Shown: in pieces, positions 1 through 64,000 of the stretch
How the letters are laid out: each line of letters begins with the position of its first letter
How positions within the stretch are numbered: position 1 is the stretch's first letter
From: Lachnospiraceae bacterium
GTDB lineage: Bacteria > Bacillota > Clostridia > Lachnospirales > Lachnospiraceae
Assembly (NCBI GenBank): GCA_910573755.1
Contig: CAJTBO010000013.1
Span: 1 to 64,000, forward strand
DNA: 64,000 nt
Direction of reading: 5' to 3'
Translations under genes and position numbers: made by a program
The notes under the pieces: model-generated
What the model was told of the DNA's origin: nothing
What the model saw: only the letters and a program-made list of their open reading frames with translations
The model's database searches: none

Positions 1-93
1 CCTGACTTTTACAGTTTCAGTTGAAAAATCTATGTGATAAATCATTAAAATCCTGGAAAATTCAATATTTCTGGGATTTTTGGTTGATTTTCA

Positions 94-122
94 TTGACGT
101 TATGCTCTGTTTGTGCTATAAT
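94..122 (+). promoter_or_regulatory. Promoter of the IS transposase
   Basis: TTGACG at 94-99 and a perfect TATAAT at 117-122 are separated by 17 bp. It lies 33 bp before the transposase start and inside the IS. Confidence 0.75.
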
Positions 123-154
123 AGGTGTATATATTATCTATTCTGGAGGTTCCC

Positions 155-2041
155 ATGATCCGTAAAGACAAAAAAACTTTTAAGGACGGCTCTGTCAAAA
201 CACAGATCCGGGTGACGGAAGGCTACCGACCCTATCCGGACGCTTCCCCAAAACAGCGGACCGTAAAAAGCTTCGGCTATCTGGAAGACCAGGATGACCC
301 GGAAGCATTCTGGAAGGAAGTCAATGCCTGCAATGACAGCTTGAAACACAAACGGGATCTGCGCATTGAAATCCCTGTTTCCGAAAGGATGTATTCCGAA
401 AACAACAGGCTTCTTAACTATGGATATAAATTTCCTGAGTCTGTTTACCGTCTGCTTGGCATAGATACCTTTTTTGAACAGTATCAGAAAGCATCCGGCT
501 TCCGTGGAAAATATTCCCTGAATGATATCTTCCGCTACCTTGTGATGGACAGGATCCTCTATCCGGCATCCAAACGGGAAGCAGCTTCGCGGCTTCTTAA
601 TTATTATGGGTTAAACAGTGAATTTGACCTTCCTGATATTTACCGCGCGTTAGACCGGTTTGATCTGGTTTTTTATGACCTTCAGCGTTTTATCAGTGAA
701 CGCGTGGAGGAACGGTTTGGACGGGATCTGCAGTACAGCTTCTATGATGTGACCAACTACTATACGGAAAAAGACTTCGCGGATCCGGATGAACAGTACC
801 GTGACCGGTCAGGAAATCCGGTAACCGGTCCGGCCCTGGGACAAAAAGGAGTCTCCAAGGAACATCAGCTGACGCCGATCATACAGATGGGGCTGTTCAT
901 GGATGGGAACGGGGTGCCTGTCTGTATGGATGTCTTCCGGGGGAACATGAGCGATTCCGATACCCTGAAAGAAAACCTGGACGGGTTTAAGAAAGAGTAT
1001 GGCATAGAACGGACTGTTGTTGTGGCGGATAAAGGAATGAACTGCTCCCATAACATCGACCTTCTGTGCAGCCAGGGGGATGGATATGTGTTCTCCCAGA
1101 TCTTAAAAGGAACCAAAGGGAAACGCTACCGGGAAGCTCTGTTTGCCCCGGAGGGCTGGCAGGAGGCAGCGGATGGGGCTTATCGATGGAAGCTGATCAC
1201 GGAGGAATATCAGGGGCATGATATTTCCTTTGAAATACAGGACGGCCAGAAGGTGGAGAAAAGGAAAGCGGTCAAACGGATGCGGAAAGTCCTTCTTTAC
1301 TGGTCACGGTCAGACGCGGAAATGGCAGCAAAGAAGAGGGAAGAGAAACTGAAGAAAGCAGAAAAAAGCACGAAAAACAATGCCTATGGGATCATCCACG
1401 GAAAGGACCGGTACATCAAAGAAGAAACCGTCCTGAAAGAAACCGGTGAGATACTGGATAAAAAGCAGGCCGTCAAAGTATCCATAGTGGATCAGGAAAA
1501 AGCACAAAAAGACGCGCTCTATGACGGATATTTTGCCATCATAACCAGCGAATTGGATTATGATGCGAAAAAAATACGGGAAGTTTATCATGGCTTATGG
1601 CGGATTGAAGAATCTTTCCGGATCATGAAGAGCGATTTCGATGCAAGACCAATCTACCTGAACAAGCGCGGGCATATCAGGGCCCACTTTTTGATCTGTT
1701 TTGTAGCGCTTGTGGTCCTGCGTCTGATCCAGAATGGAATGGGTACAGACAGACTGTCTGTAGAACGGATCGCGGAAGCGCTGAGGGAGGCAAACTGTCT
1801 GCTGGAAAGGGGCGGCTATGTACGCCTGCTGGATGTGGGAGGAAAGATCCGGTATGAAGAAATATTGGACCGAAAAAGTGGTAAGATGGTGCCTGGACTG
1901 AGATTCAGCAGTGAAGATCAGGTTGCTTTGGATTACCGCCGGATACAGGAAACCTTTGGGACAAACTTTTATTATGCATATGCAAAGCAGGAAGACTTTA
2001 AGAGATTTTTCAAAGAAATGGAATTAGGGAAAAGAGCATAA
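155..2041 (+). CDS. DDE transposase, IS1634/IS4 type
   Basis: Cuts and joins the ends of the surrounding IS. The 628-residue protein has the DDE-fold order expected of IS4-superfamily enzymes. A first Asp lies in YSFYDVTNYY, a second Asp in VVADKGMN, and a long beta-strand insertion is followed by a C-terminal block with YHGLWRIEESFRIMKSD, which supplies the catalytic Glu. The ATG at 155 was chosen over the upstream GTG at 125 because TCTGGAGG sits at proper spacing in front of it. No frameshift or internal stop is present, so the enzyme is probably functional. Confidence 0.92.
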   Translation: MIRKDKKTFKDGSVKTQIRVTEGYRPYPDASPKQRTVKSFGYLEDQDDPEAFWKEVNACNDSLKHKRDLRIEIPVSERMYSENNRLLNYGYKFPESVYRLLGIDTFFEQYQKASGFRGKYSLNDIFRYLVMDRILYPASKREAASRLLNYYGLNSEFDLPDIYRALDRFDLVFYDLQRFISERVEERFGRDLQYSFYDVTNYYTEKDFADPDEQYRDRSGNPVTGPALGQKGVSKEHQLTPIIQMGLFMDGNGVPVCMDVFRGNMSDSDTLKENLDGFKKEYGIERTVVVADKGMNCSHNIDLLCSQGDGYVFSQILKGTKGKRYREALFAPEGWQEAADGAYRWKLITEEYQGHDISFEIQDGQKVEKRKAVKRMRKVLLYWSRSDAEMAAKKREEKLKKAEKSTKNNAYGIIHGKDRYIKEETVLKETGEILDKKQAVKVSIVDQEKAQKDALYDGYFAIITSELDYDAKKIREVYHGLWRIEESFRIMKSDFDARPIYLNKRGHIRAHFLICFVALVVLRLIQNGMGTDRLSVERIAEALREANCLLERGGYVRLLDVGGKIRYEEILDRKSGKMVPGLRFSSEDQVALDYRRIQETFGTNFYYAYAKQEDFKRFFKEMELGKRA

Positions 2042-2048
2042 CACAAGG

Positions 2049-2093
2049 AACACCCTACAAATGCTGTATTTTCGAGCTATGTAGGGTGTTTTG
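2049..2093 (+). terminator. Terminator hairpin after the transposase
   Basis: Arms ACACCCTAC and GTAGGGTGT enclose a 22-nt loop and are followed by TTTTG. The hairpin lies inside the IS, between the stop codon and the right inverted repeat. Confidence 0.6.
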
Positions 2094-2147
2094 ATTATAA
2101 AACTGTAAAAGTCAGGTTATAGCATATTTTGAAAAACAAAGCATAAA

Positions 2148-2185
2148 ATTGTGGAAAAATCCAAAAGTTTTGATTTTTCCACAAT
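2148..2185. repeat. Perfect 14-bp-arm palindrome beside the IS
   Basis: ATTGTGGAAAAATC at 2148-2161 and its exact complement at 2172-2185 flank a 10-nt loop, 32 bp beyond the IS end. The arms have T/A tracts but no trailing T-run on either strand. It may be a bidirectional terminator or a relic of the IS target. Confidence 0.5.
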
Positions 2186-2249
2186 GCTTGTTTTTTGGTT
2201 TCTTTGGTTCGGAATAGTGTAATGCTGGCGGTCTATCTCTTGTTTTCGG

Positions 2250-2501
2250 TTGCTTGCTTCTTTATTGTACATGAGCATTGAATGCGGGAATGAAGCGGAT
2301 GTTCTTTTGCAAAAGGCGGGCGTGGAAAGCGGTGTCGCTGCCGAATGCGCAGGGATTCAAGACAGCGAGGATTTTTTCGTAACGGACGTTTCCGAAAGCT
2401 GCGTCAGGATTGCCATTGATTTTGAAATGCCGTTTATCCTTTGTGCAAATAATAAATACCGCATCGAAATTGTGGAGGAAAGATATGGATTTTCTTTATG
2501 A
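2250..2501 (+). CDS. Small unrecognised ORF, probably a gene fragment
   Basis: An 83-codon frame reads as acidic protein-like sequence (for example ECGNEADVLLQKAGVESG and EMPFILCANNKYRIEIVEE). No ribosome site precedes the 2250 start; an internal ATG lies at 2271. A second short frame at 2485-2559 (24 residues, MDFLYELLKKQEEKLKTYGF) overlaps its end as ATGGA. Together they resemble the tail of one small gene and the beginning of the next, both truncated. I do not recognise the family. Confidence 0.3.
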   Translation: MLASLLYMSIECGNEADVLLQKAGVESGVAAECAGIQDSEDFFVTDVSESCVRIAIDFEMPFILCANNKYRIEIVEERYGFSL

Positions 2502-2559
2502 ATTGTTGAAGAAACAAGAAGAGAAATTGAAAACATATGGTTTTTTAGATAAGATGTGA

Positions 2560-3343
2560 GATAAATGTAGAGGAATACGAAGTCATGCCCGGTTCTCAAA
2601 GTTACGTATCAGACCAGGCATTCTGATATACTGTTAGACGGCATTTTGATTTTCACGATAAAGCAACTGGTAGTGAAGAACCTGTAACAGCTAAAGAGAA
2701 AGAAAGTATAAATGTAATATTAGTCCGCTATATAATACTTGGTTCAGAGTGATCCATGCACTCATTGGATATTGCAGGGCTTGGCGATGCACGGATTTGG
2801 ATATTACAAGGGAATTTGTGGAAGCGAATTTAAGAAAATCGGGTCAGTTATCATTCGATATACAGATATAATCCATACACCTGATTCCGAGAGGTGCATA
2901 ATGCTTTTCCTCTGCGGTCTGCCCGGAAGTTAGGGGGGCTGTAGGTGATAAGAGAAATGAAAATTTTTTGAAGGCCGGTTCGTATTATTAGCGGATGACA
3001 GCGATACGACCATTAAAATATTACGGAAAAATGGAGTGCAGGATTCCGGCTGATAAAGAGAAGGAAAGCAGACAATTTCAGCGAAAGGTGGTGTTTGTCA
3101 TGAAGTTTGACAGGGGAGGCCGGGCGGTATGTCTGCATGATGGGATGAAAGCACCGTTTCAAATGACAGTGGCCTGACCACATGGTACAAAGGCAAGAGC
3201 CATCCATTCTGACATGACGAGGGTTTTACCATTACGGATAAGGAAAGTGACTGTTATAATTTAGTATTTACAGCAGCGGATGATTTGTATTAGAATAAAG
3301 CTGTTTTGAAATATAACGGCCGCGGGCATGGAGGATAAAACGG
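2560..3343. other. Gene-poor scar with only fragments
   Basis: No supported gene was found. The frames present are short, lack ribosome sites and are interrupted. The only recognisable item is the 67-bp repeat at 3074-3140. Together with the neighbouring IS, this stretch looks like a deletion scar. Confidence 0.4.
3074..3140 (+). repeat. 67-bp dispersed repeat carrying a ParA-like Walker fragment (copy 1)
   Basis: Matches 36302-36368 with only a handful of differences. In one frame both copies encode ISAKGGVCHEV followed by stop. This looks like the beginning of a ParA/MinD Walker A (KGGVGKT) broken at the same point. Copy 1 has lost the upstream part of that gene. Confidence 0.5.
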
Positions 3344-4552
3344 ATGTCAGTTGAAAATCTGAATTTTGACAGAGTGATCGAGCGTAAGAATACGGACTGC
3401 GTAAAATATGATTCGGCTGCAGCGCACGGGATGCCGGAGGGGATACTGCCGATGTGGGTGGCAGATATGGACTTTATGGTGTCGCAGAGGATTCTGGATG
3501 CTGTGGAGGAAAGAGTAAAGCACGGGATCTTCGGCTATACGGAGAGCGGCGAAGGTTATTTTAAGGCGGTGGCAGGCTGGATGGAGAAGCGCCACGGATG
3601 GAAAGTAGAGCCCGAGTGGCTGGTAAAGACGCCTGGAGTTGTATTTGCACTTGCCATGGCGGTAAAGGCTTATTCCGAAACAGGGGAAGCCGTGCTGATT
3701 CAGGAGCCGGTATATTACCCGTTCCGTAAAGTGATCGAACAAAATAAAAGAAGGGTTGTCAGTAATGATCTGGTATTGGGTGAGGACGGCAGATATCACA
3801 TGGATATCGAGGATCTTGAGAAAAAGATCGCGGAGAACGATATCAGGCTTTTCCTGCTCTGCAGCCCGCATAATCCGGTCAGCAGAGTATGGACGGCGGA
3901 AGAACTGATACAGCTCGGGGATATCTGCAGAAAACATCATGTGATTGTTGTCAGCGATGAGATCCATGCGGATTTTGTGTTTGGAGATCGGAAACACTAT
4001 GTTTTTGCAAATTTGAAAAAAGAGTTTGAGGAGATATCCGTTGTCTGTACGTCTCCCTCTAAGACCTTTAATATCGCAGGACTGCAGGTTTCCAATATAT
4101 TTATCGCAAACGGGGAACTTCGGAGCCGTTTTATCAGCCGGATCAATGCATCGAGCTGCAGCGGACCGAATGTTTTGGGCCTTACGGCGTGCGAGGCGGC
4201 TTACCGGCATGGCGGCGAGTGGTATGAGGCAATGATGAAATATATATCCGGGAATATAGAATTTATGCGGGAATATATCAGGACGGAACTGCCGGGGCTG
4301 AAAATGACGGAAACGGAAGGAACTTATCTGGTATGGGCAGATTTCAGGGGATTCGGGCTGTCGGAAAAGGAGTTGGAGGAACTTATCGTAAATAAAGCAC
4401 ATCTGTGGCTGGATAGGGGTGCCATGTTCGGCAGGGCAGGAGCAGGCTTTGAACGGTTCAATGTGGCATGTTCGAGGAGCGTACTGAAGCAGGCGCTGGA
4501 GCAGTTGAAGGAGGCGGTCGATAAAAGGTTCCCGGTCTGTGGGAGAACATGA
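3344..4552 (+). CDS. patB: PatB/MalY-type PLP-dependent cystathionine beta-lyase
   Basis: Fold-type I PLP enzyme of the MalY/PatB branch. Family members cleave C-S bonds of cystathionine or cysteine conjugates to give a thiol, pyruvate and ammonia. The 402 residues are full length. Visible landmarks are the N-terminal MPEGILPMWVADMDF block, LLCSPHNPVSRVW, VSDEIHADFVF (the Asp that contacts the pyridine nitrogen) and SPSKTFNIAGL with the Schiff-base lysine. The C-terminal substrate Arg is in FNVACSRSVL. GGAGGATAAAACGG precedes the ATG. It stands alone, with a regulator-domain remnant downstream. C-S lyase versus aminotransferase is decided from the overall pattern only. Confidence 0.88.
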   Translation: MSVENLNFDRVIERKNTDCVKYDSAAAHGMPEGILPMWVADMDFMVSQRILDAVEERVKHGIFGYTESGEGYFKAVAGWMEKRHGWKVEPEWLVKTPGVVFALAMAVKAYSETGEAVLIQEPVYYPFRKVIEQNKRRVVSNDLVLGEDGRYHMDIEDLEKKIAENDIRLFLLCSPHNPVSRVWTAEELIQLGDICRKHHVIVVSDEIHADFVFGDRKHYVFANLKKEFEEISVVCTSPSKTFNIAGLQVSNIFIANGELRSRFISRINASSCSGPNVLGLTACEAAYRHGGEWYEAMMKYISGNIEFMREYIRTELPGLKMTETEGTYLVWADFRGFGLSEKELEELIVNKAHLWLDRGAMFGRAGAGFERFNVACSRSVLKQALEQLKEAVDKRFPVCGRT

Positions 4553-4696
4553 TGATGGCAGGATACAGGTGCTTTTCCGGAACAGTTCCGCAAAACGGGA
4601 GGTGGTATTAAGAAGGGCTGTTACAGAATCCGATCCATTGCAAGTTCAAAATGCCTGTTCATTAAAGCCTCTCATTTTCGTGCAGAATAAGAGAGG

Positions 4697-5083
4697 ATGG
4701 ATCATAAGATTTCTGCTATGATTATTTATGCGAAAAGACTGCAGAGGCTGGTTCAGATGATGGACAAAGAGCCGATGGGCGTGTTGGGAGTCAGTGTTTG
4801 CAACAAAGAGGAAATATGGCGCTATTATATCGCGGTTTCCTCCTCCAAAGAAAGCGAAGGGCTGGAGGAGTATATCGTGCCGGCGGCAATCTGGGCGATC
4901 TTTCCCGGAGAGGGAACGAACCGGTCCATTCAGGAACTGGAGCGGCGCATTGTGACGGAATGGCTTCCCGCATCCGGGTATGAGTACGCCGATGCGCCGG
5001 ATATCGAGGTCTATATCAGCCCGGACCCGCAGAAGGCAAAATACGAGGTGGGGATTCCTGTGATAAAAAGCGGAAACAGGTAA
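4697..5083 (+). pseudogene. GyrI-like/AraC effector-binding domain, N-terminally truncated
   Basis: The 128 residues contain the second half of the GyrI-like effector fold (PAAIWAIFPGEG, then ELERRIVTEWLPASGYEYA, then DIEVYISPD and YEVGIPV). In complete proteins this follows an AraC- or MerR-type DNA-binding region or a full N-terminal half-domain; neither is found upstream to 4553. No good ribosome site precedes the start. It is probably the 3' end of a deleted AraC-family regulator, though a short stand-alone SBP-type protein cannot be excluded. Confidence 0.6.
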
Positions 5084-5465
5084 GCGGACAGATAGGGCAG
5101 GCTGCCGCCGGGGAAAAGCAGGTATTTTTTGTTTTGTCAGTTGTTGACGCCATATGTATTGCGATATTGCAAAAGGGTGAAACCGGTGATCTTTTTAAAC
5201 TGTGCCCCGAGATGGCTCTGGGAGGAAAAACCCAGATAAGTCGCAATTTCAATATAGGAGTACTCCGAGTAGGTGAGCAGATTTTTGGCGCGTTCTATTT
5301 TTTCCCGGAGAATATAACGGGACAGGGAGATTCCCTCATATTCTTTAAAAAGCTGGGATAAATAATTTGCATTGATATCCAGCGCGGCAGCGAGCGACTG
5401 AACTGTCAGTTTGTCGTGCAGATGAGAATAAATATAATTTTTACATCTTTGAATGATATGTGGGT

Positions 5466-6135
5466 ACATTCCCCGCCCCTTGGGGCGCAAGCAAACTTTA
5501 ACAGGATGGAAAAGCGTGATACAATGTAGAGAAAAAAGGAGAAGTGTAGATTGAGTGAAGCTATACACAAATCACACAATGTGTCAAAGCTGATGTATCA
5601 TTTTGTATTGCCGACAAAATATCGTAGAGTAGTAGTAAGTGAAGAAGTAGAAGAGGTAATAAAAGAGACCTGTATAGAAATAAGTGAAAGATATGAGGTT
5701 ATATTTCTGGAGATAGGTACAGATAAAGACCATGTGCATCTACTGGTACAGTCTGTACCGAGTTATAGTCCGGCACAGATAGTAAAAATAGTGAAAAGTA
5801 TAACAGGAAGAGAAGTATTCAGGAGATGTCCGGAAGTAAAGAAGAGATTATGGGGAGGAAATTTTTGGTCATCAGGATATTATGTATCAACAGTAAGTGA
5901 GAAAGGAAATGAGAAAGTAATATCGAACTATGTAAAGAACCAAGGAAAAGAGTATAAGAAACTATATCGAAATGATGTGCCGGAAGGACAGTTGAGTGTG
6001 TATGATTATATGTAGAGGCAGGGACAAGGAAGCCTCCATACCCCGCTTTTGAGGGAGCGGAGCGAGCGAAAAAGTCAAGTGCTGTGAGAGGCGACGTAGG
6101 AGCCACTCACAGTGCTTGAGTGCTTGCACCGGGGT
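5466..6135 (+). mobile_element. IS200/IS605-type element without tnpB
   Basis: About 0.67 kb with a single tnpA. There are no inverted terminal repeats. A GC-rich hairpin (CGCCCC-TT-GGGGCG at about 5474-5487) marks the left end. An imperfect hairpin (AAGTGCTGTGAG to CTCACAGTGCTT, about 6077-6118) marks the right end, as expected for this family. Boundaries are approximate. It sits inside the AraC-type gene. Confidence 0.78.
5551..6015 (+). CDS. tnpA: IS200-type HUH/Y1 transposase
   Basis: Single-strand transposase of 154 residues, the full length for IS200. The HUH motif is HVHLLV at mid-protein. The attacking tyrosine lies in the C-terminal helix (SSGYYVSTV). The TTG start at 5551 is preferred because AAAAGGAG precedes it by about nine bases and the family begins with this MSEAIHKSHNVSKLMYHFV block. 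Its codon use is markedly A-rich (many GTA and ATA codons) compared with the flanking glycosidase region, consistent with a foreign element. Confidence 0.93.
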   Translation: MSEAIHKSHNVSKLMYHFVLPTKYRRVVVSEEVEEVIKETCIEISERYEVIFLEIGTDKDHVHLLVQSVPSYSPAQIVKIVKSITGREVFRRCPEVKKRLWGGNFWSSGYYVSTVSEKGNEKVISNYVKNQGKEYKKLYRNDVPEGQLSVYDYM

Positions 6136-7248
6136 GGTTGATTATGGGGATTTTTCCCCCTGACGGGTACTTTCCCGAGCTGCTCTTTCCGTTCGTGGAC
6201 CATAGAGGTATAATGAAATTCCGCGGCTCTGGCAAGCTGCATGGCGGATACGGAATCCTTGCATTCCTCGACCTTCTGAATATAGCTGTCCGAAAAGGAA
6301 AAAGCGGTTTCATAGGAGAGCCCGCCCCTGATAGCGGAACGACTTGCCAGCGTGATCAGCACGATGGCATGATTTTTGGTGTGCCGCAGAGGATCTTTGG
6401 CAAGGATTCCGATAGAGCCCACGTAATCTTCGGCGAGGCTTTCCCGGAGTTTGGTGATATTGCCGTTTTCGATGCTGTTTTGCTCCCGGAATTCCTGATC
6501 ATAGGGATTGTGGGGCTGTTCTGTTTCATTTCTTTCAAAAGTCATTTCCGTATAGGATTTCTGAACCGTGTATGTCATTGCGTTTTCCAGACAGTTTTCA
6601 TGGATAATATCGGTTTCTCCCTCCGGTTTCTCTTCTTCCAGATGGTATAACAAAAGCAGGATACGGATATAGTCCGATAAACCGCACTCATATATGAGAG
6701 GGCGGGAGGTTTCGGTTTCCGGAAATCCGTAGAGATGATGATTCAGATGGACGGTATCCTGTAAAAGGTTCGGGCCTATCACATAAAAATCATTCCGGAA
6801 CGGTACGATACCGTAAATAAGATTCTCCTCTGCGGATACGATCCGCGGGAGGGCGGTGGCGGATTCCGTGACAAGCGGCTTTATCATTTCTGCAGGCTGC
6901 AGTGCGGAGATGGTGAAATCCCTGCGGGCGCAGCAGGAAGTAACCATGCGGTATGTGCTGTCGTATCTGCAGATGCAGGTATGCAGATAGCGCGATATAT
7001 AATTCATCAGTGACATTTCATTCATGATAATTTTCATCCGGCACCTCTCATGGAGCTGCTGCAGAACAAAGAGCAGCTTCTTTTCCATATCTGATTTAGT
7101 GATCCTCATTATACAACATAATCTGTAAAATATGTTAAAAAACTGTGATATTTGATATAGAATACATTATTTTCCTATTACAATATGCTGGTAAAGAAGA
7201 AAAACGGCCGTTTAAAGTAAAAATAATAATGTGAAGGAGGATGAATGG

Positions 7249-8712
7249 ATGAAGATAAAGGGAGTAAATCTGGGGAACTGGCTTGTGCTGGAAAAATGGA
7301 TGAGCCCGGCGCTGTTTGACGGGACGACGGCGGAGGATGAGTATTATCTTCCCACACAGTTATCGCCGGAAGTTTACGAAGCGCGCATCAAAATACACCG
7401 GAGCGAATATATCACGGAACGTGATTTCGCGACGATCAAAAGGATCGGGCTGAATACAGTCGGGAGGAGTTTCTGGATATCAGAGGATGCTGCAATGCAG
7501 GACTGGGAAGCTGTTACAGCGCTTTTCTGAGGGGGCTTGCGGCTGATTTTCTGAAGTGGCAGGCAGGCATCGTGGCAGAATATAAAAGAGAAGATCAGTT
7601 TATCACGAATAATTTTGATTTTGAATGGAAAAAATTCGGGGCGGACATTGCCCAGGACGGGTATTCTTACGGTATCCAGCCGGATCTGAACCATTATGAG
7701 GCGTCGAAGGCGGTAACGATAGCGGGGACGGATATCTATCATCCGACGCAGGATGAACTGACAGGCGCCGAGATCGCTTTCGGCGGAGATGAGATCCGGT
7801 GTCTGAAACGGAAAAATTATCTGGTGCTGGAGACACAGGCACAGGGATTTAAAAACTGGACGCCCTATCCGGGGCAGCTGCGCCTCTGCGCCTACAGCCA
7901 TCTGGCATCCGGGGCAATGGGGCTGCTGTACTGGAACTGGCATTCTATCCACAACGGGTATGAGGCATACTGGATGGGGCTTCTGGGACATGATCTGGAA
8001 GAAAACCCGGCTTACCGGGAGGCGTGCCGGATCGGCGAAGAATGGCGGAACATTGGAAAAAGGCTTGCCGGACTGAAAAAAGAAAACAAAGCGGCGATCG
8101 TGGTGGACAATCAATCCCTGGATGCGCTGAAATGGTATCCGGTGGATAAGGATCTGAGTTATAACGACATTGTACGCTGGGTATACGACAGTTTATATGA
8201 ACTGAATATAGAATGTGATGTGGTGGATGTAAACGCCCTTGTGCCGGAGCGTTATCAGATGATCGCAGCGCCTGCCCTTTACAGCGTTTCAAAAGAGACG
8301 GCAGATGCGCTTGACAGATTTGTGAAGGAGGGCGGCGTGCTGATCGGCACCTTCCGCAGTTTTGCGGCGGACCGGAACCTGAGCATATATCCGGATCAAA
8401 AACCCCATGGGCTGACAGGGTGCTTCGGCATGATGTACCAACAGTTTACGGAACCGGGGCGGATGAGGGTGAAAGGAAAACAGGTTCGTTATTTGGCGGA
8501 ACTGCTTCAGGCAAAAGAAGCGGAAACGCTGGCTTTTTATGAACATAAGTACTGGGGGAGTTACAGTGCCGTGACAAAGCATGCCTATGGACGGGGAGAT
8601 CAACTGTCCCTACCGGGAGGCGGCAGAACTTTTTACGGGAAGGGTTTACCGGAAAGGGGAGAAGATCGCGCTGACAGACTGGGATGTGAAAATACTGGAA
8701 GAGTGTGAAGAG
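7249..8712 (+). pseudogene. Decayed glycosidase: GH5 start fused to GH42 core
   Basis: Three pieces lie in tandem. First, 7249-7530 encodes about 93 residues resembling the beginning of a GH5 enzyme (MKIKGVNLGNWLVLEKWM); it starts at a good GAAGGAGG site and ends in a frameshift. Second, about 7520-8590 encodes a GH42 beta-galactosidase from mid-barrel (DQFITNNFDFEW) through the nucleophile segment (VLETQ) into the trimerisation domain. The N-terminal half with the acid/base is missing. Third, after about 8597 a different frame gives a glycosidase-like tail ending in WDVKILEECEEE. The order suggests two internal deletions that joined neighbouring glycosidase genes. No active enzyme is expected. 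Confidence 0.78.
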
Positions 8713-8732
8713 GAAAGGGTAAGGTGATTAGT

Positions 8733-10364
8733 ATGATCATGAATCCGATTTTGCCCGGATTTAATCCGGACCCCTGTATCTGCAGGAAAGGGGAAGATTA
8801 TTATCTGGCGGTGTCCACGTTTGAGTGGCTGCCGGGGATTCCGGTCTACCATTCGAGAGATCTGAAGAACTGGGAACTTTACAGCCATGTGTTTACGGAG
8901 GGGCACAGCATTGACCTTAGGAGGCTCCCTTCGGCAAAGGGAATCTGGGCACCCTGCCTGACCTACTGTGAAGAGGAAGATCTGTTTTATGTGGTGTACG
9001 GTGTGATGAATTCCATGAATGCAAGGTATTTTGACGTGGATAACTACCTGATCACGGCAAAAGATCTGCGGGGGCCCTGGAGCGAGCCTGTCTATCTGCA
9101 TTCCGCAGGGTTTGACGCTTCGCTGTTTCACGACAGGGACGGGCGGAAATATGTGGTGTCTCTGGACTGGGAGACAAGAGCCGGGTATGAGAAGCCCGGT
9201 GTGATCTGTCTGGCGGAATACGACCCGGAAAAAAAGGAGATCATCGGTTATCCGAAGCGTATCTGGAAGGGCGGGACGGACAGGGGCTGCATCGAGGCGC
9301 CCCATTTATACCGTAGAGGAGCATACTATTATATTATGTGTGCAGAGGGCGGCACGGGGTATAACCATTGTGTGACGATGGGACGTTCGAAGCAGATAGA
9401 GGGGCCCTATGAGCGTGATCCTGAAAATCCGATCCTCACGTCCGCACCCGGAAATCCCAATGAGCGCCATGACCCGGATCATCTGAAAACAAAATACTAC
9501 AATCAGGATTGCGGGCTGCAGAAGGCGGGACATGGAAGCGTGGTCGATACAACCAACGGGGAGACCTGGATGGTCTATCTCTGCGCAAGGCCCTTTACGC
9601 CGGAACTGCGCTGTACAATGGGGCGGGAGACGGCGATCAGGAGAATGCGGTGGACGAAGGACGGCTGGCTTCGCACCATAGACGGCTGCAATCTGGCGAA
9701 ACTTGAGGAAGAAGAGAGCGCGCTGCCGGCGTATCCGATGCCGAAGATACCGGCATTTGACGATTTTGATTCTCCCGAACTGGGGAACTGGTATTATGCG
9801 CCGCGAATCCAGCCGCAGACCTTTGTGGACTTAAAGGCAAGGCCGGGATACGTAAGGATCCGGGGACAGGAATCCCGGACTTCTTTAAATCAGGTAAGCA
9901 TTCTGGCAAGAAAGCTGACTTCCGTTCATGCCCGGATCACGACAAAGATGGAATTTACGCCGAAGGTGCATCAGCACAGCGCAGGGCTGATCTTGTATTA
10001 TGACAATATGAACTATATCAATCTGCGGAAATACTACAGTGAGACACTGAGGCAGAGCGCCATCTCGGTGATCCATCTGGAAAACGGGGAAAAGACGGAG
10101 TTTTTAAATACCCGCATCGCGGTGGAGGATCGTCCGGTCTATCTCCGGCTGACAATCGAGGGAAGGGAGGCGTTTTTTTCCTGGAGTTATGACGGAGAGA
10201 AGTATCAGCGGATCGGCAGGGTATTTGATACGTCAAAGTTTTCGGATGAATACTGCAGATACGGAGAGTTTACCGGGACGATGGCAGGGCTTACCTGTGC
10301 CGATAAGGTAAAGCGGCAGCATTATGCCGATTTTGATTTTTTTGAGTATGTGGAGGAATTTTAA
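8733..10364 (+). CDS. xynB: GH43 beta-xylosidase / alpha-L-arabinofuranosidase
   Basis: Cytoplasmic exo-glycosidase acting on xylo-oligosaccharides; no signal peptide. Numbering from the ATG at 8733, the catalytic triad is Asp13 (NPDPCI, base), Asp128 (FDASLF, pKa modulator) and Glu188 (CIEAPHLY, acid). These positions match the classic GH43 xylosidases almost exactly. The five-bladed propeller is followed by a C-terminal beta-sandwich from about residue 345 (FDDFDSPELGNWY). AAGGTG lies six bases before this ATG, so it is preferred over the GTG at 8724. It follows the decayed GH5/GH42 gene and probably shared its transcript. Confidence 0.93.
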   Translation: MIMNPILPGFNPDPCICRKGEDYYLAVSTFEWLPGIPVYHSRDLKNWELYSHVFTEGHSIDLRRLPSAKGIWAPCLTYCEEEDLFYVVYGVMNSMNARYFDVDNYLITAKDLRGPWSEPVYLHSAGFDASLFHDRDGRKYVVSLDWETRAGYEKPGVICLAEYDPEKKEIIGYPKRIWKGGTDRGCIEAPHLYRRGAYYYIMCAEGGTGYNHCVTMGRSKQIEGPYERDPENPILTSAPGNPNERHDPDHLKTKYYNQDCGLQKAGHGSVVDTTNGETWMVYLCARPFTPELRCTMGRETAIRRMRWTKDGWLRTIDGCNLAKLEEEESALPAYPMPKIPAFDDFDSPELGNWYYAPRIQPQTFVDLKARPGYVRIRGQESRTSLNQVSILARKLTSVHARITTKMEFTPKVHQHSAGLILYYDNMNYINLRKYYSETLRQSAISVIHLENGEKTEFLNTRIAVEDRPVYLRLTIEGREAFFSWSYDGEKYQRIGRVFDTSKFSDEYCRYGEFTGTMAGLTCADKVKRQHYADFDFFEYVEEF

Positions 10365-10451
10365 GCCTGTATATTTTACATCCGGGGCCGGTCATGTTAT
10401 TATGTCTGTAACCGGACGGATGTGCTTCGCGGTGCACACTTGCTTTTTGTT

Positions 10452-10474
10452 ATATAGGAAGGTTTGTCCTATAT
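10452..10474. promoter_or_regulatory. 8-bp-arm dyad before the CAT-like gene
   Basis: ATATAGGA and TCCTATAT with a 7-bp centre lie about 115 bp upstream of the acetyltransferase start. It could be an operator. No clear -10/-35 pair was recognised around it, and the rest of 10365-10588 shows nothing else. Confidence 0.4.
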
Positions 10475-10588
10475 GACAAAATTCTCCGGGGGATGCGCAC
10501 TGCGCGCATAAGGAAAATGGCTGCTATGATATCAGCAATGAAAAGCAAAGACAGGGGCATACCGCTGAAAGGGACGGGAGAAGAGAAG

Positions 10589-11224
10589 ATGAATTATAAA
10601 TATCTGGACATGCAGACTTATAAACGGAAGGAACATTTCGACTATTTCCGCAGTATGGCGTATCCTTATGTGGGGGTTACAGCCAATGTGGATATTTCGG
10701 AGCTGCTCTCTAAGATCAGGAAGGGGAGGCTGCCGTTTTTTTTCACGGTCTGTTATTGTGTATCGAGAGCGGCAAACGGTATCCCTGAGTTCCGCCAGAG
10801 GATCAGGGACGGCGTGATCATTGAATTTGACAGATGCAGGACGTCCCATACGGTGGCGTTGGAGGATGACACTTACTGTTACTGCACATTGGAGGACGGG
10901 ATGCCTTACTCCGGATATGTCCGGTATGCGGAAAAAGAGCAGGAGAAGGCGAAAAGGGCAGGGACGATCGAAGAGACGGGGGATGAGGCGGACGGTATGT
11001 TTTTTATTTCAACCCTTCCGTGGATTTCCTATACGTCTCTCATCCAGCCGGTACCCGTTCCGGCTGACAGCAATCCCCGGATCACCTGGGGAAAATATTT
11101 CAGGCAGGAGGGCAGAGAACTGTTGCCGGTGTCGGTGCTGTGCCATCATGCGCTGGTGGACGGAAAGCATATTGCGGAATTTTATAGACTGCTGGAAGAA
11201 GAGTTTGCAGAGGTAAGCGGTTGA
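10589..11224 (+). CDS. CatA-fold O-acetyltransferase (chloramphenicol acetyltransferase-like)
   Basis: Acetyl-CoA-dependent enzyme of the CatA family, 211 residues, the normal length. The catalytic motif HHxxxDG is present as CHHALVDGKH with His186/His187. The start MNYKYLDMQTYKRKEHFDYF matches the family beginning, and GGGAGAAGAG lies just before the ATG at 10589. Family members acetylate chloramphenicol or unknown hydroxyl substrates; divergent chromosomal copies in Clostridia often have no proven resistance role. It stands alone, with its 3' end facing the minus-strand kinase. Confidence 0.85.
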   Translation: MNYKYLDMQTYKRKEHFDYFRSMAYPYVGVTANVDISELLSKIRKGRLPFFFTVCYCVSRAANGIPEFRQRIRDGVIIEFDRCRTSHTVALEDDTYCYCTLEDGMPYSGYVRYAEKEQEKAKRAGTIEETGDEADGMFFISTLPWISYTSLIQPVPVPADSNPRITWGKYFRQEGRELLPVSVLCHHALVDGKHIAEFYRLLEEEFAEVSG

Positions 11225-11256
11225 GATCCGGCTTGATTTTCTTTATCGATGAATTA

Positions 11257-12825
11257 TCATTTTGAAGCGGTCACAGGGCATAAGTTGGAATCGTGAAGGC
11301 GGCAGACGGGAAGGGACACCGTAACAAGGGCGCCTTTCCCCGGGGCGTTTTCAAGGCGGAGCGTTCCGTTTAATCCGCCGGCGATCCGGCTGGCGATGGA
11401 AAGCCCCATGCCAAAGTGTTCTTTGCTGCTGCGCCCGGGATCGGCGCGGTAAAATTCGGATGCGGCAAGAGTGAGGGCTTCTTTGGAAAAACCGCTGCCC
11501 TCATCTTGTATACTGAGCTGCAGCATACCTTCCGCAGCAGATGCACGCAGGAAAACAGTACCGTTTTCCGGAGAATACTGTACGGCATTGTCGATCAGAT
11601 TGGAAAGGATGCGCTGCAGTTTATCCTTCGGCACAAGAAGGCCCCCGGGCAGATCCTTTATCTGAAGCGAACAGGAGAGATGTTTCTTTTTCCGGAGATT
11701 TTCAATATCCTGCGCTGCCGCGGAGAGAAGTTCCTGTATGGGACATAAGGATGATTCGTTGAGAGTACTGCCTGTTGCCGGACATAAGGGCAGTTCGCGA
11801 AGCGTATTGCCTGTTGCCGGACATAAGGGCAGTTCGCGAAGCGTATTGCCTGTTGCCGGACATAAAGGTGGTTCGCGGAGAGTACTGCCTGTTGTCTCGT
11901 CTGCGGAACAAGAAAGCGCATCTGTTCTGGTGAGTTCCAGCATACCCGTCACATACCGGTGGATCTGGCGGGCGTGATCCAGGATAAATGCGGTATATTC
12001 TCTCTGTTCCCCGCTCTGTTCTGTTTCCGATAAAAGTTCCGCGTTGCCGGTTACGATCGCCAGCGGTGTTTTGATATCATGGGCAAGGGCGGTGAACTGT
12101 CTCTTTTTCTGCTGCTCCATAGCCCACTGTTCTTTCAGGGAATGCTGCAGGTCTGTCTTTAAACGATCCAGTGAGTCCATGATCCGGTTGAATTCGGATA
12201 AACCGGTTTTTTGCGGGGTAAAAACAAGATTCTGCTGTGTGATCTGGTCGGCGGCATCGGCAAGCTTCTGCAGTTCTCTGTTCAGTTTGCGGGCATACCG
12301 CAGGGCAATAAAAAGAAAATCCGCCATCAGCAAAAACAATAGCAGCAGAAAGAAGAAAAGTTCGGCATTCGGAAAGATCCGCCGCAGGTAAGGAGGGCGG
12401 AAGGAAGCGATAAGCCGATAGGAAACGACGACACATTGCGTGTCTGTGTCGATCCTGATACTGATCCGGGAGCCGTTTCGCCGGATGTTTGCCGAATGAT
12501 CCGCAGCAGCCAGTTTTTCGGCATCTGAAAGGGCGTCTTTCTCCAGATCTGTCTCAAGCAGGACACCATCCGCATCAAAAAAAGCATAGCCGGCGCCGGC
12601 CGGGATGTCGGCAGGGGTTATGGTTTTTTGTCCGTCAAGGGAAGCGCACCAGTCGGAAACGGCATGTTCGGTGGTATTGGCCGGAGAGACAATGCCCAAG
12701 TAAGCGGAAGCAGACAGCAAACATACCCACAGTGCCGTGGTACAGAGAAAAGACAGCACTGCATGTGCCAGAAACAGGATGAAAAAGCGGTTTAGGCTGC
12801 GTTCTTTTTTTATGTTTTGTTCCAT
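11257..12825 (-). CDS. Membrane sensor histidine kinase with an internal 13-residue repeat
   Basis: Two transmembrane helices (about residues 15-40 and 155-175) enclose an extracytoplasmic sensor region. They are followed by a HAMP-like linker, HisKA (LAHDIKTP with the phospho-acceptor His) and HATPase_c (NLIDNAVQYSPENG, DEGSGFS, FGMGLSIA). Between the two catalytic domains lies a four-copy 13-residue repeat that the family normally lacks. The gene partly overlaps the response regulator gene, so the pair is translationally coupled. The ATG at 12825 has GGGGGA at suitable distance and is preferred over the one at 12843. Confidence 0.88.
   Translation of the reverse strand: MEQNIKKERSLNRFFILFLAHAVLSFLCTTALWVCLLSASAYLGIVSPANTTEHAVSDWCASLDGQKTITPADIPAGAGYAFFDADGVLLETDLEKDALSDAEKLAAADHSANIRRNGSRISIRIDTDTQCVVVSYRLIASFRPPYLRRIFPNAELFFFLLLLFLLMADFLFIALRYARKLNRELQKLADAADQITQQNLVFTPQKTGLSEFNRIMDSLDRLKTDLQHSLKEQWAMEQQKKRQFTALAHDIKTPLAIVTGNAELLSETEQSGEQREYTAFILDHARQIHRYVTGMLELTRTDALSCSADETTGSTLREPPLCPATGNTLRELPLCPATGNTLRELPLCPATGSTLNESSLCPIQELLSAAAQDIENLRKKKHLSCSLQIKDLPGGLLVPKDKLQRILSNLIDNAVQYSPENGTVFLRASAAEGMLQLSIQDEGSGFSKEALTLAASEFYRADPGRSSKEHFGMGLSIASRIAGGLNGTLRLENAPGKGALVTVSLPVCRLHDSNLCPVTASK
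11740..11895 (-). repeat. 39-bp tandem repeat x4 inside the kinase gene
   Basis: Four 39-bp units encode TTGSTLREPPLCP, ATGNTLRELPLCP (twice) and ATGSTLNESSLCP. The two central units look identical and the outer ones have diverged. The unit keeps the reading frame, so copy number can change without destroying the kinase. Confidence 0.9.
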
Positions 12826-13475
12826 CGGTATCCGATCCCCCATATCGTTTCAATCGGTGATATTCCTGCGGCGGCAAGTTTTTTCCGAATATTTTTAATA
12901 TGTTCCGTGATCGCGGAGATATCGCTTTCCTTGTCGTAGCCAAAGACGTTTTCGTAGATCTGCTCTTTGGAGTAGATCTGTCCGTGATTTTTCGCAAGCA
13001 GAAGGCTGATCTCATACTCGCTTTTGGTGAAGGAAAGTTTTTGCTCCGTCACCCGGACTTCTTTTTTTGTAAGATAAAAGCGGACGCTGCCGACAGAGAA
13101 GCACCGGATCTTTTCCCGCTGTTCCCGCCGCAGGTGTGCGCCTATGCGGGCACGCAGTTCGAGAATGGAGAAGGGCTTTTTCATATAGTCGTCCGCACCG
13201 ACGGAAAAACCGAAATGCACATCTTCCTCTAAGCTTCTGGCGGTGAGAAACAGGATCGGACAGTCCGTAAGATCACGGATCTCCCGGCAGAAGGTGTAAC
13301 CGTCTACGTCAGGCATCATAACATCCAGCAGGATCAGGTCATAAGAGGAAAGCTGCTCCTTGAGCCTTTCCGTAATTTTCGGGATGCAGGTCACATCATG
13401 GCCGTCTTTTTTCAGGGTGTTTTTGATCAGGGCAAGCATGGCCTCGTCATCATCGATTGCCAGAATATGTGCCAT
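12810..13475 (-). CDS. OmpR-family response regulator
   Basis: A receiver domain (acid pocket IDDDE, phospho-Asp in LILLDVMMPDVDG, Lys in DDYMKKPF) is followed by a winged-helix DNA-binding domain ending ETIWGIGYRW. It is 221 residues from the ATG at 13475, preceded by AAAGGAGTG; the TTG at 13484 is less likely. It is transcribed with the TraX-like gene upstream and the kinase downstream and should be that kinase's partner. Confidence 0.92.
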   Translation of the reverse strand: MAHILAIDDDEAMLALIKNTLKKDGHDVTCIPKITERLKEQLSSYDLILLDVMMPDVDGYTFCREIRDLTDCPILFLTARSLEEDVHFGFSVGADDYMKKPFSILELRARIGAHLRREQREKIRCFSVGSVRFYLTKKEVRVTEQKLSFTKSEYEISLLLAKNHGQIYSKEQIYENVFGYDKESDISAITEHIKNIRKKLAAAGISPIETIWGIGYRWNKT

Positions 13476-13499
13476 TGTGAACAAACACTCCTTTCTCTG

Positions 13500-14345
13500 T
13501 CAGATTAAACGGTAAAACAGGCAGGACAGTGCATAAAACAGGTAAATGTGTACCGGATAAAACCAGTAAAAAAGACCTTTGGAACCATGTCCTTTTGTTC
13601 CATTGTAACACAGCATCGGGATGACTGCAAAAACTTCCATCCATTCATAGGCTGTTGTGAAAAAGTCCCTGACGGCAAGATCCGGCGCCATAAGATGGAG
13701 CCGAACAATGTCCCAGAGGATACAGGCGATAACAAAGGCTGCCGCCTGAAGCTTTCTGTTTTTGCGGCACAAATACAGGATCGCTCCGAAAAACAGGGTG
13801 GCAGTACCGCCGTCCATGATAAAGGTGTGGAGCGGCAGCAGGGTAAAAGCCAGAAGATTCAGAGAAAACTGAAAATACGGATTCGGGAATGCCATCATGA
13901 GAACGGCTGTAACTATCGGGAGAAGCAGGGGAATCAGTATGGCGGCGAAGCCGCGCCCCCATTTTTTTCGTGCGCACCAGTCAAACCCCTGCAGGATAAC
14001 GATGAGGATTGAAAACGAGGCGAGCATCTGGTTTTGCGGGAAAAAACCGTCCGGCCGGACAAGCGCATAGCCTATATTATAGAAGGAAAACTGTACCGCG
14101 CCCATCAATACCGACAGCAGATAAATGCGCAGAAAGTATTTTTTGCGGTCACGGGTATGGGTGAAGCCTTCGATCAGGCAGAATAAAAACAGCGGTGCCG
14201 CCAGTCTGCCCAGCATGGAAAAAAACAGCGGAACCTTTCCGGTATAGGCGAAAAAGTATTCGATATGGTCCAGAACCATCAGCGCCATTCCGAGATATTT
14301 CAGGGCAAAGCCGGAGAGTCCTTTTTTGAGTGTTGTCTGTTGCAT
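13500..14345 (-). CDS. TraX-family integral membrane protein
   Basis: 281 residues with eight or more hydrophobic segments and the family features LKYLGMALMVLDHIEYF near the start and FYWFYPVHIYLFY near the end. The latter is typical of TraX-type acyltransferase-like proteins. The founding member acetylates pilin; chromosomal Firmicute copies are mostly uncharacterised. TATCCTCC (GGAGGATA on the sense strand) precedes the start. It is the first gene of the unit with the response regulator and kinase. Confidence 0.8.
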   Translation of the reverse strand: MQQTTLKKGLSGFALKYLGMALMVLDHIEYFFAYTGKVPLFFSMLGRLAAPLFLFCLIEGFTHTRDRKKYFLRIYLLSVLMGAVQFSFYNIGYALVRPDGFFPQNQMLASFSILIVILQGFDWCARKKWGRGFAAILIPLLLPIVTAVLMMAFPNPYFQFSLNLLAFTLLPLHTFIMDGGTATLFFGAILYLCRKNRKLQAAAFVIACILWDIVRLHLMAPDLAVRDFFTTAYEWMEVFAVIPMLCYNGTKGHGSKGLFYWFYPVHIYLFYALSCLFYRLI

Positions 14346-14513
14346 AGGTATATCCTCCTGAAGATTTATTTCGGGGAAAATATTTTTCTTCCCTTTAAAA
14401 AAGTCTAGCAGGGGTTTCTAAGGAAATAATAAGGAAATGAAAAAAATCCGCGCAAAATCAAACCTGTAAAATTGTCGAAGAATTACAAAAATAAAATATA
14501 GCCGGCAGCGTTA

Positions 14514-14542
14514 TTGACATAGAATATATGTAATGTTAATAT
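14514..14542 (+). promoter_or_regulatory. Strong promoter of the glycyl radical operon
   Basis: A perfect TTGACA (14514-14519) and TAATAT (14537-14542) are separated by exactly 17 bp. A dyad operator lies directly downstream. It is the only strong plus-strand promoter seen in the AT-rich 14346-14710 spacer. Confidence 0.8.
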
Positions 14543-14550
14543 AAATGAAA

Positions 14551-14571
14551 TGGTATTAATAAACAATACCA
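14551..14571. promoter_or_regulatory. Dyad operator, probably for the GntR-type repressor
   Basis: TGGTATT and AATACCA with a 7-bp centre cover about +3 to +23 of the promoter, a position where a bound repressor would block transcription. A further half-site TGGTATT lies at 14637-14643. The likely ligand is the GntR/LacI-type regulator encoded at 18318; that link is inferred from proximity. Confidence 0.62.
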
Positions 14572-14710
14572 ATATAAAAACGCAAAAAGATCAGAAGAAA
14601 AACAAAAAATATCAAAAAAGTAAAATGTTTATAAAATGGTATTACAATATAAAACCGGACAGGGCTGAGCGGTTACGCTGAATACGGCAAAAGGAACGGA
14701 GGTATGGCTT

Positions 14711-15616
14711 GTGGCGGAGACAGAGAACAAGGCGGCGGATGGGAAGTATCTGAAGGTTTTCCAGAAAGGTTTCAACTATTCTCAGGATGGCATGGGAAAC
14801 CGTCTGATCCTGCATCTGCAGGGGTGTAATATGAAGTGTCCCTGGTGCTCCAACCCGGAGGGAATGCCCTCTGAGGGGGTGCTGATGACGGAAAAGGAAT
14901 GGCTGGATGAAAGCTGCTGCCCGAAAAATGCGGTGCATGAAGGTGAGCTTGACAGAACGGTATGCGAGAGCTGCGGCGGCAGGGAGTGTATCCGGGGAAG
15001 AAGGCAGAAGGGCATCCGGCTTTCTTATCAGATATATTCCGTGGAGGAACTGGCTGAGGAGTGCATCCGCTCGAAACCGATGTTTTTCGGCGGCGGCGGG
15101 GTGACGCTGACAGGAGGAGAGATCGGCATGCAGTTCGAGGCGGTGAAGGAACTGCTGCAAAAGCTCGGTGAGGCGGGCATACACCGGGCGATCGAGAGCA
15201 ACGGAAGCCATCCCCGGATGGAAGAGCTGATCGATCTGGTGGATCAGTGGATCATGGACGTCAAGCATTATGACGATGAAATACATAAACAATGGACCGG
15301 CATATCCAACCGGCATACGATAGAAAATCTGGAGAAAGTTTCCGTACGGCATCAGGACGTACTGATCAGGATACCGCTGATTCCCGGCTTTAACGATGCG
15401 CCGAAGGACGCGGAGGGCTTCGCGGAACTTTTTCGGGAAAAGATAAAAGGGCCCCATACAAAGGTGGAATTTCTGATTTATCATGAATTCGGCAAAGGAA
15501 AATGGGAACAGTGCGGAAAGCAGTACCGGATGCCGCCGGGACGTATCGCGCCGGGGCGCGCGGAATATTTTGAAAAAATTCTGACAGGGAAGGGCATCAC
15601 CTGTGTCAGAACATAA
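14711..15616 (+). CDS. Glycyl radical enzyme activase (radical SAM)
   Basis: Uses S-adenosylmethionine and a 4Fe-4S cluster to place the glycyl radical on its partner enzyme. The cluster motif CX3CX2C is CNMKCPWC. An insert with further cysteines (CCPKN, CESCGGREC) suits the auxiliary cluster region seen in many activases. The SAM-binding GGE motif is in TLTGGEIGMQ. The 301-residue length is normal. The start is a GTG preceded by ACGGAGG. It is the first gene of the operon, about 90 bp before the enzyme it should activate. Confidence 0.92.
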   Translation: MAETENKAADGKYLKVFQKGFNYSQDGMGNRLILHLQGCNMKCPWCSNPEGMPSEGVLMTEKEWLDESCCPKNAVHEGELDRTVCESCGGRECIRGRRQKGIRLSYQIYSVEELAEECIRSKPMFFGGGGVTLTGGEIGMQFEAVKELLQKLGEAGIHRAIESNGSHPRMEELIDLVDQWIMDVKHYDDEIHKQWTGISNRHTIENLEKVSVRHQDVLIRIPLIPGFNDAPKDAEGFAELFREKIKGPHTKVEFLIYHEFGKGKWEQCGKQYRMPPGRIAPGRAEYFEKILTGKGITCVRT

Positions 15617-15706
15617 ACGGATGCGAAGTGACAAAGAAGCCGGAGGCTGAACTGTTATGATACGAAGAACATATTGTGTGAGCGCATATTGCGAAAGGAG
15701 AAGGCT

Positions 15707-18097
15707 ATGAAAATCGAAACTATTTATTCAGCAGAAGAGATCACAAAACTGGCGAAGGAGCGGTTTAAGGAAGAGAGGTCGCTGAACCATCTGACGGGCT
15801 GGTTTCTCGCCAGAGAGATAGCCATGGAGTGCGATGAGAAATTCAGGGGAGATCCCGACAGCATCCGTATCGGAAAGACACTGGTGGAGGTGATGAAGCG
15901 GATTCCGCTGACGCTGGGAGAGTATCATCTGTTTGCGGGGACACAGGATGACGCCTTTGCCCGTTCCTATGCGCTGATCAACCCCTCCTTCGAGGTTAAA
16001 TCCTTTGAGGGGTACTGCGATCCGGTGGCGGTATTCGGGGATATCGATCCCGTCGGCGATATCACGGCGGAGCGGATCGCCCGCGTAAAGGAATACTATT
16101 CCAAGAATGATTTTGCAAAGAAACTGATGGAAGCCTACACGCCGGCGGAACCCTTTACGGAAGAGGTGATCTTCTTCATGGAGCAGGTGACAGGGCATGT
16201 GATTCCGGACGTGAAGGGCTATCTGAAAAAAGGCGCGCTGGGCATCCGCAGCGAAATTGAGGAAAAGCAGAAAGCGACAGAGGATGCGGAGAAAAAAGAA
16301 TACTATGAAGCCATGAAATACACTATTGACGCGATGCTTGTTCTGGCAGGCAGATACAGCGAAATGGCAAGGGAGAAAGCTTTATCCTGTGACGGAAAGG
16401 CAAGGGAACGCTATGAACTGATGGCAAAGACACTGGAAAAGGTGCCGGCGCAGGGAGCGGACAATCTCTACGAGGCGATTCAGGCGTTTATCCTGATCTG
16501 GCAGACCATGACGGTGGAACAGACGCCGAATCCCTTTGCCATGTCCGTGGGAAATGCGGACCGTATCTTTGAGCCTTACCGGGCGGCGGAGGATACAGGA
16601 CGCGATATGGCGGCGGCGCTGCTCAAACATCTGTTGGTGTTCTTTAATGTGGCAGACAGAAGCTGGGCGATCTCCCAGAACCTGATCATCGGCGGAAGGG
16701 ACCTTGCCGGAAACGATCTGACCAACGCCACATCCTATGCGCTGTTTGATGCTTATTATGATATGAATCTTCCGCAGCCGATCCTTTCGGTAAAACTTCA
16801 CCAGAATACGCCGGATGAGCTGTATAAGGAGATGGGAAGATTTTTCTTTACGCCAGGTGTGCTTACGCCTTCGCTGTTCAATGACGACGCGTTGTTCGAG
16901 ATCTTGAGACAGCATGGCATCGAAGAGGAGGATCTGGAAAATTATTCCGTGGCAGGCTGTCAGGAGCCGCTGATCATGGGAAAAGACAACGGAAATACCA
17001 CAAATTCCTGGCTGAACCTTCCGAAGGTGCTGGAACTTGTCCTGCAGGACGGCAAATCGGAGATATCCGGAAAGCAGCTTGGGAAGACCTGGAAAGAGCT
17101 GGGATATGAAAGCGGTTTGGATGTGCTGAAAAATATTCGTGAAATCTATTATAAGGAATTAAACCGCTATGCAGATGAAATGGCGAAGGCGGCGAACGCG
17201 GCGTCCTGCGCGCTGGGGCTGTATCAGGTGCCGTTTTTGTCATCCATGATGGGCGGTATCGAATCCGGTATCGACATGCGGGATACAAAGCGGCAGGGCA
17301 CAAAGTACAACGGAAGCGGCTGCCTGATCCACGGCGCAGCCGTACTGGCGGATTCCTTTATCGCGATCGATACACTGCTCGCGGAGAGGCCGAAGGATGC
17401 GGACCGGATGCTGCTTGCGCTGCGCACCAATTTTGAGCAGGATGAGGAAATGCGCCAGTATCTGCTTGGATGCGATAAATTCGGGAATAATATTGCAAAA
17501 GTGGATGCGGAGGCTGCCGAGGTAGTGAAGAAGGTGGCAGATATCGTGACTTCCAGAAAAAATTATCTGGGCAATCCTTTCCGGGCGGATTTTGCCACAC
17601 CGTCCACTCATCTGATGTACGGTTACTGGGTAGGGGCCACACCGGATGGCAGGAAGGCAAGGGAAATGCTGAACTATGGCGTAGATCCGCTGTTCGGAGA
17701 CGCTTCCGGCGGTCTGGGGATGCGCATGCTCTCAAACAGGAACCTTCCGTTTGAACTGATGAACGGCGGCTGTGCTTCTCATTTCGGCATCAATCCCGCC
17801 TATTTCAAGGGTGAGACGATGGAAGAGAAAGGGCTGGAATTCAAGACAAAGATTTTTGAACCTCTGTTTTTCAACGCCTATGACAAGGAGATGGTATCGC
17901 CGTTCTATCTCTATGTGAATGTGACTACGCCGGAGATGCTCCGGAAGGTATTGGGGAATCCGAAAAAGTATGCCCCCAGCGGCGTGTATATCGTCCGTAT
18001 TCACGGTACTTTTGTGAATTTCCTGGATCTTTCCCCGGAAATTCAGGAGGACATCATCAAGAGGCTTGATCCCGCGTCCACGGCGATGAGCGCATAG
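15707..18097 (+). CDS. Glycyl radical enzyme (PFL-like), substrate unknown
   Basis: Ten-stranded-barrel radical enzyme of 796 residues, full length for PFL-like eliminases. The thiyl cysteine and general base lie in NYSVAGCQEP (Cys418, Glu420). The radical glycine is Gly767 in VRIHGTFVNF, which departs from the usual RVxGY consensus. The GCxEP loop is shared with dehydratase and lyase members (diol, choline, hydroxyproline or isethionate type), not with pyruvate formate-lyase, which has two adjacent cysteines. No microcompartment or aldehyde dehydrogenase gene is near, which argues against the choline or propanediol roles. AAAGGAGAAGGCT precedes the ATG at 15707. Confidence 0.88.
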   Translation: MKIETIYSAEEITKLAKERFKEERSLNHLTGWFLAREIAMECDEKFRGDPDSIRIGKTLVEVMKRIPLTLGEYHLFAGTQDDAFARSYALINPSFEVKSFEGYCDPVAVFGDIDPVGDITAERIARVKEYYSKNDFAKKLMEAYTPAEPFTEEVIFFMEQVTGHVIPDVKGYLKKGALGIRSEIEEKQKATEDAEKKEYYEAMKYTIDAMLVLAGRYSEMAREKALSCDGKARERYELMAKTLEKVPAQGADNLYEAIQAFILIWQTMTVEQTPNPFAMSVGNADRIFEPYRAAEDTGRDMAAALLKHLLVFFNVADRSWAISQNLIIGGRDLAGNDLTNATSYALFDAYYDMNLPQPILSVKLHQNTPDELYKEMGRFFFTPGVLTPSLFNDDALFEILRQHGIEEEDLENYSVAGCQEPLIMGKDNGNTTNSWLNLPKVLELVLQDGKSEISGKQLGKTWKELGYESGLDVLKNIREIYYKELNRYADEMAKAANAASCALGLYQVPFLSSMMGGIESGIDMRDTKRQGTKYNGSGCLIHGAAVLADSFIAIDTLLAERPKDADRMLLALRTNFEQDEEMRQYLLGCDKFGNNIAKVDAEAAEVVKKVADIVTSRKNYLGNPFRADFATPSTHLMYGYWVGATPDGRKAREMLNYGVDPLFGDASGGLGMRMLSNRNLPFELMNGGCASHFGINPAYFKGETMEEKGLEFKTKIFEPLFFNAYDKEMVSPFYLYVNVTTPEMLRKVLGNPKKYAPSGVYIVRIHGTFVNFLDLSPEIQEDIIKRLDPASTAMSA

Positions 18098-18283
18098 ATC
18101 AAAACCGCGCCGCAAAGCAGCCGGGGATATGCCCGTGCGGCATGTTTCGGTGGATCTGTTCGATGTGTTGTGGCTGGCGTATTTTAGTGTACCGGTGTGC
18201 ATACGGCATGCCACGGTGGATTTGTCAAATGTATATGCAGTGTGCCTCCGGCTTACTGCGCGCGGGAATCATCAGAAAGAGGA

Positions 18284-18307
18284 AGCCGCCTGCTTTTTGG
18301 CGGCTTT
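18284..18307 (+). terminator. Weak hairpin between enzyme and regulator genes
   Basis: AGCCGCC and GGCGGCT pair around an 8-nt T-rich loop, just before the regulator start. There is no T-run after the stem. It may reduce read-through or fold in the regulator leader. Confidence 0.3.
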
Positions 18308-18317
18308 GGGGAGAAAT

Positions 18318-19358
18318 ATGGCAGGATTACGTCAGGAGACAGTAAATCTTTATCAGGATGTCAGAGAGCGGATCTGCAGGTCGATCTTTACGGGAGATTA
18401 TCAGGACGGCGAACTGATTCTGCCGGAGCGGAAACTGGCGGAGGAATTAAACGTCAGCAGGGTGACCGTCCGGAAAGCGCTGGATATGCTGGAGAAAGAG
18501 CGTATTATCGCGCGGGTGCAGGGAAGCGGTACAAGGGTTTCTCTGCACTACGGCCCCAGAGACGGCAGTATGGATATCATCACGGTGGCGGCACCGGCGC
18601 AGAATGAGTTTTTTGCCAGGATGATCGATGCGGTGCAGACCAGAGCGGACCTGCAGGATTCGCTGGTGCTGTTTCAGCAGAAACCGGCTTTTGCTTCACT
18701 GGAAAACTGTCTTTATCGGATTTACAAAAAAGGATTGAGAAATCTGATCCTCTGGAAGGAGGACATGGAGATTTCTGGGGAGATGCTCCGGAGGCTGAAG
18801 GGCCTCGGGATGAATATTGTTTTGTTTGATGCCATAGACGGAGAAGGCTATGTGGATGCGGTATGTCTGGACAATGAAGGGGCGGTGAAGGCGCTGCTCT
18901 CCCATATAAAAGGGAAGGGATGTCAAAATACCGCCTATGTAGGCTGGGACAATCTGCAGATCGGCAGTCTGAAGGTGCGGGAAAATACATTCCGGAAACT
19001 GGTTCCTGCAGGACAGGTGATTCATATTCCTTATCGGTACCACAGCAGGGTGGAGGGCATTCCGAAAAGTCTGTTGCAGAAGGAAACAGAAAAGATAAAG
19101 ACATGCGACAGCGTGATCTATGCGGTGGGAGAGTTGGGAATCACCTGCGAAGGGATCAGCCGGGAGCAGGGGATCAGCCGGATGGCAGGTATGATCGGCA
19201 TGATGCCGGGCGCACGGGAGCTGGGAATCTATGTGGTGGAACAGGATTTTCAGGTGATGGCGGATCAGATATTCAAGTGTCTGAAGGCACAGAATACAAA
19301 GGAGAGCGGCTGGAAGGCAAAAAACTACCGGATCGGCGGAATTGCCAAAGAGGTATGA
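18318..19358 (+). CDS. GntR-type HTH with LacI-like sensor domain (AraR-like)
   Basis: Transcription regulator of 346 residues. Residues about 8-75 form a GntR winged helix (LYQDVRERICRSIFTGDYQDG, LAEELNVSRVTVRKALDMLE, GSGTRVS). The rest resembles a periplasmic-binding/LacI fold (AVCLDNEGAVKALLSHIKGKG, NTAYVGWDNLQIGSLKVREN). Such AraR-like proteins are usually repressors released by a small molecule. It follows the glycyl radical enzyme by 220 bp and is probably the local regulator acting at the 14551 dyad. GGGGAGAAAT precedes the ATG. Confidence 0.87.
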   Translation: MAGLRQETVNLYQDVRERICRSIFTGDYQDGELILPERKLAEELNVSRVTVRKALDMLEKERIIARVQGSGTRVSLHYGPRDGSMDIITVAAPAQNEFFARMIDAVQTRADLQDSLVLFQQKPAFASLENCLYRIYKKGLRNLILWKEDMEISGEMLRRLKGLGMNIVLFDAIDGEGYVDAVCLDNEGAVKALLSHIKGKGCQNTAYVGWDNLQIGSLKVRENTFRKLVPAGQVIHIPYRYHSRVEGIPKSLLQKETEKIKTCDSVIYAVGELGITCEGISREQGISRMAGMIGMMPGARELGIYVVEQDFQVMADQIFKCLKAQNTKESGWKAKNYRIGGIAKEV

Positions 19359-19735
19359 TCCGCATAGCAGACTTTGAAGCCGCTGCTTTTGATCTCCTCC
19401 ATGGAGAGATTTTTGGTGGGTTGGTATACCACCGAATCTCTGGAAGTGAACGATCTTACGCTTCCATATAATCGCTTTCGGATATTAAGTTCTTAACCTT
19501 ATCCATGTAAAGCTTGTCCCGCATAGAGAAGCCCTTAAAGGAGCAGGGATTTTCCGTAAAGAGGGCGGACCGGGAGGATTTAAAGCGCATCCCTGCGGTG
19601 TACTATGAGCAGAATGTGACCACTAAGCGGTTCGGGGACTTTGGCGGGGAGCGCCGGATGCAGAGATGCGTCCGGTGCTTTTTTGGAATTTTCCTGATCT
19701 GGAAGAAAGAATAAAACTATGCGAGCTGCCAATGG
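19359..19735. pseudogene. Fragments of conjugative-element genes
   Basis: On the minus strand, 19456-19528 reads SMRDKLYMDKVKNLISESDY then stop. This resembles the coiled region of large serine recombinases (LYLDKVKGIISEDEY-like). On the plus strand, 19514-19714 contains GFSVKRADREDLKRIPAVYY and EQNVTTKRFGDFGGER, resembling a conserved block in element-borne conjugation proteins. Neither fragment is long enough to function. Identities are tentative. Confidence 0.35.
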
Positions 19736-19799
19736 AGATGTTATCTGGCAGGTATTGCATCAAACGACTGCGGAATTTGAAAAAGCTCACCGCCGCTAT

Positions 19800-19835
19800 G
19801 GCTCACCGCCATATGTGGCGGTCTGTCGTTTCCGC
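19800..19835 (+). repeat. Leader hairpin repeat (copy 1)
   Basis: ACCGCC-ATATGT-GGCGGT followed by CTGTCGTTTCCGC. Related copies lie at 30620-30660 and 45541-45590. The stretch 19736-20007 holds nothing else I can identify except an AT-rich region before the sigma gene. Confidence 0.5.
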
Positions 19836-20007
19836 TTAATATCAGAAAACCTCTTGGAAGAAGCAGATGAACGGTCAAGCTTAAAACCATAAATGATAAA
19901 AGACATATGTTTCAAAAATTTGTTAAAAGTAAGTGTTTTTAAATTTTTATTCGTATTATATATGACTGGACAGGTAAGCGTACTGTTTGAGAAAGGGGTG
20001 ATCTATA

Positions 20008-20577
20008 TTGAATGATAAAAAAATAATCTCAGCGATCGAAGCACGGGACGAGCGGATGCTGGCATTTGTAGTACAGAAATATTCTAAACTTCTCTGGAAG
20101 ATTGCGGCCTCGGTTTTGATTAATGCGGCTTCCACTCAGGATGTGGAGGAATGTGTGGCAGATGTGTTTATTTATCTGTGGCAATATCCTGAAAAGTATG
20201 ATCCTGACAAAGCGAAATTGTCTTCATGGCTTTCTATAGTGGCAAGGTCGAGAGCAGTGGACAGTTACCGCCGGCTCACAAGAAAAAGGGAAATATCCAT
20301 GGAAGAGATTGTGATGCAAAGCCTTGAATACGCTGAAAATAATGCAGCAGATGAAGAACCGGAAGGAACATATTCCAGAGATAAATTACGATCCTGTATG
20401 GAAGAATTGGACGAAAAGGAAAAAGAACTGGTTATGAGACGGTATTACTATGAACAGAAACCGGCAGAGATCGCGGTTGCACTGGATATGCCGAAGAAAC
20501 AAGTGGAGAACAGATTATATTATGTGAGACAGAAGCTGAGGAAAATGATGGAAAAGCAGGAAGGAGGCCGGTCGTAA
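20008..20577 (+). CDS. ECF-type sigma-70 factor
   Basis: 189 residues with region 2 (DVFIYLWQYPEKYDPDKA, LSSWLSIVARSRAVDSYRR) and region 4 (EKELVMRRYYYEQKPAEIA, PKKQVENRLYYVRQKLRK). It directs RNA polymerase to alternative promoters. It begins with TTG at 20008, six bases after AAAGGGGTGA; no in-frame ATG is available nearby. The stop overlaps the next ATG by one base (TAATG), so it is coupled to the membrane partner that should control it. Confidence 0.92.
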   Translation: MNDKKIISAIEARDERMLAFVVQKYSKLLWKIAASVLINAASTQDVEECVADVFIYLWQYPEKYDPDKAKLSSWLSIVARSRAVDSYRRLTRKREISMEEIVMQSLEYAENNAADEEPEGTYSRDKLRSCMEELDEKEKELVMRRYYYEQKPAEIAVALDMPKKQVENRLYYVRQKLRKMMEKQEGGRS

Positions 20578-21611
20578 TGAAAAAAAGACATTCTGTGAAA
20601 GAAAATTATTTTATGAAAAAATACAGCAGGGAAAATCTCAGGGCCATACAGGCTATCGTGCAGGAGAAAACAGGGGTAGTCATTGTTTCGGACAGAAAGA
20701 CAGCCGGATATAAAATCAGGAAGATGGCGCTTTTGGCTGGCAGTTTGTTATGCTTAATTTCGTTAAGTGCTTTTGCATATGTAAAGTTTTCAGACCTGAA
20801 TGGAGATGTGGCAGGGTTTGCGTCAGCCTATCAGGGTGATGGCAGGTTTGAGATTGTCATTATAAATGATTCCGACAGGGAATTGGAACTGCAAGATAAT
20901 GTAAAGGTCATGCAGTGGTCAACCGGTAAAGAAGTGGAAGGGGACAATGGAAAGATTAAGATGTCCGGGCAGGTGGTAGCGCCCCACTCGCAGGGAGTCG
21001 TTTCCATTGATATATCAGGAGGCTATGATGTGGAAGCGATGGAAGAAAATCTGCCGGAAGGGGATTGGTACTATTTTGTCTTGACGAATAACAATTTTGC
21101 TTTTGGGCAGGACTGGATGTGTTCCTTTGACTTTGACATCGAACAGACAAAAGAGGTCATGGACAGATCGGCAGATTTTATGGAGCAGATGGCAGTGGAA
21201 CAAAGGACGGAAGAAAAGCAGTATGATATGGGAGAACTGGTCTTCCCGGAATGGAGCTGGCCTACAGTCAGCAGGAAAGTATCGGGGCTTTATGGCATAC
21301 GGGAAAATGGAACGCATTCAGATCATGTGAATATTGCCGGTACAGCCGGGGACGAAATCTATGCAGTTGCGGATGGAGTGGTGCTGGAAGCAGCATTTGA
21401 AAGCGGCTCCGGAAACTTTATCGTGGTGGACTTAGGGGATGGCGTTACGGTTAAATATGGGCATCTAAAAGAAATAAAGGTGTCCGAAGGAGAGGAAATA
21501 AAGCAGGGACAGGTTATCGCAACATTGGGGCAGACCGGAATGGCTACAGGTCCTAATCTGATGTTTGCAGTAAGCATCAATGGGGAGGAAGTCAACCCGT
21601 TTGTAGAGTAG
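20577..21611 (+). CDS. Membrane anti-sigma-like protein with a degenerate LytM/M23 domain
   Basis: 344 residues. A basic cytoplasmic stretch of about 50 residues is followed by one transmembrane helix (MALLAGSLLCLISLSAFAYV), a beta-rich extracytoplasmic region and a C-terminal LytM/M23-like domain from about residue 225. The layout matches a membrane anti-sigma sensor coupled to the preceding sigma gene. In active M23 peptidases zinc is held by HxxxD and HxH. Here the regions read SDHVNIAG and GPNLMFAV, so at least the D and both residues of HxH are replaced. It probably binds peptidoglycan without cutting it. AAGGAGG precedes the ATG. Confidence 0.82.
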   Translation: MKKRHSVKENYFMKKYSRENLRAIQAIVQEKTGVVIVSDRKTAGYKIRKMALLAGSLLCLISLSAFAYVKFSDLNGDVAGFASAYQGDGRFEIVIINDSDRELELQDNVKVMQWSTGKEVEGDNGKIKMSGQVVAPHSQGVVSIDISGGYDVEAMEENLPEGDWYYFVLTNNNFAFGQDWMCSFDFDIEQTKEVMDRSADFMEQMAVEQRTEEKQYDMGELVFPEWSWPTVSRKVSGLYGIRENGTHSDHVNIAGTAGDEIYAVADGVVLEAAFESGSGNFIVVDLGDGVTVKYGHLKEIKVSEGEEIKQGQVIATLGQTGMATGPNLMFAVSINGEEVNPFVE

Positions 21612-21799
21612 AGATTTTTATTATGGTACAGAATTAGCGTATGCAGAAGTTATCAGCTGCAACAAAAAGAACCTTGAGAGGGAGCTTCAGAACGAGAGCC
21701 GACAGCACAACAGACAACAGAGCAAAACTAAGCGAAGGGAGGAAGAAATTCTTTTTACCATAAAAAAGTTTGGATTTTGTTTTTATGGCTTCAGTGTTT

Positions 21800-22499
21800 C
21801 AGTCCGCAAAAACCAGTCAATGAGCCGCTGCCTCCAGCAAAATAGAGGGAAAAAACATTTTTCCGGCATCTCTATCTGCAGGCCGATTGATTTCTTTTGA
21901 CAGATAATCTCAAATTTTTCATATAGGTTGATAAGCATAGTGTCCGCATTTATTTTTCTGGCTCTGCATAGCTTTTTCAGTGGGCTTCATTGGTGCCGAC
22001 GGATTCTATGGATTTCAGCTTTTCCAGAAAGAGGTCAATCGTTTCGGCTGCATCTTTTATATTAGTGCTTTCATAGAGAAGTTCATCATGCTCTGTAAAT
22101 AAGCGGAAAATATAATCATATTTTTTTTCACAGATTTCTAAATTTTCCACATAATTTGTGGAGTCCTCAAAAAGCAGGGTAAGATTCGTAGCCTGTCTGT
22201 TAACAAAATTCAGCTCCGCATTTTGCATGGTTTCTATATTTTCGGATGCCAGCAGGAAAAATGCGATTGTAAAGACAAACATAATGCTGCCGGCAAAAAG
22301 GAAGTATAATTTCCGTTTAAGGTTTCTTATCGTGGCAGACCTCCGGTAAATACCCAGAACCATAAGATGCCGTAATGGAACAGCAGCTGTTCAGTGTCCG
22401 CAGGCGCTTGCGGAGAAAATATACATAATTATCGACATTGCCCTGCTCAATCGGGGCATCCGTTTCCCATGCTTTCTGCATAAGCTGTTCACGGGCACC
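21800..22499 (-). pseudogene. Decayed sensor kinase and response regulator pair
   Basis: Reading right to left, 22499-22345 encodes the end of an OmpR-type regulator (KAWETDAPIEQGNVDNYVYF, LRKRLRTL). Next, 22363-21977 encodes a kinase N-terminus with one transmembrane helix, and 21970-21800 a shifted piece matching the region before the ATP domain (DTMLINLYEKFEIICQKK). The HisKA part is deleted. Both halves closely parallel the intact pair at 48647-50636. The 5' part of the regulator was replaced by a group II intron tail. The preceding 21612-21800 shows nothing. Confidence 0.75.
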
Positions 22500-22742
22500 A
22501 AACTAGGGATACCCGAATATTTTGCACACCAGGCGGCAAACAGCCGCAGGAAATACTGGTATGTATCGGGAATGGGAGCGGTCAACAGAGCATTAACAAA
22601 AGAAAGACTGATAAACAGTGGTTTTTATGACTTAGCCACAGCCTATCAGTCTGTACACGTCAACTATTGAAACCGCCGTGTACCGAACGGTATGCACGGT
22701 GGTGTGAGAGGACGGCGGTTAATCACCGCCTCCTACTCGATT
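22500..22742 (+). mobile_element. 3' fragment of a group II intron
   Basis: About 243 bp appear identical to 25985-26227: the last ~55 codons of the intron protein plus the terminal RNA domains V/VI. The 5' 1.66 kb is missing. Near identity to the full copy implies recent duplication or recombination. It abuts the truncated response regulator on the left and the stop codon of a small minus-strand gene on the right. Confidence 0.88.
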
Positions 22743-23050
22743 TACAGTTCTGCGGTCATTTCTTTTGCTTCTGTCGGCAGGCATTTCCCCAAGAACATGG
22801 CCTTGCAGTCGGAAAATCCCAACAGGTAGGCGAGCATCCCAAACCGGGAGCCCAGCGCGTTCTGCTCGCTGACGTAGCGGTCAATCAGCAGCCGGATTTC
22901 TTTTGATAAATCCATCCTGTCCAGTTCGCCGGAGTATATGTCCGATTTTCGGAGAATCGCCTGGTATTCCCCGTCACTGTTTACGATGCCGTTCATGACG
23001 CTGTGCATGCGGGTGTCCATCAATTGGTATAATGCAGAATCTTTTTCCAA
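22742..23050 (-). CDS. Small conserved accessory protein, function unknown
   Basis: 102 residues, soluble and helical (LSKEIRLLIDRYVSEQNALG, YLLGFSDCKAMFLGK). It begins at a TTG with GAAGGAGGG about nine bases upstream. A decayed second copy lies at 58047-58320, with the same arrangement of sequence before its start. I do not recognise a characterised family. It probably belongs to integrative-element cargo because both copies sit next to repeats shared by the two loci. Confidence 0.6.
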   Translation of the reverse strand: MEKDSALYQLMDTRMHSVMNGIVNSDGEYQAILRKSDIYSGELDRMDLSKEIRLLIDRYVSEQNALGSRFGMLAYLLGFSDCKAMFLGKCLPTEAKEMTAEL

Positions 23051-23112
23051 TCCAATCCCTCCTTCCGTGGTGTCGTAGCTTACCTCTGATTTGGCGGGAT
23101 TGCAAGTGGGAA

Positions 23113-23232
23113 AATAAGTTATAAAAAATTCATAAAATGTTTTGTTGCATTAACCGATATAAAATAATAAAATAGAGATAGAAAAGTATGAATTGCAACG
23201 GAAGAACCATACTAACAAAGGAGGTGTTTATT
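23113..23232 (+). promoter_or_regulatory. Duplicated control region of the antitoxin gene (copy 1)
   Basis: About 120 bp are nearly identical to 39875-39994. A possible promoter is TTGTTG-17-TAATAA. The strong AAAGGAGGTG site precedes the ATG in both copies. Sharing the whole upstream region shows duplication of promoter and gene together. Confidence 0.55.
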
Positions 23233-23433
23233 ATGGCAACTTCAAGTATCACAAAGAATTTTGTCATTTCCGGCAAGGAACAGGTGGAGATGTTTGTCAA
23301 CGCAATTGAAGAATCTGCCAAGAACCGTCCTGTTCATATACCTGTAGCGGCAAGCGAAATAACAGATGATGCAGAATTGCTTGAATTTATGCGAATGAGG
23401 AAAAAGGCAAATGACAGAAAAAAACAAATATAG
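23233..23433 (+). CDS. Candidate antitoxin of a GNAT toxin pair (copy 1)
   Basis: 66 residues beginning MATSSITKNFVISGKEQVEM and ending in a charged tail (FMRMRKKANDRKKQI). It overlaps the following acetyltransferase gene by 23 bp. A small protein directly upstream of, and overlapping, a GNAT-fold protein is the typical layout of acetyltransferase toxin-antitoxin pairs. The role is inferred from layout; a second copy at 39995 supports a mobile module. Confidence 0.6.
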   Translation: MATSSITKNFVISGKEQVEMFVNAIEESAKNRPVHIPVAASEITDDAELLEFMRMRKKANDRKKQI

Positions 23434-24022
23434 AATTATCAATATCCGGCGGTATATTGGTAATGAGAATCCTGAACTTGGGGAGGATGAACTTCTTCAA
23501 ATCCTCTCCGAGTTTTCTTGTCCGTTGAACCCTGACGTGGAGCGGTTTTTGAAGTACAGTTCCATTGAGTTTACTAAAAAGAACCAGTCTGTGACATATC
23601 TTGTGTTTTCTGTTGCTGACGGAAAATTGCTGGGATATTTTACGCTCGCTTTAAAGCCATTGACGGTAAGAGGTGAAACGGTGAGCAATACCGTAAAGAG
23701 AAAATTGTTACGGGTTAGTGAGTTGGATAAAAAATCGGATACATATACCATGTCGGCTTATTTGATTGCACAATTAGGTAAAAATTATTCTGAAAATGAT
23801 GGAAAAATGATCACTGGCGCAGAACTTCTTGGATTGGCATGGAACAAAATTAAAGCAACACAGTATATGTTTGGCGGCATGGTAACATTCTTAGAAGCTG
23901 AAAATGAGGAAAAGCTGTTATCATTTTACCGTGACAACCGCTTTTCGCAGTTCGATACCAGGCAGACTGCATCAGATACGGACGAGTCGCATGAGTTGGT
24001 ACAGCTTTTAAGACTGCTCTGA
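23411..24022 (+). CDS. GNAT-like acetyltransferase, candidate toxin
   Basis: 203 residues. The central part (TYLVFSVADGKLLGYFTLAL, then TMSAYLIAQLGKNYS) fits the GNAT beta4/beta5 region, and the end (GGMVTFLEAENEEKLLSFYR, DNRF) fits the acceptor side. Toxins of this group acetylate charged tRNAs; other GNAT proteins modify metabolites. The start ATG lies in the overlap with the small upstream gene. A truncated relative occurs at 40188. Confidence 0.65.
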   Translation: MTEKNKYRIINIRRYIGNENPELGEDELLQILSEFSCPLNPDVERFLKYSSIEFTKKNQSVTYLVFSVADGKLLGYFTLALKPLTVRGETVSNTVKRKLLRVSELDKKSDTYTMSAYLIAQLGKNYSENDGKMITGAELLGLAWNKIKATQYMFGGMVTFLEAENEEKLLSFYRDNRFSQFDTRQTASDTDESHELVQLLRLL

Positions 24023-24073
24023 TGCAATTGCGTCGTACTGAGAAATATGGATTTTGTCGGTAAGAGCGCAATT

Positions 24074-24296
24074 TGTCGAATCCCATTTGTCGAATGTCGA
24101 ATTGGGTGGGGTAAATGGGGTAAAGAGGGGTAAAAGTCATCAAAGTATAACAGCGGCACAGGCGGCTATTTCCAATTGATGCCATAGGAATTTGGGTACT
24201 CGCAGGCAAAAGTATTGAAGAATGGCTTAAAATAAGCTGAAAGCAAGGCTTTCAGCTAGGTTTTTTAGGCTTGGTGGGGTTCATCACGGTGGGGGG
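24074..24296 (+). repeat. 223-bp duplicated segment with terminator (copy 1)
   Basis: Matches 58757-58979 at roughly 90 percent or better. It includes G-rich TAAA/GGGG runs, a short conserved frame ending in VLAGKSIEEWLKIS, and a terminator. In copy 1 a group II intron follows 31 bp later; copy 2 has no intron. The spacer 24023-24327 has no other feature. Confidence 0.8.
24235..24266 (+). terminator. Rho-independent terminator upstream of the intron
   Basis: AGCTGAAAG and CTTTCAGCT with a 5-nt loop, followed by AGG and six T. A second GGGG-TGGA-CCCC hairpin with a T-run follows at about 24293-24310, close to the intron start. Confidence 0.82.
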
Positions 24297-24327
24297 TGGA
24301 CCCCGTTTTTTCGTGTTTGTATATGAG

Positions 24328-26226
24328 GTGCGCCCGGCGGCGCACGTTTCTAACCGGTGCAAGTCCGGAATCCGCCCGGTAGTGGGAAGGATATAGTCGA
24401 AGGCAAGGGTGTTCATCGTGAGGTGGAATCTGAAGGAAGCCGGATATGGGGAACATACTAACCCATGGGCAAATCTCTGGTCTGACGAACAGAAATCACA
24501 TCAGGCTATGCATGAGGGTAAGACTGCCTCACAAGTTGAAGCCCAATAACTACACGGAATCATGTATGGTAAATGTGGCAGATAGATGGAGAGAAAGAAA
24601 CGTGTGGTACCCGGGGAGGTCTGTACGATATGTCCTGAAAGGGATAACCATTATCGTGAGATAATATTGAACGTACAGAAGTCAGCCGAGGTCATAGTAG
24701 CCGAGAGGCAAAGGACCGAATCAATAGGAGTCTTTAGTACAACCGGGAAAGGAGGAAAGAACATTGGGTGTAGAAAACAAAGATAGCTGCTCACAAAGAG
24801 ATAGCGCGGAACGCGAAGGGTATGTGAGAGCGCACCGTTCTTTCCGCCGGATATGGAAGGAACGTGACAGTGTACAGCCGGAACTTTTGGAGGAAATACT
24901 GAAAAAGGACAACCTTAACAGAGCTTTTAAGAGAGTAAAGGCAAACAAGGGAGCGCCGGGAATTGACGGGATTACCGTGGAAGAAATAGGCGCATACCTG
25001 AGGGAGAACCAGAAAGGGCTTATCGAGAGAATCAGAAGGGGAAAATACACCCCCGACCCGGTGAGACGAGTGGAGATTCCCAAGCCAGACGGTGGAATAC
25101 GGAAGCTTGGTATTCCAACCGTAAAAGACCGCATTTTCCAACAAGCCATAACACAGCGTCTTATACCGGTATACGAACAGCTGTTCTCGGAGAGCAGTTA
25201 CGGTTATCGCCCGGGAAGAGGTGCAAAAGATGCCATACGAAAGGTAAAGGAGTATGCAGAGCAGGGATATACCCATGCGGTAGCATTGGACATATCAAAA
25301 TATTTCGACACCCTGAATCATGAGATGCTCCTAAATATCCTGCGCAGAAATGTGAAGGATGAAAGGGTAATCCAGTGGATTAAGAGGTACTTGAAGAGTG
25401 GAGAGATGGAAAATGGAGTAGTTATGGAAACAGAAGAAGGTTCGCCACAGGGAGGAAATATTTCACCGCTGCTGGCGAATGTCTATCTGAATGAGTTCGA
25501 CCAGGAGTACGAGAAACGAGGAGTGGCTTTTGTACGTTATGCAGATGATATCGTATTGTTAGCCAAAAGCGACAGAGCTGCAAAGAGACTGCTGGAATCA
25601 AGCACGAAGTATCTGGAAGGAACGCTGAAACTGAAAGTGAACCAAAAGAAAAGTCGTGTGGTGAGCGTGTTTGCAATCCGAAATTTTAAGTTCCTTGGCT
25701 TTACATTGGGAAAGAACGGAAAGGGCGTTTATGTCCGAGTTCATGGAAAGTCATGGAAGAAGATGAAGTCAAAACTGAAAGAGCTTAGTTCCCGAAGGTC
25801 TTGTCAGAGCATACGTCCTTCATTAAAGAAAATAGAGAGGTACATGCGTGGATGGCTGAATTACTACGGAATAGCAGATATGAAGAACAAGATAGATGAC
25901 CTCAACTCATGGCTGTACCACAGAATCCGCATGTGTATATGGAAACAGTGGAAGTTACCCAAAACCAAGAAAAGAAACCTGATGAAACTAGGGATACCCG
26001 AATATTTTGCACACCAGGCGGCAAACAGCCGCAGGAAATACTGGTATGTATCGGGAATGGGAGCGGTCAACAGAGCATTAACAAAAGAAAGACTGATAAA
26101 CAGTGGTTTTTATGACTTAGCCACAGCCTATCAGTCTGTACACGTCAACTATTGAAACCGCCGTGTACCGAACGGTATGCACGGTGGTGTGAGAGGACGG
26201 CGGTTAATCACCGCCTCCTACTCGAT
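24328..26226 (+). mobile_element. Full-length group II intron
   Basis: About 1.9 kb. The 5' end is GTGCGCC, matching the GUGYG rule. The 3' end is ...CTACTCGAT (AY rule), defined by comparison with the truncated copy ending at 22742. About 430 nt of RNA precede the reverse transcriptase gene. Domains V/VI lie in the last ~70 nt (AACCGCCG...CGGCGGTT region). The intron follows terminator hairpins, the preferred position of class C introns, but the class is not proven. Confidence 0.87.
24764..26155 (+). CDS. ltrA: Group II intron reverse transcriptase/maturase
   Basis: 463 residues. Reverse transcriptase blocks include KGAPGIDGITVEE, SYGYRPGRGAKDAI, the SPQGGNISPLLANVYL block and the catalytic FVRYADDIV. 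They are followed by a maturase (X) domain with KKIERYMRGWLNYYGIADM. No HNH endonuclease domain is visible at the C-terminus, so it would rely on endonuclease-independent target priming. It starts with TTG after AAAGGAGG. The frame is intact and probably active. Confidence 0.95.
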   Translation: MGVENKDSCSQRDSAEREGYVRAHRSFRRIWKERDSVQPELLEEILKKDNLNRAFKRVKANKGAPGIDGITVEEIGAYLRENQKGLIERIRRGKYTPDPVRRVEIPKPDGGIRKLGIPTVKDRIFQQAITQRLIPVYEQLFSESSYGYRPGRGAKDAIRKVKEYAEQGYTHAVALDISKYFDTLNHEMLLNILRRNVKDERVIQWIKRYLKSGEMENGVVMETEEGSPQGGNISPLLANVYLNEFDQEYEKRGVAFVRYADDIVLLAKSDRAAKRLLESSTKYLEGTLKLKVNQKKSRVVSVFAIRNFKFLGFTLGKNGKGVYVRVHGKSWKKMKSKLKELSSRRSCQSIRPSLKKIERYMRGWLNYYGIADMKNKIDDLNSWLYHRIRMCIWKQWKLPKTKKRNLMKLGIPEYFAHQAANSRRKYWYVSGMGAVNRALTKERLINSGFYDLATAYQSVHVNY

Positions 26227-26270
26227 TAGTTTTGATTTAGTTTTTAGATATATTAGTTGGAATCTAACAT

Positions 26271-27056
26271 CTAACGCTTCTTTAGCTCGGCAATAGCACC
26301 ATAATGTAAAATATCAAATTCATTAGGTGCAATATGTTCAAGAAGTGTTCTATGTTCTTGTTCCCACATAGAAATCTCTTTTTCGGTAAGCGAAGCACCA
26401 ATTCCACGGCACGCTTTCATTCTTCCATTCCAACTTTCATGGGTAAATGGTATTCTTAGAGTAAATTCTTCATGATGTACAAATTCAAAGTTTTCTTTGT
26501 AGCAATCGGGTATGTCTATTTGATGTATCGTTTCTCCTGCGCCACTCCAATTTGGATTATATTTTAATACAAGATTTTCACTGGCTCCTGCAATCTCATC
26601 TTCAAATGGAAGCCATGCCATATATAAAACAAGAATATTTCCTCCTTTTTTAAGCATACGATAAAACTTAGGCATAACAGTTTCATGGTTGAAATACCAA
26701 AAACATTGGCAGGCTGTGATTACATCAAAAGAATTATCTGAAAAACTTATATCTTCTGTTGATACAACATAATAATCTATATTCATATCTTTTGAAAGGA
26801 TTTTGGCTTGTTCAATTTGATTTTCTGAAATATCCGTAGCCGTCCATTTTGCCCCATACTGGTACATATTTCTGGGGAGAACTCCTGTCCCTGTCCCAAC
26901 ATCAAGGATAGATTGTCCATTTATACACAATTTGCGTTCAACAATTTTTTGATAAAATTCTTTTGGATAAATATCACGATACTTTGCATAATCTAAAGAT
27001 GTTTTCCCCCAATCAAAAGGTTTACCGCTATCTATATCTCTATTAGTTATCTTCAT
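26271..27056 (-). CDS. Class I SAM-dependent methyltransferase
   Basis: 261 residues with motif I ILDVGTGTGVLPRNM, a following acidic residue in ATDISENQIEQA, and motif IV region ITACQCFWYFNHE. This UbiE/Methyltransf_11-type fold methylates small molecules; the substrate is unknown. It is more AT-rich than most neighbours, and its flanks are an intron and TnpV, suggesting a cargo gene. Confidence 0.88.
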   Translation of the reverse strand: MKITNRDIDSGKPFDWGKTSLDYAKYRDIYPKEFYQKIVERKLCINGQSILDVGTGTGVLPRNMYQYGAKWTATDISENQIEQAKILSKDMNIDYYVVSTEDISFSDNSFDVITACQCFWYFNHETVMPKFYRMLKKGGNILVLYMAWLPFEDEIAGASENLVLKYNPNWSGAGETIHQIDIPDCYKENFEFVHHEEFTLRIPFTHESWNGRMKACRGIGASLTEKEISMWEQEHRTLLEHIAPNEFDILHYGAIAELKKR

Positions 27057-27105
27057 CCCATACCTCCATCAATGATTTATTGTCTGAAATAATCCTATCT
27101 CATAT

Positions 27106-27483
27106 CTACGAATAAATCATCTCATTTTTTATGATTGCCTCTGCCCGGCTGCGGATATTGTTCATCCGGCCTACCCATTCAAGCTGGTTTTGGGCTTTCA
27201 GTTCCTCGGTCACTCCCTCGGCGGCTTTCATCTGCTCCATGATTAAGTCCAGCCGTTCCTCCGCCTGCTCGTTCAGGTCGGCAAGGTACGTCCATAATTT
27301 CCCGGTCAGGATAAGGGAGCTGTACCGTGCCGGGTGTTCCTGTTTGAGATATTCCCGGTGTAGCCGCCCATAACGTCCGATGGGGCGGTTCTCCTCCGGC
27401 AGCTTCAAGTCCGGGATATAGTAGTCGCCTACCAGAATATAGTCAATGCCGTTCTCTGTGATTCTTTCTTTCAGTTTTTCCAT
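27106..27483 (-). CDS. tnpV: TnpV-type transposon-encoded protein
   Basis: 125 residues resembling TnpV of Tn4451-like mobilizable transposons. Its start KERITENGIDYILVGDYYIP is followed by IGRYGRLHREYLKQEHPARY. Its role is not established. The gene overlaps the end of the XRE gene by about 40 bp. The ATG at 27483 was chosen because the extended N-terminus at 27528 lies within the upstream gene and lacks a ribosome site. Confidence 0.83.
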   Translation of the reverse strand: MEKLKERITENGIDYILVGDYYIPDLKLPEENRPIGRYGRLHREYLKQEHPARYSSLILTGKLWTYLADLNEQAEERLDLIMEQMKAAEGVTEELKAQNQLEWVGRMNNIRSRAEAIIKNEMIYS

Positions 27484-27715
27484 TGTCGTTCCCTCCTGTG
27501 GCGGAAGGCTCGTCACTGGCCAGCTCAATCACGTCCATAATGCCACAATCCAGCGTTTCGCAAATACGGGCAAGCGTGTCCATGCTGATGTGTTTCCCTT
27601 CTTTTCCCATGTTGGCAATCATATTTGTGGTCAGGCCAGCGGCAAGCCTTAAATCCTCTTTCCTCATGTTGCGCTCTATCAGTGTGTGCCAGAGCGGTTT
27701 GTAGCTGATGTGCAT
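27443..27715 (-). CDS. Small XRE-family (Cro/CI, YozG-like) regulator
   Basis: 90 residues forming one helix-turn-helix (DLRLAAGLTTNMIANMGKEG, HISMDTLARICETLDCGIMD). Such regulators accompany TnpV in mobilizable elements. The start MHISYKPLWHTLIERNMRKE is typical. The promoter is at 27757-27785. Confidence 0.82.
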   Translation of the reverse strand: MHISYKPLWHTLIERNMRKEDLRLAAGLTTNMIANMGKEGKHISMDTLARICETLDCGIMDVIELASDEPSATGGNDNGKTERKNHRERH

Positions 27716-27756
27716 TTTTCTCCCTGCCTTTCTTCCCCGGATGGGCGTTTGCACCC

Positions 27757-27785
27757 ATTATATCAGGATTCTTGCCAACTCACAA
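27757..27785 (-). promoter_or_regulatory. Promoter of the XRE-tnpV unit
   Basis: On the minus strand TTGTGA (27785-27780) and a perfect TATAAT (27762-27757) are spaced by 17 bp, about 40 bp before the XRE start. Confidence 0.6.
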
Positions 27786-27903
27786 ATATTTCTTGACGGT
27801 ATCGCCGGTTCCGTCTGGATTGTGCTTTTCCTTTCCTCTTTTGATTACCTCTAATTAGCCATGACCTGATTCAAGAAAGGAGGCGGACGGGATAAACACA
27901 TCA

Positions 27904-28794
27904 GTGGATATAGCGGGCATCAGGTTAAAGAACCCGGTGATGCCTGCGTCCGGGACATTCGGCTCCGGGCAGGAATACAGTGGGTTCGTGGATTTGAACC
28001 GGCTAGGCGCGGTGGTCACGAAAGGCGTCTCATGCGTCCCGTGGGAGGGGAACCCGGCCCCAAGGAGCATGGAGACGGCCAGCGGGATGATAAACGCGGT
28101 GGGGCTGCAGAATCCGGGGATAGACGTCTTTATAGAAAGGGACCTCCCTTTCCTCAGACAGTTTGACACGAAGGTCATTGTGAACATATGCGGCGGCACC
28201 GTGGCGGATTACCTGGAAGTGGTGGAACGGCTGTCCGGGCAGGAGATAGATATGCTGGAGATCAATATTTCCTGTCCGAACGTGGAGCATGGCGGGATCG
28301 CTTTCGGGCAGGAGCCGGGGATGGTGGAGTACATCATGAAGGAGATAAAAAAGAAAGCGGCGCAGCCCGTTTCCATGAAGCTGACGCCGAATGTCACGGA
28401 CATAACGGAGATCGCAAAGGCGGCGGAGGCCGGCGGTGCGGACGCGCTCTCGCTGATCAATACCATTACGGGCATGAGGATTGACGTGAAGAAAAGGGCG
28501 TTCTGCGTGGCAAACAAGACGGGCGGTCTGTCCGGGCCTGCCATAAAGCCGATTGCGCTGCGGATGGTCTGGCAGGTCTGCCGGGCGGTAAATATCCCGG
28601 TCATCGGGATGGGAGGGATTCAGACGGCGGAGGATGCGCTGGAATTCATCATGGCCGGTGCCGCCGCGGTGGCGGTGGGGACGGCGAATTTCAGGAACCC
28701 TTATGCCATGCCGGAGATCATCGGCGGGCTGGAAAAGTACATGGAGGAAAACGGTATCCGGGACTTAAAGGAGATCAGGGGTATCGTCAGTTAG
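27904..28794 (+). CDS. pyrD: Dihydroorotate dehydrogenase, class 1B-like
   Basis: FMN enzyme of pyrimidine synthesis oxidising dihydroorotate. A cysteine base lies in LEINISCPNVEHGG, characteristic of class 1. KNPVMPASGTFGSG and VIGMGGIQTAEDALEFIMAG bind FMN. No PyrK iron-sulfur subunit gene is in the window, which class 1B enzymes normally need. The listed GTG at 27904 has poor spacing to its ribosome site. AAAGGAGG is ideally placed eight bases before an ATA codon at 27892, where the family start MNTxVDIAG would begin. Either ATA is used or an ATG has mutated. Confidence 0.88.
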   Translation: MDIAGIRLKNPVMPASGTFGSGQEYSGFVDLNRLGAVVTKGVSCVPWEGNPAPRSMETASGMINAVGLQNPGIDVFIERDLPFLRQFDTKVIVNICGGTVADYLEVVERLSGQEIDMLEINISCPNVEHGGIAFGQEPGMVEYIMKEIKKKAAQPVSMKLTPNVTDITEIAKAAEAGGADALSLINTITGMRIDVKKRAFCVANKTGGLSGPAIKPIALRMVWQVCRAVNIPVIGMGGIQTAEDALEFIMAGAAAVAVGTANFRNPYAMPEIIGGLEKYMEENGIRDLKEIRGIVS

Positions 28795-28824
28795 ATTTTT
28801 ACAGACAGGAAGGAGAGATGGTTT

Positions 28825-29709
28825 ATGCATTACACGGGAACGATATGGAGGCCGCCCTATGAGGCGGGGAGCGCACTGGTACAGGCGACGGCGGGCTGTA
28901 CCCACCACAAATGCAAGTTCTGCACGCTCTATGAGGACGTGCCGTTTAAGTTCCGTATGTCGCCTTTATCTGAGGTGGAGGCGGACTTAAAGGAGATCAG
29001 CCGTTACTACCGGAACGCAAAGAGGGTATTCTTCACCGGGGCGAACCCCTTCGTATTAAGTTTTGACAAGCTGAAAACGCTGGCGGAACTGGTGCGGAAA
29101 TATTACCCGAAAGTGCAGTCCATCGGCTGTTTCGCCCGCATCACGGACATCACGCCGAAGACCACGGAGCAGCTACGGGAACTGAGGGGGCTTGGGTACA
29201 ACAGCCTTACCATCGGCGTGGAGGCGGGTGACGAGGAATCCCTGTCCTTCATGCATAAAGGGTTCGGCACGAAGGAGATCATAGAAGAATGTAAAAGGCT
29301 GGATGAGGTGGGGATGGATTATAACTTCTTCTACCTTGCCGGGATATACGGCTCCAGGCATATGGAGGAAGGGGTGAAGAACACGGCGGAGGTGTTCAAC
29401 CAGCTCCACCCGAAGGTCATTGTTTCCTCCATGCTGACGGTCTACCCGACCTCGGAACTGTACCGGGAAATCCAGGCGGGGAACTGGACGGAGGAAACGG
29501 AGATAGAAAAGCTGTATGAATTAAGGACGCTGGTCGGCAGCCTTGACATAGACACCTATTTTGCAACGATGGGCGCATCGAACTGCATCAACGTGGAAGG
29601 CCATCTGCCGAAGGATAGGGGACGGATGGTCAAGTGGCTGGATGAGGTCATCGGCGCTGTGGACGAAAAGGAACTGCGCAGGTACCGTGAGAACCTGCGG
29701 CATCTGTAA
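28825..29709 (+). CDS. Radical SAM protein of unknown function (paralogue 1)
   Basis: 294 residues. The cluster motif CX3CX2C is CTHHKCKFC, after the family beginning HYTGTIWRPPYEA. A TIM-barrel continues through FTGANPFVLSF (GGE-like position) and LTIGVEAGDEESL. It resembles the Elp3/HemN-like radical SAM barrel without a recognised accessory domain. Paralogues are at 55659 and 56575. It sits between pyrD and a Nudix gene with short spacers, so the three are probably co-transcribed. The substrate is unknown. Confidence 0.85.
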   Translation: MHYTGTIWRPPYEAGSALVQATAGCTHHKCKFCTLYEDVPFKFRMSPLSEVEADLKEISRYYRNAKRVFFTGANPFVLSFDKLKTLAELVRKYYPKVQSIGCFARITDITPKTTEQLRELRGLGYNSLTIGVEAGDEESLSFMHKGFGTKEIIEECKRLDEVGMDYNFFYLAGIYGSRHMEEGVKNTAEVFNQLHPKVIVSSMLTVYPTSELYREIQAGNWTEETEIEKLYELRTLVGSLDIDTYFATMGASNCINVEGHLPKDRGRMVKWLDEVIGAVDEKELRRYRENLRHL

Positions 29710-29720
29710 GGAGGGGAGCC

Positions 29721-30548
29721 ATGATACAGGATATCTCCCCTTACAGGCTGGATACGGCATACCGCGGTACAGCCCCGGTCCCGGATGACTGCTTTTTCTC
29801 CTTCCGGGGAGAGGATGTGCTTTTGCGGGATATGGGGGACGGGCATAGGAGCCTCCCGTCCTTCCGGGATTTGGGGCATCCGGCAGGAAAAATGGAAAGC
29901 AGGGCGGTATTCCTGTTCCGGGCGGGCAGGGAGCCCGTTTACCTGCTGGGGCAGGAGGTGTCCGGATGCCGGGGGCTTGGGTATTTCCCCATCTGTGAAT
30001 TAAAAGACGTCCTGCTGGAGTGGGTTTTCTTTGCCGGGGCCACGGCCCTGCACTTAAGCCGCTGGTATGAAGGGAACAGGTATTGCGGCAGGTGCGGCGG
30101 GAGAATGGAAAGGAAGCCAGGGCAGAGGACGCTTGCCTGCCCGGAGTGCGGGAATACGGTATATCCCGGCATTGCCCCGGTGGTAATGGTGGCGGTCACG
30201 GACGGGGACAGGCTGCTGATGACAAAATATGCAGACCGCTCCCTCCCGCAGTGGGTACTCATATCCGGCTTCGTGGAGGCAGGGGAGACGCTGGAGGAAG
30301 CGGCGGAGAGGGAGGTCTATGAGGAGACAGGCATCCGCATCCGGGATTTGCAGTATTTTGGCAGCCAGCCGTGGGGGTTCTCCGGCTCCGTTATCGCAGG
30401 CTATACTGCAAGGCTGGACGGCCCTGATGAAATCCGCCCTGACAGGAAAGAACTGGCGGAGGCAGAGTGGCATCTGCGTTCCAGACTTCCGGATGAATTG
30501 ACGGATATCAGTATTGCCCATGAGATGATTGAATCATTGAGGCTTTAG
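29721..30548 (+). CDS. nudC: NudC-like NAD(H) pyrophosphatase (Nudix)
   Basis: Hydrolyses NADH or NAD-type caps to mononucleotides. A four-cysteine zinc ribbon (CGRCGG, then CPECGN) is followed by the Nudix box GX5EX7REUXEEXGU around GFVEAGETLEEA, and a SQPW motif (SQPWGFSGS) typical of NudC, slightly altered from SQPWPFPxS. 275 residues is the normal length. It begins 11 bp after the radical SAM stop, preceded by AAGGAGGGG. Confidence 0.9.
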   Translation: MIQDISPYRLDTAYRGTAPVPDDCFFSFRGEDVLLRDMGDGHRSLPSFRDLGHPAGKMESRAVFLFRAGREPVYLLGQEVSGCRGLGYFPICELKDVLLEWVFFAGATALHLSRWYEGNRYCGRCGGRMERKPGQRTLACPECGNTVYPGIAPVVMVAVTDGDRLLMTKYADRSLPQWVLISGFVEAGETLEEAAEREVYEETGIRIRDLQYFGSQPWGFSGSVIAGYTARLDGPDEIRPDRKELAEAEWHLRSRLPDELTDISIAHEMIESLRL

Positions 30549-30597
30549 AGGAAAGGCTGGATAAAGATAGTTTACTGTACTAAGGATAAAGAGGAAG

Positions 30598-30616
30598 AGG
30601 GCTCACAGGCCCTTTT
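30598..30616 (+). terminator. Terminator of the pyrD-radical SAM-nudC unit
   Basis: GGGC-TCACAG-GCCC followed by TTTTTCT, 50 bp after the nudC stop. Confidence 0.65.
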
Positions 30617-30617
30617 T

Positions 30618-30735
30618 CTATGTGCGGCGGTCTGTCGTATCCGCAGGCACGTCTGACAACAGAAACCGCTTGGAAAGCGGGGGAGTCAGAGTTAATATGC
30701 TTACACGGCGGTTTGCGTTTGTGCCGCCTATATCG
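30618..30735 (+). repeat. Shared leader of LytTR regulator genes (copy A)
   Basis: Aligns with 45550-45700. Common elements are GCGGCGGTCTG, then TTGGAAAGCGGGGGAGTCAGAG and the GGCGGTTTGCG...CCGCC hairpin (about 30706-30731), ending near GACGAAAAACTTTAG. Both copies precede AgrA-type regulator genes. Confidence 0.65.
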
Positions 30736-30792
30736 GACGAATGGCGAAAAACTTTAGGGCTGATTTGGACTTTCAAAAACAAAAAATCTGCG

Positions 30793-30822
30793 ATTCACGT
30801 AGCCAGATTAACCATTCACGAA
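30793..30822 (+). promoter_or_regulatory. LytTR-type direct-repeat operator
   Basis: ATTCACGTA and ATTCACGAA are separated by 12 bp (21-bp period), the layout bound by LytTR dimers. The complement TACGTGAAT fits the LytTR consensus at eight of nine positions. It lies 54 bp before the regulator start, suggesting autoregulation. Confidence 0.55.
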
Positions 30823-30875
30823 GTAGACGTTAGAAATCGCCCTTATTTTTCCGATAAGTTAGTTGAGGACTGGAG

Positions 30876-31607
30876 GTGGCAGAAACGATAAAAATTGCGG
30901 TGTGTGATGATGAAAAAAATATAAGGTCTTACCTTGTTTCGCTCATCAAAAAGCAGGGAGGGGAGTGCGGCATCACGGAATATGCCTCTGCCGATGCGTA
31001 CCTCTCGGACGGTAAGGAGCATGACATTATTTTTCTGGACATAGAGATGGGCGGCTCCGGCGCAGGTCTGGACGGCATGGGACTGGCAAGGCATATCCGG
31101 GGCATGGAGGCGCAGAAACAGCCTATCATCATTTTTGTGACAGGGTATGAAAAATATGTGTATGACGCATTTGACGTAGGGGCGTTCCAGTATCTGGTAA
31201 AGCCCGTGGACGAACAGAAATTCGCAGAGGTGTTCGGACGGGCGGCGGGGCAGGTTTTATCCGAGGCGGAGCAGCGGAAGAAAAAACTTGTGATCCAGTA
31301 TGGCGGCGAGGGAAAGGCAATACCGCTGAATGACATTTATTACATGGAAAGCCGGAACCACAATATCATCCTGTACCTGAAAGACGGAAGTATGGAATAC
31401 TATGCGAAAATCGGGGATTTGGAGGAGGAGCTGGCGGGGCAGTTCTACCGCATCCACCGGGGATACCTTATCAACCTTTTCCATGTGGAGGGTTACGATA
31501 AGACGGAGGTAAGGATGGCGAACGGGGATAAGCTGCTTCTTTCAAGGTATAAATATGACGGCTTTGTGCAGGCGTACATGGATTACATTTCGGAGGAAAG
31601 CCTATGA
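30876..31607 (+). CDS. AgrA-like LytTR response regulator
   Basis: 243 residues: a receiver domain (CDDEKNIR pocket, phospho-Asp in DIIFLDIEM, Lys in QYLVKPV) followed by a LytTR DNA-binding domain (YYMESRNHNIILYLKDGSME, FYRIHRGYLINLFHV). It starts with GTG; the ribosome site is weak and partly overlaps the start. Its stop overlaps the kinase start by 4 bp (ATGA). The sensor partner is the next gene. Targets are probably its own leader and the downstream cassette. Confidence 0.9.
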   Translation: MAETIKIAVCDDEKNIRSYLVSLIKKQGGECGITEYASADAYLSDGKEHDIIFLDIEMGGSGAGLDGMGLARHIRGMEAQKQPIIIFVTGYEKYVYDAFDVGAFQYLVKPVDEQKFAEVFGRAAGQVLSEAEQRKKKLVIQYGGEGKAIPLNDIYYMESRNHNIILYLKDGSMEYYAKIGDLEEELAGQFYRIHRGYLINLFHVEGYDKTEVRMANGDKLLLSRYKYDGFVQAYMDYISEESL

Positions 31608-33013
31608 GCCAGCCAGCGTTTGAAATAGTGAATAGCATCTTGGATATATGGAAGATTGCCGTACAAGCCATCATGTTCCTTGTTTTGTGGGCGGCGGCTT
31701 TCAGGGAGAAAAAATCAAAAAGGGATGGCATTGCGGCAGTGCTGTTTATCCTTGCCAATATAGGGATAGGATTCCTTTCGTGTGCCGCTTGGGTGCGATA
31801 TGGCGTTTCCGCTTTCGCAATAATGGGTTATGCCGGGATATGTTATAAAAAGCAGATTGGAAAAGCAGTATTTGTGATGCTCGCTTTTTATAACCTCCAT
31901 TGTCTTGGCTATTTGATGGCGAGCAGTATTTATGAAAAAGTGATGAGCGTTATGATGAAAAGTATTGATTTTCTGCAGGATAGTTACCTGCAGGAAGTGA
32001 ATCAATGCATGGCAGTTGGGGTGTTCTGCCTGACATTTTCTTATTCCGTATTATTGGCGACAATGACGCTTATTTTGTACAGACTTATGAAGGGTGTAAC
32101 TATAATGGCGTGGCAGGATGTTATCCTGCTTTCCATCCTGAATTTTGTCGGGAGCATGATTACAAAAATCATTGTAGGGCTGCTTACTGTAAAGATAGAT
32201 GATGAGCTTTTTATTTTATTTGATGAGAAACCGGATCTGTTATGGAAAATGCCGCTGGTCGCAGTTCTTATATTTGCGGGGGAAGCTGCATTGATTTATT
32301 TCTGGCAGAGATACCGTATCCTGCTTGCCGAGAGACAGAAACATTTCGTGGAGGAACAGCAGGTCAGGGCCATGAAGAAGCGTCTGGAGGAAGCGGAGAA
32401 TTTCTATGGAAGCATCCGGAGGGTGCGCCATGAGATGAAGAACCATATGGCGAACATCAAAGGACTGGCAGGAGCCGGGGAGTATGGGGAGATAGAGGAA
32501 TACGTCCGCAGGATGGATGAGACCATGCAGGAACTGGAATATAAGTATGTGACGGGGAATGCGGTGACGGATGTCATCATCAATGACAAATGCCGCAGGG
32601 CTGAAAAAGTGGGAATCCGGTTTGACGCAGATTTCCGGTACGGAGGGGAAATCCCAGCATTTGATTTAGGGATTATCCTAAACAATCTTCTGGATAATGC
32701 CATAGAGGCCTGTGAAAAGCTGGAAACAGGTAAAGGATTTGTACGCCTTTCATTAAAGCGGAAAAAGCAGTTTTTGATACTGTATGTAGAAAATAGCTTT
32801 GACGGCGCTGTCCCTATAAGCAAAGGCAGTCCGCTCCCGCCTACAACGAAACAGAGTATCCTGCCGGGAATCATTACGGAGCATGGGATAGGGCTTGAAA
32901 ATGTGCGGGATATTGCAGAGAGGTATTTCGGTGGTGTAAACATAAAAGTGAAAGGGGATGTGTTCCATGTGACGGTAATGCTGCAGCAGGAAAATCAGGA
33001 TAAAATTGTGTGA
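31604..33013 (+). CDS. AgrC-like GHKL sensor histidine kinase
   Basis: 469 residues. About six hydrophobic helices (residues 8-230) form the membrane sensor, as in peptide-pheromone receptors. A coiled linker, the phospho-acceptor His276 in RRVRHEMKNHMANIKGL, and a GHKL ATPase (LNNLLDNAIEACEKLE, GIGLENVRDIAERYFGG) follow. No AgrB/AgrD peptide-maker genes are visible nearby, so the signal is unknown. It is coupled by ATGA to the regulator upstream, and its stop lies 27 bp before the cassette's first gene. Confidence 0.9.
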   Translation: MSQPAFEIVNSILDIWKIAVQAIMFLVLWAAAFREKKSKRDGIAAVLFILANIGIGFLSCAAWVRYGVSAFAIMGYAGICYKKQIGKAVFVMLAFYNLHCLGYLMASSIYEKVMSVMMKSIDFLQDSYLQEVNQCMAVGVFCLTFSYSVLLATMTLILYRLMKGVTIMAWQDVILLSILNFVGSMITKIIVGLLTVKIDDELFILFDEKPDLLWKMPLVAVLIFAGEAALIYFWQRYRILLAERQKHFVEEQQVRAMKKRLEEAENFYGSIRRVRHEMKNHMANIKGLAGAGEYGEIEEYVRRMDETMQELEYKYVTGNAVTDVIINDKCRRAEKVGIRFDADFRYGGEIPAFDLGIILNNLLDNAIEACEKLETGKGFVRLSLKRKKQFLILYVENSFDGAVPISKGSPLPPTTKQSILPGIITEHGIGLENVRDIAERYFGGVNIKVKGDVFHVTVMLQQENQDKIV

Positions 33014-33039
33014 CGGAAAAAGAAAGGAGAGAATGTATT

Positions 33040-33696
33040 ATGAGTATGTTAGGAGTAAGCAATGCCGTAATAGGTGCATATCAGCACATAGGCAGGACGC
33101 AGAAAAATGCGGCAAGTGGAGCAAGTTTTACAGAACGGGCAGCGCAGACACAGGAAGCCTCGGATGCAGAAAAACTGGAGAATTTCAAAAAAGAAATCTG
33201 GAATGAGATAAATTCCATGCCGTGGGGAGCAAATACTTCCATACAGATAACGGATGGGGCTTTTAGGAAAATGATGGAAGACGGCGAATTTAAAAACAAA
33301 ATGATGAAGATCATCCGGGAGGATGCCGTCGGTTCCAATAAGATGTGCGGTGGGACGTTGATAAACATTGATGAAAATGGGTATAAAGGTTATTCCTATA
33401 TGGCAGACCATGCAAAAGAGGCAGGCTCGGCATTTGCAGCTCATTCCAAAGATAAGGATGCTTTTTATGTAAAAAAAGCAGAAAAAAGGCGGGAGTATAT
33501 GAGGCTGTTGGAGGAAAAGCGGGTGCAGGCTAAGAGACAGCAGCAGGAACTTTTGGACGAAAAGATTGCAAAGGCGGAACAGGAGAGAAGCAGGCTGGCA
33601 AAGGCGTGGAGCAGTAAGCAGCAGATGGCGAAGGTTTCCAGTGCTTATGAATCGAATATAATGACGGAAACTGTGGCAGGCGGTGAGGTAAAGTAA
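33040..33696 (+). CDS. Cassette protein 1, leaderless helical protein of unknown function
   Basis: 218 residues from the ATG at 33040, after GAAAGGAGAG. There is no signal peptide or transmembrane helix. The N-terminus MSMLGVSNAVIGAYQHIG is followed by an Ala-rich linker. A globular part (KKEIWNEINSMPWGANTS to GGTLINIDENGYKGYSYM) precedes a long charged helix (KKAEKRREYMRLLEEKRVQA). The globular and helix parts parallel the protein at 35221, so the two are related. I do not know a function; the layout resembles proteins in Lachnospiraceae that I recall only as DUF entries. Confidence 0.72.
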   Translation: MSMLGVSNAVIGAYQHIGRTQKNAASGASFTERAAQTQEASDAEKLENFKKEIWNEINSMPWGANTSIQITDGAFRKMMEDGEFKNKMMKIIREDAVGSNKMCGGTLINIDENGYKGYSYMADHAKEAGSAFAAHSKDKDAFYVKKAEKRREYMRLLEEKRVQAKRQQQELLDEKIAKAEQERSRLAKAWSSKQQMAKVSSAYESNIMTETVAGGEVK

Positions 33697-33697
33697 A

Positions 33698-35092
33698 ATG
33701 AATGGCATATCATTATCAAGCAAAGTAATCCATTGGAATCCGAAGGATTTTGCCGTGAGCCAGAATTTCAACAAGGTAATCCGGGAGAATGAAAAGGTTT
33801 CTAATGATTATTACTGGAAAAGCAATAAGGCTGAGGGTGTGGACTGTTTCGGGAGGGCGGTTGACCTGACCACGCTTATCAATAAGCCGGATGGATATTT
33901 GCAGGGGAGGCTGTCGGATGCGGACGATGCCGACTATTATCAGTTCAACATAGCGGAATACAGGATTTTAGGCACTGTGTCCGACAAGCATAACCTTGAC
34001 ATAACAGTGACACTCGACCACATCCCGGAGGGCTGTGATTATGACCTTGTTTTGTATGACGGCGACGGGAACCAGGTAGGGATTGGCAGGGATAATGGAA
34101 ATGGCGGCAAGAGTGTGATCGTGCCGAACTGGAACCTGGAGAACCGGGAGTATACGGTAAAGGTGCTGGCAAAGGACGGCTCCCCGGTAAATGCGGAGGA
34201 ATATTACCACCTTTCCTTCCAGACGCAGAAGGCGGCAGGGGACAATGTACTCAGGCAGCAGGCAAAGGAAATGCAGGAATACGCCGGTGCGCTGCGCCGG
34301 AAACTGCATGACGGGCAGGACGCAGCAGAAGAAAAACAGGCGCTCCAGCAGATTAGGGAAAAGTACGGGGCGTATTATGCACAGCAGATGGATGAGCTGC
34401 ATAAAACACAGGCGGCGGAATATCTGCCGGAAGGGGAAGTTTTTGATGAAAGCCGTAAGGCTGAACTTCTTTCCAAAATGGCGGCGGGCGGGGAACTGAC
34501 GAAGCAGGAGAAAGGGCTGGCCAATATCTTTGCATCTGCACAGGAAATTGACAGCGCCACAGCGTCCGCAAAACTGCAGGCGGATATCGGTGAAGAAATC
34601 TTCCGGCAGATGGGGCAGTCCGGCATTTCCCCCATACCTTCTTTTGAAGTCAGCATTGGCATAGACGGCAAGGCGGAAGTAAAGGGGATTGAAGATGCGG
34701 CTGTGAAGGAAAAAGTGGAGGACATCCTGAACGGTTTTTCCGGGGAACTGATGGATACTTATATTTCCATAAATGCGGGTATGCAGGGAATGAATAAACA
34801 GGAGCAGTACATATTGAAGGCGGCAATGGGGATCGAGGCATTTTTGCAGAAAGCAACGGGCGGCAAAGTGGCGCTGTCAGACATCACAGTGGAGAACGGC
34901 AGGATAAAAGGGCTGGATGCGCCACTTGATAAACTGCTCAATGATCCGGGGCAGAACCAGACATACCTTGATTATAGGGCGGACATACTTGCAATCAAGA
35001 ATTATGAAAGGATGAATGGAAACGGTCTGCTGGGAGGATTCAGCGCAAGATATGCTGTTGACGGGGAAACAATCCGTACAGTTAGTGTGTAA
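33698..35092 (+). CDS. Cassette protein 2 with a PPC-like beta-sandwich
   Basis: 464 residues starting MNGISLSSKVIHWNPKDFAV, no signal peptide. Residues about 60-175 (YLQGRLSDADDADYYQFNIA, DYDLVLYDGDGNQVG, YTVKVLAKDGS) look like a pre-peptidase C-terminal (PPC) type beta-sandwich, a domain usually found in secreted proteins. The remaining two thirds are helical and Ala/Lys/Glu-rich without recognised motifs. It starts one base after cassette gene 1 stops. The combination of an export-type domain and a missing leader points to an unconventional secretion route, which is inference. Confidence 0.7.
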   Translation: MNGISLSSKVIHWNPKDFAVSQNFNKVIRENEKVSNDYYWKSNKAEGVDCFGRAVDLTTLINKPDGYLQGRLSDADDADYYQFNIAEYRILGTVSDKHNLDITVTLDHIPEGCDYDLVLYDGDGNQVGIGRDNGNGGKSVIVPNWNLENREYTVKVLAKDGSPVNAEEYYHLSFQTQKAAGDNVLRQQAKEMQEYAGALRRKLHDGQDAAEEKQALQQIREKYGAYYAQQMDELHKTQAAEYLPEGEVFDESRKAELLSKMAAGGELTKQEKGLANIFASAQEIDSATASAKLQADIGEEIFRQMGQSGISPIPSFEVSIGIDGKAEVKGIEDAAVKEKVEDILNGFSGELMDTYISINAGMQGMNKQEQYILKAAMGIEAFLQKATGGKVALSDITVENGRIKGLDAPLDKLLNDPGQNQTYLDYRADILAIKNYERMNGNGLLGGFSARYAVDGETIRTVSV

Positions 35093-35139
35093 TGCCGCAG
35101 GCGGAGATACGCTGCTTGGTTAATGAAGGGCATCATGCC

Positions 35140-35195
35140 CGGACTTACCACAAGGGGGCATGGGCGGCTCCGAATGACAGAGGGGGCGCAGGTAA
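35140..35195 (+). repeat. Cassette leader repeat, copy A
   Basis: CCCGGACTTACCACAAGGG then GCATGGGCGGCTC and GACAGAGGGGG. It is shared with copies B and C in front of other cassette genes and ends 25-30 bp before the start codon. Confidence 0.65.
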
Positions 35196-35220
35196 GATTT
35201 TTTGAAGGAGGATGAAAATT

Positions 35221-35964
35221 ATGTCAATGGAGATCACAAACAATTACAGTAACTATGCGGCAAATTATACTGATGCCGTGAAAAAGCCGGATGGCAGAGC
35301 GGCAACAGAGGTAAAGACAAGCAAATCAACAAACAGCAAAGACAAGGTGCAGGCGTATTATGAACAGCTATGCAAAAAATTTCCACAGATAAATTTCAAC
35401 ACAAATGGCGGCGTATTACCAAGCAATAGCAGCAGAGTCACGGTAAATCTTTCGTATGACTGTTTGAAGAAAATGGCAAATGATCCTGAATTCGCAAAAG
35501 AAATCGAATGGAATCTGTCGGGAGAAGTTGCTGCAAACTCAATGGTTTATGGGTGGGCGCAGAGAGATGGTGTCGTACTTGGCGGAAGGACTGTTACATA
35601 TGATGCCAATGGCAACAGGCAGTCATCCTGTGGCGGCATGAGGACAGCAAATACAGGGAATGGAAATAACAATACTGATAAAATACAGAAGAAGTATAAG
35701 GAAGAGGAAGAACGCCTGTTAAAAGCCAGAAAGAAACGTGAAGAAAAGGAAAAAATTGCTGAAAAGCAAGCAGAGAAAAAGGCGGAGGAAGAAAAAGCAG
35801 CGGAACGTCGGGCAGAAAGAAAAGAGCATATGGAAAAACTGATGGAAGGGACGTACAAGGTATCTGCCATTAGCACGGATATGAAAAGTGTTACACAGAA
35901 TATTGTTGAGGTGGTTTCAGGCACATCATCATCCACAGGGGCAAGTTTTGATTTAAAGGCGTAA
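35221..35964 (+). CDS. Cassette protein 3, paralogue of protein 1
   Basis: 247 residues from the ATG at 35221; GAAGGAGG lies ten bases before it, whereas the ATG at 35212 would touch the ribosome site. A Ser/Thr/Asn-rich N-terminus (NNYSNYAANYTDAVKKPDG) precedes a globular part (QAYYEQLCKKFPQINFNTNG, LKKMANDPEFAKEIEWNL, GGRTVTYDANGNRQSSCGGM). A very long Lys/Glu/Ala coiled helix (about residues 160-215) and a short tail ending ASFDLKA follow. No export signal. It is homologous to the protein at 33040 in domain order. Confidence 0.7.
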   Translation: MSMEITNNYSNYAANYTDAVKKPDGRAATEVKTSKSTNSKDKVQAYYEQLCKKFPQINFNTNGGVLPSNSSRVTVNLSYDCLKKMANDPEFAKEIEWNLSGEVAANSMVYGWAQRDGVVLGGRTVTYDANGNRQSSCGGMRTANTGNGNNNTDKIQKKYKEEEERLLKARKKREEKEKIAEKQAEKKAEEEKAAERRAERKEHMEKLMEGTYKVSAISTDMKSVTQNIVEVVSGTSSSTGASFDLKA

Positions 35965-36030
35965 GGGATATTCCGCAGCAGACGGCTCAGATATGGCTGT
36001 TACATAAAAGGAAATCGGAGGGCTTGAAAA

Positions 36031-36285
36031 ATGCGTGTCAGCAGAATAACGGCATTACTTATTACGGCAATGATGATTCCCGCGATCAGCGGATGCACCA
36101 CACAGGGAAGCCCCGCCCCGGATGCCGTGCATCAGATTGAGGATGGCGGCTCGGCGGTCTATGATGATGACCCGATAGCGGTGGAGCCGCAGCTTGACGA
36201 AGATGAGCTGGATAGGGATTCGGATGAATCCAACGTGCAGGGGGAGATCATTTCGGCGGAACCGCATAAAGGGAGTGCGGAATGA
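36031..36285 (+). CDS. Small acidic lipoprotein
   Basis: 84 residues with a type II signal peptide (RITALLITAMMIPAISGC, lipobox AISGC at Cys22), then an acidic low-complexity tail (DEDELDRDSDES). It should be anchored outside the membrane. A ParA-like gene start overlaps its stop by ATGA but is truncated. It lies within the cassette after GGAGGGCTTG. Confidence 0.82.
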   Translation: MRVSRITALLITAMMIPAISGCTTQGSPAPDAVHQIEDGGSAVYDDDPIAVEPQLDEDELDRDSDESNVQGEIISAEPHKGSAE

Positions 36286-36338
36286 AAAAAGTAATTGCAG
36301 TAATTTCAGCGAAGGGAGGTGTTTGTCATGAAGTTTGA
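36282..36338 (+). pseudogene. Truncated ParA/MinD-like gene start
   Basis: 18 codons: MKKVIAVISAKGGVCHEV then stop. The first 14 residues match the start of ParA/MinD ATPases up to the deviant Walker A KGGVGKT, where the sequence switches to unrelated DNA. The same switch occurs in the repeat at 3074-3140. Confidence 0.55.
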
Positions 36339-36368
36339 CAGGGGAAGTTAGGCGGTATGTCTGCATGG
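36302..36368 (+). repeat. 67-bp dispersed repeat (copy 2)
   Basis: Counterpart of 3074-3140. It contains the broken ParA Walker A segment and TGTCATGAAGTTTGACAGGG, and runs directly into cassette leader copy B. Confidence 0.55.
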
Positions 36369-36384
36369 AGGTAATGAACTGCTC

Positions 36385-36445
36385 GGACTTATCATGAGGG
36401 AGCAGAGGCGGCTCTGAACGACAGAGGGGCTGCTATAAAATAATT
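36385..36445 (+). repeat. Cassette leader repeat, copy B
   Basis: CTCGGACTTATCATGAGGG then GCAGAGGCGGCTCTGAACG and GACAGAGGGGCTGC. Closely matches copy A at 35140 and the 3' half of copy C. Confidence 0.65.
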
Positions 36446-36468
36446 GATGACAATGGAGGATTTGAAAA

Positions 36469-37704
36469 ATGAGCGTAAATGGAATAGGGGTGGGTTTTCC
36501 CGCATGGCGTGATATGGGAAAGTCACAGAGGAATGGTTCGGGAACAGGATTTGCAGGCAGAATGGCTGGTACAGATATGGTGAGTGAAAGTTCTGGTTAT
36601 AATTTCCTTTATTCAAAAGCGGGAGGAAGGTTTTCTGCATATGATGCATATTCCATAATGGGCAGTATGGGTTCAAGGTTTAATACAAATAATCTTAAGG
36701 CAGAAACAAATCAGCCAATTGAAAAAGTAGAAAGTGAGCGGTATCTAATTGAACCGTCCGATGAGATATCTGGATATTGGCGTATATATGATAAGAAACT
36801 TGATAAATCATTTGAGTTTGATCCCAATAATACATCGGTACAAACAGATGGCAATTCGGGTAAAAATTACATCGTGGCGACTGACCCAAGGGGAGGGCTG
36901 ATGGATGTCGTGCCCGCTGGCAGTGAGCTTATGGAGACATTGGCACAGTTTTTAAATGTCGATAATGCAGACAGTATTCCTACATCATCCTTAAATGAAA
37001 AATACACGATAGAGGTGAATGCGTTTACAGGAATAGAGTGCCTGAAAATCAAAGGGAACGAAGGCGGCGGTTCATGGCTCATGGTCAGCGATGAACAGCA
37101 GATGGGGAAATTGCGGGAACTGGCGGATATGTATAAGGAAAAGTATCCTAACCTTATAAAATCAGAAAGTGTGGCAATGGGATTTGCACAGGCCGAAGTA
37201 GCAGGTCAGGCTGTCAGGACAGAAGATGGAATCATGATGATTACCTGTAATGGGATGAACTATATGGATGATGCCAATCCATCCAAGAGCTGGGCTGTCA
37301 TGTATCCAATAGGGGCAACGCATATGTATATGGAAATTATGAATGCAATGGCGGAGGGGTATATAGAAGCGAAAGACATCAAGGAATATTCAAAGTGGGA
37401 GAAATATTTTGAAGAAAGAGGACTGGAATTTGAAAGAATCTTATCAGATGAGGAATTGGAGCAGGCAGATAAACAGGAATCTGAATCAAAGACAGATATT
37501 ATTGTTAAGCCAGATGGTTCAAGGGTGCTTGTAATGACAATGAGTATTGGCGGAATGGAAACTACAATGAGTTTAGAAATTTCCAAGCCGACAGAAGCAC
37601 CAAATGAAAATTCAGAGCATGATACCGATAATAATATGCCATCTGATGATACCGGAATGGATACAGTATCGGATGAAGTGTCGAATATTTCAACGGAGGC
37701 TTAG
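36469..37704 (+). CDS. Cassette protein 4 (MSVNGIG start)
   Basis: 411 residues beginning MSVNGIGVGFPAWRD, no signal peptide. A Gly/Ser-rich N-terminal region is followed by a mixed alpha/beta core (IEPSDEISGYWRIYDKKLDK, GGSWLMVSDEQQMGKLRELA, MNYMDDANPSKSWAVMYPIG) and a disordered acidic tail (NENSEHDTDNNMPSDDTG). The MSVNGIG start is shared with the protein at 37807, and both genes have the same leader repeat. I recognise no catalytic motif. GGAGGATTTG precedes the ATG. Confidence 0.72.
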   Translation: MSVNGIGVGFPAWRDMGKSQRNGSGTGFAGRMAGTDMVSESSGYNFLYSKAGGRFSAYDAYSIMGSMGSRFNTNNLKAETNQPIEKVESERYLIEPSDEISGYWRIYDKKLDKSFEFDPNNTSVQTDGNSGKNYIVATDPRGGLMDVVPAGSELMETLAQFLNVDNADSIPTSSLNEKYTIEVNAFTGIECLKIKGNEGGGSWLMVSDEQQMGKLRELADMYKEKYPNLIKSESVAMGFAQAEVAGQAVRTEDGIMMITCNGMNYMDDANPSKSWAVMYPIGATHMYMEIMNAMAEGYIEAKDIKEYSKWEKYFEERGLEFERILSDEELEQADKQESESKTDIIVKPDGSRVLVMTMSIGGMETTMSLEISKPTEAPNENSEHDTDNNMPSDDTGMDTVSDEVSNISTEA

Positions 37705-37734
37705 AAAGCGTGGGCAGCTTTAAGAATACTGGTA

Positions 37735-37770
37735 GCCGTGCAAGAACAGATATGGTCTGACCGACAGAGG
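37735..37770 (+). repeat. Cassette leader repeat, copy C (partial)
   Basis: Keeps GATATGGTCTGACCGACAGA and GGGGCTGC before the start of the PEBP-like gene; the 5' half of the consensus is diverged. Confidence 0.55.
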
Positions 37771-37806
37771 GGCTGCAATAATAAAAATAATGGAGGACAT
37801 TTGGAG

Positions 37807-38811
37807 ATGAGTGTAAATGGAATAGGGACAGCGGGATATCCGCTGACAGGATACACGGCAAGGAAAATGGGAAGAAGTGCAGAGTCCGGAACGGTGGGAT
37901 TCATGGAAACGGTGGAAGAAAAGGCGGCGCAGGGAAAGTCAGCCGACCAGGACGAGAAAGCCTTTGAGATGGTCGGCCGGGGCGCCCCGCAGGAAGTGAA
38001 GGATGCGTGGATGGATGCGGCGAAAGAAGTAAATGCGAATGGCATGGGAATCTGGGGCAACGGGATGATGAGCCACATATCGCAGATGATGGTGCAGCGG
38101 CTTAATAAACAGCTTAAGGGTGAAACGGAGAATTTTATAGGGCGTTTTTGGAAAAATTGGAGAAGTTATATGACGCATATCCCCGATAAGTCACAGCCTG
38201 ACAAGGAAGGGCAGGCATCCCCGGCGTTCCGGCAGATTGGGGAATCGGGGAGCAGGGAGGAAAGTAGGAATAAACTGCTCAAACTTATTATGAAGGGTAT
38301 GGGTGTGGATTTGAAAAGTGGACTAGAGATAACAAGAAGGATTATGAATAATACTGTTTTGGAATTTGAGTGCGTTGGCATGGATGGTGGAAGCAAATTT
38401 CCCATCAAATATACCGGACGTGGGCAGGACATATCGCCGGAATTTATAATTAAGAACCTGTCACCAAATGCGAAAACCCTCGCTGTTACATTGGAAGATT
38501 TATCACACCCAATTAAGGATTTTACGCATTGGGTTATATGGAACATTCCTGCCACTGACAGAATAAAGAAAAATATTCCTGTTGGCAAGACAGTGCCAAT
38601 GTTGGGGAATGCCCGTCAGGGGATAGGATATGGCTTTCACCGTTATGCGGGGCCGAAGCCACCGAAAGGGAAAAAGCATACTTACCGCTTTACAGTCTAT
38701 TCCTTGGATTGTGAAATAAATATAAGTGCCAACTCTATGAAAAGAAATTTTCTGAAAAAGGCTGAAAGGCATATCATCCAAAAAGGTAGTATTGTTGGTG
38801 AGTTTGAATAA
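37807..38811 (+). CDS. Cassette protein 5, MSVNGIG N-terminus joined to a PEBP (YbhB-like) domain
   Basis: 334 residues. Residues 1-~120 are an MSVNGIG-type helical region (MSVNGIGTAGYPLTGYTARK). A linker (HIPDKSQPDKEGQ) follows, whose coding DNA is repeated in decayed form after the gene. Residues about 185-334 form a phosphatidylethanolamine-binding-protein fold: FPIKYTGRGQDISPEF (ligand site), FTHWVIWNIP, and GYHFxGP-like GYGFHRYAGPKPPKGKKHTYRFTVYSLD. Bacterial PEBP proteins have varied or unknown roles. The fusion is unusual. It is the last cassette gene. Confidence 0.8.
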   Translation: MSVNGIGTAGYPLTGYTARKMGRSAESGTVGFMETVEEKAAQGKSADQDEKAFEMVGRGAPQEVKDAWMDAAKEVNANGMGIWGNGMMSHISQMMVQRLNKQLKGETENFIGRFWKNWRSYMTHIPDKSQPDKEGQASPAFRQIGESGSREESRNKLLKLIMKGMGVDLKSGLEITRRIMNNTVLEFECVGMDGGSKFPIKYTGRGQDISPEFIIKNLSPNAKTLAVTLEDLSHPIKDFTHWVIWNIPATDRIKKNIPVGKTVPMLGNARQGIGYGFHRYAGPKPPKGKKHTYRFTVYSLDCEINISANSMKRNFLKKAERHIIQKGSIVGEFE

Positions 38812-38834
38812 GATATAAATTCTACGGTTCCATA

Positions 38835-38945
38835 TCCCCGATAAGGCCACAGTCTGACAAGGCAGGGCAGACATCCCCGGTTTTCCAGTAGATCGGGAAA
38901 TCGGGGGAGCAGAAGGAAAACCAATAATAAACAAATGATAAAAGG
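38835..38945 (+). pseudogene. Remnant of a cassette paralogue
   Basis: About 105 bp repeat the linker region of the preceding gene (38177-38280), including CCCCGATAAG and CAGACATCCCCGG, but with an early stop after HIPDKATV. It is probably left from a deleted neighbouring paralogue. Confidence 0.6.
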
Positions 38946-39017
38946 GAACCGGCAGGGTAATAAAGGTGTACTGGAAACCGAAAGGAAAAAGATAAATATA
39001 CATAGCGGGAAAGAATG

Positions 39018-39042
39018 GCAGGAAGGTATCCTGCTATTTTTA
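39018..39042 (+). terminator. Terminator after the cassette
   Basis: GCAGGA-AGGTA-TCCTGC followed by TATTTTTA; closes the unit beginning at 30876. Confidence 0.65.
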
Positions 39043-39099
39043 CTTTTATAGATTAAAGCGTTTCTTTTATGGTCATACTAAGGTTATCAGTGGTAATTT

Positions 39100-39204
39100 A
39101 TGGAAATTCCCATTGGCGGCTTGGCAGACCTGCCATGCCCGATAACTGAATATGTACCGAGCGAGTGGGACCGCATTGTGTCGAGTCACGAATGGCCGGA
39201 GTAA
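39100..39204 (+). CDS. Very small unrecognised ORF
   Basis: 34 codons (MEIPIGGLADLPCPITEYVP, then SEWDRIVSSHEWPE). The composition looks protein-like but no ribosome site precedes it. It may be a fragment. The rest of the 38946-39335 spacer holds only the terminator. Confidence 0.25.
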   Translation: MEIPIGGLADLPCPITEYVPSEWDRIVSSHEWPE

Positions 39205-39335
39205 AGCCAGTGAATTTTTTTAGATTTCTTACAAAGAGCTTTCTCAGGGCCATTTTTTGCCTTTTTTCAAAGTCAGTCCCACATCTGAATGAGAGCGTTC
39301 CTAACTTTACGAAGCCGTAAAGGAAGGAATGCTTT

Positions 39336-39785
39336 ATGTCTTTTAGGAAGATCACAGTCAAATCTGGAGACGAAGAATCCACACTGGAAGTTACGGAAGA
39401 AGAATATCTGAAATATTACCGCCCGTGGTGGCAGCAGAAAAAGCATGAGCAGAGGAACCGGGAGGCGATGGAGCAGAATGACTATACGGAAGAATCCTAC
39501 GAGGAATGGAAAGAGAACGATATGCGGACGGAGCTTTTTGCGGAGAGCATAGAGGAGCTGGCGGAAAATCGGATGCTGCTTGGTGTGCTGCAGGACGCTA
39601 TGGATTCCCTCCTGCCGGAAGAACGGGAGCTTGCCATGAAGGTGTTCGGGGAAGAAATGCCCCTTGCTGATTATGCGGATATGAAAGGGAAAAATCCCCG
39701 GACGCTTTCCGACCATAAGAGAAAAGCATTATCCAAGATGCGGAAGTTTTTCTCGGAGCATGGGGTTGAAATTGACAGCAGATGA
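39336..39785 (+). CDS. Sigma-70 region 4-like protein of conjugative elements
   Basis: 149 residues. An acidic N-terminus with LEVTEEEYLKYYRPWWQQKK is followed by a helix-turn-helix (LPEERELAMKVFGEEMPLAD, ADMKGKNPRTLSDHKRKALS). Similar sigma-like proteins are common in Clostridial conjugative transposons and probably control element genes. There is no region 2, so it is not a full sigma factor by itself. GGAAGGAATG precedes the start. Confidence 0.75.
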   Translation: MSFRKITVKSGDEESTLEVTEEEYLKYYRPWWQQKKHEQRNREAMEQNDYTEESYEEWKENDMRTELFAESIEELAENRMLLGVLQDAMDSLLPEERELAMKVFGEEMPLADYADMKGKNPRTLSDHKRKALSKMRKFFSEHGVEIDSR

Positions 39786-39874
39786 TCATATCTGTCAACA
39801 GGGGTATTTCTCTGACATTTTCTACGGGAATTGTCGAACGTTTTTTGAAAAAATATCGGTTTCCATCCACCGAA

Positions 39875-39994
39875 AATAAGTTATAAAAAATTCATAAAAT
39901 GTTTTGCTGCATTAACCGATATAAAATAATAAAATAGAGATAGAAAAGTATGAATTATAGCGGAAGAACCACACTAACAAAGGAGGTGTTTATT
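39875..39994 (+). promoter_or_regulatory. Duplicated control region of the antitoxin gene (copy 2)
   Basis: Nearly identical to 23113-23232, with the same possible TTG-box/-10 pair and AAAGGAGGTG ribosome site. Confidence 0.55.
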
Positions 39995-40204
39995 ATGGCA
40001 ACTTCAAGTATCACAAAGAATTTTGTCATTTCCGGCAAGGAACAGGTGGAGATGTTTATCAATGCAATTGAAGAATCTGCCAAGAACCGTCCTGTGCGTA
40101 CTCCGGTAAATGTAGAGTTCATTGAAACTGAGGATGAACTGCGAGAATTTATGAGGTTCAGGGAAAAGAAAGCAAAGGAGAAATTAAATGCCAGTAACGG
40201 ATAA
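39995..40204 (+). CDS. Candidate antitoxin (copy 2)
   Basis: 69 residues. The first 33 match the copy at 23233 except for one conservative change (Val to Ile in MFxNAIEESAKNR). The C-terminal third differs (VNVEFIETEDELREFMRFRE), as expected if partner specificity diverged. It overlaps the start of a broken toxin gene, so this antitoxin is now an orphan. Confidence 0.6.
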   Translation: MATSSITKNFVISGKEQVEMFINAIEESAKNRPVRTPVNVEFIETEDELREFMRFREKKAKEKLNASNG

Positions 40205-40560
40205 ATTTTTTGCAATCAATATCCGCAAGTATTTGGCATTAGGAGATGACCAAGAAGCCGGGGAGCCTGCGCTTGTTAAGCTGCTCTCCGGGTTTTCCTG
40301 TCCAAAGAACGTATGGCGCAGCCATTTTGACGGGTGGCTTGCGGGGAAAGCCAAAGAGAGCGGCGCAGAGGTCAGGGATGGCGTGGTGGCGCTTTCCTGC
40401 ACGGAAAAGGTGCGTTGCTGGTGCAGTCATGGAACATTTCGATAACCCGGAAACAGTCCGGGAGGCATACAGGCAAAGCACGGAAAACCTCAAATCCTAT
40501 ATGCAGCGCCAGTGGAGCCTTGTGGGAGGAATGGCTGGCACGTTCAGGGAGATGGAATGA
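40188..40560 (+). pseudogene. Chimera: toxin start joined to oxidoreductase fragments
   Basis: Codons 1-39 (MPVTDKFFAINIRKYLALGD, ending LLSGFSC) correspond to the start of a GNAT-type toxin like that at 23411. At about 40305 the frame passes into NVWRSHFDGWL, the middle of the FAD oxidoreductase gene at 59473. A deletion at about 40412 then joins its last 45 codons (EHFDNPETVREAYRQSTENL), in another frame. Two recombination events are needed. Confidence 0.82.
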
Positions 40561-40655
40561 AAAGGTAACAATGAAAAGGCCGGAACTGTCTGGCTGATAC
40601 TAAAAGCAGTGGAGAAGCCGATTGCTGGCAGAATAAAACGAGGGAGAGAGCGGGG

Positions 40656-41318
40656 ATGAAATTATTTATAATTGAGGACGAAGTTCCTATTCGGAAAGAG
40701 TTAACACATTTTTTTGAAAAATATGGTTTTCAATGTGAGAGCAGTGACGATTTTCATGATATAGCACAGCTTGCGCTTGCTTCCGGGGCAGACCTGATTC
40801 TGCTGGACATCAACCTGCCTTACCAGGACGGATTCCAGGTGTGCCGGGAAATCCGGCAAAGCTCCCATGTCCCTGTCATTGTGCTTACCAGCAGGAACAC
40901 AGACTTTGACGAATTGATGAGCCTGAATATCGGTGCGGATGATTTTGTATCCAAGCCATACAATGCACAGGTGCTGCTGGCACGGATACAGAAACTTCTT
41001 TCAAGGGCTGGCGGAGCACAGGACAGCGTGGTGCTTACCCATAAGGGGCTGACTTTGAATTTATTAAAGGCAGAGATCAGCCATAATGGTCAGAATAAGA
41101 AACTTAAAAAGAATGAAATGGGGATTTTGCGCCTGCTGATGGTAAATAAGGGGAATATCATTCCACGGGATGCCATTATTGATGACCTATGGCAGAGCGA
41201 AGAATTCATTGATGAAAATACGCTCAATGTAAATATTGTCCGCCTGCGGAAGACACTGGCAGAAATAGGACTTCCTGATTATCTGGAAACAAAGCGTGGA
41301 TTGGGGTACCTTGTATGA
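40656..41318 (+). CDS. bceR: BceR-like OmpR-family response regulator
   Basis: 220 residues: a receiver (IIEDE, phospho-Asp in LILLDINLPYQDG, Lys in DFVSKPY) and a winged helix (KLKKNEMGILRLLMVNKGNI, TLNVNIVRLRKTLAEIG). It is coupled by ATGA to the kinase. It probably activates the ABC pair downstream through the dyad at 42471. The gene symbol reflects module type, not proven identity. Confidence 0.88.
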   Translation: MKLFIIEDEVPIRKELTHFFEKYGFQCESSDDFHDIAQLALASGADLILLDINLPYQDGFQVCREIRQSSHVPVIVLTSRNTDFDELMSLNIGADDFVSKPYNAQVLLARIQKLLSRAGGAQDSVVLTHKGLTLNLLKAEISHNGQNKKLKKNEMGILRLLMVNKGNIIPRDAIIDDLWQSEEFIDENTLNVNIVRLRKTLAEIGLPDYLETKRGLGYLV

Positions 41319-42331
41319 AAGTGAAGGATTACGCGGCGGACCATATTTTTTCTTTCCTTTGCCTGTCAGTGTCAGGGCTGCTTGTTTTTGCACTGCTCTG
41401 GCTGATCGAAACGCCAATGGTTTTTATCCTCTTTGTGGAAAGCATTCTGTTTACGGCTTTTGTATGCGCTTTTCTATATGATTACTGGCGCAGGAAGAAA
41501 TATTATAATCAGTTATGGGAAATTCTGGACAGGCTGGAGGAAAAAACGCTGATCGGGGAAATCCTTGCCCGCCCCGATTTTTTAGACGGACAGATATTGG
41601 ATGAGATACTCAGACGCTGTAACAAGTACCAAAATGACCGGCTGGCGGATGCGGAACAGAACAGGCAGGAATACCGGGAATACCTTGATTCATGGGTACA
41701 TGAGATCAAGACGCCGATTGCTGCCGCCCGCCTGATCATTGAGAACCATAAAAATCCCACCACCCTGCGGATTGATGATGAACTGCGCAGGATAGACGGC
41801 TTTGTGGAACAGGTACTATATTATGCCCGCTCTGCGGCAGTGGAAAAAGATTTCAGGGTGGAAAAGACGACCTTGCAGGCTCTTGTAAATTCTGCCCTGA
41901 AGACTTATTCAAAGCCGCTGATCCAGGCGGGAGGCAGGCCTGTTTTCAGCGGACTGGACATTCCTGTCTGTGCAGATATGAAAAGCTGTTCTTTTATCAT
42001 CGGCCAGATTATTTCCAATTCAATCAAGTACCGTACCGAGGGCCTGCAGGTCTCGTTTTCGGCAGATGTGGAGCAGAATGCTGTCCGGCTGCTTATTTCG
42101 GACAATGGGATTGGCATATCCCCTGCGGATCTGTCCCGTGTTTTTGATAAAGGCTTCACCGGGGATAATGGACGCCGCTACTCTAAATCTACAGGAATCG
42201 GCCTGTACCTTTGCAAAAAGCTCTGCGGTAAAATGAACATTGGCATTACCATCCAAAGTGAATTGGGGCAGGGGACGGCAGTTACCTTGTCTTTCCCACG
42301 GGAAAGCTACTTGCAGGAGGCGGGATTATGA
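41315..42331 (+). CDS. bceS: BceS-like intramembrane-sensing histidine kinase
   Basis: 338 residues. Two close transmembrane helices (about residues 14-60) have almost no extracellular loop, typical of kinases that sense peptides through their partner transporter. His129 lies in SWVHEIKTPIAAARL. The ATP domain has IISNSIKYR, LISDNGIGIS and TGIGLYLCKKL. Its stop codon lies in the loop of a terminator hairpin. Confidence 0.88.
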   Translation: MKVKDYAADHIFSFLCLSVSGLLVFALLWLIETPMVFILFVESILFTAFVCAFLYDYWRRKKYYNQLWEILDRLEEKTLIGEILARPDFLDGQILDEILRRCNKYQNDRLADAEQNRQEYREYLDSWVHEIKTPIAAARLIIENHKNPTTLRIDDELRRIDGFVEQVLYYARSAAVEKDFRVEKTTLQALVNSALKTYSKPLIQAGGRPVFSGLDIPVCADMKSCSFIIGQIISNSIKYRTEGLQVSFSADVEQNAVRLLISDNGIGISPADLSRVFDKGFTGDNGRRYSKSTGIGLYLCKKLCGKMNIGITIQSELGQGTAVTLSFPRESYLQEAGL

Positions 42332-42342
42332 CCCGCCTTTTT
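42318..42342 (+). terminator. Terminator overlapping the kinase stop codon
   Basis: AGGCGGG-ATTATGA-CCCGCCT followed by TTTTTG; the kinase stop TGA is within the loop. It separates the sensor genes from the transporter genes. Confidence 0.75.
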
Positions 42343-42362
42343 GCGCGCATAAGCAGAGTCAG

Positions 42363-42415
42363 GAGCCTTCCGGTTCGGGAACCATGCTTGCATGTGTTCC
42401 TGAACCGGAAGGCTT
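42363..42415. repeat. Long 20-bp-arm hairpin between sensor and transporter genes
   Basis: GAGCCTTCCGGTTCGGGAAC pairs, with one mismatch, with the complement at 42395-42415 around a 12-nt loop. Flanking CATAAGCAGA/TCTGCTTATG arms (about 42349 and 42455) extend the dyad. It may be a REP-like element or a structured leader. Confidence 0.6.
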
Positions 42416-42470
42416 CTGACGAGCAACGCGAACGAGGGATGCGAAGCATCACGAGTCTGCTTATGTTTCC

Positions 42471-42503
42471 TTACATTTCGGTAATGAAAATGTAATCTAA
42501 AAT
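42471..42503 (+). promoter_or_regulatory. Regulator dyad and -10 of the transporter genes
   Basis: TTACATTT (42471-42478) and AAATGTAA (42488-42495) form a perfect dyad with a 9-bp centre, resembling BceR-type sites. A TAAAAT -10 follows immediately, so the dyad lies over the -35 position as expected for an activated promoter. Confidence 0.65.
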
Positions 42504-42580
42504 AATGGCAGGCTTCCAATCGGTATGGTAGATTAGGGGTGCAATAGGGATTACCCTTTTGGAAAGGAGACAAATAAACG

Positions 42581-43351
42581 ATGAACGATGCAATATTACA
42601 GGTGGATGATATCCAAAAGTATTACGGCAACAAGGGTAGCCTGACAAAAGCCGTAGACCATATTTCCTTTCAGGTCTGCAAAGGTGAGTTTTTGGGCATT
42701 ATGGGGGCTTCCGGTTCCGGAAAGACAACGCTTCTCAACTGTATCTCCACGATCGATACGGTGACAAGCGGGCATATTTTTGTAGACGGGAAAGACATCA
42801 CCGCCTTACACGGCTCACAGCTTGCGGATTTCCGCGGGAAGAAGCTGGGCTTTATTTTTCAGGACTTTAACCTTCTGGACACGCTGAACGCTTATGAAAA
42901 TATCTCCCTCTCGCTATCTATCGCAGGGGTAAAGCCGGCAGAGATCAGGAGAAAAGTGAGCCGGATTTCAGAAGCACTTGGAATCTGCGAGGTGCTGGAT
43001 AAATACCCTTACCAGATGTCGGGCGGACAGCAGCAGCGGGTGGCGGCGGCAAGGGCAATGGTGACAGACCCCGCAATGGTTCTGGCCGACGAACCGACCG
43101 GCGCTTTGGATTCCAATTCCTCCCGGATGCTGCTTGGCATGCTGACGGATCTGAATGAACGCCTTGACGCAACGATCCTCATGGTGACACATGACGCCTT
43201 TTCTGCAAGCTACTGCCGCCGCATCCTGTTTATAAAGGATGGGAAAATCTTTCAGGAGCTGAACCGCGGCGCTGACAGCCGGAAAGAGTTTTTTGCAAAG
43301 ATTCTGGAGGTGGTTTCCGTTTTGGGAGGTGAGCAGAATGACCTCTTGTAA
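42581..43351 (+). CDS. bceA: BceA-like ABC transporter ATPase
   Basis: 256 residues. Walker A is GASGSGKTTLL, signature YQMSGGQQQRV, Walker B VLADEPTGALD and switch His in MVTHDA. It powers the long-loop permease encoded next; such pairs free lipid-linked targets from antimicrobial peptides. AAAGGAGAC precedes the ATG. The 3' end overlaps the permease gene by 14 bp. Confidence 0.92.
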   Translation: MNDAILQVDDIQKYYGNKGSLTKAVDHISFQVCKGEFLGIMGASGSGKTTLLNCISTIDTVTSGHIFVDGKDITALHGSQLADFRGKKLGFIFQDFNLLDTLNAYENISLSLSIAGVKPAEIRRKVSRISEALGICEVLDKYPYQMSGGQQQRVAAARAMVTDPAMVLADEPTGALDSNSSRMLLGMLTDLNERLDATILMVTHDAFSASYCRRILFIKDGKIFQELNRGADSRKEFFAKILEVVSVLGGEQNDLL

Positions 43352-45359
43352 ACTGATCATGAAAAATGTGGGGAAAAATATCCGGGATTATCTGGTCTAC
43401 TTTTTGACCCTTATGATCTCGGCGAGCGTTTTTTACGCATTTAATTCTATTTCAGACCAGCCGGCTTTTTCAGAAATGGGCATGACAAAAACGCTTCTTT
43501 ATGACCAGCTCGGCATCCTGCTTTCTACCCTGACGGTGCTGATTGCCGTTGTCCTTGCGTTTCTGATCATTTATGCGAATCAGTTTTTATTAAAGCGGAG
43601 GAAAAAAGAACTGGGTATCTATATGATGCTTGGCATGAAAAAGGGACGTATTTCCCGAATATTCGCAGGGGAAACGCTGTGTGTCGGGATGCTTGCACTG
43701 GTGACAGGCTTATGCCTTGGCTTTGCTTTGTCGCAGGGAATCTCCCTGGTCGCCTTAAAACTGTTTGCCATTGAGATTTCAAAGTTTCAGCTTGTCTTTT
43801 CCGTGGGGGCTTTCAGGAAAACTGCGTTCTGTTTTGCGGTCATTTTTCTGCTTGTCATGGTCTTTAATGTGCGGTCTGTTTCCAGTGTGCAGCTGATTGA
43901 CCTTTTGACAGCCGGCAGAAAAAATGAAACGTCACAGGGTCGGAGCCGCTTTTTGCCCGTGCTGCTGTTCTTTGTTTCTTTGGTGTGTATTCTATCTGCT
44001 GGGACGATGTTCTACAAAAATGGTATATTGCCCTCACGGGAGAACCGCTCTTTTCAGACGGCGGGAATCCTGCTTGTAACAGGAACATTCCTCTTTTTTT
44101 ATTCCCTGTCTACCGTGCTTGTCCGGATACTCCGGGCAAACAGCAATGTTTATCTTAGGGGGCTGAACACATTCCTTGTCCGTCAGGTTGGCAGTAAGAT
44201 GCGCACGAATTATTTTATTATGACGATTGTCTGCGGACTGCTCACAGTAACAATCTGTGCGGTATCAGTTGGCGTAAGTACCGCACTTGCCATGAATGGG
44301 CTTTCAAAATCTGCCACACCCTACGACCTGAATGTGCTGTCAGATGTGAGCATGGACGGGGATGGCAGCATATTGGAATATCTTGTATCCAGAGATGCCG
44401 ATTTATCGGGCATTGCGGAAAATATGGAGCAGATCAGCATTTATGAGGCAGATTTTACTTACGGCAGTCTGTTTGCAGGCCAGAATGTTAAGCTGTGGCC
44501 CATTGACGAAGGAATCTTAGAAAGTGGTGTATCTGTGCTGGGTGTCTCGGATTTTAACCGTGCCCTGGCAATGCAGGGGAAAGAGCCTGTCATACTGGCT
44601 GAAAATGAGTATCTGCTGAACTGCAATTACAAGGGAACTTTTCAGTATGTGGAAAAAGCACTGGAAAACCATGCAGATTTCGTGCTGGCCGGAATTCCTC
44701 TGCAAAGGGCGTCTGATACGGTTTTAGAGGAGACCTATTTTATGACTTCTGTCGGGAACAATGACCGGGGGACACTGGTTGTTCCGGATGCGGTTGCCCG
44801 CAGCCTTACGAAAGATGTCAATGTACTTCTGGTGCAATACCGGCCAGATGCTGATTCGGATGCGGTTTTACAGAAAATGATCCCGATTGGGCTGGATGAT
44901 ACCTGCGGTTACCGTTATGCGGAAAAGAACATGATGTACGATATGTTCTATGGGTTAAATGCACTGGTTTCATTCCTCTGCTGTTATATCGGCCTGATAT
45001 TTCTGCTGATTTGCGCCGCACTGCTGGCTTTGAAACAGCTTACAGAGACAACGGATAATATTTACCGCTATGGACTGCTTAGGAAGCTGGGGGCTGGAAA
45101 GAAACAGGTTAACCGTACCCTGTTATTCCAGACAGCTATTTTTTTTGCAGCCCCGCTTGCTGTCGCCGGTATTTATTCTACTGTCCTGATGGGGAAAGCA
45201 ATGGAGATTGTAGAGGAATTTATGAATATCCATATTTCAACCAATATGGTTTTCACAGTTGCGATATTTCTTATGGTGTATGGAAGCTATTTTATTGCCA
45301 CCTATCTGTCCTGCGAACGGATGGTAACGGAACATCAAAATAAACGAATGGAGGAGTAA
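43338..45359 (+). CDS. bceB: BceB-like ABC permease with large extracellular domain
   Basis: 673 residues from the ATG at 43338, after GGGAGGTGAG. About ten transmembrane helices surround a large extracellular region of roughly 230 residues (about 320-550), the hallmark of Bce-type permeases. The N-terminus KLIMKNVGKNIRDYLVYFLT is typical. With the ATPase and the intramembrane kinase it should both detect and resist a cell-wall-active peptide. The specific peptide cannot be read from the sequence. Confidence 0.92.
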   Translation: MTSCKLIMKNVGKNIRDYLVYFLTLMISASVFYAFNSISDQPAFSEMGMTKTLLYDQLGILLSTLTVLIAVVLAFLIIYANQFLLKRRKKELGIYMMLGMKKGRISRIFAGETLCVGMLALVTGLCLGFALSQGISLVALKLFAIEISKFQLVFSVGAFRKTAFCFAVIFLLVMVFNVRSVSSVQLIDLLTAGRKNETSQGRSRFLPVLLFFVSLVCILSAGTMFYKNGILPSRENRSFQTAGILLVTGTFLFFYSLSTVLVRILRANSNVYLRGLNTFLVRQVGSKMRTNYFIMTIVCGLLTVTICAVSVGVSTALAMNGLSKSATPYDLNVLSDVSMDGDGSILEYLVSRDADLSGIAENMEQISIYEADFTYGSLFAGQNVKLWPIDEGILESGVSVLGVSDFNRALAMQGKEPVILAENEYLLNCNYKGTFQYVEKALENHADFVLAGIPLQRASDTVLEETYFMTSVGNNDRGTLVVPDAVARSLTKDVNVLLVQYRPDADSDAVLQKMIPIGLDDTCGYRYAEKNMMYDMFYGLNALVSFLCCYIGLIFLLICAALLALKQLTETTDNIYRYGLLRKLGAGKKQVNRTLLFQTAIFFAAPLAVAGIYSTVLMGKAMEIVEEFMNIHISTNMVFTVAIFLMVYGSYFIATYLSCERMVTEHQNKRMEE

Positions 45360-45364
45360 AGGAT

Positions 45365-45496
45365 ATGCCGGAAAATATTAAATGGGATGCTGTATTTCAA
45401 AGTATCGTTGATACATGGCTGCCGCTGTTTGGCGTCATTGCAGTAATCATTGTTATAGCTGTGGTAGTCCATATCATCAAGAAAAAACGGAAATAA
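45365..45496 (+). CDS. 43-residue single-helix membrane peptide of the Bce module
   Basis: A short gene five bases after the permease stop, with AATGGAGGAG overlapping the permease end as ribosome site. The protein has a polar start (MPENIKWDAVFQSIVDTWLP), one hydrophobic helix (FGVIAVIIVIAVVVHI) and a basic tail (IKKKRK). The placement suggests a small accessory subunit or leak regulator of the transporter. No family is recognised. Confidence 0.72.
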   Translation: MPENIKWDAVFQSIVDTWLPLFGVIAVIIVIAVVVHIIKKKRK

Positions 45497-45540
45497 TAAA
45501 AATGCCAAATAATACACAAAAGCAAACCGCCGTACTATGG

Positions 45541-45700
45541 CAGACCGCCATATGCGGCGGTCTGCCTTTCCCACAGGCAGGCCGGGCGGTCTGATAAGGG
45601 AAATTGTTTGGAAAGCGGGGGAATCAGAGGTAATATGCTGACACGGCGGTTTGCGTTTGCACCGCCTTATTATCGGACGAATGACGAAAAACTTTAGACC
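45541..45700 (+). repeat. Shared leader of LytTR regulator genes (copy B)
   Basis: Begins with the strong hairpin CAGACCGCC-ATATGC-GGCGGTCTG (45541-45564), then shows the same order as copy A: TTGGAAAGCGGGGGAATCAG, then the GGCGGTTTGCG...CCGCC hairpin. Confidence 0.65.
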
Positions 45701-45731
45701 TGTTTTTGAATTTTTATAGAAAAGGAAAAGA

Positions 45732-45763
45732 TTTCGTTCCCTTTCAAATAGAGTTTCGTTCCC
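45732..45763 (+). promoter_or_regulatory. LytTR-type direct repeat
   Basis: TTTCGTTCCC occurs at 45732-45741 and 45754-45763 (12-bp gap, 22-bp period), upstream of the truncated LytTR-family regulator. The spacing, not the exact consensus, suggests a LytTR site. Confidence 0.45.
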
Positions 45764-45834
45764 TCGCGGCTGATTGCGCTAAAATTCTGCCGATATAAAA
45801 AGTAAAAAGAACTGCCCGTGGGGAAGCTATTCTC

Positions 45835-46239
45835 ATGGGAAATGAATTGCAGGTGATGGGATTGAACATAGCCATATGTGATGATGAGGAAATCATCCGT
45901 GAACAGATAAAGGAACTGATAGAAAAAGAAATACTGGGCATATGTGCCGGATTATATGAGACGGGGGATGCGCTGTTTGCCGCCGGGAAGCGGTTTGACA
46001 TTGTGTTCCTTGACATACAGATGGAAGGGACGGACGGGATTGAAACGGCGAAAAGGCTCAGGCAGAGGGAAGAAGATACCATACTGATCTTCATAACAGG
46101 CATCCGGGAATATGTTTTCGAGGCGTTTGACGTGGCGGCGTTCCATTATCAGCTAAAGCCCATTGAGGAAGATAAGTTCCGGGAAGTATTCCACCGGAAA
46201 GGCAATAGATTCACATTGTCGGTCATGGTAAAAAGTTAA
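45835..46239 (+). pseudogene. AgrA-like regulator lacking its LytTR domain
   Basis: 134 residues contain a complete receiver domain (CDDEEIIR, phospho-Asp in DIVFLDIQM, IFITGIREYVFEAFDVAAFH, QLKPIEEDKF) and then stop after an unrelated 12-residue tail. The DNA-binding domain and partner kinase are missing. The start may be ATG 45835 or ATG 45856. A receiver-only protein could still compete for phosphate, but truncation is the simpler reading. Confidence 0.75.
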
Positions 46240-46292
46240 ATATATTATGAAAAATAGTACGCAAAGTTATTTATAAGTTTTTCTGAACATCA

Positions 46293-46321
46293 TTGACAGT
46301 GAGGTATATTTCCGTTAATAT
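46293..46321 (+). promoter_or_regulatory. Promoter of the structured RNA
   Basis: A perfect TTGACA (46293-46298), 17-bp spacer and TAATAT (46316-46321). The first downstream gene is a broken DUF3800 gene; a terminator intervenes. Confidence 0.72.
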
Positions 46322-46327
46322 TAACAT

Positions 46328-46411
46328 ATAAATAAGTCAGTGATATCACTGATTGGGCTGGTCGAAAGACCCTGGTCCACCGAACGGCGGGGAATTTCCC
46401 CGCTATTTTTG
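46328..46411 (+). ncRNA. Candidate ~84-nt structured RNA
   Basis: Between a strong promoter and a terminator. It contains the perfect 16-bp palindrome TCAGTGATATCACTGA (46337-46352), a hairpin closed by a GNRA tetraloop (GGTC-GAAA-GACC, 46360-46371) and the terminator GCGGGG-AATTT-CCCCGC with TATTTTT (46387-46411). There is no ribosome site or open frame. It may be a small RNA or an attenuator leader for the gene at 46447. No known RNA family was recognised. Confidence 0.55.
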
Positions 46412-46446
46412 TTAGGGATATCTGAGAGGGATGAAGGAAGTAATCT

Positions 46447-46960
46447 ATGGCTGAAAAGATTTTAAGTGTTTTTATAGATGAATCGGGCGATTTTGGGCCA
46501 TATGATTTTCATGCTCCATTTTATCTGGTTGCAATGGTTTTGCATAATCAGGATGTGGATATTAGCAAAAATATTGATGATTTGGAGAATTATTTGACAA
46601 ATATTGGGTATAAGCAGCACGCCATCCATACGGGGCCACTGATTCGCAGGGAATCCGTTTATGCCATGACCTTATGGAAGAACGAAAACGACTTTTTAAT
46701 GCATTATTTAATTTTGCCCGTAAATTGGATTTTCGTTATGTCTGTGCAAAAATAAGAAAAGATGAATGTCCGGACGTAATTACTTTAACGGCGAGAATAT
46801 CAAAAGCGAGCCCGATAAGCCGCACATATATGAACTTCATGTGTATGCCTTGGATAAGATGCTGGATTTGGCGAGGGACTTTCCGCTGAACGAGCTTCAC
46901 CGGGAAATGGACGGGCATATCTTAGACCAGTTTACGCTGAAAGGGCTATGTGAAAATTAA
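46447..46960 (+). pseudogene. Broken DUF3800 protein gene plus a second fragment
   Basis: 46447 to about 46690 reads as a DUF3800 N-terminus (SVFIDESGDFGPYDFHAPFY, HTGPLIRRESVYAM). It continues after a frameshift at about 46680 (RLFNALFNFARKLDFRYVCA). Then a third frame up to 46960 (YELHVYALDKMLDLARDFPL, DQFTLKGLCEN) appears to come from another element gene. DUF3800 has a nuclease-like acidic fold and often occurs in mobile elements. Not functional. Confidence 0.7.
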
Positions 46961-46984
46961 CAGGTAGCATTTACAGAACAGCAG

Positions 46985-47027
46985 AAACGCCGTAAATTGG
47001 ATCAGACCATTGCGGCGTTTTCCTCTT
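46985..47027 (+). terminator. Terminator-like hairpin
   Basis: AAACGCCG and CGGCGTTT (20-nt loop) followed by TCCTCTTT, just before the XRE-cupin gene. A TATAAT for the next gene follows at 47047-47052. Confidence 0.55.
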
Positions 47028-47090
47028 TATATTTCAAAATGAATATGTTATAATATATTTAATATGTGAAAACAAACACAAGGAGAAGTC

Positions 47091-47648
47091 ATGGAGCAGG
47101 TTTCATTGAAGATAGGCGAGCGGCTGAAAGAAATCCGGAATACAAGGCAGCTCACGCTGGATGATGTTGCGAAACTGACTGGCGTGAGCAAGCCCATGTT
47201 GGGGCAAATCGAGCGCGGGCAGTCCTCGCCTACTATCAACATTTTATGGAAGATTTCAACAGGGCTGAAAATCCCACTATCCTTTTTCTGTAAACAGGAA
47301 GAAGCGGAATACACGGTCGCCGGGCTTGATGGGAAAAGTGCGATCACGGAGGAAAACGGAGGGATGCGGGCTTACCCTCTATTCCCCTTTGATCCGGTAC
47401 GGAATGTAGAGGTGTTCTATATTGAGTTTGATGCAGGTGTGCAGCACGAATCGCTTCCCCATGTGGCGGGCGTGGAGGAATATGTTTTTATGGTGCAGGG
47501 GACGCTGAAAATGGTAATAGGCGGGAAGGAAGTGCTGCTGGGGGAAAAGCAGTCAATACGCTTCCGGGCGGATGTTTCCCACGGATACCATAATGCTTCC
47601 GGGAAAGCCTGCGCCGCCTATAACGTGATATTTTATCCGAACAATTAA
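47091..47648 (+). CDS. XRE regulator with C-terminal cupin
   Basis: 185 residues: an N-terminal helix-turn-helix (LTLDDVAKLTGVSKPMLGQI, ERGQSSPTINILWKIS) and a C-terminal cupin sensor (GVEEYVFMVQGTLKMVIGGK, FRADVSHGYHNASGK). Such proteins regulate adjacent metabolic or efflux genes in response to a small ligand. AAGGAGAAGTC precedes the start. It lies 15 bp before the metallo-hydrolase gene, its probable target or partner. Confidence 0.9.
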   Translation: MEQVSLKIGERLKEIRNTRQLTLDDVAKLTGVSKPMLGQIERGQSSPTINILWKISTGLKIPLSFFCKQEEAEYTVAGLDGKSAITEENGGMRAYPLFPFDPVRNVEVFYIEFDAGVQHESLPHVAGVEEYVFMVQGTLKMVIGGKEVLLGEKQSIRFRADVSHGYHNASGKACAAYNVIFYPNN

Positions 47649-47663
47649 AGGAGGAAACAAAAA

Positions 47664-48542
47664 ATGTATGAACTGGTACAGGTCAGTGAGAAATGCTATT
47701 ACATAAACTGCCCGGCAAAGATAGGCGTCTATGTGGCGGACGGGGAGAACGTCTATCTGGTGGACAGCGGGAATGATAAGGATGCAGGGCGGAAGGTCCG
47801 GCAGATACTGGATAAGAACGGATGGCATCTGACCGCCATACTGAATACCCATTCCAATGCAGACCATATCGGCGGGAACAGATACCTGCAGGGGCAGACG
47901 GGCTGTAAGGTTTATTCCGGCGGCATAGAGGCGGCTTTCACGAAATACCCGGTACTGGAGCCGTCCTTTCTTTACGGCGGTTATCCGTGTAAGGATTTGC
48001 GGCATAAGTTTCTGATGGCGCAGGACAGCAATGTGACGGATTTTTCGGATGAAAGTTTCCCGAAGGAGATTGAGGTGATACCTCTGCCGGGGCATTTCTT
48101 TGACATGGTCGGTTTCCGTATGCCGGACGGTGTGGTATTCCTTGCGGACTGCATCAGCAGCAGGGAGACGCTGGATAAGTATGCGGTTTCCTTCATTTAT
48201 GACGTTGGCACTTATCTGGAAACGCTGGATAAGGTGGAGCAGATGGAAGCGGCCATATTCGTCCCTGCCCATGCGGAAGCATCCGCTGATGTGAAAGAGC
48301 TTGTCTGCTATAACAGGGATAAGGTACAGAGCATTGCAGAGCGGATTCTGTCCGTCTGTGGGGAGCCGATGTGCTTTGAGCATATTTTGCAGGAAGTTTT
48401 CAAAGGCTACGGGCTTGCCATGAATTTTGAGCAGTATGTGTTAGTGGGAAGCACGGTGCGGTCTTACCTTTCATGGCTGAAAGACACAGGAAAATTGTCG
48501 GCTGAATTTCAGGACAGTATGCTGCTTTGGCAGAGGGCGTAG
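47664..48542 (+). CDS. Metallo-beta-lactamase-fold hydrolase
   Basis: 292 residues. The metal motif is THSNADHIGG (HxNxDH, with Asn at the second His position, a variant of HxHxDH). Further ligands are in LPGHFFDMVG, FLADCISS and VPAHAEAS. The C-terminal helical part (RILSVCGEPMCFEHILQEVF) resembles a winged-helix extension seen in some glyoxalase-II-like proteins. A soluble hydrolase; the substrate is unknown. AAAGGAGGAAAC precedes the ATG. Confidence 0.88.
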   Translation: MYELVQVSEKCYYINCPAKIGVYVADGENVYLVDSGNDKDAGRKVRQILDKNGWHLTAILNTHSNADHIGGNRYLQGQTGCKVYSGGIEAAFTKYPVLEPSFLYGGYPCKDLRHKFLMAQDSNVTDFSDESFPKEIEVIPLPGHFFDMVGFRMPDGVVFLADCISSRETLDKYAVSFIYDVGTYLETLDKVEQMEAAIFVPAHAEASADVKELVCYNRDKVQSIAERILSVCGEPMCFEHILQEVFKGYGLAMNFEQYVLVGSTVRSYLSWLKDTGKLSAEFQDSMLLWQRA

Positions 48543-48545
48543 TTT

Positions 48546-48640
48546 TAATAATCCGTAGGCGGCTTGTGAGGCTTATCGGCAAAGCACGGAAACTTGCCGG
48601 GAGTTTTCGTGATAATACAGACAGTTTCCGTGATAGTATA
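48546..48640 (+). repeat. Oxidoreductase-tail remnant with palindromic repeats
   Basis: 48546-48590 resembles the coding end of the FAD oxidoreductase (60377-60425). It runs into CACGGAAAC...GTTTTCGTG (48585-48611) and GTTTCCGTGATAGTATA (48624-48640), a repeat type also present near 59.1-59.3 and 60.6 kb. Confidence 0.6.
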
Positions 48641-48646
48641 GGGCAT

Positions 48647-49957
48647 CTATTGCTGCTTTAAGGGAAGAAATATTTTGAATGTGCATCCTCCCCCAGGCGT
48701 ATCAAACAGTTTGATTTTTCCTTCCAGTTTATGGACTAAATCATTTGCGATACTAAGTCCGAGTCCGAAATGCTCTCTTTGGGTACGGGATTTGTCACTT
48801 TGATAGAAACGATCAAAGATAAATTGTTTCTCCTTTTCGCTGATTCCGATTCCATGATCTATGATGGTAAATATCAATTCATTTTTTCTTACGGATGCGT
48901 TTAATGAAATTTCGGATTCGGGTGGTGAGTATGAAACAGCATTATCAAGAAAAATACTGATGATCTGGTCTAACCGGTCCGCATCGGAATAAAGCGGCGG
49001 ACAGCATTCATCTGGTATATTAAGCTGTAATTGTATATCCTTTTTTCTGCAGATACGTTCAAATTTTGTATATAGGTTTATCAATAATGTGTCTACATTG
49101 ACCTCATCCATGCGGAAAGACCAGTTTCCGGCATCAAGGGATGAGAGCAGGAGCAGGTCGCGGATAAGCCGGGACATTCGTGATACCTCTGAATCGATCA
49201 CCCGTACATGATCCATAACAGTATCCGGAATATTAGGTACAGATTCAATCATTTCAGCGGAGGAAAGGATTGCTGCCAATGGGGCTTTGCATTCATGGGA
49301 AACGGCAGCGATAAAGTCTTTCTGGCTCTGCATGGCTTTTTCAGTAGGTTTTACAGCCTTTCCAATCAGTATTCCGGAAAGGCAGACAATAGAAACGAGG
49401 ACGCCGCACCATATACAGAAATAATATCCGGATTCCGGTTTTAACAATGTGGCAAAGCTGGAACTTTCTTTTATTGCGGTAACTGTATATATATTGCCAT
49501 AATCTGTGACAACCAGACAGTTTACACAATAATACTTTTTTCCGTTTAACGCTTCGATGGTATAAGTTCCGCTCTGCCTGCTGTAATAATTGTCTTTCAG
49601 GCTGGATGGACTAAGGGTAAAGTCGCCCTCCGTACCAAGCAATGTAGTTAAAAAGGTATCAATAATATCAGTGTTGCCTCCTAAATATTCACTTTGGTAA
49701 AGAGAATGCCCGGTATCAGAAGAAAGCTGAAAATACATATTCCGTCTTTCTTCATAAAGGCTTAAATATGTCTGATAATCAGATTCATGCTCTAATTGCA
49801 GGACAAGGGTGGTTGTCATCCTGTTAAAGTAAGCCAGTTCCGAATTCTTCTTTGCCTTCATATTTTCAAGGACCATCAGGCTAAATACGATAGAAAAGAT
49901 GGACATGAGAGAACCGATCAGCAAAATGTAAAGATTTCTTTTAAGGCTTTGTACCAT
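48647..49957 (-). CDS. Two-helix sensor histidine kinase
   Basis: 436 residues: a transmembrane helix (about 8-30), an extracellular sensor of about 150 residues, a second helix (about 180-200), HisKA with AAVSHECKAPLAAILSS, and an ATP domain with IFLDNAVSYSP, IIDHGIGIS and HFGLGLSIANDL. It is coupled to the regulator gene by overlap. It is divergent from a lipoprotein/ABC unit, its likely output. A decayed paralogue is at 21800-22363. Confidence 0.9.
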   Translation of the reverse strand: MVQSLKRNLYILLIGSLMSIFSIVFSLMVLENMKAKKNSELAYFNRMTTTLVLQLEHESDYQTYLSLYEERRNMYFQLSSDTGHSLYQSEYLGGNTDIIDTFLTTLLGTEGDFTLSPSSLKDNYYSRQSGTYTIEALNGKKYYCVNCLVVTDYGNIYTVTAIKESSSFATLLKPESGYYFCIWCGVLVSIVCLSGILIGKAVKPTEKAMQSQKDFIAAVSHECKAPLAAILSSAEMIESVPNIPDTVMDHVRVIDSEVSRMSRLIRDLLLLSSLDAGNWSFRMDEVNVDTLLINLYTKFERICRKKDIQLQLNIPDECCPPLYSDADRLDQIISIFLDNAVSYSPPESEISLNASVRKNELIFTIIDHGIGISEKEKQFIFDRFYQSDKSRTQREHFGLGLSIANDLVHKLEGKIKLFDTPGGGCTFKIFLPLKQQ

Positions 49958-50636
49958 GCTTTACCTCCAATATAAATCCGGAGCCGTAGACAGAGGCCAG
50001 GACACATTCACTTCCGACAGTGCGGAGGCGTTTTCGCAAAAAATAGATGTAGTTATCCAGATTCTTTGATTCCATGTCTGCATCCGTTTCCCAAACCTTT
50101 TGTATAAGCTGCTCCCTCGTAAGCACAATCTCCGGCTTTTCAAGAAAGATACCCATTAAATGGAATTCTGTCGGTGTCAGTATCAAATGATTGTTTCTGC
50201 ATCCAAGCTGTCTTTTTGAAATGTCAAGGGAAAGATCATGGTAAGTAAGACAGTTTTGCCTGGCCAGAATAGCCGGCCTTCGGGTCAATGCCCTGATCCG
50301 TGCAGATAATTCGCTGATGTGAAAGGGCTTTGTAAGGTAATCATCGGCGCCATTGTCCAACCCTTCAATTTTATCCTGCAATTCGGACATCCCGGTGATT
50401 ATAATGATGGGAATCTGCATTTTTTTATTCCGCATTGCTTTTATAATAGCCAGGCCGTCTATAACAGGGAGCATACGGTCGATAACAGCCAGATCATAAC
50501 TGTTTCCCCGGTCTAAGGCAAGTAAGAACCCTTCCTCTCCGTCATTGCAGGCATCAACGAGGTATCCCTCTTTTGTAAGCTGCTGTTTTATATTACCGCA
50601 CAGGTATTTGTCATCTTCCAATAATAAAATTTTCAT
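49941..50636 (-). CDS. OmpR-family response regulator
   Basis: 231 residues: a receiver (LLEDD, phospho-Asp in LAVIDRMLPVIDG, Lys in DYLTKPF) and a winged helix (LILTPTEFHLMGIFLEKPEI, NLDNYIYFLRKRLRTVG). The start ATG at 50636 is preferred to 50648, as the family begins MKILLLEDD. It likely binds the repeats at 50685-50743 between it and the divergent ABC genes. Confidence 0.92.
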   Translation of the reverse strand: MKILLLEDDKYLCGNIKQQLTKEGYLVDACNDGEEGFLLALDRGNSYDLAVIDRMLPVIDGLAIIKAMRNKKMQIPIIIITGMSELQDKIEGLDNGADDYLTKPFHISELSARIRALTRRPAILARQNCLTYHDLSLDISKRQLGCRNNHLILTPTEFHLMGIFLEKPEIVLTREQLIQKVWETDADMESKNLDNYIYFLRKRLRTVGSECVLASVYGSGFILEVKHGTKP

Positions 50637-50684
50637 AGCGGTCTCCAATCCGTCAGATTCCTATATTAAGTATAGCAAAACAAT

Positions 50685-50743
50685 TCCTAAAAATCTTCTA
50701 AAAAATACTTAATATTGGGTGATGAAATAGGAGATTTTTAGGA
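50685..50743. promoter_or_regulatory. Divergent operator region with OmpR-type repeats
   Basis: TCCTAAAAATCT (50685-50696) and its exact complement (50732-50743) face each other. The left one is followed by TCTAAAAAATA, giving direct repeats of CTAAAAA at an 11-bp period, as OmpR-family regulators bind. The region lies between the regulator gene and the lipoprotein gene. Confidence 0.6.
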
Positions 50744-50828
50744 TGGCCGGATGTTATTCTTTGAATATGTTCAATGAAACATAGAACAGGCAAAAAAAGC
50801 CGAATAAAAAAGAAAAGAGGTATGGAAG

Positions 50829-51428
50829 ATGAGAAAAAAGATGTTGAAAGCAGCAGGAGTTCTTTGTTTATCCGTGGTTTTGTGTATGGGCATGGCAGGA
50901 TGTTCCGGAACAGAAAATGGGCAGCCGGAGCCGTCAGATATGCATATGACAAATGAGAGTGGCGATAACGAAGGTATTGCGACAGATGGAAAAAACAGCA
51001 GCAATGAGGCAGAGGACAGTCAGGAAGATATGAATAACATCAATGTGGAAAACAGCGGTGAGATTGCAGATGATCAAGAAGAAGGTGTATTTTATGACGG
51101 GGCGAATCTGAGCGGGCGCGTTGTTGATTTTACGGATACAGGTTTCACCATAACTCCTCGGACATTGATTATAAATGAGGATGGATCAATGGAGGGAGGT
51201 ATTGCAGCTCCCGGTTATGAATCGGATGAAATGAATATAAACATAGCCTATGCAGAGGATGTTATTTTTCAAATCATAAATTTCAGCATGGGCTCACAGG
51301 CGGAAACTTCGAGGGAGGACACCGATAAAAGCAGTATCAAGAAAGACACTGATGTGAATATATTTGGTACTTGTCAGGATGAAAAACACTGGATTGCTGA
51401 CAAAGTTGTTATCACAAGGTGGCAGTAG
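50829..51428 (+). CDS. Lipoprotein of the second ABC module
   Basis: 199 residues with a type II signal peptide (AAGVLCLSVVLCMGMAGC) and a lipid Cys at about position 25. A long acidic linker (EAEDSQEDMNNINVENSG) and a beta-rich C-terminal domain (LSGRVVDFTDTGFTITPRT, DEKHWIADKVVITRW) follow. It should sit on the outer face of the membrane. It precedes the permeases by 9 bp and may bind the signal or substrate. The function is not recognised. Confidence 0.82.
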   Translation: MRKKMLKAAGVLCLSVVLCMGMAGCSGTENGQPEPSDMHMTNESGDNEGIATDGKNSSNEAEDSQEDMNNINVENSGEIADDQEEGVFYDGANLSGRVVDFTDTGFTITPRTLIINEDGSMEGGIAAPGYESDEMNINIAYAEDVIFQIINFSMGSQAETSREDTDKSSIKKDTDVNIFGTCQDEKHWIADKVVITRWQ

Positions 51429-51437
51429 GAGGTCAGG

Positions 51438-52637
51438 ATGGGTTGTTTGGAAAGAGCGCTCTGCTACATCCGGAGAAAAAAGATGAAGTCCGTATTATTG
51501 CTGTTTTTGTTTCTGGTAATCAACAGCATGGTTTTAGGCACGTTGGGAATACGGAAAGTATCTTTAGAGCTGGCAGAAGAACTTCGGAAAAATGCAGAGA
51601 GCAAAATAACATTGGAGTGCATGGAGGCGGATCACCCTTTTGAAGAAACAGATATGCAGGCAATTGAAGAGGAACCCAATGTAAACTGGCTCAACCGGAT
51701 ATCGGAGATGCAGGTTGGTTCTACAACCTGTATCCCGGTTGCAGGCAGTGAAGGTTCTGAAAATACATTTACCGTTCACGGGTACGATGAACTGGAGAAA
51801 GACAGCCCGTTTGCGGATAAAGTTTATCGGATTACAGAGGGGAATTATCCACAGGGAAGTGAAGATATTGTAGTGAATCAGTTTCTGGCAGAACATAATG
51901 GGATTCAGGCAGGCGATAAAATTGTGTTTGAAACGGTGGATGGAAGGGAGCAGGAAGCGGTCGTTACCGGATTGTTCCTGTCGGGGATGGAACGGAGCCA
52001 GACCGGAAATGTACAGGCAGTGAACCGCATTGAAAACCAGATTTATGGAACGGCAGATTTTGTGAACAGGCTGTCCGGCAGGACTTGCTTTTTAAATGTG
52101 ACAGTGTATGTAAATGATCCTGAGCAGCTCACGGATACAAAGGAAGTGCTGGAAAGAATGTATCAGGAGAGGGCTGCGATTGGGATAACAGATAATACAT
52201 TCCAAAAATTAAAAATGATGATCGGACAGACAGGCAGAATTACGTTTTTAATTTTCGCCCTGACGGTAACTTCCGGCAGTTTGATAACAGGTCTTTTGCT
52301 TGCCATGTGGATGCGCAGCCGGAAAACGGAGATTGCTGTTCTGATCAGTCTGGGCATATCAAAGGAAAATATATTATCTCAAATGATTTTGGAAGAGATG
52401 ATATTGTATTTTGTCGCATTCGCGGGAGCGGGAATTGCAACAAAGCTCTTATTACCACGGATTGGTAATAGTCTTGCTATCATGCAGGGGAACAGCATAG
52501 CATTGGAATTATCATTTAGCTGGCAGTCAGGAGTTTTATGTATCGGACTGACTGGTGTTGTAATATTGACTGGAATTGCCATTTTTCCGTATATGAAAAA
52601 GCCTGTGAAAGAAACTTTGTCGGAAATGGAGGGATAA
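51438..52637 (+). CDS. MacB/FtsX-type ABC permease A
   Basis: 399 residues: an N-terminal helix (SVLLLFLFLVINSMVLGTLG), an extracellular domain of about 220 residues, and three C-terminal helices (FLIFALTVTSGSLITGLLLA, ILEEMILYFVAFAGAGIATK, VLCIGLTGVVILTGIAIFPY). This is the four-helix FtsX layout. It pairs with permease B, which starts four bases later, and the ATPase at 54113. Such transporters export or transmit force to peptides or lipids. Confidence 0.88.
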   Translation: MGCLERALCYIRRKKMKSVLLLFLFLVINSMVLGTLGIRKVSLELAEELRKNAESKITLECMEADHPFEETDMQAIEEEPNVNWLNRISEMQVGSTTCIPVAGSEGSENTFTVHGYDELEKDSPFADKVYRITEGNYPQGSEDIVVNQFLAEHNGIQAGDKIVFETVDGREQEAVVTGLFLSGMERSQTGNVQAVNRIENQIYGTADFVNRLSGRTCFLNVTVYVNDPEQLTDTKEVLERMYQERAAIGITDNTFQKLKMMIGQTGRITFLIFALTVTSGSLITGLLLAMWMRSRKTEIAVLISLGISKENILSQMILEEMILYFVAFAGAGIATKLLLPRIGNSLAIMQGNSIALELSFSWQSGVLCIGLTGVVILTGIAIFPYMKKPVKETLSEMEG

Positions 52638-52640
52638 TAA

Positions 52641-54103
52641 TGAATGCAGAAGGACATACATTCATGAACATTTTAGAGTTAAGCATACGCTGTCTGGTGC
52701 GGAAACGGGCAAAGACAATTCTGCTTTTAAGCGTTGTTTTTGTAACAGCCTGCTTTATCTATGCCGGGTGGGCGTGCAAATCCGCAAACGTACAGACGCA
52801 GACGGAAGGGAAACAGGCGCTTGGGGCATCTTTCAGGATGGAAGAAAATGAAGCGGACAGGCATGACAGGACGGCAGAGGCAATAGAAAAATTAGGCGGG
52901 CAGAACGGGAGTGTGGATGGATCGCATATAGAGCAGCTTGAATCAGGGGATTGGATGATATGGCATGATAACTCTTTTGAAACCCTGCAGATGGAGGATA
53001 TTGAAACGCTTGCAGGGCAGGAAGGGATTGCGGAATATAATGTCACCACGGCGAACATAGTGGTCAATCCTGTAAATTTTGTACGGATTGAAGACCCGGA
53101 TGTAGACCAGCATTCAGACCTGCTGGGTGTGTCATTGCGGGGAAATATGGAAATGCGTCTGGATTTCGATGTGCAGAATGGGAATATAGAAGTAAATGAG
53201 GGACGTATGATTACAGCAGAGGATAGGGATGTATGCGTCATATCAAGGGAACTGGCAGAATTAAACGGATTAACGGTTGGGGATAAACTGGAATTTAATG
53301 ACCGGAAAGAGCGTGAAACATCTAAGGTTTACAGTGCGGAGATTGTCGGGATTTATGATACGATCCATAAAATCACGCCCATCATGTACGGGGACAGCTA
53401 CCGGAGTGAGAACATCATCATGACAGATCTGCGTTTCCCGGAAAAGCCGCAGGGATGCGAGGGGGATCCGCTGTATCAATATGCGACATTCTGGGTAGAG
53501 AATGTGGATGAGTATGAAACGGTAAAGGAGAGGATCAGGAAAGCTGACATTGATTGGAAACGCTATGATTTCCTTGACAATACCGGGATGAGCGATACGA
53601 TGGCAGCGAATTTCGGAGATCTGGATGAAATGAGTACCATAATACTGATCTTAGTTGCCGTTTCGGGCGCAGTCATTATTTTTCTTGTATTCCTGTTCTG
53701 GCTGAAAGGCAGGGTGCATGAAATAGGTATATTTTTGGCAATCGGGAAAGGCAAGGCTGCTATTATAGCACAGATGATACTGGAAGGAATCCTGATAGGA
53801 TGCGTTTCTTTTATGCTGGCAACTGTATGTGCACCTGCATTATCTAAAAGTGTTGCAGATTATCTGGTGGGTTATCAGGTTCAGCAACAGGAGGAACAGA
53901 GGGAAGCGGAAGAAGGCATGACAGGAGGCGCGGGAGTGGCAGAATATAAAACAAAGGTAATGGGTGTTAAAACTGAAGTGACAGGAAAAATAGTCCTGCT
54001 GTCTGCCTGTTCTATATTGGGTGTGATTTTGATTGCAGTTTCATCGTCCTGTATATTTGTAGTAGTACAGAAACCAAAAGAAATTTTAAGCAAGATGAGT
54101 TAA
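52641..54103 (+). CDS. MacB/FtsX-type ABC permease B
   Basis: 487 residues from the ATG at 52641, which has GGAGGG just before it; an internal ATG at 52665 is possible. The layout is one N-terminal helix, a large extracellular region and three C-terminal helices (LILVAVSGAVIIFLVFLFWL, and so on). An inserted charged segment (QQQEEQREAEEGMTGGAG) separates the last two helices. It forms a heterodimer with permease A by inference from operon structure. Confidence 0.87.
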
Positions 54104-54112
54104 GGAGGCTGT

Positions 54113-54760
54113 ATGTTAGAGTTAAAGGATGTTTCATATTATTATAAATCACAGAAAGATAAGACGATTCTGAATCATGTAACTTACCAATTTAAGAAGG
54201 GTGTTATGTATGCCATTTTAGGTTCCAGCGGTTCAGGAAAAACAACGCTTTTATCCTTGCTGGCGGGGCTGGATGTGCCGGTTGAGGGGACTGTCTGCGT
54301 TGCAGGAGAGGATATTCTGCAAAGGGGATTAAATGCACACCGAAGGGATCATGTTTCTCTGGTCTTTCAAAATTATAATCTGATCGACTATTTAACGCCG
54401 GTTGAAAATGTAAAGTTAGGTGGGAAAGCCGATGCGGAAGAATTGCTGGCACAGATGGGAATTGATGAAGCACAGCGGAAAAGAAATGTAATGCAGTTAT
54501 CCGGCGGCCAGCAGCAGAGGGTAGCCATTGCAAGGGCACTGGCGAGCAAGGCGCCCATCCTGTTAGCGGATGAACCGACAGGAAACCTGGACGAGGATAC
54601 CGCGAATGAGATCATATCCATTTTTCAGAAACTGGCCCATGAACAGGAAAAATGTGTGGTGGTAGTTACCCATAGCAGGGAACTGGCGGAGCAGGCGGAT
54701 GTTGTCCTGCGGTTAAAAAAAGGGAAAATCGTAGACAACACAGGTATCGGGGAAAATTAG
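54113..54760 (+). CDS. ABC transporter ATPase of the second module
   Basis: 215 residues. Walker A is LGSSGSGKTTLL, signature MQLSGGQQQRV, Walker B LLADEPTGNLDE and switch VVVTHS. It is the typical LolD/MacB size. It begins nine bases after permease B with AAGGAGGCTG as ribosome site. Confidence 0.93.
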   Translation: MLELKDVSYYYKSQKDKTILNHVTYQFKKGVMYAILGSSGSGKTTLLSLLAGLDVPVEGTVCVAGEDILQRGLNAHRRDHVSLVFQNYNLIDYLTPVENVKLGGKADAEELLAQMGIDEAQRKRNVMQLSGGQQQRVAIARALASKAPILLADEPTGNLDEDTANEIISIFQKLAHEQEKCVVVVTHSRELAEQADVVLRLKKGKIVDNTGIGEN

Positions 54761-54823
54761 ATGCGATTGTGAGGAACATGGATGGTAACAGGTGACAGGA
54801 ATGTCAGGATGAACAGGCAGTAG

Positions 54824-55114
54824 ATGGAGAGCAGAAGAAAAAAACAGAAGATAAAGTGGATATCATTATTAGTCAGAGTGTCAGTTTTGGTTGTAATTGT
54901 GTTCTGTATCAGAAATATCTATGTTTGTCTGGAAGAAATGCAGATGAAATTAGAGCGGCTGGAGATACAGCAATATGGGATGGTGCAAACCGGTGCAGAT
55001 GCGCAGTCGCCAGATAAATTGAATGATGTAGATTATGTTGGCAGCCTTGATACATGGGAAGTTGGCAAGCCTATAGAACGCACGGAAACGGAAGTCCTGC
55101 AACGGCTGGTTGAG
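54824..55114 (+). pseudogene. Membrane-anchored protein, 3' end lost
   Basis: The first ~97 codons are credible: a basic start (ESRRKKQKIKWISLLVRV), one helix (SVLVVIVFCIRNIYVCL), a coiled coil (EEMQMKLERLEIQQYG) and a conserved-looking end (YVGSLDTWEVGKPIERTETE). From about 55115 the frame runs antisense through the HxlR gene to a stop at 55222. The natural C-terminus was therefore replaced by inserted DNA. It may have belonged to the ABC module. Confidence 0.6.
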
Positions 55115-55117
55115 TTG

Positions 55118-55483
55118 TTATTTTTCATAGGGGTTCTGCCAGTCGGGGCAGAGGTATGTCTCGCTCCATGCCATCATGGTCTGCAGGACGGGGATAAAGC
55201 TCTCGCCGAATTCGGTAAGTGAGTATTCTACCTTCGGCGGGATTTCCCTGTAAATTTCCCGGTGGAGGAAACCGTCACTTTCCAGTTCCCGGAGCTGCTT
55301 TGTGAGCGTGGACTGCGTGATCCCGTCAAGGCGGCGCATCAGTTCGCCGAACCGCTGGACTTTGTAAAAAGACACATACCATAGAATCAGGATTTTCCAT
55401 TTGCCGCCGATCACGGACTGGAGCCTGCCCATAGGGACGCAGCGGGCGATGGTTTCCTCGTTGTTGAATTTGTTTTCAGCCAT
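55118..55483 (-). CDS. HxlR-family winged-helix regulator
   Basis: 121 residues with the family core: a Cys near the start (ARCVPMGRLQSVIGGKWKIL), RFGELMRRLDGITQSTLTKQ, LRELESDGFLHREIYREIPP and KVEYSLTEFGESFIPVL. HxlR proteins respond to electrophiles or redox change through such cysteines. It is divergent from the two radical SAM genes starting at 55659. The 175-bp intergenic region has a TTGACA (55549-55554) but no good -10. Confidence 0.92.
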   Translation of the reverse strand: MAENKFNNEETIARCVPMGRLQSVIGGKWKILILWYVSFYKVQRFGELMRRLDGITQSTLTKQLRELESDGFLHREIYREIPPKVEYSLTEFGESFIPVLQTMMAWSETYLCPDWQNPYEK

Positions 55484-55658
55484 TTCATTCCACCTCTTTC
55501 CCCATGAGTATATCCCGGCAGTGGGAAAAAATCAAGATACGGTCATTTTTGACAGATAGTACGAAAAAGTGAACTACCGACTAAAAAAGACAGTACTTGA
55601 TTTCATGGAATTTTAGAGGTAATTTAGTGCAAAAGAGGAAAGACACGAGGAGGAATGA

Positions 55659-56561
55659 ATGATGCACTATACAGGAACCATATGGAGGCCGCCCTATGAA
55701 GCATCTTCCCTGTTATTGGAAGTTACCGCGGGCTGTACGCACCACAGATGCAAATTCTGTACGCTTTACGCAGACCTGCCTTTCCGGTTCAGAATGTCGC
55801 CGGTGGAGGATATAGAAGCGGACTTGAAAGAGGCACAGAAGATGTACCGCCGATTTATGGGAAGGAAGGTAACCCGGACTTTTCTGACCGGGGGGAACCC
55901 TTTCGTGCTGAAATATGACAGGTTGATGGAGATTGCGGGGCTGATACACAGATATTTCCCGGAGATGGAGACCATTGGCAGTTTTGCCAGGGTGACGGAT
56001 GTTATGCTGAAAACGGACGAGGAACTGTCGGCTTTGCGCGGAGCCGGTTACGACGGGCTGACAATCGGCATTGAAACGGCGGATGACGAGGCGCTGCGGT
56101 TCATGGATAAAGGGTATCTTTCGGCTGACATTCTGGAGCAGTGCGGCAGGCTGGACAGGGCGGGCATCCGTTACAGCTTTTTCTATCTGACGGGCATATC
56201 CGGCGAAGGGCGCGGGGAGGACAGGGCAAGGGCCACCGCCGCTGTATGCAATCAGCTCCATCCTGCTCTGGTCGGCGCGAATATGCTGACCATCTACCCG
56301 GATTCAAGGCTGTACGGGGAAATCCGGCAGGGGAACTGGAAAGAGGAAACTGAGACAGAAAAGTACAGGGAAGTCCGGGCATTGGTGGAAGGGCTGGAAA
56401 TCCCCACGGAGTTTGCCGCGCTGGGCGCTTCCAATGCGTTCCAGATGCATGGCGTTTTGCCGGAAGATAAGGAGAAACTGCTGGATTTCCTTGATGACGT
56501 GATAAAGAATGTGGGCGAGGATGAATTGCGGCGTTACCGTAAGAGCGTCCGCCATCTGTAG
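55659..56561 (+). CDS. Radical SAM protein (paralogue 2)
   Basis: 300 residues, start ATGATG after GAGGAATG. CX3CX2C is CTHHRCKFC after YTGTIWRPPYEASS. Other shared blocks are FLTGGNPFVLKYDRL, LTIGIETADDEAL and FFYLTGISGEGRG. It ends RRYRKSVRHL like paralogue 1. It is first in a pair with paralogue 3 under the HxlR-linked region. The substrate is unknown. Confidence 0.87.
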   Translation: MMHYTGTIWRPPYEASSLLLEVTAGCTHHRCKFCTLYADLPFRFRMSPVEDIEADLKEAQKMYRRFMGRKVTRTFLTGGNPFVLKYDRLMEIAGLIHRYFPEMETIGSFARVTDVMLKTDEELSALRGAGYDGLTIGIETADDEALRFMDKGYLSADILEQCGRLDRAGIRYSFFYLTGISGEGRGEDRARATAAVCNQLHPALVGANMLTIYPDSRLYGEIRQGNWKEETETEKYREVRALVEGLEIPTEFAALGASNAFQMHGVLPEDKEKLLDFLDDVIKNVGEDELRRYRKSVRHL

Positions 56562-56574
56562 GAGGTGATCCGAT

Positions 56575-57456
56575 TTGCATTTTACGGGAAGGACGTGGAG
56601 GCCGCCCTATGAGGCGCATTCCGTCATTATACAGGCAACTTCCGGCTGCACCTATAAAAAATGCCGTTTCTGCAATCTTTACAAAGACGAGAGTTTCCGT
56701 ATGTCACCGATGGAAGAGTTCGAGGAAGATCTGGCGGAGATCAAAAGCTATCAGCCCTATGCGCGGCGCATTTTCTGGACGGGGGCAAACCCGTTCGCCA
56801 TGAGCTATGAGAACCTGAAACTTCGTGCGCTGACGGTGCGGGATTACCTCATCAAATGCCAGACGATGGCCATGTTTGCCAGCATCCGGGATATCAGGGA
56901 CAAGGAAGTATGGCAGCTTAAGAAGCTCCGGGCGATGGGGATAAACGGGCTGACCATCGGGACGGAGAGCGGTGACGATGGCACGCTCGCCCTGGCAGAC
57001 AAAGGGTACACGGCGGCTGACATACTGGAGCAGTGCCGGAAGCTGGACGAGGCAGGGATAGAATATTATTTCGTCTACATGACCGGGCTTGCGGGGAAAG
57101 GAAGGGGATACTGGAATGCGGTGAACAGTGCAAAGCTGTTCAGCCGGCTCAATCCATATTTTATTTCCGTGGATTCCTTCACGCTGTTCCCGGATACGGA
57201 GCTGTACCGCATGGAGCGGGAGGGCAGTTTTGCCCCTGACGGTGAGAAGGAGCGCCTGCGGGAACTGCAGGTGTTTATCCAGAACTTACAGATACGGACG
57301 CACCTTTTTGCCAACTCAAGTTCAAATTTTTACCCGGTCACTGCCTATCTGCCGAAGGAGCGGGATTCCGTGGTCAGTGAGCTGCAGCACATCATAGATA
57401 CAGTAAGCGAGGAGGAAATGGCGGAATACCGCAGAAGTTTGAAATCTTTAGGATGA
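56575..57456 (+). CDS. Radical SAM protein (paralogue 3)
   Basis: 293 residues. It starts with TTG at 56575, with TAGGAGGTGA overlapping the stop region of paralogue 2. CX3CX2C is CTYKKCRFC after FTGRTWRPPYEAH. WTGANPFAMSYENL and LTIGTESGDDGTL are conserved. It is clearly related to paralogues 1 and 2 but more diverged, suggesting a division of labour or a heteromeric pair. Confidence 0.87.
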   Translation: MHFTGRTWRPPYEAHSVIIQATSGCTYKKCRFCNLYKDESFRMSPMEEFEEDLAEIKSYQPYARRIFWTGANPFAMSYENLKLRALTVRDYLIKCQTMAMFASIRDIRDKEVWQLKKLRAMGINGLTIGTESGDDGTLALADKGYTAADILEQCRKLDEAGIEYYFVYMTGLAGKGRGYWNAVNSAKLFSRLNPYFISVDSFTLFPDTELYRMEREGSFAPDGEKERLRELQVFIQNLQIRTHLFANSSSNFYPVTAYLPKERDSVVSELQHIIDTVSEEEMAEYRRSLKSLG

Positions 57457-57479
57457 GGAATTATAATCCGATATAATTT

Positions 57480-57990
57480 ATAGTGGAAAAGAATAGCGGT
57501 TTGAGGGAAAGATAAAGGCGGAATGCTCGAAGGTACATATCGTGCTGGTCACTGCCTATGTGAACTATGCTCTGGATGGGTAGTAAAGGCGAGTCGTTTC
57601 CTCTTGAAAGACGATCTGGAGCAGACCCTGCAGGAGTGTGTGGATGATATATTACGGGAAATCCGACAGGAGGAGCAGGTTGTGGAGTTCGGATTTCCTG
57701 CAAAAGCTCATGGGGCAGTTTGCCATGCCGGAGGATGGGGAATTTTCAGAAGAGGAAATGGATAGATATGTGTCAGGGGTGAGGGGTTACGAAGACCGCT
57801 TTGAGTGGCTCTTAAACTTAAGCCCCGATGCGGGAGGGGGACTGGATGATGCCGGTTCCCCCGTTTATTTTAAGAAGATAACGGTCACGCCGGATGACGA
57901 GAGGGCATGGTTCAGGATGCACCCGCAGTGGTCGAAATCCAACAGGTATGCGGAGCTGGAGGTGTGGATATTCATTTAAAACGAAAGAGG
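57480..57990 (+). pseudogene. Unrecognised gene remnants
   Basis: Overlapping frames at 57523-57765 (FLLKDDLEQTLQECVDDILR) and 57638-57979 (EDGEFSEEEMDRYVSGVRGY, ITVTPDDERAWFRMHPQWSK) have protein-like composition but no common reading frame or ribosome site. They look like two frameshifted fragments of element genes. I could not assign either. Confidence 0.35.
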
Positions 57991-58046
57991 GACAGGGCGG
58001 AAGGGCTGTGGCGCAGCCTTTCCGTCCTGTCCGGCACTTTGCGGTT

Positions 58047-58320
58047 ACAATTCTGTATTCATTTCTTTTGCGTCTGTCGGCAGGCATTTCCCCAAGAACA
58101 TGGCCTTGCAGTCGGAAAATCCCAGCAGGTAGGCGAGCATCCCAAACCGGGATCAATAGCACAAGTGCTATGCGCGTTCTGCTCACTGACGTACCGGTCG
58201 ATCAGCAGCCGGATTTCTTTTGATAAATCCATCCATGAGCTGGTACAATGCAGAATCTTTTTCCAATCCAATCCCTCCTTCCGTGGTGTCGTAGCTTACC
58301 TCTGTTTTGGCGGGATAGCA
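58047..58320 (-). pseudogene. Decayed copy of the small protein at 22742
   Basis: Matches 22745-23100 but has an internal deletion (the MHSVMNGIVNSDGEY region is lost) and a 20-bp insertion-like change near 58155 that shifts the frame. The upstream TCCCTCCTTCC region is retained. Confidence 0.75.
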
Positions 58321-58351
58321 AGTGGAAAAAGAAAAAAGCCGGAAAACCATC

Positions 58352-58380
58352 TTGTAGCGTCCGACATTTTCTGATAAAAT
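58352..58380 (+). promoter_or_regulatory. Promoter of the type I toxin
   Basis: TTGTAG (58352-58357), 17-bp spacer, TAAAAT (58375-58380). The ~95-nt leader folds around AGTCC...GGACT and CAGAGGG...CCCTCTG, which may limit toxin translation. Confidence 0.6.
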
Positions 58381-58482
58381 ATCCATACGGGGTACTGCCA
58401 TAACGGGATAGGCGGTCAGTCCTTCTTCGCAGAGGGACTATCCCTCTGACAACGGGTAAAACCGGGAAAGGAGGGATTGCTT

Positions 58483-58575
58483 ATGAGTGACTATGAACTG
58501 CTGACGGTTGTTCTGATGATTCTTGGAATCATCGTTTCGATCTTGATAGCGTACATAAACCACACAAAAAAGTAA
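58483..58575 (+). CDS. Holin-like type I toxin peptide (TxpA/BsrG-like)
   Basis: 30 residues: MSDYELLTVVLMILGIIVSI followed by LIAYINHTKK. A short acidic start, one transmembrane helix and a lysine-ending tail match the holin-like toxins (TxpA/BsrG group, for example MSTYEALxxMISFGxxII). GGGAAAGGAGGG is a very strong ribosome site. The 3' end lies inside a bidirectional terminator shared with a convergent antisense RNA promoter, as in txpA/RatA. The toxin role is inferred from these similarities. Confidence 0.8.
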   Translation: MSDYELLTVVLMILGIIVSILIAYINHTKK

Positions 58576-58658
58576 CCGCCCTCGGCCAAAGGATGCGGTT
58601 ACTTTTTTAGAAACCAATTTCTAAGGGCTGACCGTCTATCGGCAGTATTCCCTTTTGT
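58560..58658 (-). ncRNA. Antisense RNA antitoxin (RatA-like)
   Basis: A minus-strand transcript is predicted from the promoter at 58665-58693, starting near 58658. It would end at the T-run after the shared hairpin near 58562, giving about 95-100 nt. It is complementary to the last ~25 nt of the toxin frame and its 3' UTR. No open frame is present. 3' overlap is the arrangement of the RatA antitoxin. Confidence 0.68.
58566..58609. terminator. Bidirectional terminator of toxin and antisense RNA
   Basis: AAAAAGTAACCGC and GCGGTTACTTTTTT enclose a 15-nt loop. A-run and T-run lie on opposite sides so that it works on both strands. Confidence 0.82.
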
Positions 58659-58664
58659 ATTTTC

Positions 58665-58693
58665 ATTGTAGCAGATTCCGCCGCATCTGTCAA
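58665..58693 (-). promoter_or_regulatory. Promoter of the antisense RNA
   Basis: On the minus strand a perfect TTGACA (58693-58688), a 17-bp spacer and TACAAT (58670-58665). It is much closer to consensus than the toxin promoter, as expected for an excess antitoxin. Confidence 0.75.
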
Positions 58694-58756
58694 ACGCTGC
58701 GGAGCGTTCCGCTGAAATCATTTTATGCCAGATTCCGCACAAAAGCAAAGGTTTTC

Positions 58757-58979
58757 TGTCGAATCCCGTTTGTCGAATGTCGAATTGGGTGGGGTAAATG
58801 GGGTAAAGAGGGGTAAAAGTCATCAAAATCTAACAGCGGCACAGGCGGCAATTCAGAAATAATGCCATAGGATTTTGGGTACTCGCAGGCAAAAGTATTG
58901 AAGAATGGCTTAAAATAAGCTGAAAGCAAGGCTTTCAGCTAGGTTTTTTAGGCTTGGTGGGGTTCATCACGGTGGGTGG
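58757..58979 (+). repeat. 223-bp duplicated segment with terminator (copy 2)
   Basis: Counterpart of 24074-24296. It includes the same AGCTGAAAG/CTTTCAGCT terminator (58918-58949). Downstream it continues GTGTTTTTGGATGCC with no intron, so it shows what the intron-containing locus may have looked like before insertion. Confidence 0.8.
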
Positions 58980-59039
58980 TGGGCCCCTATTTTTGTGTTT
59001 TTGGATGCCGCTGATAGAATGGCGATAGGGGAAAAAATC

Positions 59040-59271
59040 GTACTATCAGGCAAAAGTATACTTTCACGCAAAAGTCCGGGGTTTCCGTGATAGTATAAAA
59101 CGGAAAGGTAAAAGGGTGTAGGATATTGTTGGTTTTTGCGGAAAAGGGTATTAGGTTGGCGGAAAATGCTGTTGAAAGACGGGGGATATGATACAAACAC
59201 GGAAACTGCTCGGAGTTTTCGTGTTTGTATTGGTGTTTCCGTGATAGTTTGGAGTTTTGCGTGATAGTATA
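59040..59271. repeat. Iteron-like repeat field with a 40-bp palindrome
   Basis: It contains GTACTATCAGGCAAAAG and TATACTTTCACGCAAAAG (59040-59074), GTTTCCGTGATAGTATA (59081-59097), a near-perfect 40-bp palindrome at 59191-59230 built on CACGGAAAC/GTTTTCGTG, GTTTCCGTGATAGTTT (59235-59250) and GTTTTGCGTGATAGTATA (59254-59271). The repeats occur in both orientations, like initiator-protein binding sites of a plasmid or integrative-element origin. No replication gene is next to it. No gene was found in 58694-59472. Confidence 0.6.
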
Positions 59272-59316
59272 CAGTAAAATTGAAAAATATTAGCGGGAGG
59301 ACAAGGGCTGGTTGAT

Positions 59317-59449
59317 GGCTCTTTTTTGCTTTCCACTCCCGAAAAATAGTCGTTTCGTGCCATCGGGTGAAAAACAGAAAATTTTTATGGTATAATTCAG
59401 AGGATGCTTTTACTTTAGCGGGAACGGCTTTCTGCCGAAGTAATAGAAA
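59317..59449 (+). repeat. Left direct repeat with promoter
   Basis: About 132 bp matching 63848-63979 with roughly ten differences. It contains an extended -10 (TGGTATAAT, TATAAT at 59391-59396) that should drive the oxidoreductase gene. A third, degenerate partial copy lies at 60672-60755. Confidence 0.8.
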
Positions 59450-59472
59450 ACAGCAGAGAGGATGATATACGG

Positions 59473-60498
59473 ATGTATGATGTGATAGTGGTCGGAGCGG
59501 GGCCTGCGGGATGCACGGCTGCCAAGACTTTAGCGGAAAAAGGCTATAAGGTTCTCTTGGTGGAGAAGTTCAAAATGCCAAGGTATAAGTCCTGTTCGGG
59601 TGTTTTGATAAAGAAATCAATGGAACTTGTGAAAAGTTATTTCGGGGAGGATGTGCCGGAATCTGCCATGTGTACCCCGACAGAGAACAAGGGAATGATC
59701 TTCACAAATGATGCAGGGAAAGAATACCGCTTCGAGCAGGAGGGGCTGAATGTATGGCGCAGCCATTTTGACGGGTGGCTTACCAAGAAAGCAAAGGAGA
59801 GCGGCGCAGAGGTCAGGGATGGTGTGGCGGCACTTTCCTGCACGGAAAAGGACGGATTTGTGGAAATCAGTCTGCATGGGGAAAGTGATTATACGGAAAG
59901 CGCAAGGTATGTGATTGACGGCGAGGGTGTTGTCGGAACATTGAAACGGAAGATTACTGGGGAGGTTCCCGGATACATAACCACGTTCCAGACATTCAAC
60001 GAGGGCAGCATTGATTTAGACCCACATTACTTTTATGCGTACCTACAGCCGGAATTGTCGGAGTATGATGCGTGGTTCAACGTGAAGGATGACCTGCTGG
60101 TGCTTGGCGTGTCTGTGAAGGATATGGATAAAATCGGGCATTATTACGGGCGATTCATTGCATATATGGAAGAAAATCACCACCTGCGTATCAGCAGGCA
60201 GACGAAAGAGGAAAAGTGGCTGATGCCGCATATCCGTCCGGGATGCCGTGTAGACTACGGTGTGGGGCGCGTCCTTTTTGCGGGGGAAGTCGCCGGGTTC
60301 TTAAACCCGATGGGCGAGGGCATATCTGCCGGGATGGAGAGCGGCTACTGTGCCGCCTGCGCAATCATGGAGCATTTTGATAATCCGTCAATAGCTCGTG
60401 AGGTTTATCGGCAAAGCACGGAAAACCTCAAATCCTATATGCAACGCCAGTGGAGCCTTGTGGGAGGAATGGCTGGCACGTTTAGGGAGATGGAATGA
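59473..60498 (+). CDS. FAD-dependent oxidoreductase, geranylgeranyl-reductase-like
   Basis: 341 residues. The FAD Rossmann motif is VIVVGAGPAGCTAAKTL with its acidic partner in LLVEKFKMPRYKSCSG. A second flavin-contact GD-like motif is LFAGEVAGFLNPMGEGISAG. The family includes archaeal and chlorophyll-pathway reductases and many uncharacterised bacterial NAD(P)/FAD oxidoreductases. Its fragments recur at 40308-40560 and 48546, so the locus has been duplicated and partly erased elsewhere. Confidence 0.88.
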   Translation: MYDVIVVGAGPAGCTAAKTLAEKGYKVLLVEKFKMPRYKSCSGVLIKKSMELVKSYFGEDVPESAMCTPTENKGMIFTNDAGKEYRFEQEGLNVWRSHFDGWLTKKAKESGAEVRDGVAALSCTEKDGFVEISLHGESDYTESARYVIDGEGVVGTLKRKITGEVPGYITTFQTFNEGSIDLDPHYFYAYLQPELSEYDAWFNVKDDLLVLGVSVKDMDKIGHYYGRFIAYMEENHHLRISRQTKEEKWLMPHIRPGCRVDYGVGRVLFAGEVAGFLNPMGEGISAGMESGYCAACAIMEHFDNPSIAREVYRQSTENLKSYMQRQWSLVGGMAGTFREME

Positions 60499-60544
60499 TG
60501 TGAGGGAAAAGGGCTGCTCGATATCTGCAGGCAAAACCCTTATA

Positions 60545-60625
60545 GGAACACGGAAACTGCTTGTATTATCAAGGAAACCTGCGGGGAGTTTTCGTGATAA
60601 TATAGGTGTTTCCGTGTTTGCATAT
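60545..60625. repeat. Palindromic CACGGAAAC/GTTTTCGTG repeats
   Basis: AACACGGAAACTGC, then AAGGAAACCTGC, GAGTTTTCGTGATAATATAG and GTGTTTCCGTGTTTGCATA. Same family as the repeats at 48585-48640 and 59040-59271. The remaining spacer up to 60769 contains only the degenerate direct-repeat copy. Confidence 0.6.
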
Positions 60626-60769
60626 GAAAAAACGGTAAAAATAAATGGATAAATGATAAACAAGGAAAAGGGCTGTTCATGGCTCTTTTTTGATTTCCTG
60701 AAAAATACTTGTCTTATGCCATTGGATAAAAACAGTGAAGTGCTACGCAGATTTTTTTAATGAAAGGTA

Positions 60770-60800
60770 TTGACTATTCCCTTGGGGGTTAGTTTATCAT
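60770..60800 (+). promoter_or_regulatory. MerR-type promoter with a 19-bp spacer
   Basis: TTGACT (60770-60775) and TATCAT (60795-60800) are 19 bp apart, too far for normal sigma-A use but diagnostic of MerR-family activation. The spacer holds the dyad ACTATTCCC-TTG-GGGGTTAGT. It precedes the MerR-type gene. Confidence 0.75.
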
Positions 60801-60819
60801 AAGTCTTGGAGGTGAAAAT

Positions 60820-61680
60820 ATGCTGATCAACGAAGTGTGCAGGGAATGTTCCTTAACCAAAAAGGCCATTGAGTATTATATAGAGCAGGGGATTGTTGCT
60901 CCAGCTATACAGGAGAATGGATACCGCAGTTTTTCAGATGAGGATATTGCTGTTTTGAAAAAAGTTTCTGTTTTAAGAACCCTGGGATTATCTGTTGCGG
61001 ATATCCATGATGTCCTGTCGAACAAGGATGCGGCGGCATTAAATGAGGTCTACCATAAGAAGTCTGTGCAAATGCTTATTCAGCAGGAAAAGCAGGGACT
61101 GATCCAGGAGCTTGCATCAAATCATGATTGGGAACAGATACAGAGCAGACTGCATCGGCTTCAAAAAAAGCAGATGGTTTTGGAACGCCTGATAGATGCC
61201 TTTCCGGGGTATTACGGAAAATTCCTCTGCCTGCATTTTGCACCATATCTTAATTGCCTGGTTGTGACAGACACACAGCAGGAGGCGTTTGATGCAGTCA
61301 TTGCTTTTCTGGACAGTGCTGATTTTGACATTCCGGACGATCTGAAAGGGTATCTTGACGAGATAACCCTGAATCTTGGCAGTGGATTTATGGAAGCTGC
61401 ATCATCCAGTATAAATGAGGCTGTCAATGAAACAGAAAAATACATTGCAGACCACCATGAAGAAATCGAAAGATATCTTACCTATAAACGTTCTGAAGAA
61501 TATGAAACCACGCCTGCCGGACGCCTGGAAAAGGAACTGCGCCGGTTCAACAGCATGAGCGGATATAATGACATATTTATTCCGGCAATGTGCCAGTTAA
61601 GTGAATCTTATCGAAAATACCATGAAGGGTTATTGGCGGCAAATGAAATGCTTTCAAAAAAATATACGGAGCCGGAATAA
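60820..61680 (+). CDS. MerR-family regulator with a long C-terminal domain
   Basis: 286 residues. The N-terminal MerR winged helix (EVCRECSLTKKAIEYYIEQG, YRSFSDEDIAVLKKVSVLRT) is followed by a coiled helix and a large helical domain of about 180 residues without recognised ligand motif. TTGGAGGTG precedes the start. It probably activates its own promoter and the ABC genes that follow 43 bp later. Cytosolic. Confidence 0.88.
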   Translation: MLINEVCRECSLTKKAIEYYIEQGIVAPAIQENGYRSFSDEDIAVLKKVSVLRTLGLSVADIHDVLSNKDAAALNEVYHKKSVQMLIQQEKQGLIQELASNHDWEQIQSRLHRLQKKQMVLERLIDAFPGYYGKFLCLHFAPYLNCLVVTDTQQEAFDAVIAFLDSADFDIPDDLKGYLDEITLNLGSGFMEAASSSINEAVNETEKYIADHHEEIERYLTYKRSEEYETTPAGRLEKELRRFNSMSGYNDIFIPAMCQLSESYRKYHEGLLAANEMLSKKYTEPE

Positions 61681-61723
61681 TATGCGGAGAAAAGAGTTTG
61701 AAAATATTACGGGGAGGTTCTAT

Positions 61724-62596
61724 ATGGAAAACATTTTAGAAATATCAAAATTAAACAAGTCTTACACGGATTTTTCATTGACAGATGTTTCATTTTCTCT
61801 GCCGGATAACAGCATTACCGGATTTATAGGTGTCAATGGTTCGGGGAAAACAACTACAATCAGGTCTATTTTAGGGCTGGTAAAATTCAATTCCGGGACC
61901 ATTAAGTTATTTGGACAGGACATGAACGGAAACACAAGGTCACTTAAAGAACGTATTGGCGTTGTATTGGACGAGGGCGGATTTTATGAAGAATTCAGTA
62001 TGTCTGAAATGAAAGGGATTGTATCCCCGGCTTATAAAAACTGGCAGGAACGGGATTACAATGATTACATGGAGCAGTTTGGACTGAACCAAAAGCAAAA
62101 GATTTCCACCTTGTCAAAGGGCATGAAGATGAAATTTTCTTTGGCACTGGCTTTATCACATGAAGCAGAGCTTTTGATCATGGATGAGCCGACAAGCGGA
62201 TTAGACCCTTTGGTCCGCAGCCAGATGTTAAAAATACTGGCAGGCTACATGAAAAAAAGCGGCAGGGCTGTGTTCTTTTCGACCCATATCACTTCCGATC
62301 TGGAACAGATTGCAGACAGGCTGATACTCATTGACAACGGGCGCATCCTTTTTCAGGAAAAAAAGGATACTCTGCTTGAAACATACAGGATTGTAAAAGG
62401 TGATAACAGTTTGCTGAACGCAGAGAGCAGGAAGCTGTTCTTAAGTTTGAATCCAATGGAGCGTAGTTTTATAGGATTAACCGATAAGCCGAAAGAAATT
62501 GTCAGGATTATGCCGGACGCTTTAATGGAGCGCCCAACAATCGAAAATATTATGCTTGGGAAGATAGAGAGGGGGAATGCATCATGGCAGCTTTAA
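61724..62596 (+). CDS. ABC transporter ATPase (YtrB/BcrA-like)
   Basis: 290 residues from the ATG at 61724 after GGGGAGGTTC. Walker A is GVNGSGKTTTIRSI, signature STLSKGMKMKFSLALAL, Walker B LLIMDEPTSGLDP and switch His in FFSTHITSD. A C-terminal extension of about 80 residues follows, as in YtrB/BcrA-type exporters. It overlaps the permease gene by 13 bp. Confidence 0.9.
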   Translation: MENILEISKLNKSYTDFSLTDVSFSLPDNSITGFIGVNGSGKTTTIRSILGLVKFNSGTIKLFGQDMNGNTRSLKERIGVVLDEGGFYEEFSMSEMKGIVSPAYKNWQERDYNDYMEQFGLNQKQKISTLSKGMKMKFSLALALSHEAELLIMDEPTSGLDPLVRSQMLKILAGYMKKSGRAVFFSTHITSDLEQIADRLILIDNGRILFQEKKDTLLETYRIVKGDNSLLNAESRKLFLSLNPMERSFIGLTDKPKEIVRIMPDALMERPTIENIMLGKIERGNASWQL

Positions 62597-63207
62597 TAAA
62601 AAAGGACTTTATGCTGTTAAAAAAATATGTGCTGTTTATAATTGTAATCGTGTTCGCCCTGCCTGCCGCACTTGCAGCAAAATCAAATGAAGTGAATATC
62701 GTCCAGTCAACAATGGCTTTTGCTTTTGAAGTGATTTATTCTGAATTCCTGATATGCCGCTATCTGGCAATGAAAGAATACCAGTATCCCAAAACAGCGA
62801 GTTTTTTATGTACGCTTCCCTACACGCGGAATATGCAGGTTGCCAGTAAATATTTGATCTATTTCATTGTGTTTGCATTTTGCTGTACGGTATACTGGAT
62901 TGATACGTTGTTTGTTCCGAATTTAATCAGACTCAGTTCAGATTTGGTCATACCGGTTTTATTTGCCGTTTCCGTTCTTTATAGTATTTATATGCCCGTA
63001 CAGTACAAGTTTGGATATGATAAATCAAAACTCATATTCATGTTTCTGCTGATTGTGTTTCCGTTGTTTATTGCCAAGGCAAATACAACAATGATCATGG
63101 AAGTTTTATCAAATATAACTATTCCCGTAATGTTGATATTGGCATTAGCGGCATTGGCTTTATCTGTAATGGTATCTGCAAAAATATTTAATGGGAAGGA
63201 ATTATAA
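62584..63207 (+). CDS. ABC-2-type permease
   Basis: 207 residues with six hydrophobic segments (YVLFIIVIVFALPAALAA, KYLIYFIVFAFCCTVYWI, IFMFLLIVFPLFIAKANT, VMLILALAALALSVMVSA and others), consistent with an ABC-2 membrane subunit (DUF3021/ABC2_membrane_2-like). It partners the ATPase upstream. The substrate is unknown. Confidence 0.87.
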   Translation: MAALIKKDFMLLKKYVLFIIVIVFALPAALAAKSNEVNIVQSTMAFAFEVIYSEFLICRYLAMKEYQYPKTASFLCTLPYTRNMQVASKYLIYFIVFAFCCTVYWIDTLFVPNLIRLSSDLVIPVLFAVSVLYSIYMPVQYKFGYDKSKLIFMFLLIVFPLFIAKANTTMIMEVLSNITIPVMLILALAALALSVMVSAKIFNGKEL

Positions 63208-63215
63208 AGGGAAAA

Positions 63216-63374
63216 ATGGATGGACATAAAATTTTCAAAAATGCAGCAATACCTGTCATCTTGATGATTGTAGGCTTATGCCGTTATACGCAGAATCTGC
63301 CTTTATCGATAATTGCCGGGATAGGGATTTACGCAATAGCTTCCTCCATAGACAGGTTCATAAAAAAGAGGTGA
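63216..63374 (+). CDS. 52-residue membrane protein
   Basis: Short gene between the permease and the YtrA-type regulator: MDGHKIFKNAAIPVILMIVG, a second hydrophobic segment (SIIAGIGIYAIASSI) and a basic end. AAAGGGAAAA precedes the ATG. It probably forms a small subunit of the ABC system. Not recognised. Confidence 0.65.
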   Translation: MDGHKIFKNAAIPVILMIVGLCRYTQNLPLSIIAGIGIYAIASSIDRFIKKR

Positions 63375-63378
63375 CGCC

Positions 63379-63723
63379 ATGCTGAGACAGGATAGTACAA
63401 AAAGATACAATCAGCTTGCGGTTGATCTTTTGAAGAAAATACTTAACAGGCATTATTTGCCGGGAAGTAAACTTCCATCGACAAGGGAACTGGCAAAACA
63501 GGCAGGGGTGAATCCTAATACAATGCAAAGAGCCTTACAAGTCCTGCAGGATGAGAAAATACTCATAAAGCAGTCAACAACTGGAAGGTATGTTACAACA
63601 GATATCCAACACCTTAAAAATATCCGAAATAGAATGCTGGAACAGATAAAGCAAAATTATCAGGAAGAAATCAGGTCATATGGAAGTGGGTTTGAAAACG
63701 ATGGGACAATCGGAGGAAAATAG
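63379..63723 (+). CDS. GntR-family (YtrA-type) regulator
   Basis: 114 residues: a GntR winged helix (LNRHYLPGSKLPSTRELAKQ, VNPNTMQRALQVLQDEKILI, TTGRYVTTD) with only a short dimerisation tail, as in YtrA regulators that repress adjacent ABC operons. It starts four bases after the small membrane protein. The presence of both a MerR activator and a YtrA repressor in one unit is notable. Confidence 0.88.
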   Translation: MLRQDSTKRYNQLAVDLLKKILNRHYLPGSKLPSTRELAKQAGVNPNTMQRALQVLQDEKILIKQSTTGRYVTTDIQHLKNIRNRMLEQIKQNYQEEIRSYGSGFENDGTIGGK

Positions 63724-63846
63724 ATGGCGTTCTGTGCTGCTGAATGTTTTACTTGATCCTGATGGCATTCTGTGCAGTGTTTTATAAGGCGGACTGGAAA
63801 CAGTGCATCTTCTTTTCCGGGCTGAATTATTCGCTGCTGTTTCTGA
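63699..63846 (+). pseudogene. Truncated membrane protein gene
   Basis: A frame starting inside the regulator end reads MGQSEENRWRSVLLNVLLDP; the hydrophobic continuation is in another frame (FYLILMAFCAVFYKADWKQC, FSGLNYSLLFLTALF). It is cut off by the direct repeat at 63848. Possibly a YtrC-like subunit lost by recombination. Confidence 0.45.
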
Positions 63847-63847
63847 C

Positions 63848-63979
63848 GGCTCTTTTTTGCTTTCCACTCCTGAAAAATAGTCATTTCGTGCTATCGGGTG
63901 AAAAACAGAAAATTTTTATGGTATAATTCAGAGGATGTTTTGCTTTAGCGGAAACGGTTTTCTGCCGAAGTAATAGAAA
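63848..63979 (+). repeat. Right direct repeat with promoter
   Basis: Second copy of 59317-59449, with the same TGGTATAAT (TATAAT at 63922-63927) and the same end near GTAATAGAAA. The window ends 21 bp later, so a further gene copy may follow. Confidence 0.8.
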
Positions 63980-64000
63980 GAACACAAGAATCAAATAGAA

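Follow-up and report, generated by a model that had tools for sequence, protein, structure and literature searches.

A LytTR/GHKL-headed cassette of leaderless proteins in a Lachnospiraceae genome, a probable branch of the flagellar late regulon

Results

The stretch of DNA analysed here, referred to as the window, comprises 64,000 nucleotides of a Lachnospiraceae genome. It carries a run of genes, all on the forward strand, headed by a LytTR response regulator (30876..31607; PF04397 LytTR 1.6e-18 and PF00072 3.9e-15 in Pfam) and a GHKL sensor kinase (31604..33013; PF14501 GHKL 1.7e-18). Behind the pair lie the genes of five leaderless proteins, designated A, B, C, E and F, and of a small lipoprotein, D, and the run ends at a terminator-like stem with a T tail (39011..39041, forward strand), recognised by consensus match only. 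This order had been described in a first-pass annotation made from the sequence alone, and its open reading frames were confirmed. A simple hydropathy scan found neither a hydrophobic N terminus nor a membrane segment in the five proteins, in agreement with their description as lacking a signal peptide.

Protein C (35221..35964), which ends in SFDLKA, is a member of the DUF6033 family (PF19498 3.4e-17; 63.4 bits against a gathering score of 25). PF19498 gave no match in A, B, E or F, and protein A (33040..33696; 218 aa, soluble) is linked to the family only distantly, being bridged to C by L032:8907-9638, a match to both A (6.4e-14) and C (1.6e-4). Protein B (33698..35092; 464 aa) has a possible PPC-like domain followed by a helical part, and a relative of it (L022:8862-10406, 2.2e-40) is found in the C39 cassette. 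The PPC-like domain had been proposed in the first-pass annotation and held up weakly, through the similarity of residues 102-162 to a subtilisin-like protease (E value 0.054); there is no Pfam match. The lipoprotein D (36031..36285) has the lipobox AISGC and, among the loci searched, a relative in the C21 cassette only. Protein E (36469..37704; 411 aa) starts with MSVNGIG, has no known domain and has relatives in six other loci. In protein F (37807..38811; 334 aa) an MSVNGIG leader domain (residues 1-110) is joined to a PEBP domain (residues 198-333; PF01161, 4.9e-24), whose membership of the PEBP/YbhB family is clear from both PF01161 (85.7 bits against 24) and TIGR00481 (88.4 against 57.75) and confirms the earlier assignment. 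Part of a separate C39 protein shares 92% identity with the leader domain. A Pfam search of A, B, D and E gave no match worth naming.

The layout is repeated elsewhere in the same genome (C11, C13, C21 and C39) and was also seen in loci of 15 other genera; relatives of the GHKL kinase likewise stand at the head of cassettes in other genera, so that the anticipated recurrence of such proteins beside LytTR/GHKL pairs was observed. Those relatives that bear known names are, going by the titles of their records, mostly gut and rumen Lachnospiraceae. The MSVNGI-type start, to which attention had been drawn at the outset, is present above chance: the form M-x(0,2)-[IV]-NGI begins 10 of 83 cassette proteins and, among 534 further proteins from these loci, a single one. 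The p-values for N-terminal motifs overstate, since the motifs were drawn from the same data and only the NGI form was given beforehand. The sole match among the 534 is itself a relative of E.

Upstream of the regulator gene we identified LytTR-type direct repeats, CGATTCACG and CCATTCACG, separated by a 12-bp spacer (30791..30820, forward strand). A pattern built from these repeats has one match in the window against 0.10 expected, and their geometry agrees with that described for LytTR sites (PMC4847170, in excerpt). In register with them, 27 bp after the repeats, lies a sigma-28-type -10 element, CCGATAA (30851..30857, forward strand). This head has no conserved -35 element, and the repeats lie just upstream of the place where one would stand. 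A putative divergent sigma-28-like promoter, TAAAGTTTTTCGCCATTCGTCCGATAT (30730..30756, reverse strand), reads away from the cassette and has the same layout as the flgM promoter of the genus, where TAAAG stands before flgM as a -35-type element. It exists in six copies in the genus, including the window's two, and one of the others is partial. The window also contains a second, decayed head (45732..46239, forward strand), with LytTR-type repeats at 45732-45762, CCGATA at 45790-45795 and a short regulator ORF at 45835-46239, and with no kinase or payload gene behind that ORF.

The same arrangement was observed at other heads. Among 23 upstream regions, six of which had no [CT]CGATAW site within the slice used, 13 of 18 sites had LytTR-type repeats scoring at least 7/9 at 27 bp before [CT]CGATAW; over all distances the repeat match peaked at 27 bp, with a mean of 7.2/9 against about 2 elsewhere. 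Of 20 heads, 17 yielded a regulator start, one of them (L119) plainly wrong, and repeats together with CCGATA or TCGATA were present at 11 of those 17; heads from the same genus do not count as independent. Three heads (L109, L113 and L114) have the repeats but a -10 element that is TATAAT-like by eye, because of which use of sigma-A is possible there, and the head L121 has CCGATAT without repeats. A strict head pattern gave 26 matches against 2 in reversed controls in the nine genomes of the window's genus, although 3 of its 8 matches in the window's own genome do not resemble heads. With 13 matches against 15 in controls in the remaining 52 genomes, it is enriched only in the window's genus.

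Membership of the sigma-28 regulon was judged by the -10 element, by the -35 element and by presence together with the flagellar export apparatus. The CCGATA-type -10 was found both at the window head (30851) and at core DUF6033 genes. A TAAA-type -35 is not conserved at cassette heads, where the LytTR-type repeats lie upstream. When the hexamers in front of 60 core DUF6033 genes were counted, CGATAT ranked second and CCGATA fourth, the other top hexamers being ribosome-site words and GGTTAA. Of these 60 genes, 38 have CCGATA within 200 bp upstream and 4 have it there on the reverse strand; the background set, which includes some DUF6033 genes, gave 21 of 154. In the named loci it precedes 54 of 75 core DUF6033 genes (reverse strand 5 of 75), a set that overlaps in part with the 60 (at least one common contig). 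The longer form TAA-N16-18-CCGATA stands upstream of 29 of the 60. As controls, CCGATA was found upstream of all six own-genus flgM genes examined and, for 10 of 25 flagellins, at a distance of at most 300 bp (reverse 2 of 25); it was absent from the 700 bp upstream of the main own-genus flagellin in five orthologues.

Homologues scattered away from sensor pairs had been named in the first-pass annotation as a result that would refute it, and in part this is what was seen. At the 14 core DUF6033 loci with neighbours listed (7 + 7), no LytTR/GHKL pair was seen upstream by eye, and on C35 of the same genome a repeat-plus-CCGATA composite lies 123 bp before a gene starting MNVNGIG that has no sensor pair. 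At L207, a core DUF6033 locus, there is a regulator-like gene downstream.

The protein families proved nearly confined to genomes that have FlhA. Among 61 relatives, FlhA is present in 44, and these include all 21 relatives with DUF6033. A survey of the family over 250 genomes (249 genera) found FlhA in 80 of the 81 that have DUF6033 and in 129 altogether (Fisher 1e-29, with kinship ignored). Likewise, FlhA is present in 95 of 96 genomes with the FliD-like cassette family and in 12 of 13 with the leader domain of F. Two genomes deviate: G266 has DUF6033 and a FliD-like protein and no FlhA match, and G191 has a weak leader-domain match and no FlhA. As a control, EssC of type VII secretion exceeded the cut-off in 56 of 250 genomes and overlapped with DUF6033 in 22, against 18 expected. 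Since DUF6033 is missing from 49 of the 129 FlhA genomes, it is no core flagellar part. Many DUF6033 genomes have a single match each. Among the control genomes of the DUF6033 searches, Thermotoga maritima was matched below the cut-off. In sister cassettes, FlxA-like proteins exceed the Pfam cut-off at L112, L114, L123, L299 and L301 and FliD_C does so at L123, L299 and L301, where L299 and L301, like L303, were chosen because the head-pattern and FliD-like results pointed there.

No Sec signal and no membrane segment was found in the 60 core DUF6033 proteins or in 83 hand-reviewed cassette proteins, against 27% and 36% of the 534 others; the absence of a membrane segment is partly a matter of selection in the set of 83 and not in the core set. 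The 83 were hand-picked after 36 genes of the runs, lipoproteins included, had been dropped, and dropped genes of at least 100 aa without a DUF6033 match were counted among the 534. Cysteine makes up 0.66% of the cassette proteins and 1.50% of the others. The window's five leaderless proteins retain some (0.60%), while 75 of 77 core DUF6033 proteins in the named loci and 52 of 60 in the core set are free of it, as are 18 of 25 flagellins. Residues 1-34 are disordered (pLDDT <50) in the single core DUF6033 model, which is not of a window protein. A matrix built from FlgM N termini, taken from 26 of 30 loci, separated core DUF6033 proteins from other proteins with an AUC of 0.87 and the cassette set weakly, with 0.75, where random matrices reached 0.71 and 0.67. 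Individually, the N termini of the window's five are unlike FlgM: set against other proteins, they rank between percentiles 16 and 81.

Discussion

These observations suggest, with a probability that we put at about 0.6, that the flagellar late (sigma-28) regulon includes the cassette as a sensor-gated branch and that the leaderless products of the cassette are substrates of flagellar type III export. The GHKL kinase would sense an outside signal, and the phosphorylated regulator would bind the LytTR-type repeats, thereby substituting for a -35 contact, and help sigma-28 polymerase to start the regulator's own operon. The products would then be made only in cells with finished hooks and would leave through the flagellar channel, guided by an N-terminal leader. 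Once outside the cell, they may either serve as accessory proteins of the filament or be set free as effectors, the presumed payload being exchangeable domains of which PEBP is an example. The unconventional exit proposed in the first-pass annotation is likely as judged from sequence, and the flagellar exporter is the best candidate for its route. Going further, we tentatively suggest a flagellum-delivered, sensor-gated effector system of Gram-positive gut bacteria, in which LytTR-activated sigma-28 promoters would make diversified MSVNGI-leader payloads in signalled motile cells, to be released onto neighbours, mucus or host; we consider this possible rather than probable.

The closest known systems share some of these features. 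In Campylobacter jejuni, sigma-28 is needed for production and secretion of the Fed proteins, and the Cia proteins are among the non-flagellar proteins whose export is reported to require the flagellar apparatus (PMC5223770, in excerpt). That host is Gram-negative, and export of Fed and Cia has an experimental basis, whereas export of the cassette products is predicted from sequence. We know of no sensor pair belonging to the Fed or Cia proteins. In E. coli, flxA is FliA-dependent (PMC4183435, in excerpt). Sister cassettes encode FlxA-like proteins (PF14282), whereas the window cassette has no FlxA match. To our knowledge, E. coli flxA has no LytTR/GHKL pair. Sister cassettes also encode FliD_C matches of about 250 aa (up to 1e-9), shorter than the usual FliD (flagellar hook-associated protein 2), and the window cassette has none. 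With FlgM, the exported anti-sigma-28 factor, core DUF6033 proteins share the N-terminal likeness described above, but no common domain was found beyond the leader.

In the titles and abstract openings covered, literature on flagellar export together with Lachnospiraceae, Roseburia, Firmicutes, LytTR or SigD yielded no such system, and nothing on flagellar export by such gut bacteria beyond filament parts; DUF6033 was mentioned in no paper found. A flagellum-based secretion programme of this kind in gut bacteria looks undescribed. If the proposal is correct, the DUF6033, FliD-like, FlxA-like and MSVNGI-type families would form a large unnamed set that can be tested as a flagellar secretome, and the promoter signature would offer a way to find further members. 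The sensor pair would couple outside signals to motility, and the flagellar export of non-flagellar proteins known from Campylobacter would have a Gram-positive counterpart with its own regulators.

The alternative that survives best accepts the flagellar regulon and holds that the products are cell-bound or accessory flagellar parts (chaperones, motor or hook accessories, minor filament proteins), with no released effector. The FlxA-like and FliD-like members are indeed flagellar in type, a single DUF6033 match per genome is common, and depletion of cysteine would suit a filament part too. We nevertheless consider this unlikely, as the swapped PEBP domain on F and the diverged copies within one genome better suit delivered or surface-exposed variable proteins than machine parts, and a cell-bound chaperone would have no need of cysteine loss.

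Another explanation is that the flagellar link reflects shared ancestry only and that CCGATA belongs to a different regulator. The co-occurrence statistics do ignore the tree, and the missing TAAA -35 and the TATAAT-like -10 at some heads would fit. It is rendered quite improbable by the spread of the 80 of 81 genomes over almost the same number of genera, where 121 of the 250 genomes gave no FlhA match, by the EssC control, which has no such link, and by the occurrence of CCGATA upstream of flgM in the window's genus and of 10 of 25 flagellins.

The first-pass annotation had seen an AgrA/AgrC-like pair under peptide control. An Agr-like quorum circuit governing secreted or contact-dependent proteins, exported by Sec, type VII or another route, would account for the LytTR plus GHKL layout and for the direct repeats at the promoter of the regulator's own gene. 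However, the regulator scores 37.4 bits against an NCBIfam AgrA cut-off of 400, and peptide control is unsupported because no AgrB adjoins the cassettes, the only one found being on another contig (G000:C2:249547). Export by type VII is unlikely, since a search of this genome, in which 2 of 10 first-look candidates were scored, gave no EssC above the cut-off. Signal peptides are lacking as well. As this circuit would also leave the flagellar co-occurrence and CCGATA unexplained, we regard it as very improbable.

A phage-defence or prophage island is highly improbable: the genes are multi-copy, diversified and modular, as such an island's might be, but PADLOC gave weak matches for C only (Cas4b 8e-4, JetA 6e-3) and none for the others. 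In the PHROGs search, the PEBP domain of F was matched at 7e-18 and B weakly, at 0.0027.

Structure and recurrence of the cassette

The LytTR regulator (30876-31607), the GHKL kinase (31604-33013), the six payload genes behind this pair (A to F, five leaderless proteins and the lipoprotein D) and the terminator-like stem at 39011 were all found where the first-pass annotation had placed them. A Pfam search identified C as DUF6033 and a PEBP domain in F, and gave no match worth naming for A, B, D and E. No membrane or Sec-type segment was observed in the five leaderless proteins by hydropathy scan. Residues 1-110 of F, its leader domain, share 92% identity with a portion of another protein, encoded on contig C39 of the same genome and free of any PEBP domain, implying that F combines this leader with a C-terminal domain of another kind.

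The window's genome carries six DUF6033 matches spread over five contigs, and the order regulator, kinase, payload was also present on C11 (locus L020), C21 (L021) and C39 (L022). The proposal that such genes recur beside LytTR/GHKL pairs held for cassette-type loci: relatives of the window's kinase lie ahead of cassette-type genes in 12 of 20 loci from other genera (17 genomes, picked for weak, cassette-type DUF6033 matches), with two unrelated genes intervening in L110. It did not hold for core DUF6033 genes, which were counted apart from such weaker matches; inspected by eye, none of the 14 core loci with neighbours listed has an upstream sensor pair. The core locus L207 has a regulator-like gene downstream. 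In three more genera (L299, L301, L303) regulator and kinase occur together with genes of FlxA-like or FliD-like type; L303 matches FliD below the cut-off. A single 428-aa ORF at L119:7096-8382 matches regulator and kinase alike and is either a fusion or a frame error.

Association with flagellar genes

There is good support, at a probability of roughly 0.8, for placing the cassette in the flagellar regulon. FlhA, a marker of the flagellar export apparatus, was present in 21/21 DUF6033 genomes among 61 relatives (44/61 overall), and in 80/81 among 250 family genomes, one of the 81 being below the Pfam cut-off, as against 129/250 overall (Fisher 1e-29, uncorrected for phylogeny). It accompanies the FliD-like family of sister cassettes in 95/96 genomes and the leader domain of F in 12/13; the exceptions are G266, for DUF6033 as well as the FliD-like family, and G191, whose leader match is weak. 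Since DUF6033 is absent from 49 of the 129 FlhA genomes, it must be dispensable for building flagella. FlxA-like matches over the Pfam cut-off were found in L112, L114, L123, L299 and L301, and FliD_C matches in L123, L299 and L301; E. coli flxA is FliA-transcribed (PMC4183435).

Agr, type VII secretion and phage defence were tested as ordinary explanations, and each fails or lacks support. EssC, the type VII marker used as control, had no association with DUF6033 (22 shared genomes, 18 expected), and the tests made do not place the cassette, whose sensor pair was earlier called Agr-type, among Agr systems.

The assemblies behind two of the 80 named loci (L170, L181) bear the titles Alistipes and Bacteroides, hinting at metagenome bins that are mixed or mislabelled. 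In Eubacterium plexicaudatum ASF492 (L191:5161-7647) the DUF6033 gene sits between the gene of a protein whose start, MRITTHML, looks FlgL-like by eye and that of another soluble partner.

Promoters

Upstream of 60 core genes CGATAT ranked second and CCGATA fourth in a hexamer count, the remaining top hexamers being ribosome-site words and GGTTAA. CCGATA was observed within 200 bp upstream of 38/60 core genes versus 21/154 background upstreams (reverse strand of the core genes 4/60), and in the named loci, which partly overlap this set, in 54/75 (reverse strand 5/75). It lies within 300 bp of 10/25 flagellins of relatives (reverse strand 2/25). All six flgM genes examined in the window's genus have TAAAG-N-TCCGATA, and CCGATAT stands before the core DUF6033 gene of the window's genome, which lies on C6. 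The main flagellin of this genus has no CCGATA in 700 bp upstream of each of five orthologues, which counts against a simple reading.

In the cassette heads, upstream of the regulator, two 9-base direct repeats are separated by a 12-base spacer (window, 30791-30799 and 30812-30820; -10 element, 30851-30857). LytTR sites are reported to have the same geometry, repeats of 9-11 nucleotides with 11-13 between them (PMC4847170). With all distances scanned, the best agreement between the repeats falls 27 bp ahead of [CT]CGATAW (mean 7.2/9, background near 2); 13 of 18 such sites in 23 upstreams score at least 7. Six of the 23 had no [CT]CGATAW in the slice used, L020 among them having one in a separate scan. 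L109, L113 and L114 have the repeats with, by eye, a TATAAT-like -10; L121 has CCGATAT and no repeats. The strict head pattern gave 26 matches versus 2 reversed controls in nine genomes of the window's genus, 3 of the 8 own-genome matches being unlike heads, and no enrichment in 52 other genomes (13 versus 15). In our reading the regulator would activate its own operon and, at a sigma-28 promoter, take the place of the -35 contact.

On C35 a repeat-plus-CCGATA promoter (G000:C35:36366-36428; L298:14367-14551) precedes an MNVNGIG gene by 123 bp with no sensor pair between, suggesting trans control by another cassette's regulator. A decayed second head (window 45732-46239) retains LytTR-type repeats, CCGATA and a short ORF (134 aa) resembling a LytTR regulator, with neither kinase nor payload genes.

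A divergent TAAAG-N-TCCGATA promoter is conserved upstream of heads (window 30730-30756 and about 45699, both minus strand; L021, L022, L032, L267). In most copies it is followed by a GCATATTACCTCT-like stretch, likewise conserved, that may be a small RNA. At 23233-23433 and 39995-40204 of the window lie two small ORFs that are paralogues (MATSSITKNFVISGKEQVEMF...), each with TAAA-N-CCGATAT upstream and a further ORF behind, possibly an antitoxin-type pair.

Predicted export

Exit through the flagellum is, judged from sequence, the likeliest predicted fate of the products, more probable than not; once outside they may be released as effectors. Cysteine is absent from 52/60 and 75/77 core DUF6033 proteins and from 18/25 flagellins; 83 cassette proteins contain 0.66% cysteine and the window's five 0.60%, versus 1.50% in 534 other same-locus proteins (1.45% in the 281 soluble ones). 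Scoring with a matrix of 26 FlgM N termini separated core DUF6033 from other proteins with an AUC of 0.87 and cassette proteins with 0.75, the maxima of 200 random matrices being 0.71 and 0.67; none of the window's five scored high singly. In a structure model of a DUF6033 protein from Butyrivibrio sp. MC2021, made with 48 sequences and reaching a mean pLDDT of 72.7, residues 1-34 are disordered and precede a confident alpha/beta part; the model has no convincing counterpart among solved folds.

The Campylobacter Fed proteins are sigma-28-dependent and secreted (PMC5223770), and the cassette system, here read from sequence, would operate alike. Unlike Fed, the cassettes have their own sensor pair, many paralogous copies, exchangeable domains and Gram-positive gut hosts.

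Cassette-neighbour proteins at L126:14315-15628, L303:4109-5365 and L304:3504-4817 share the start M[KR]IADSTVNM-SGRNYT, and the first has DxDxDG-type stretches with, by eye, a calcium-binding look.
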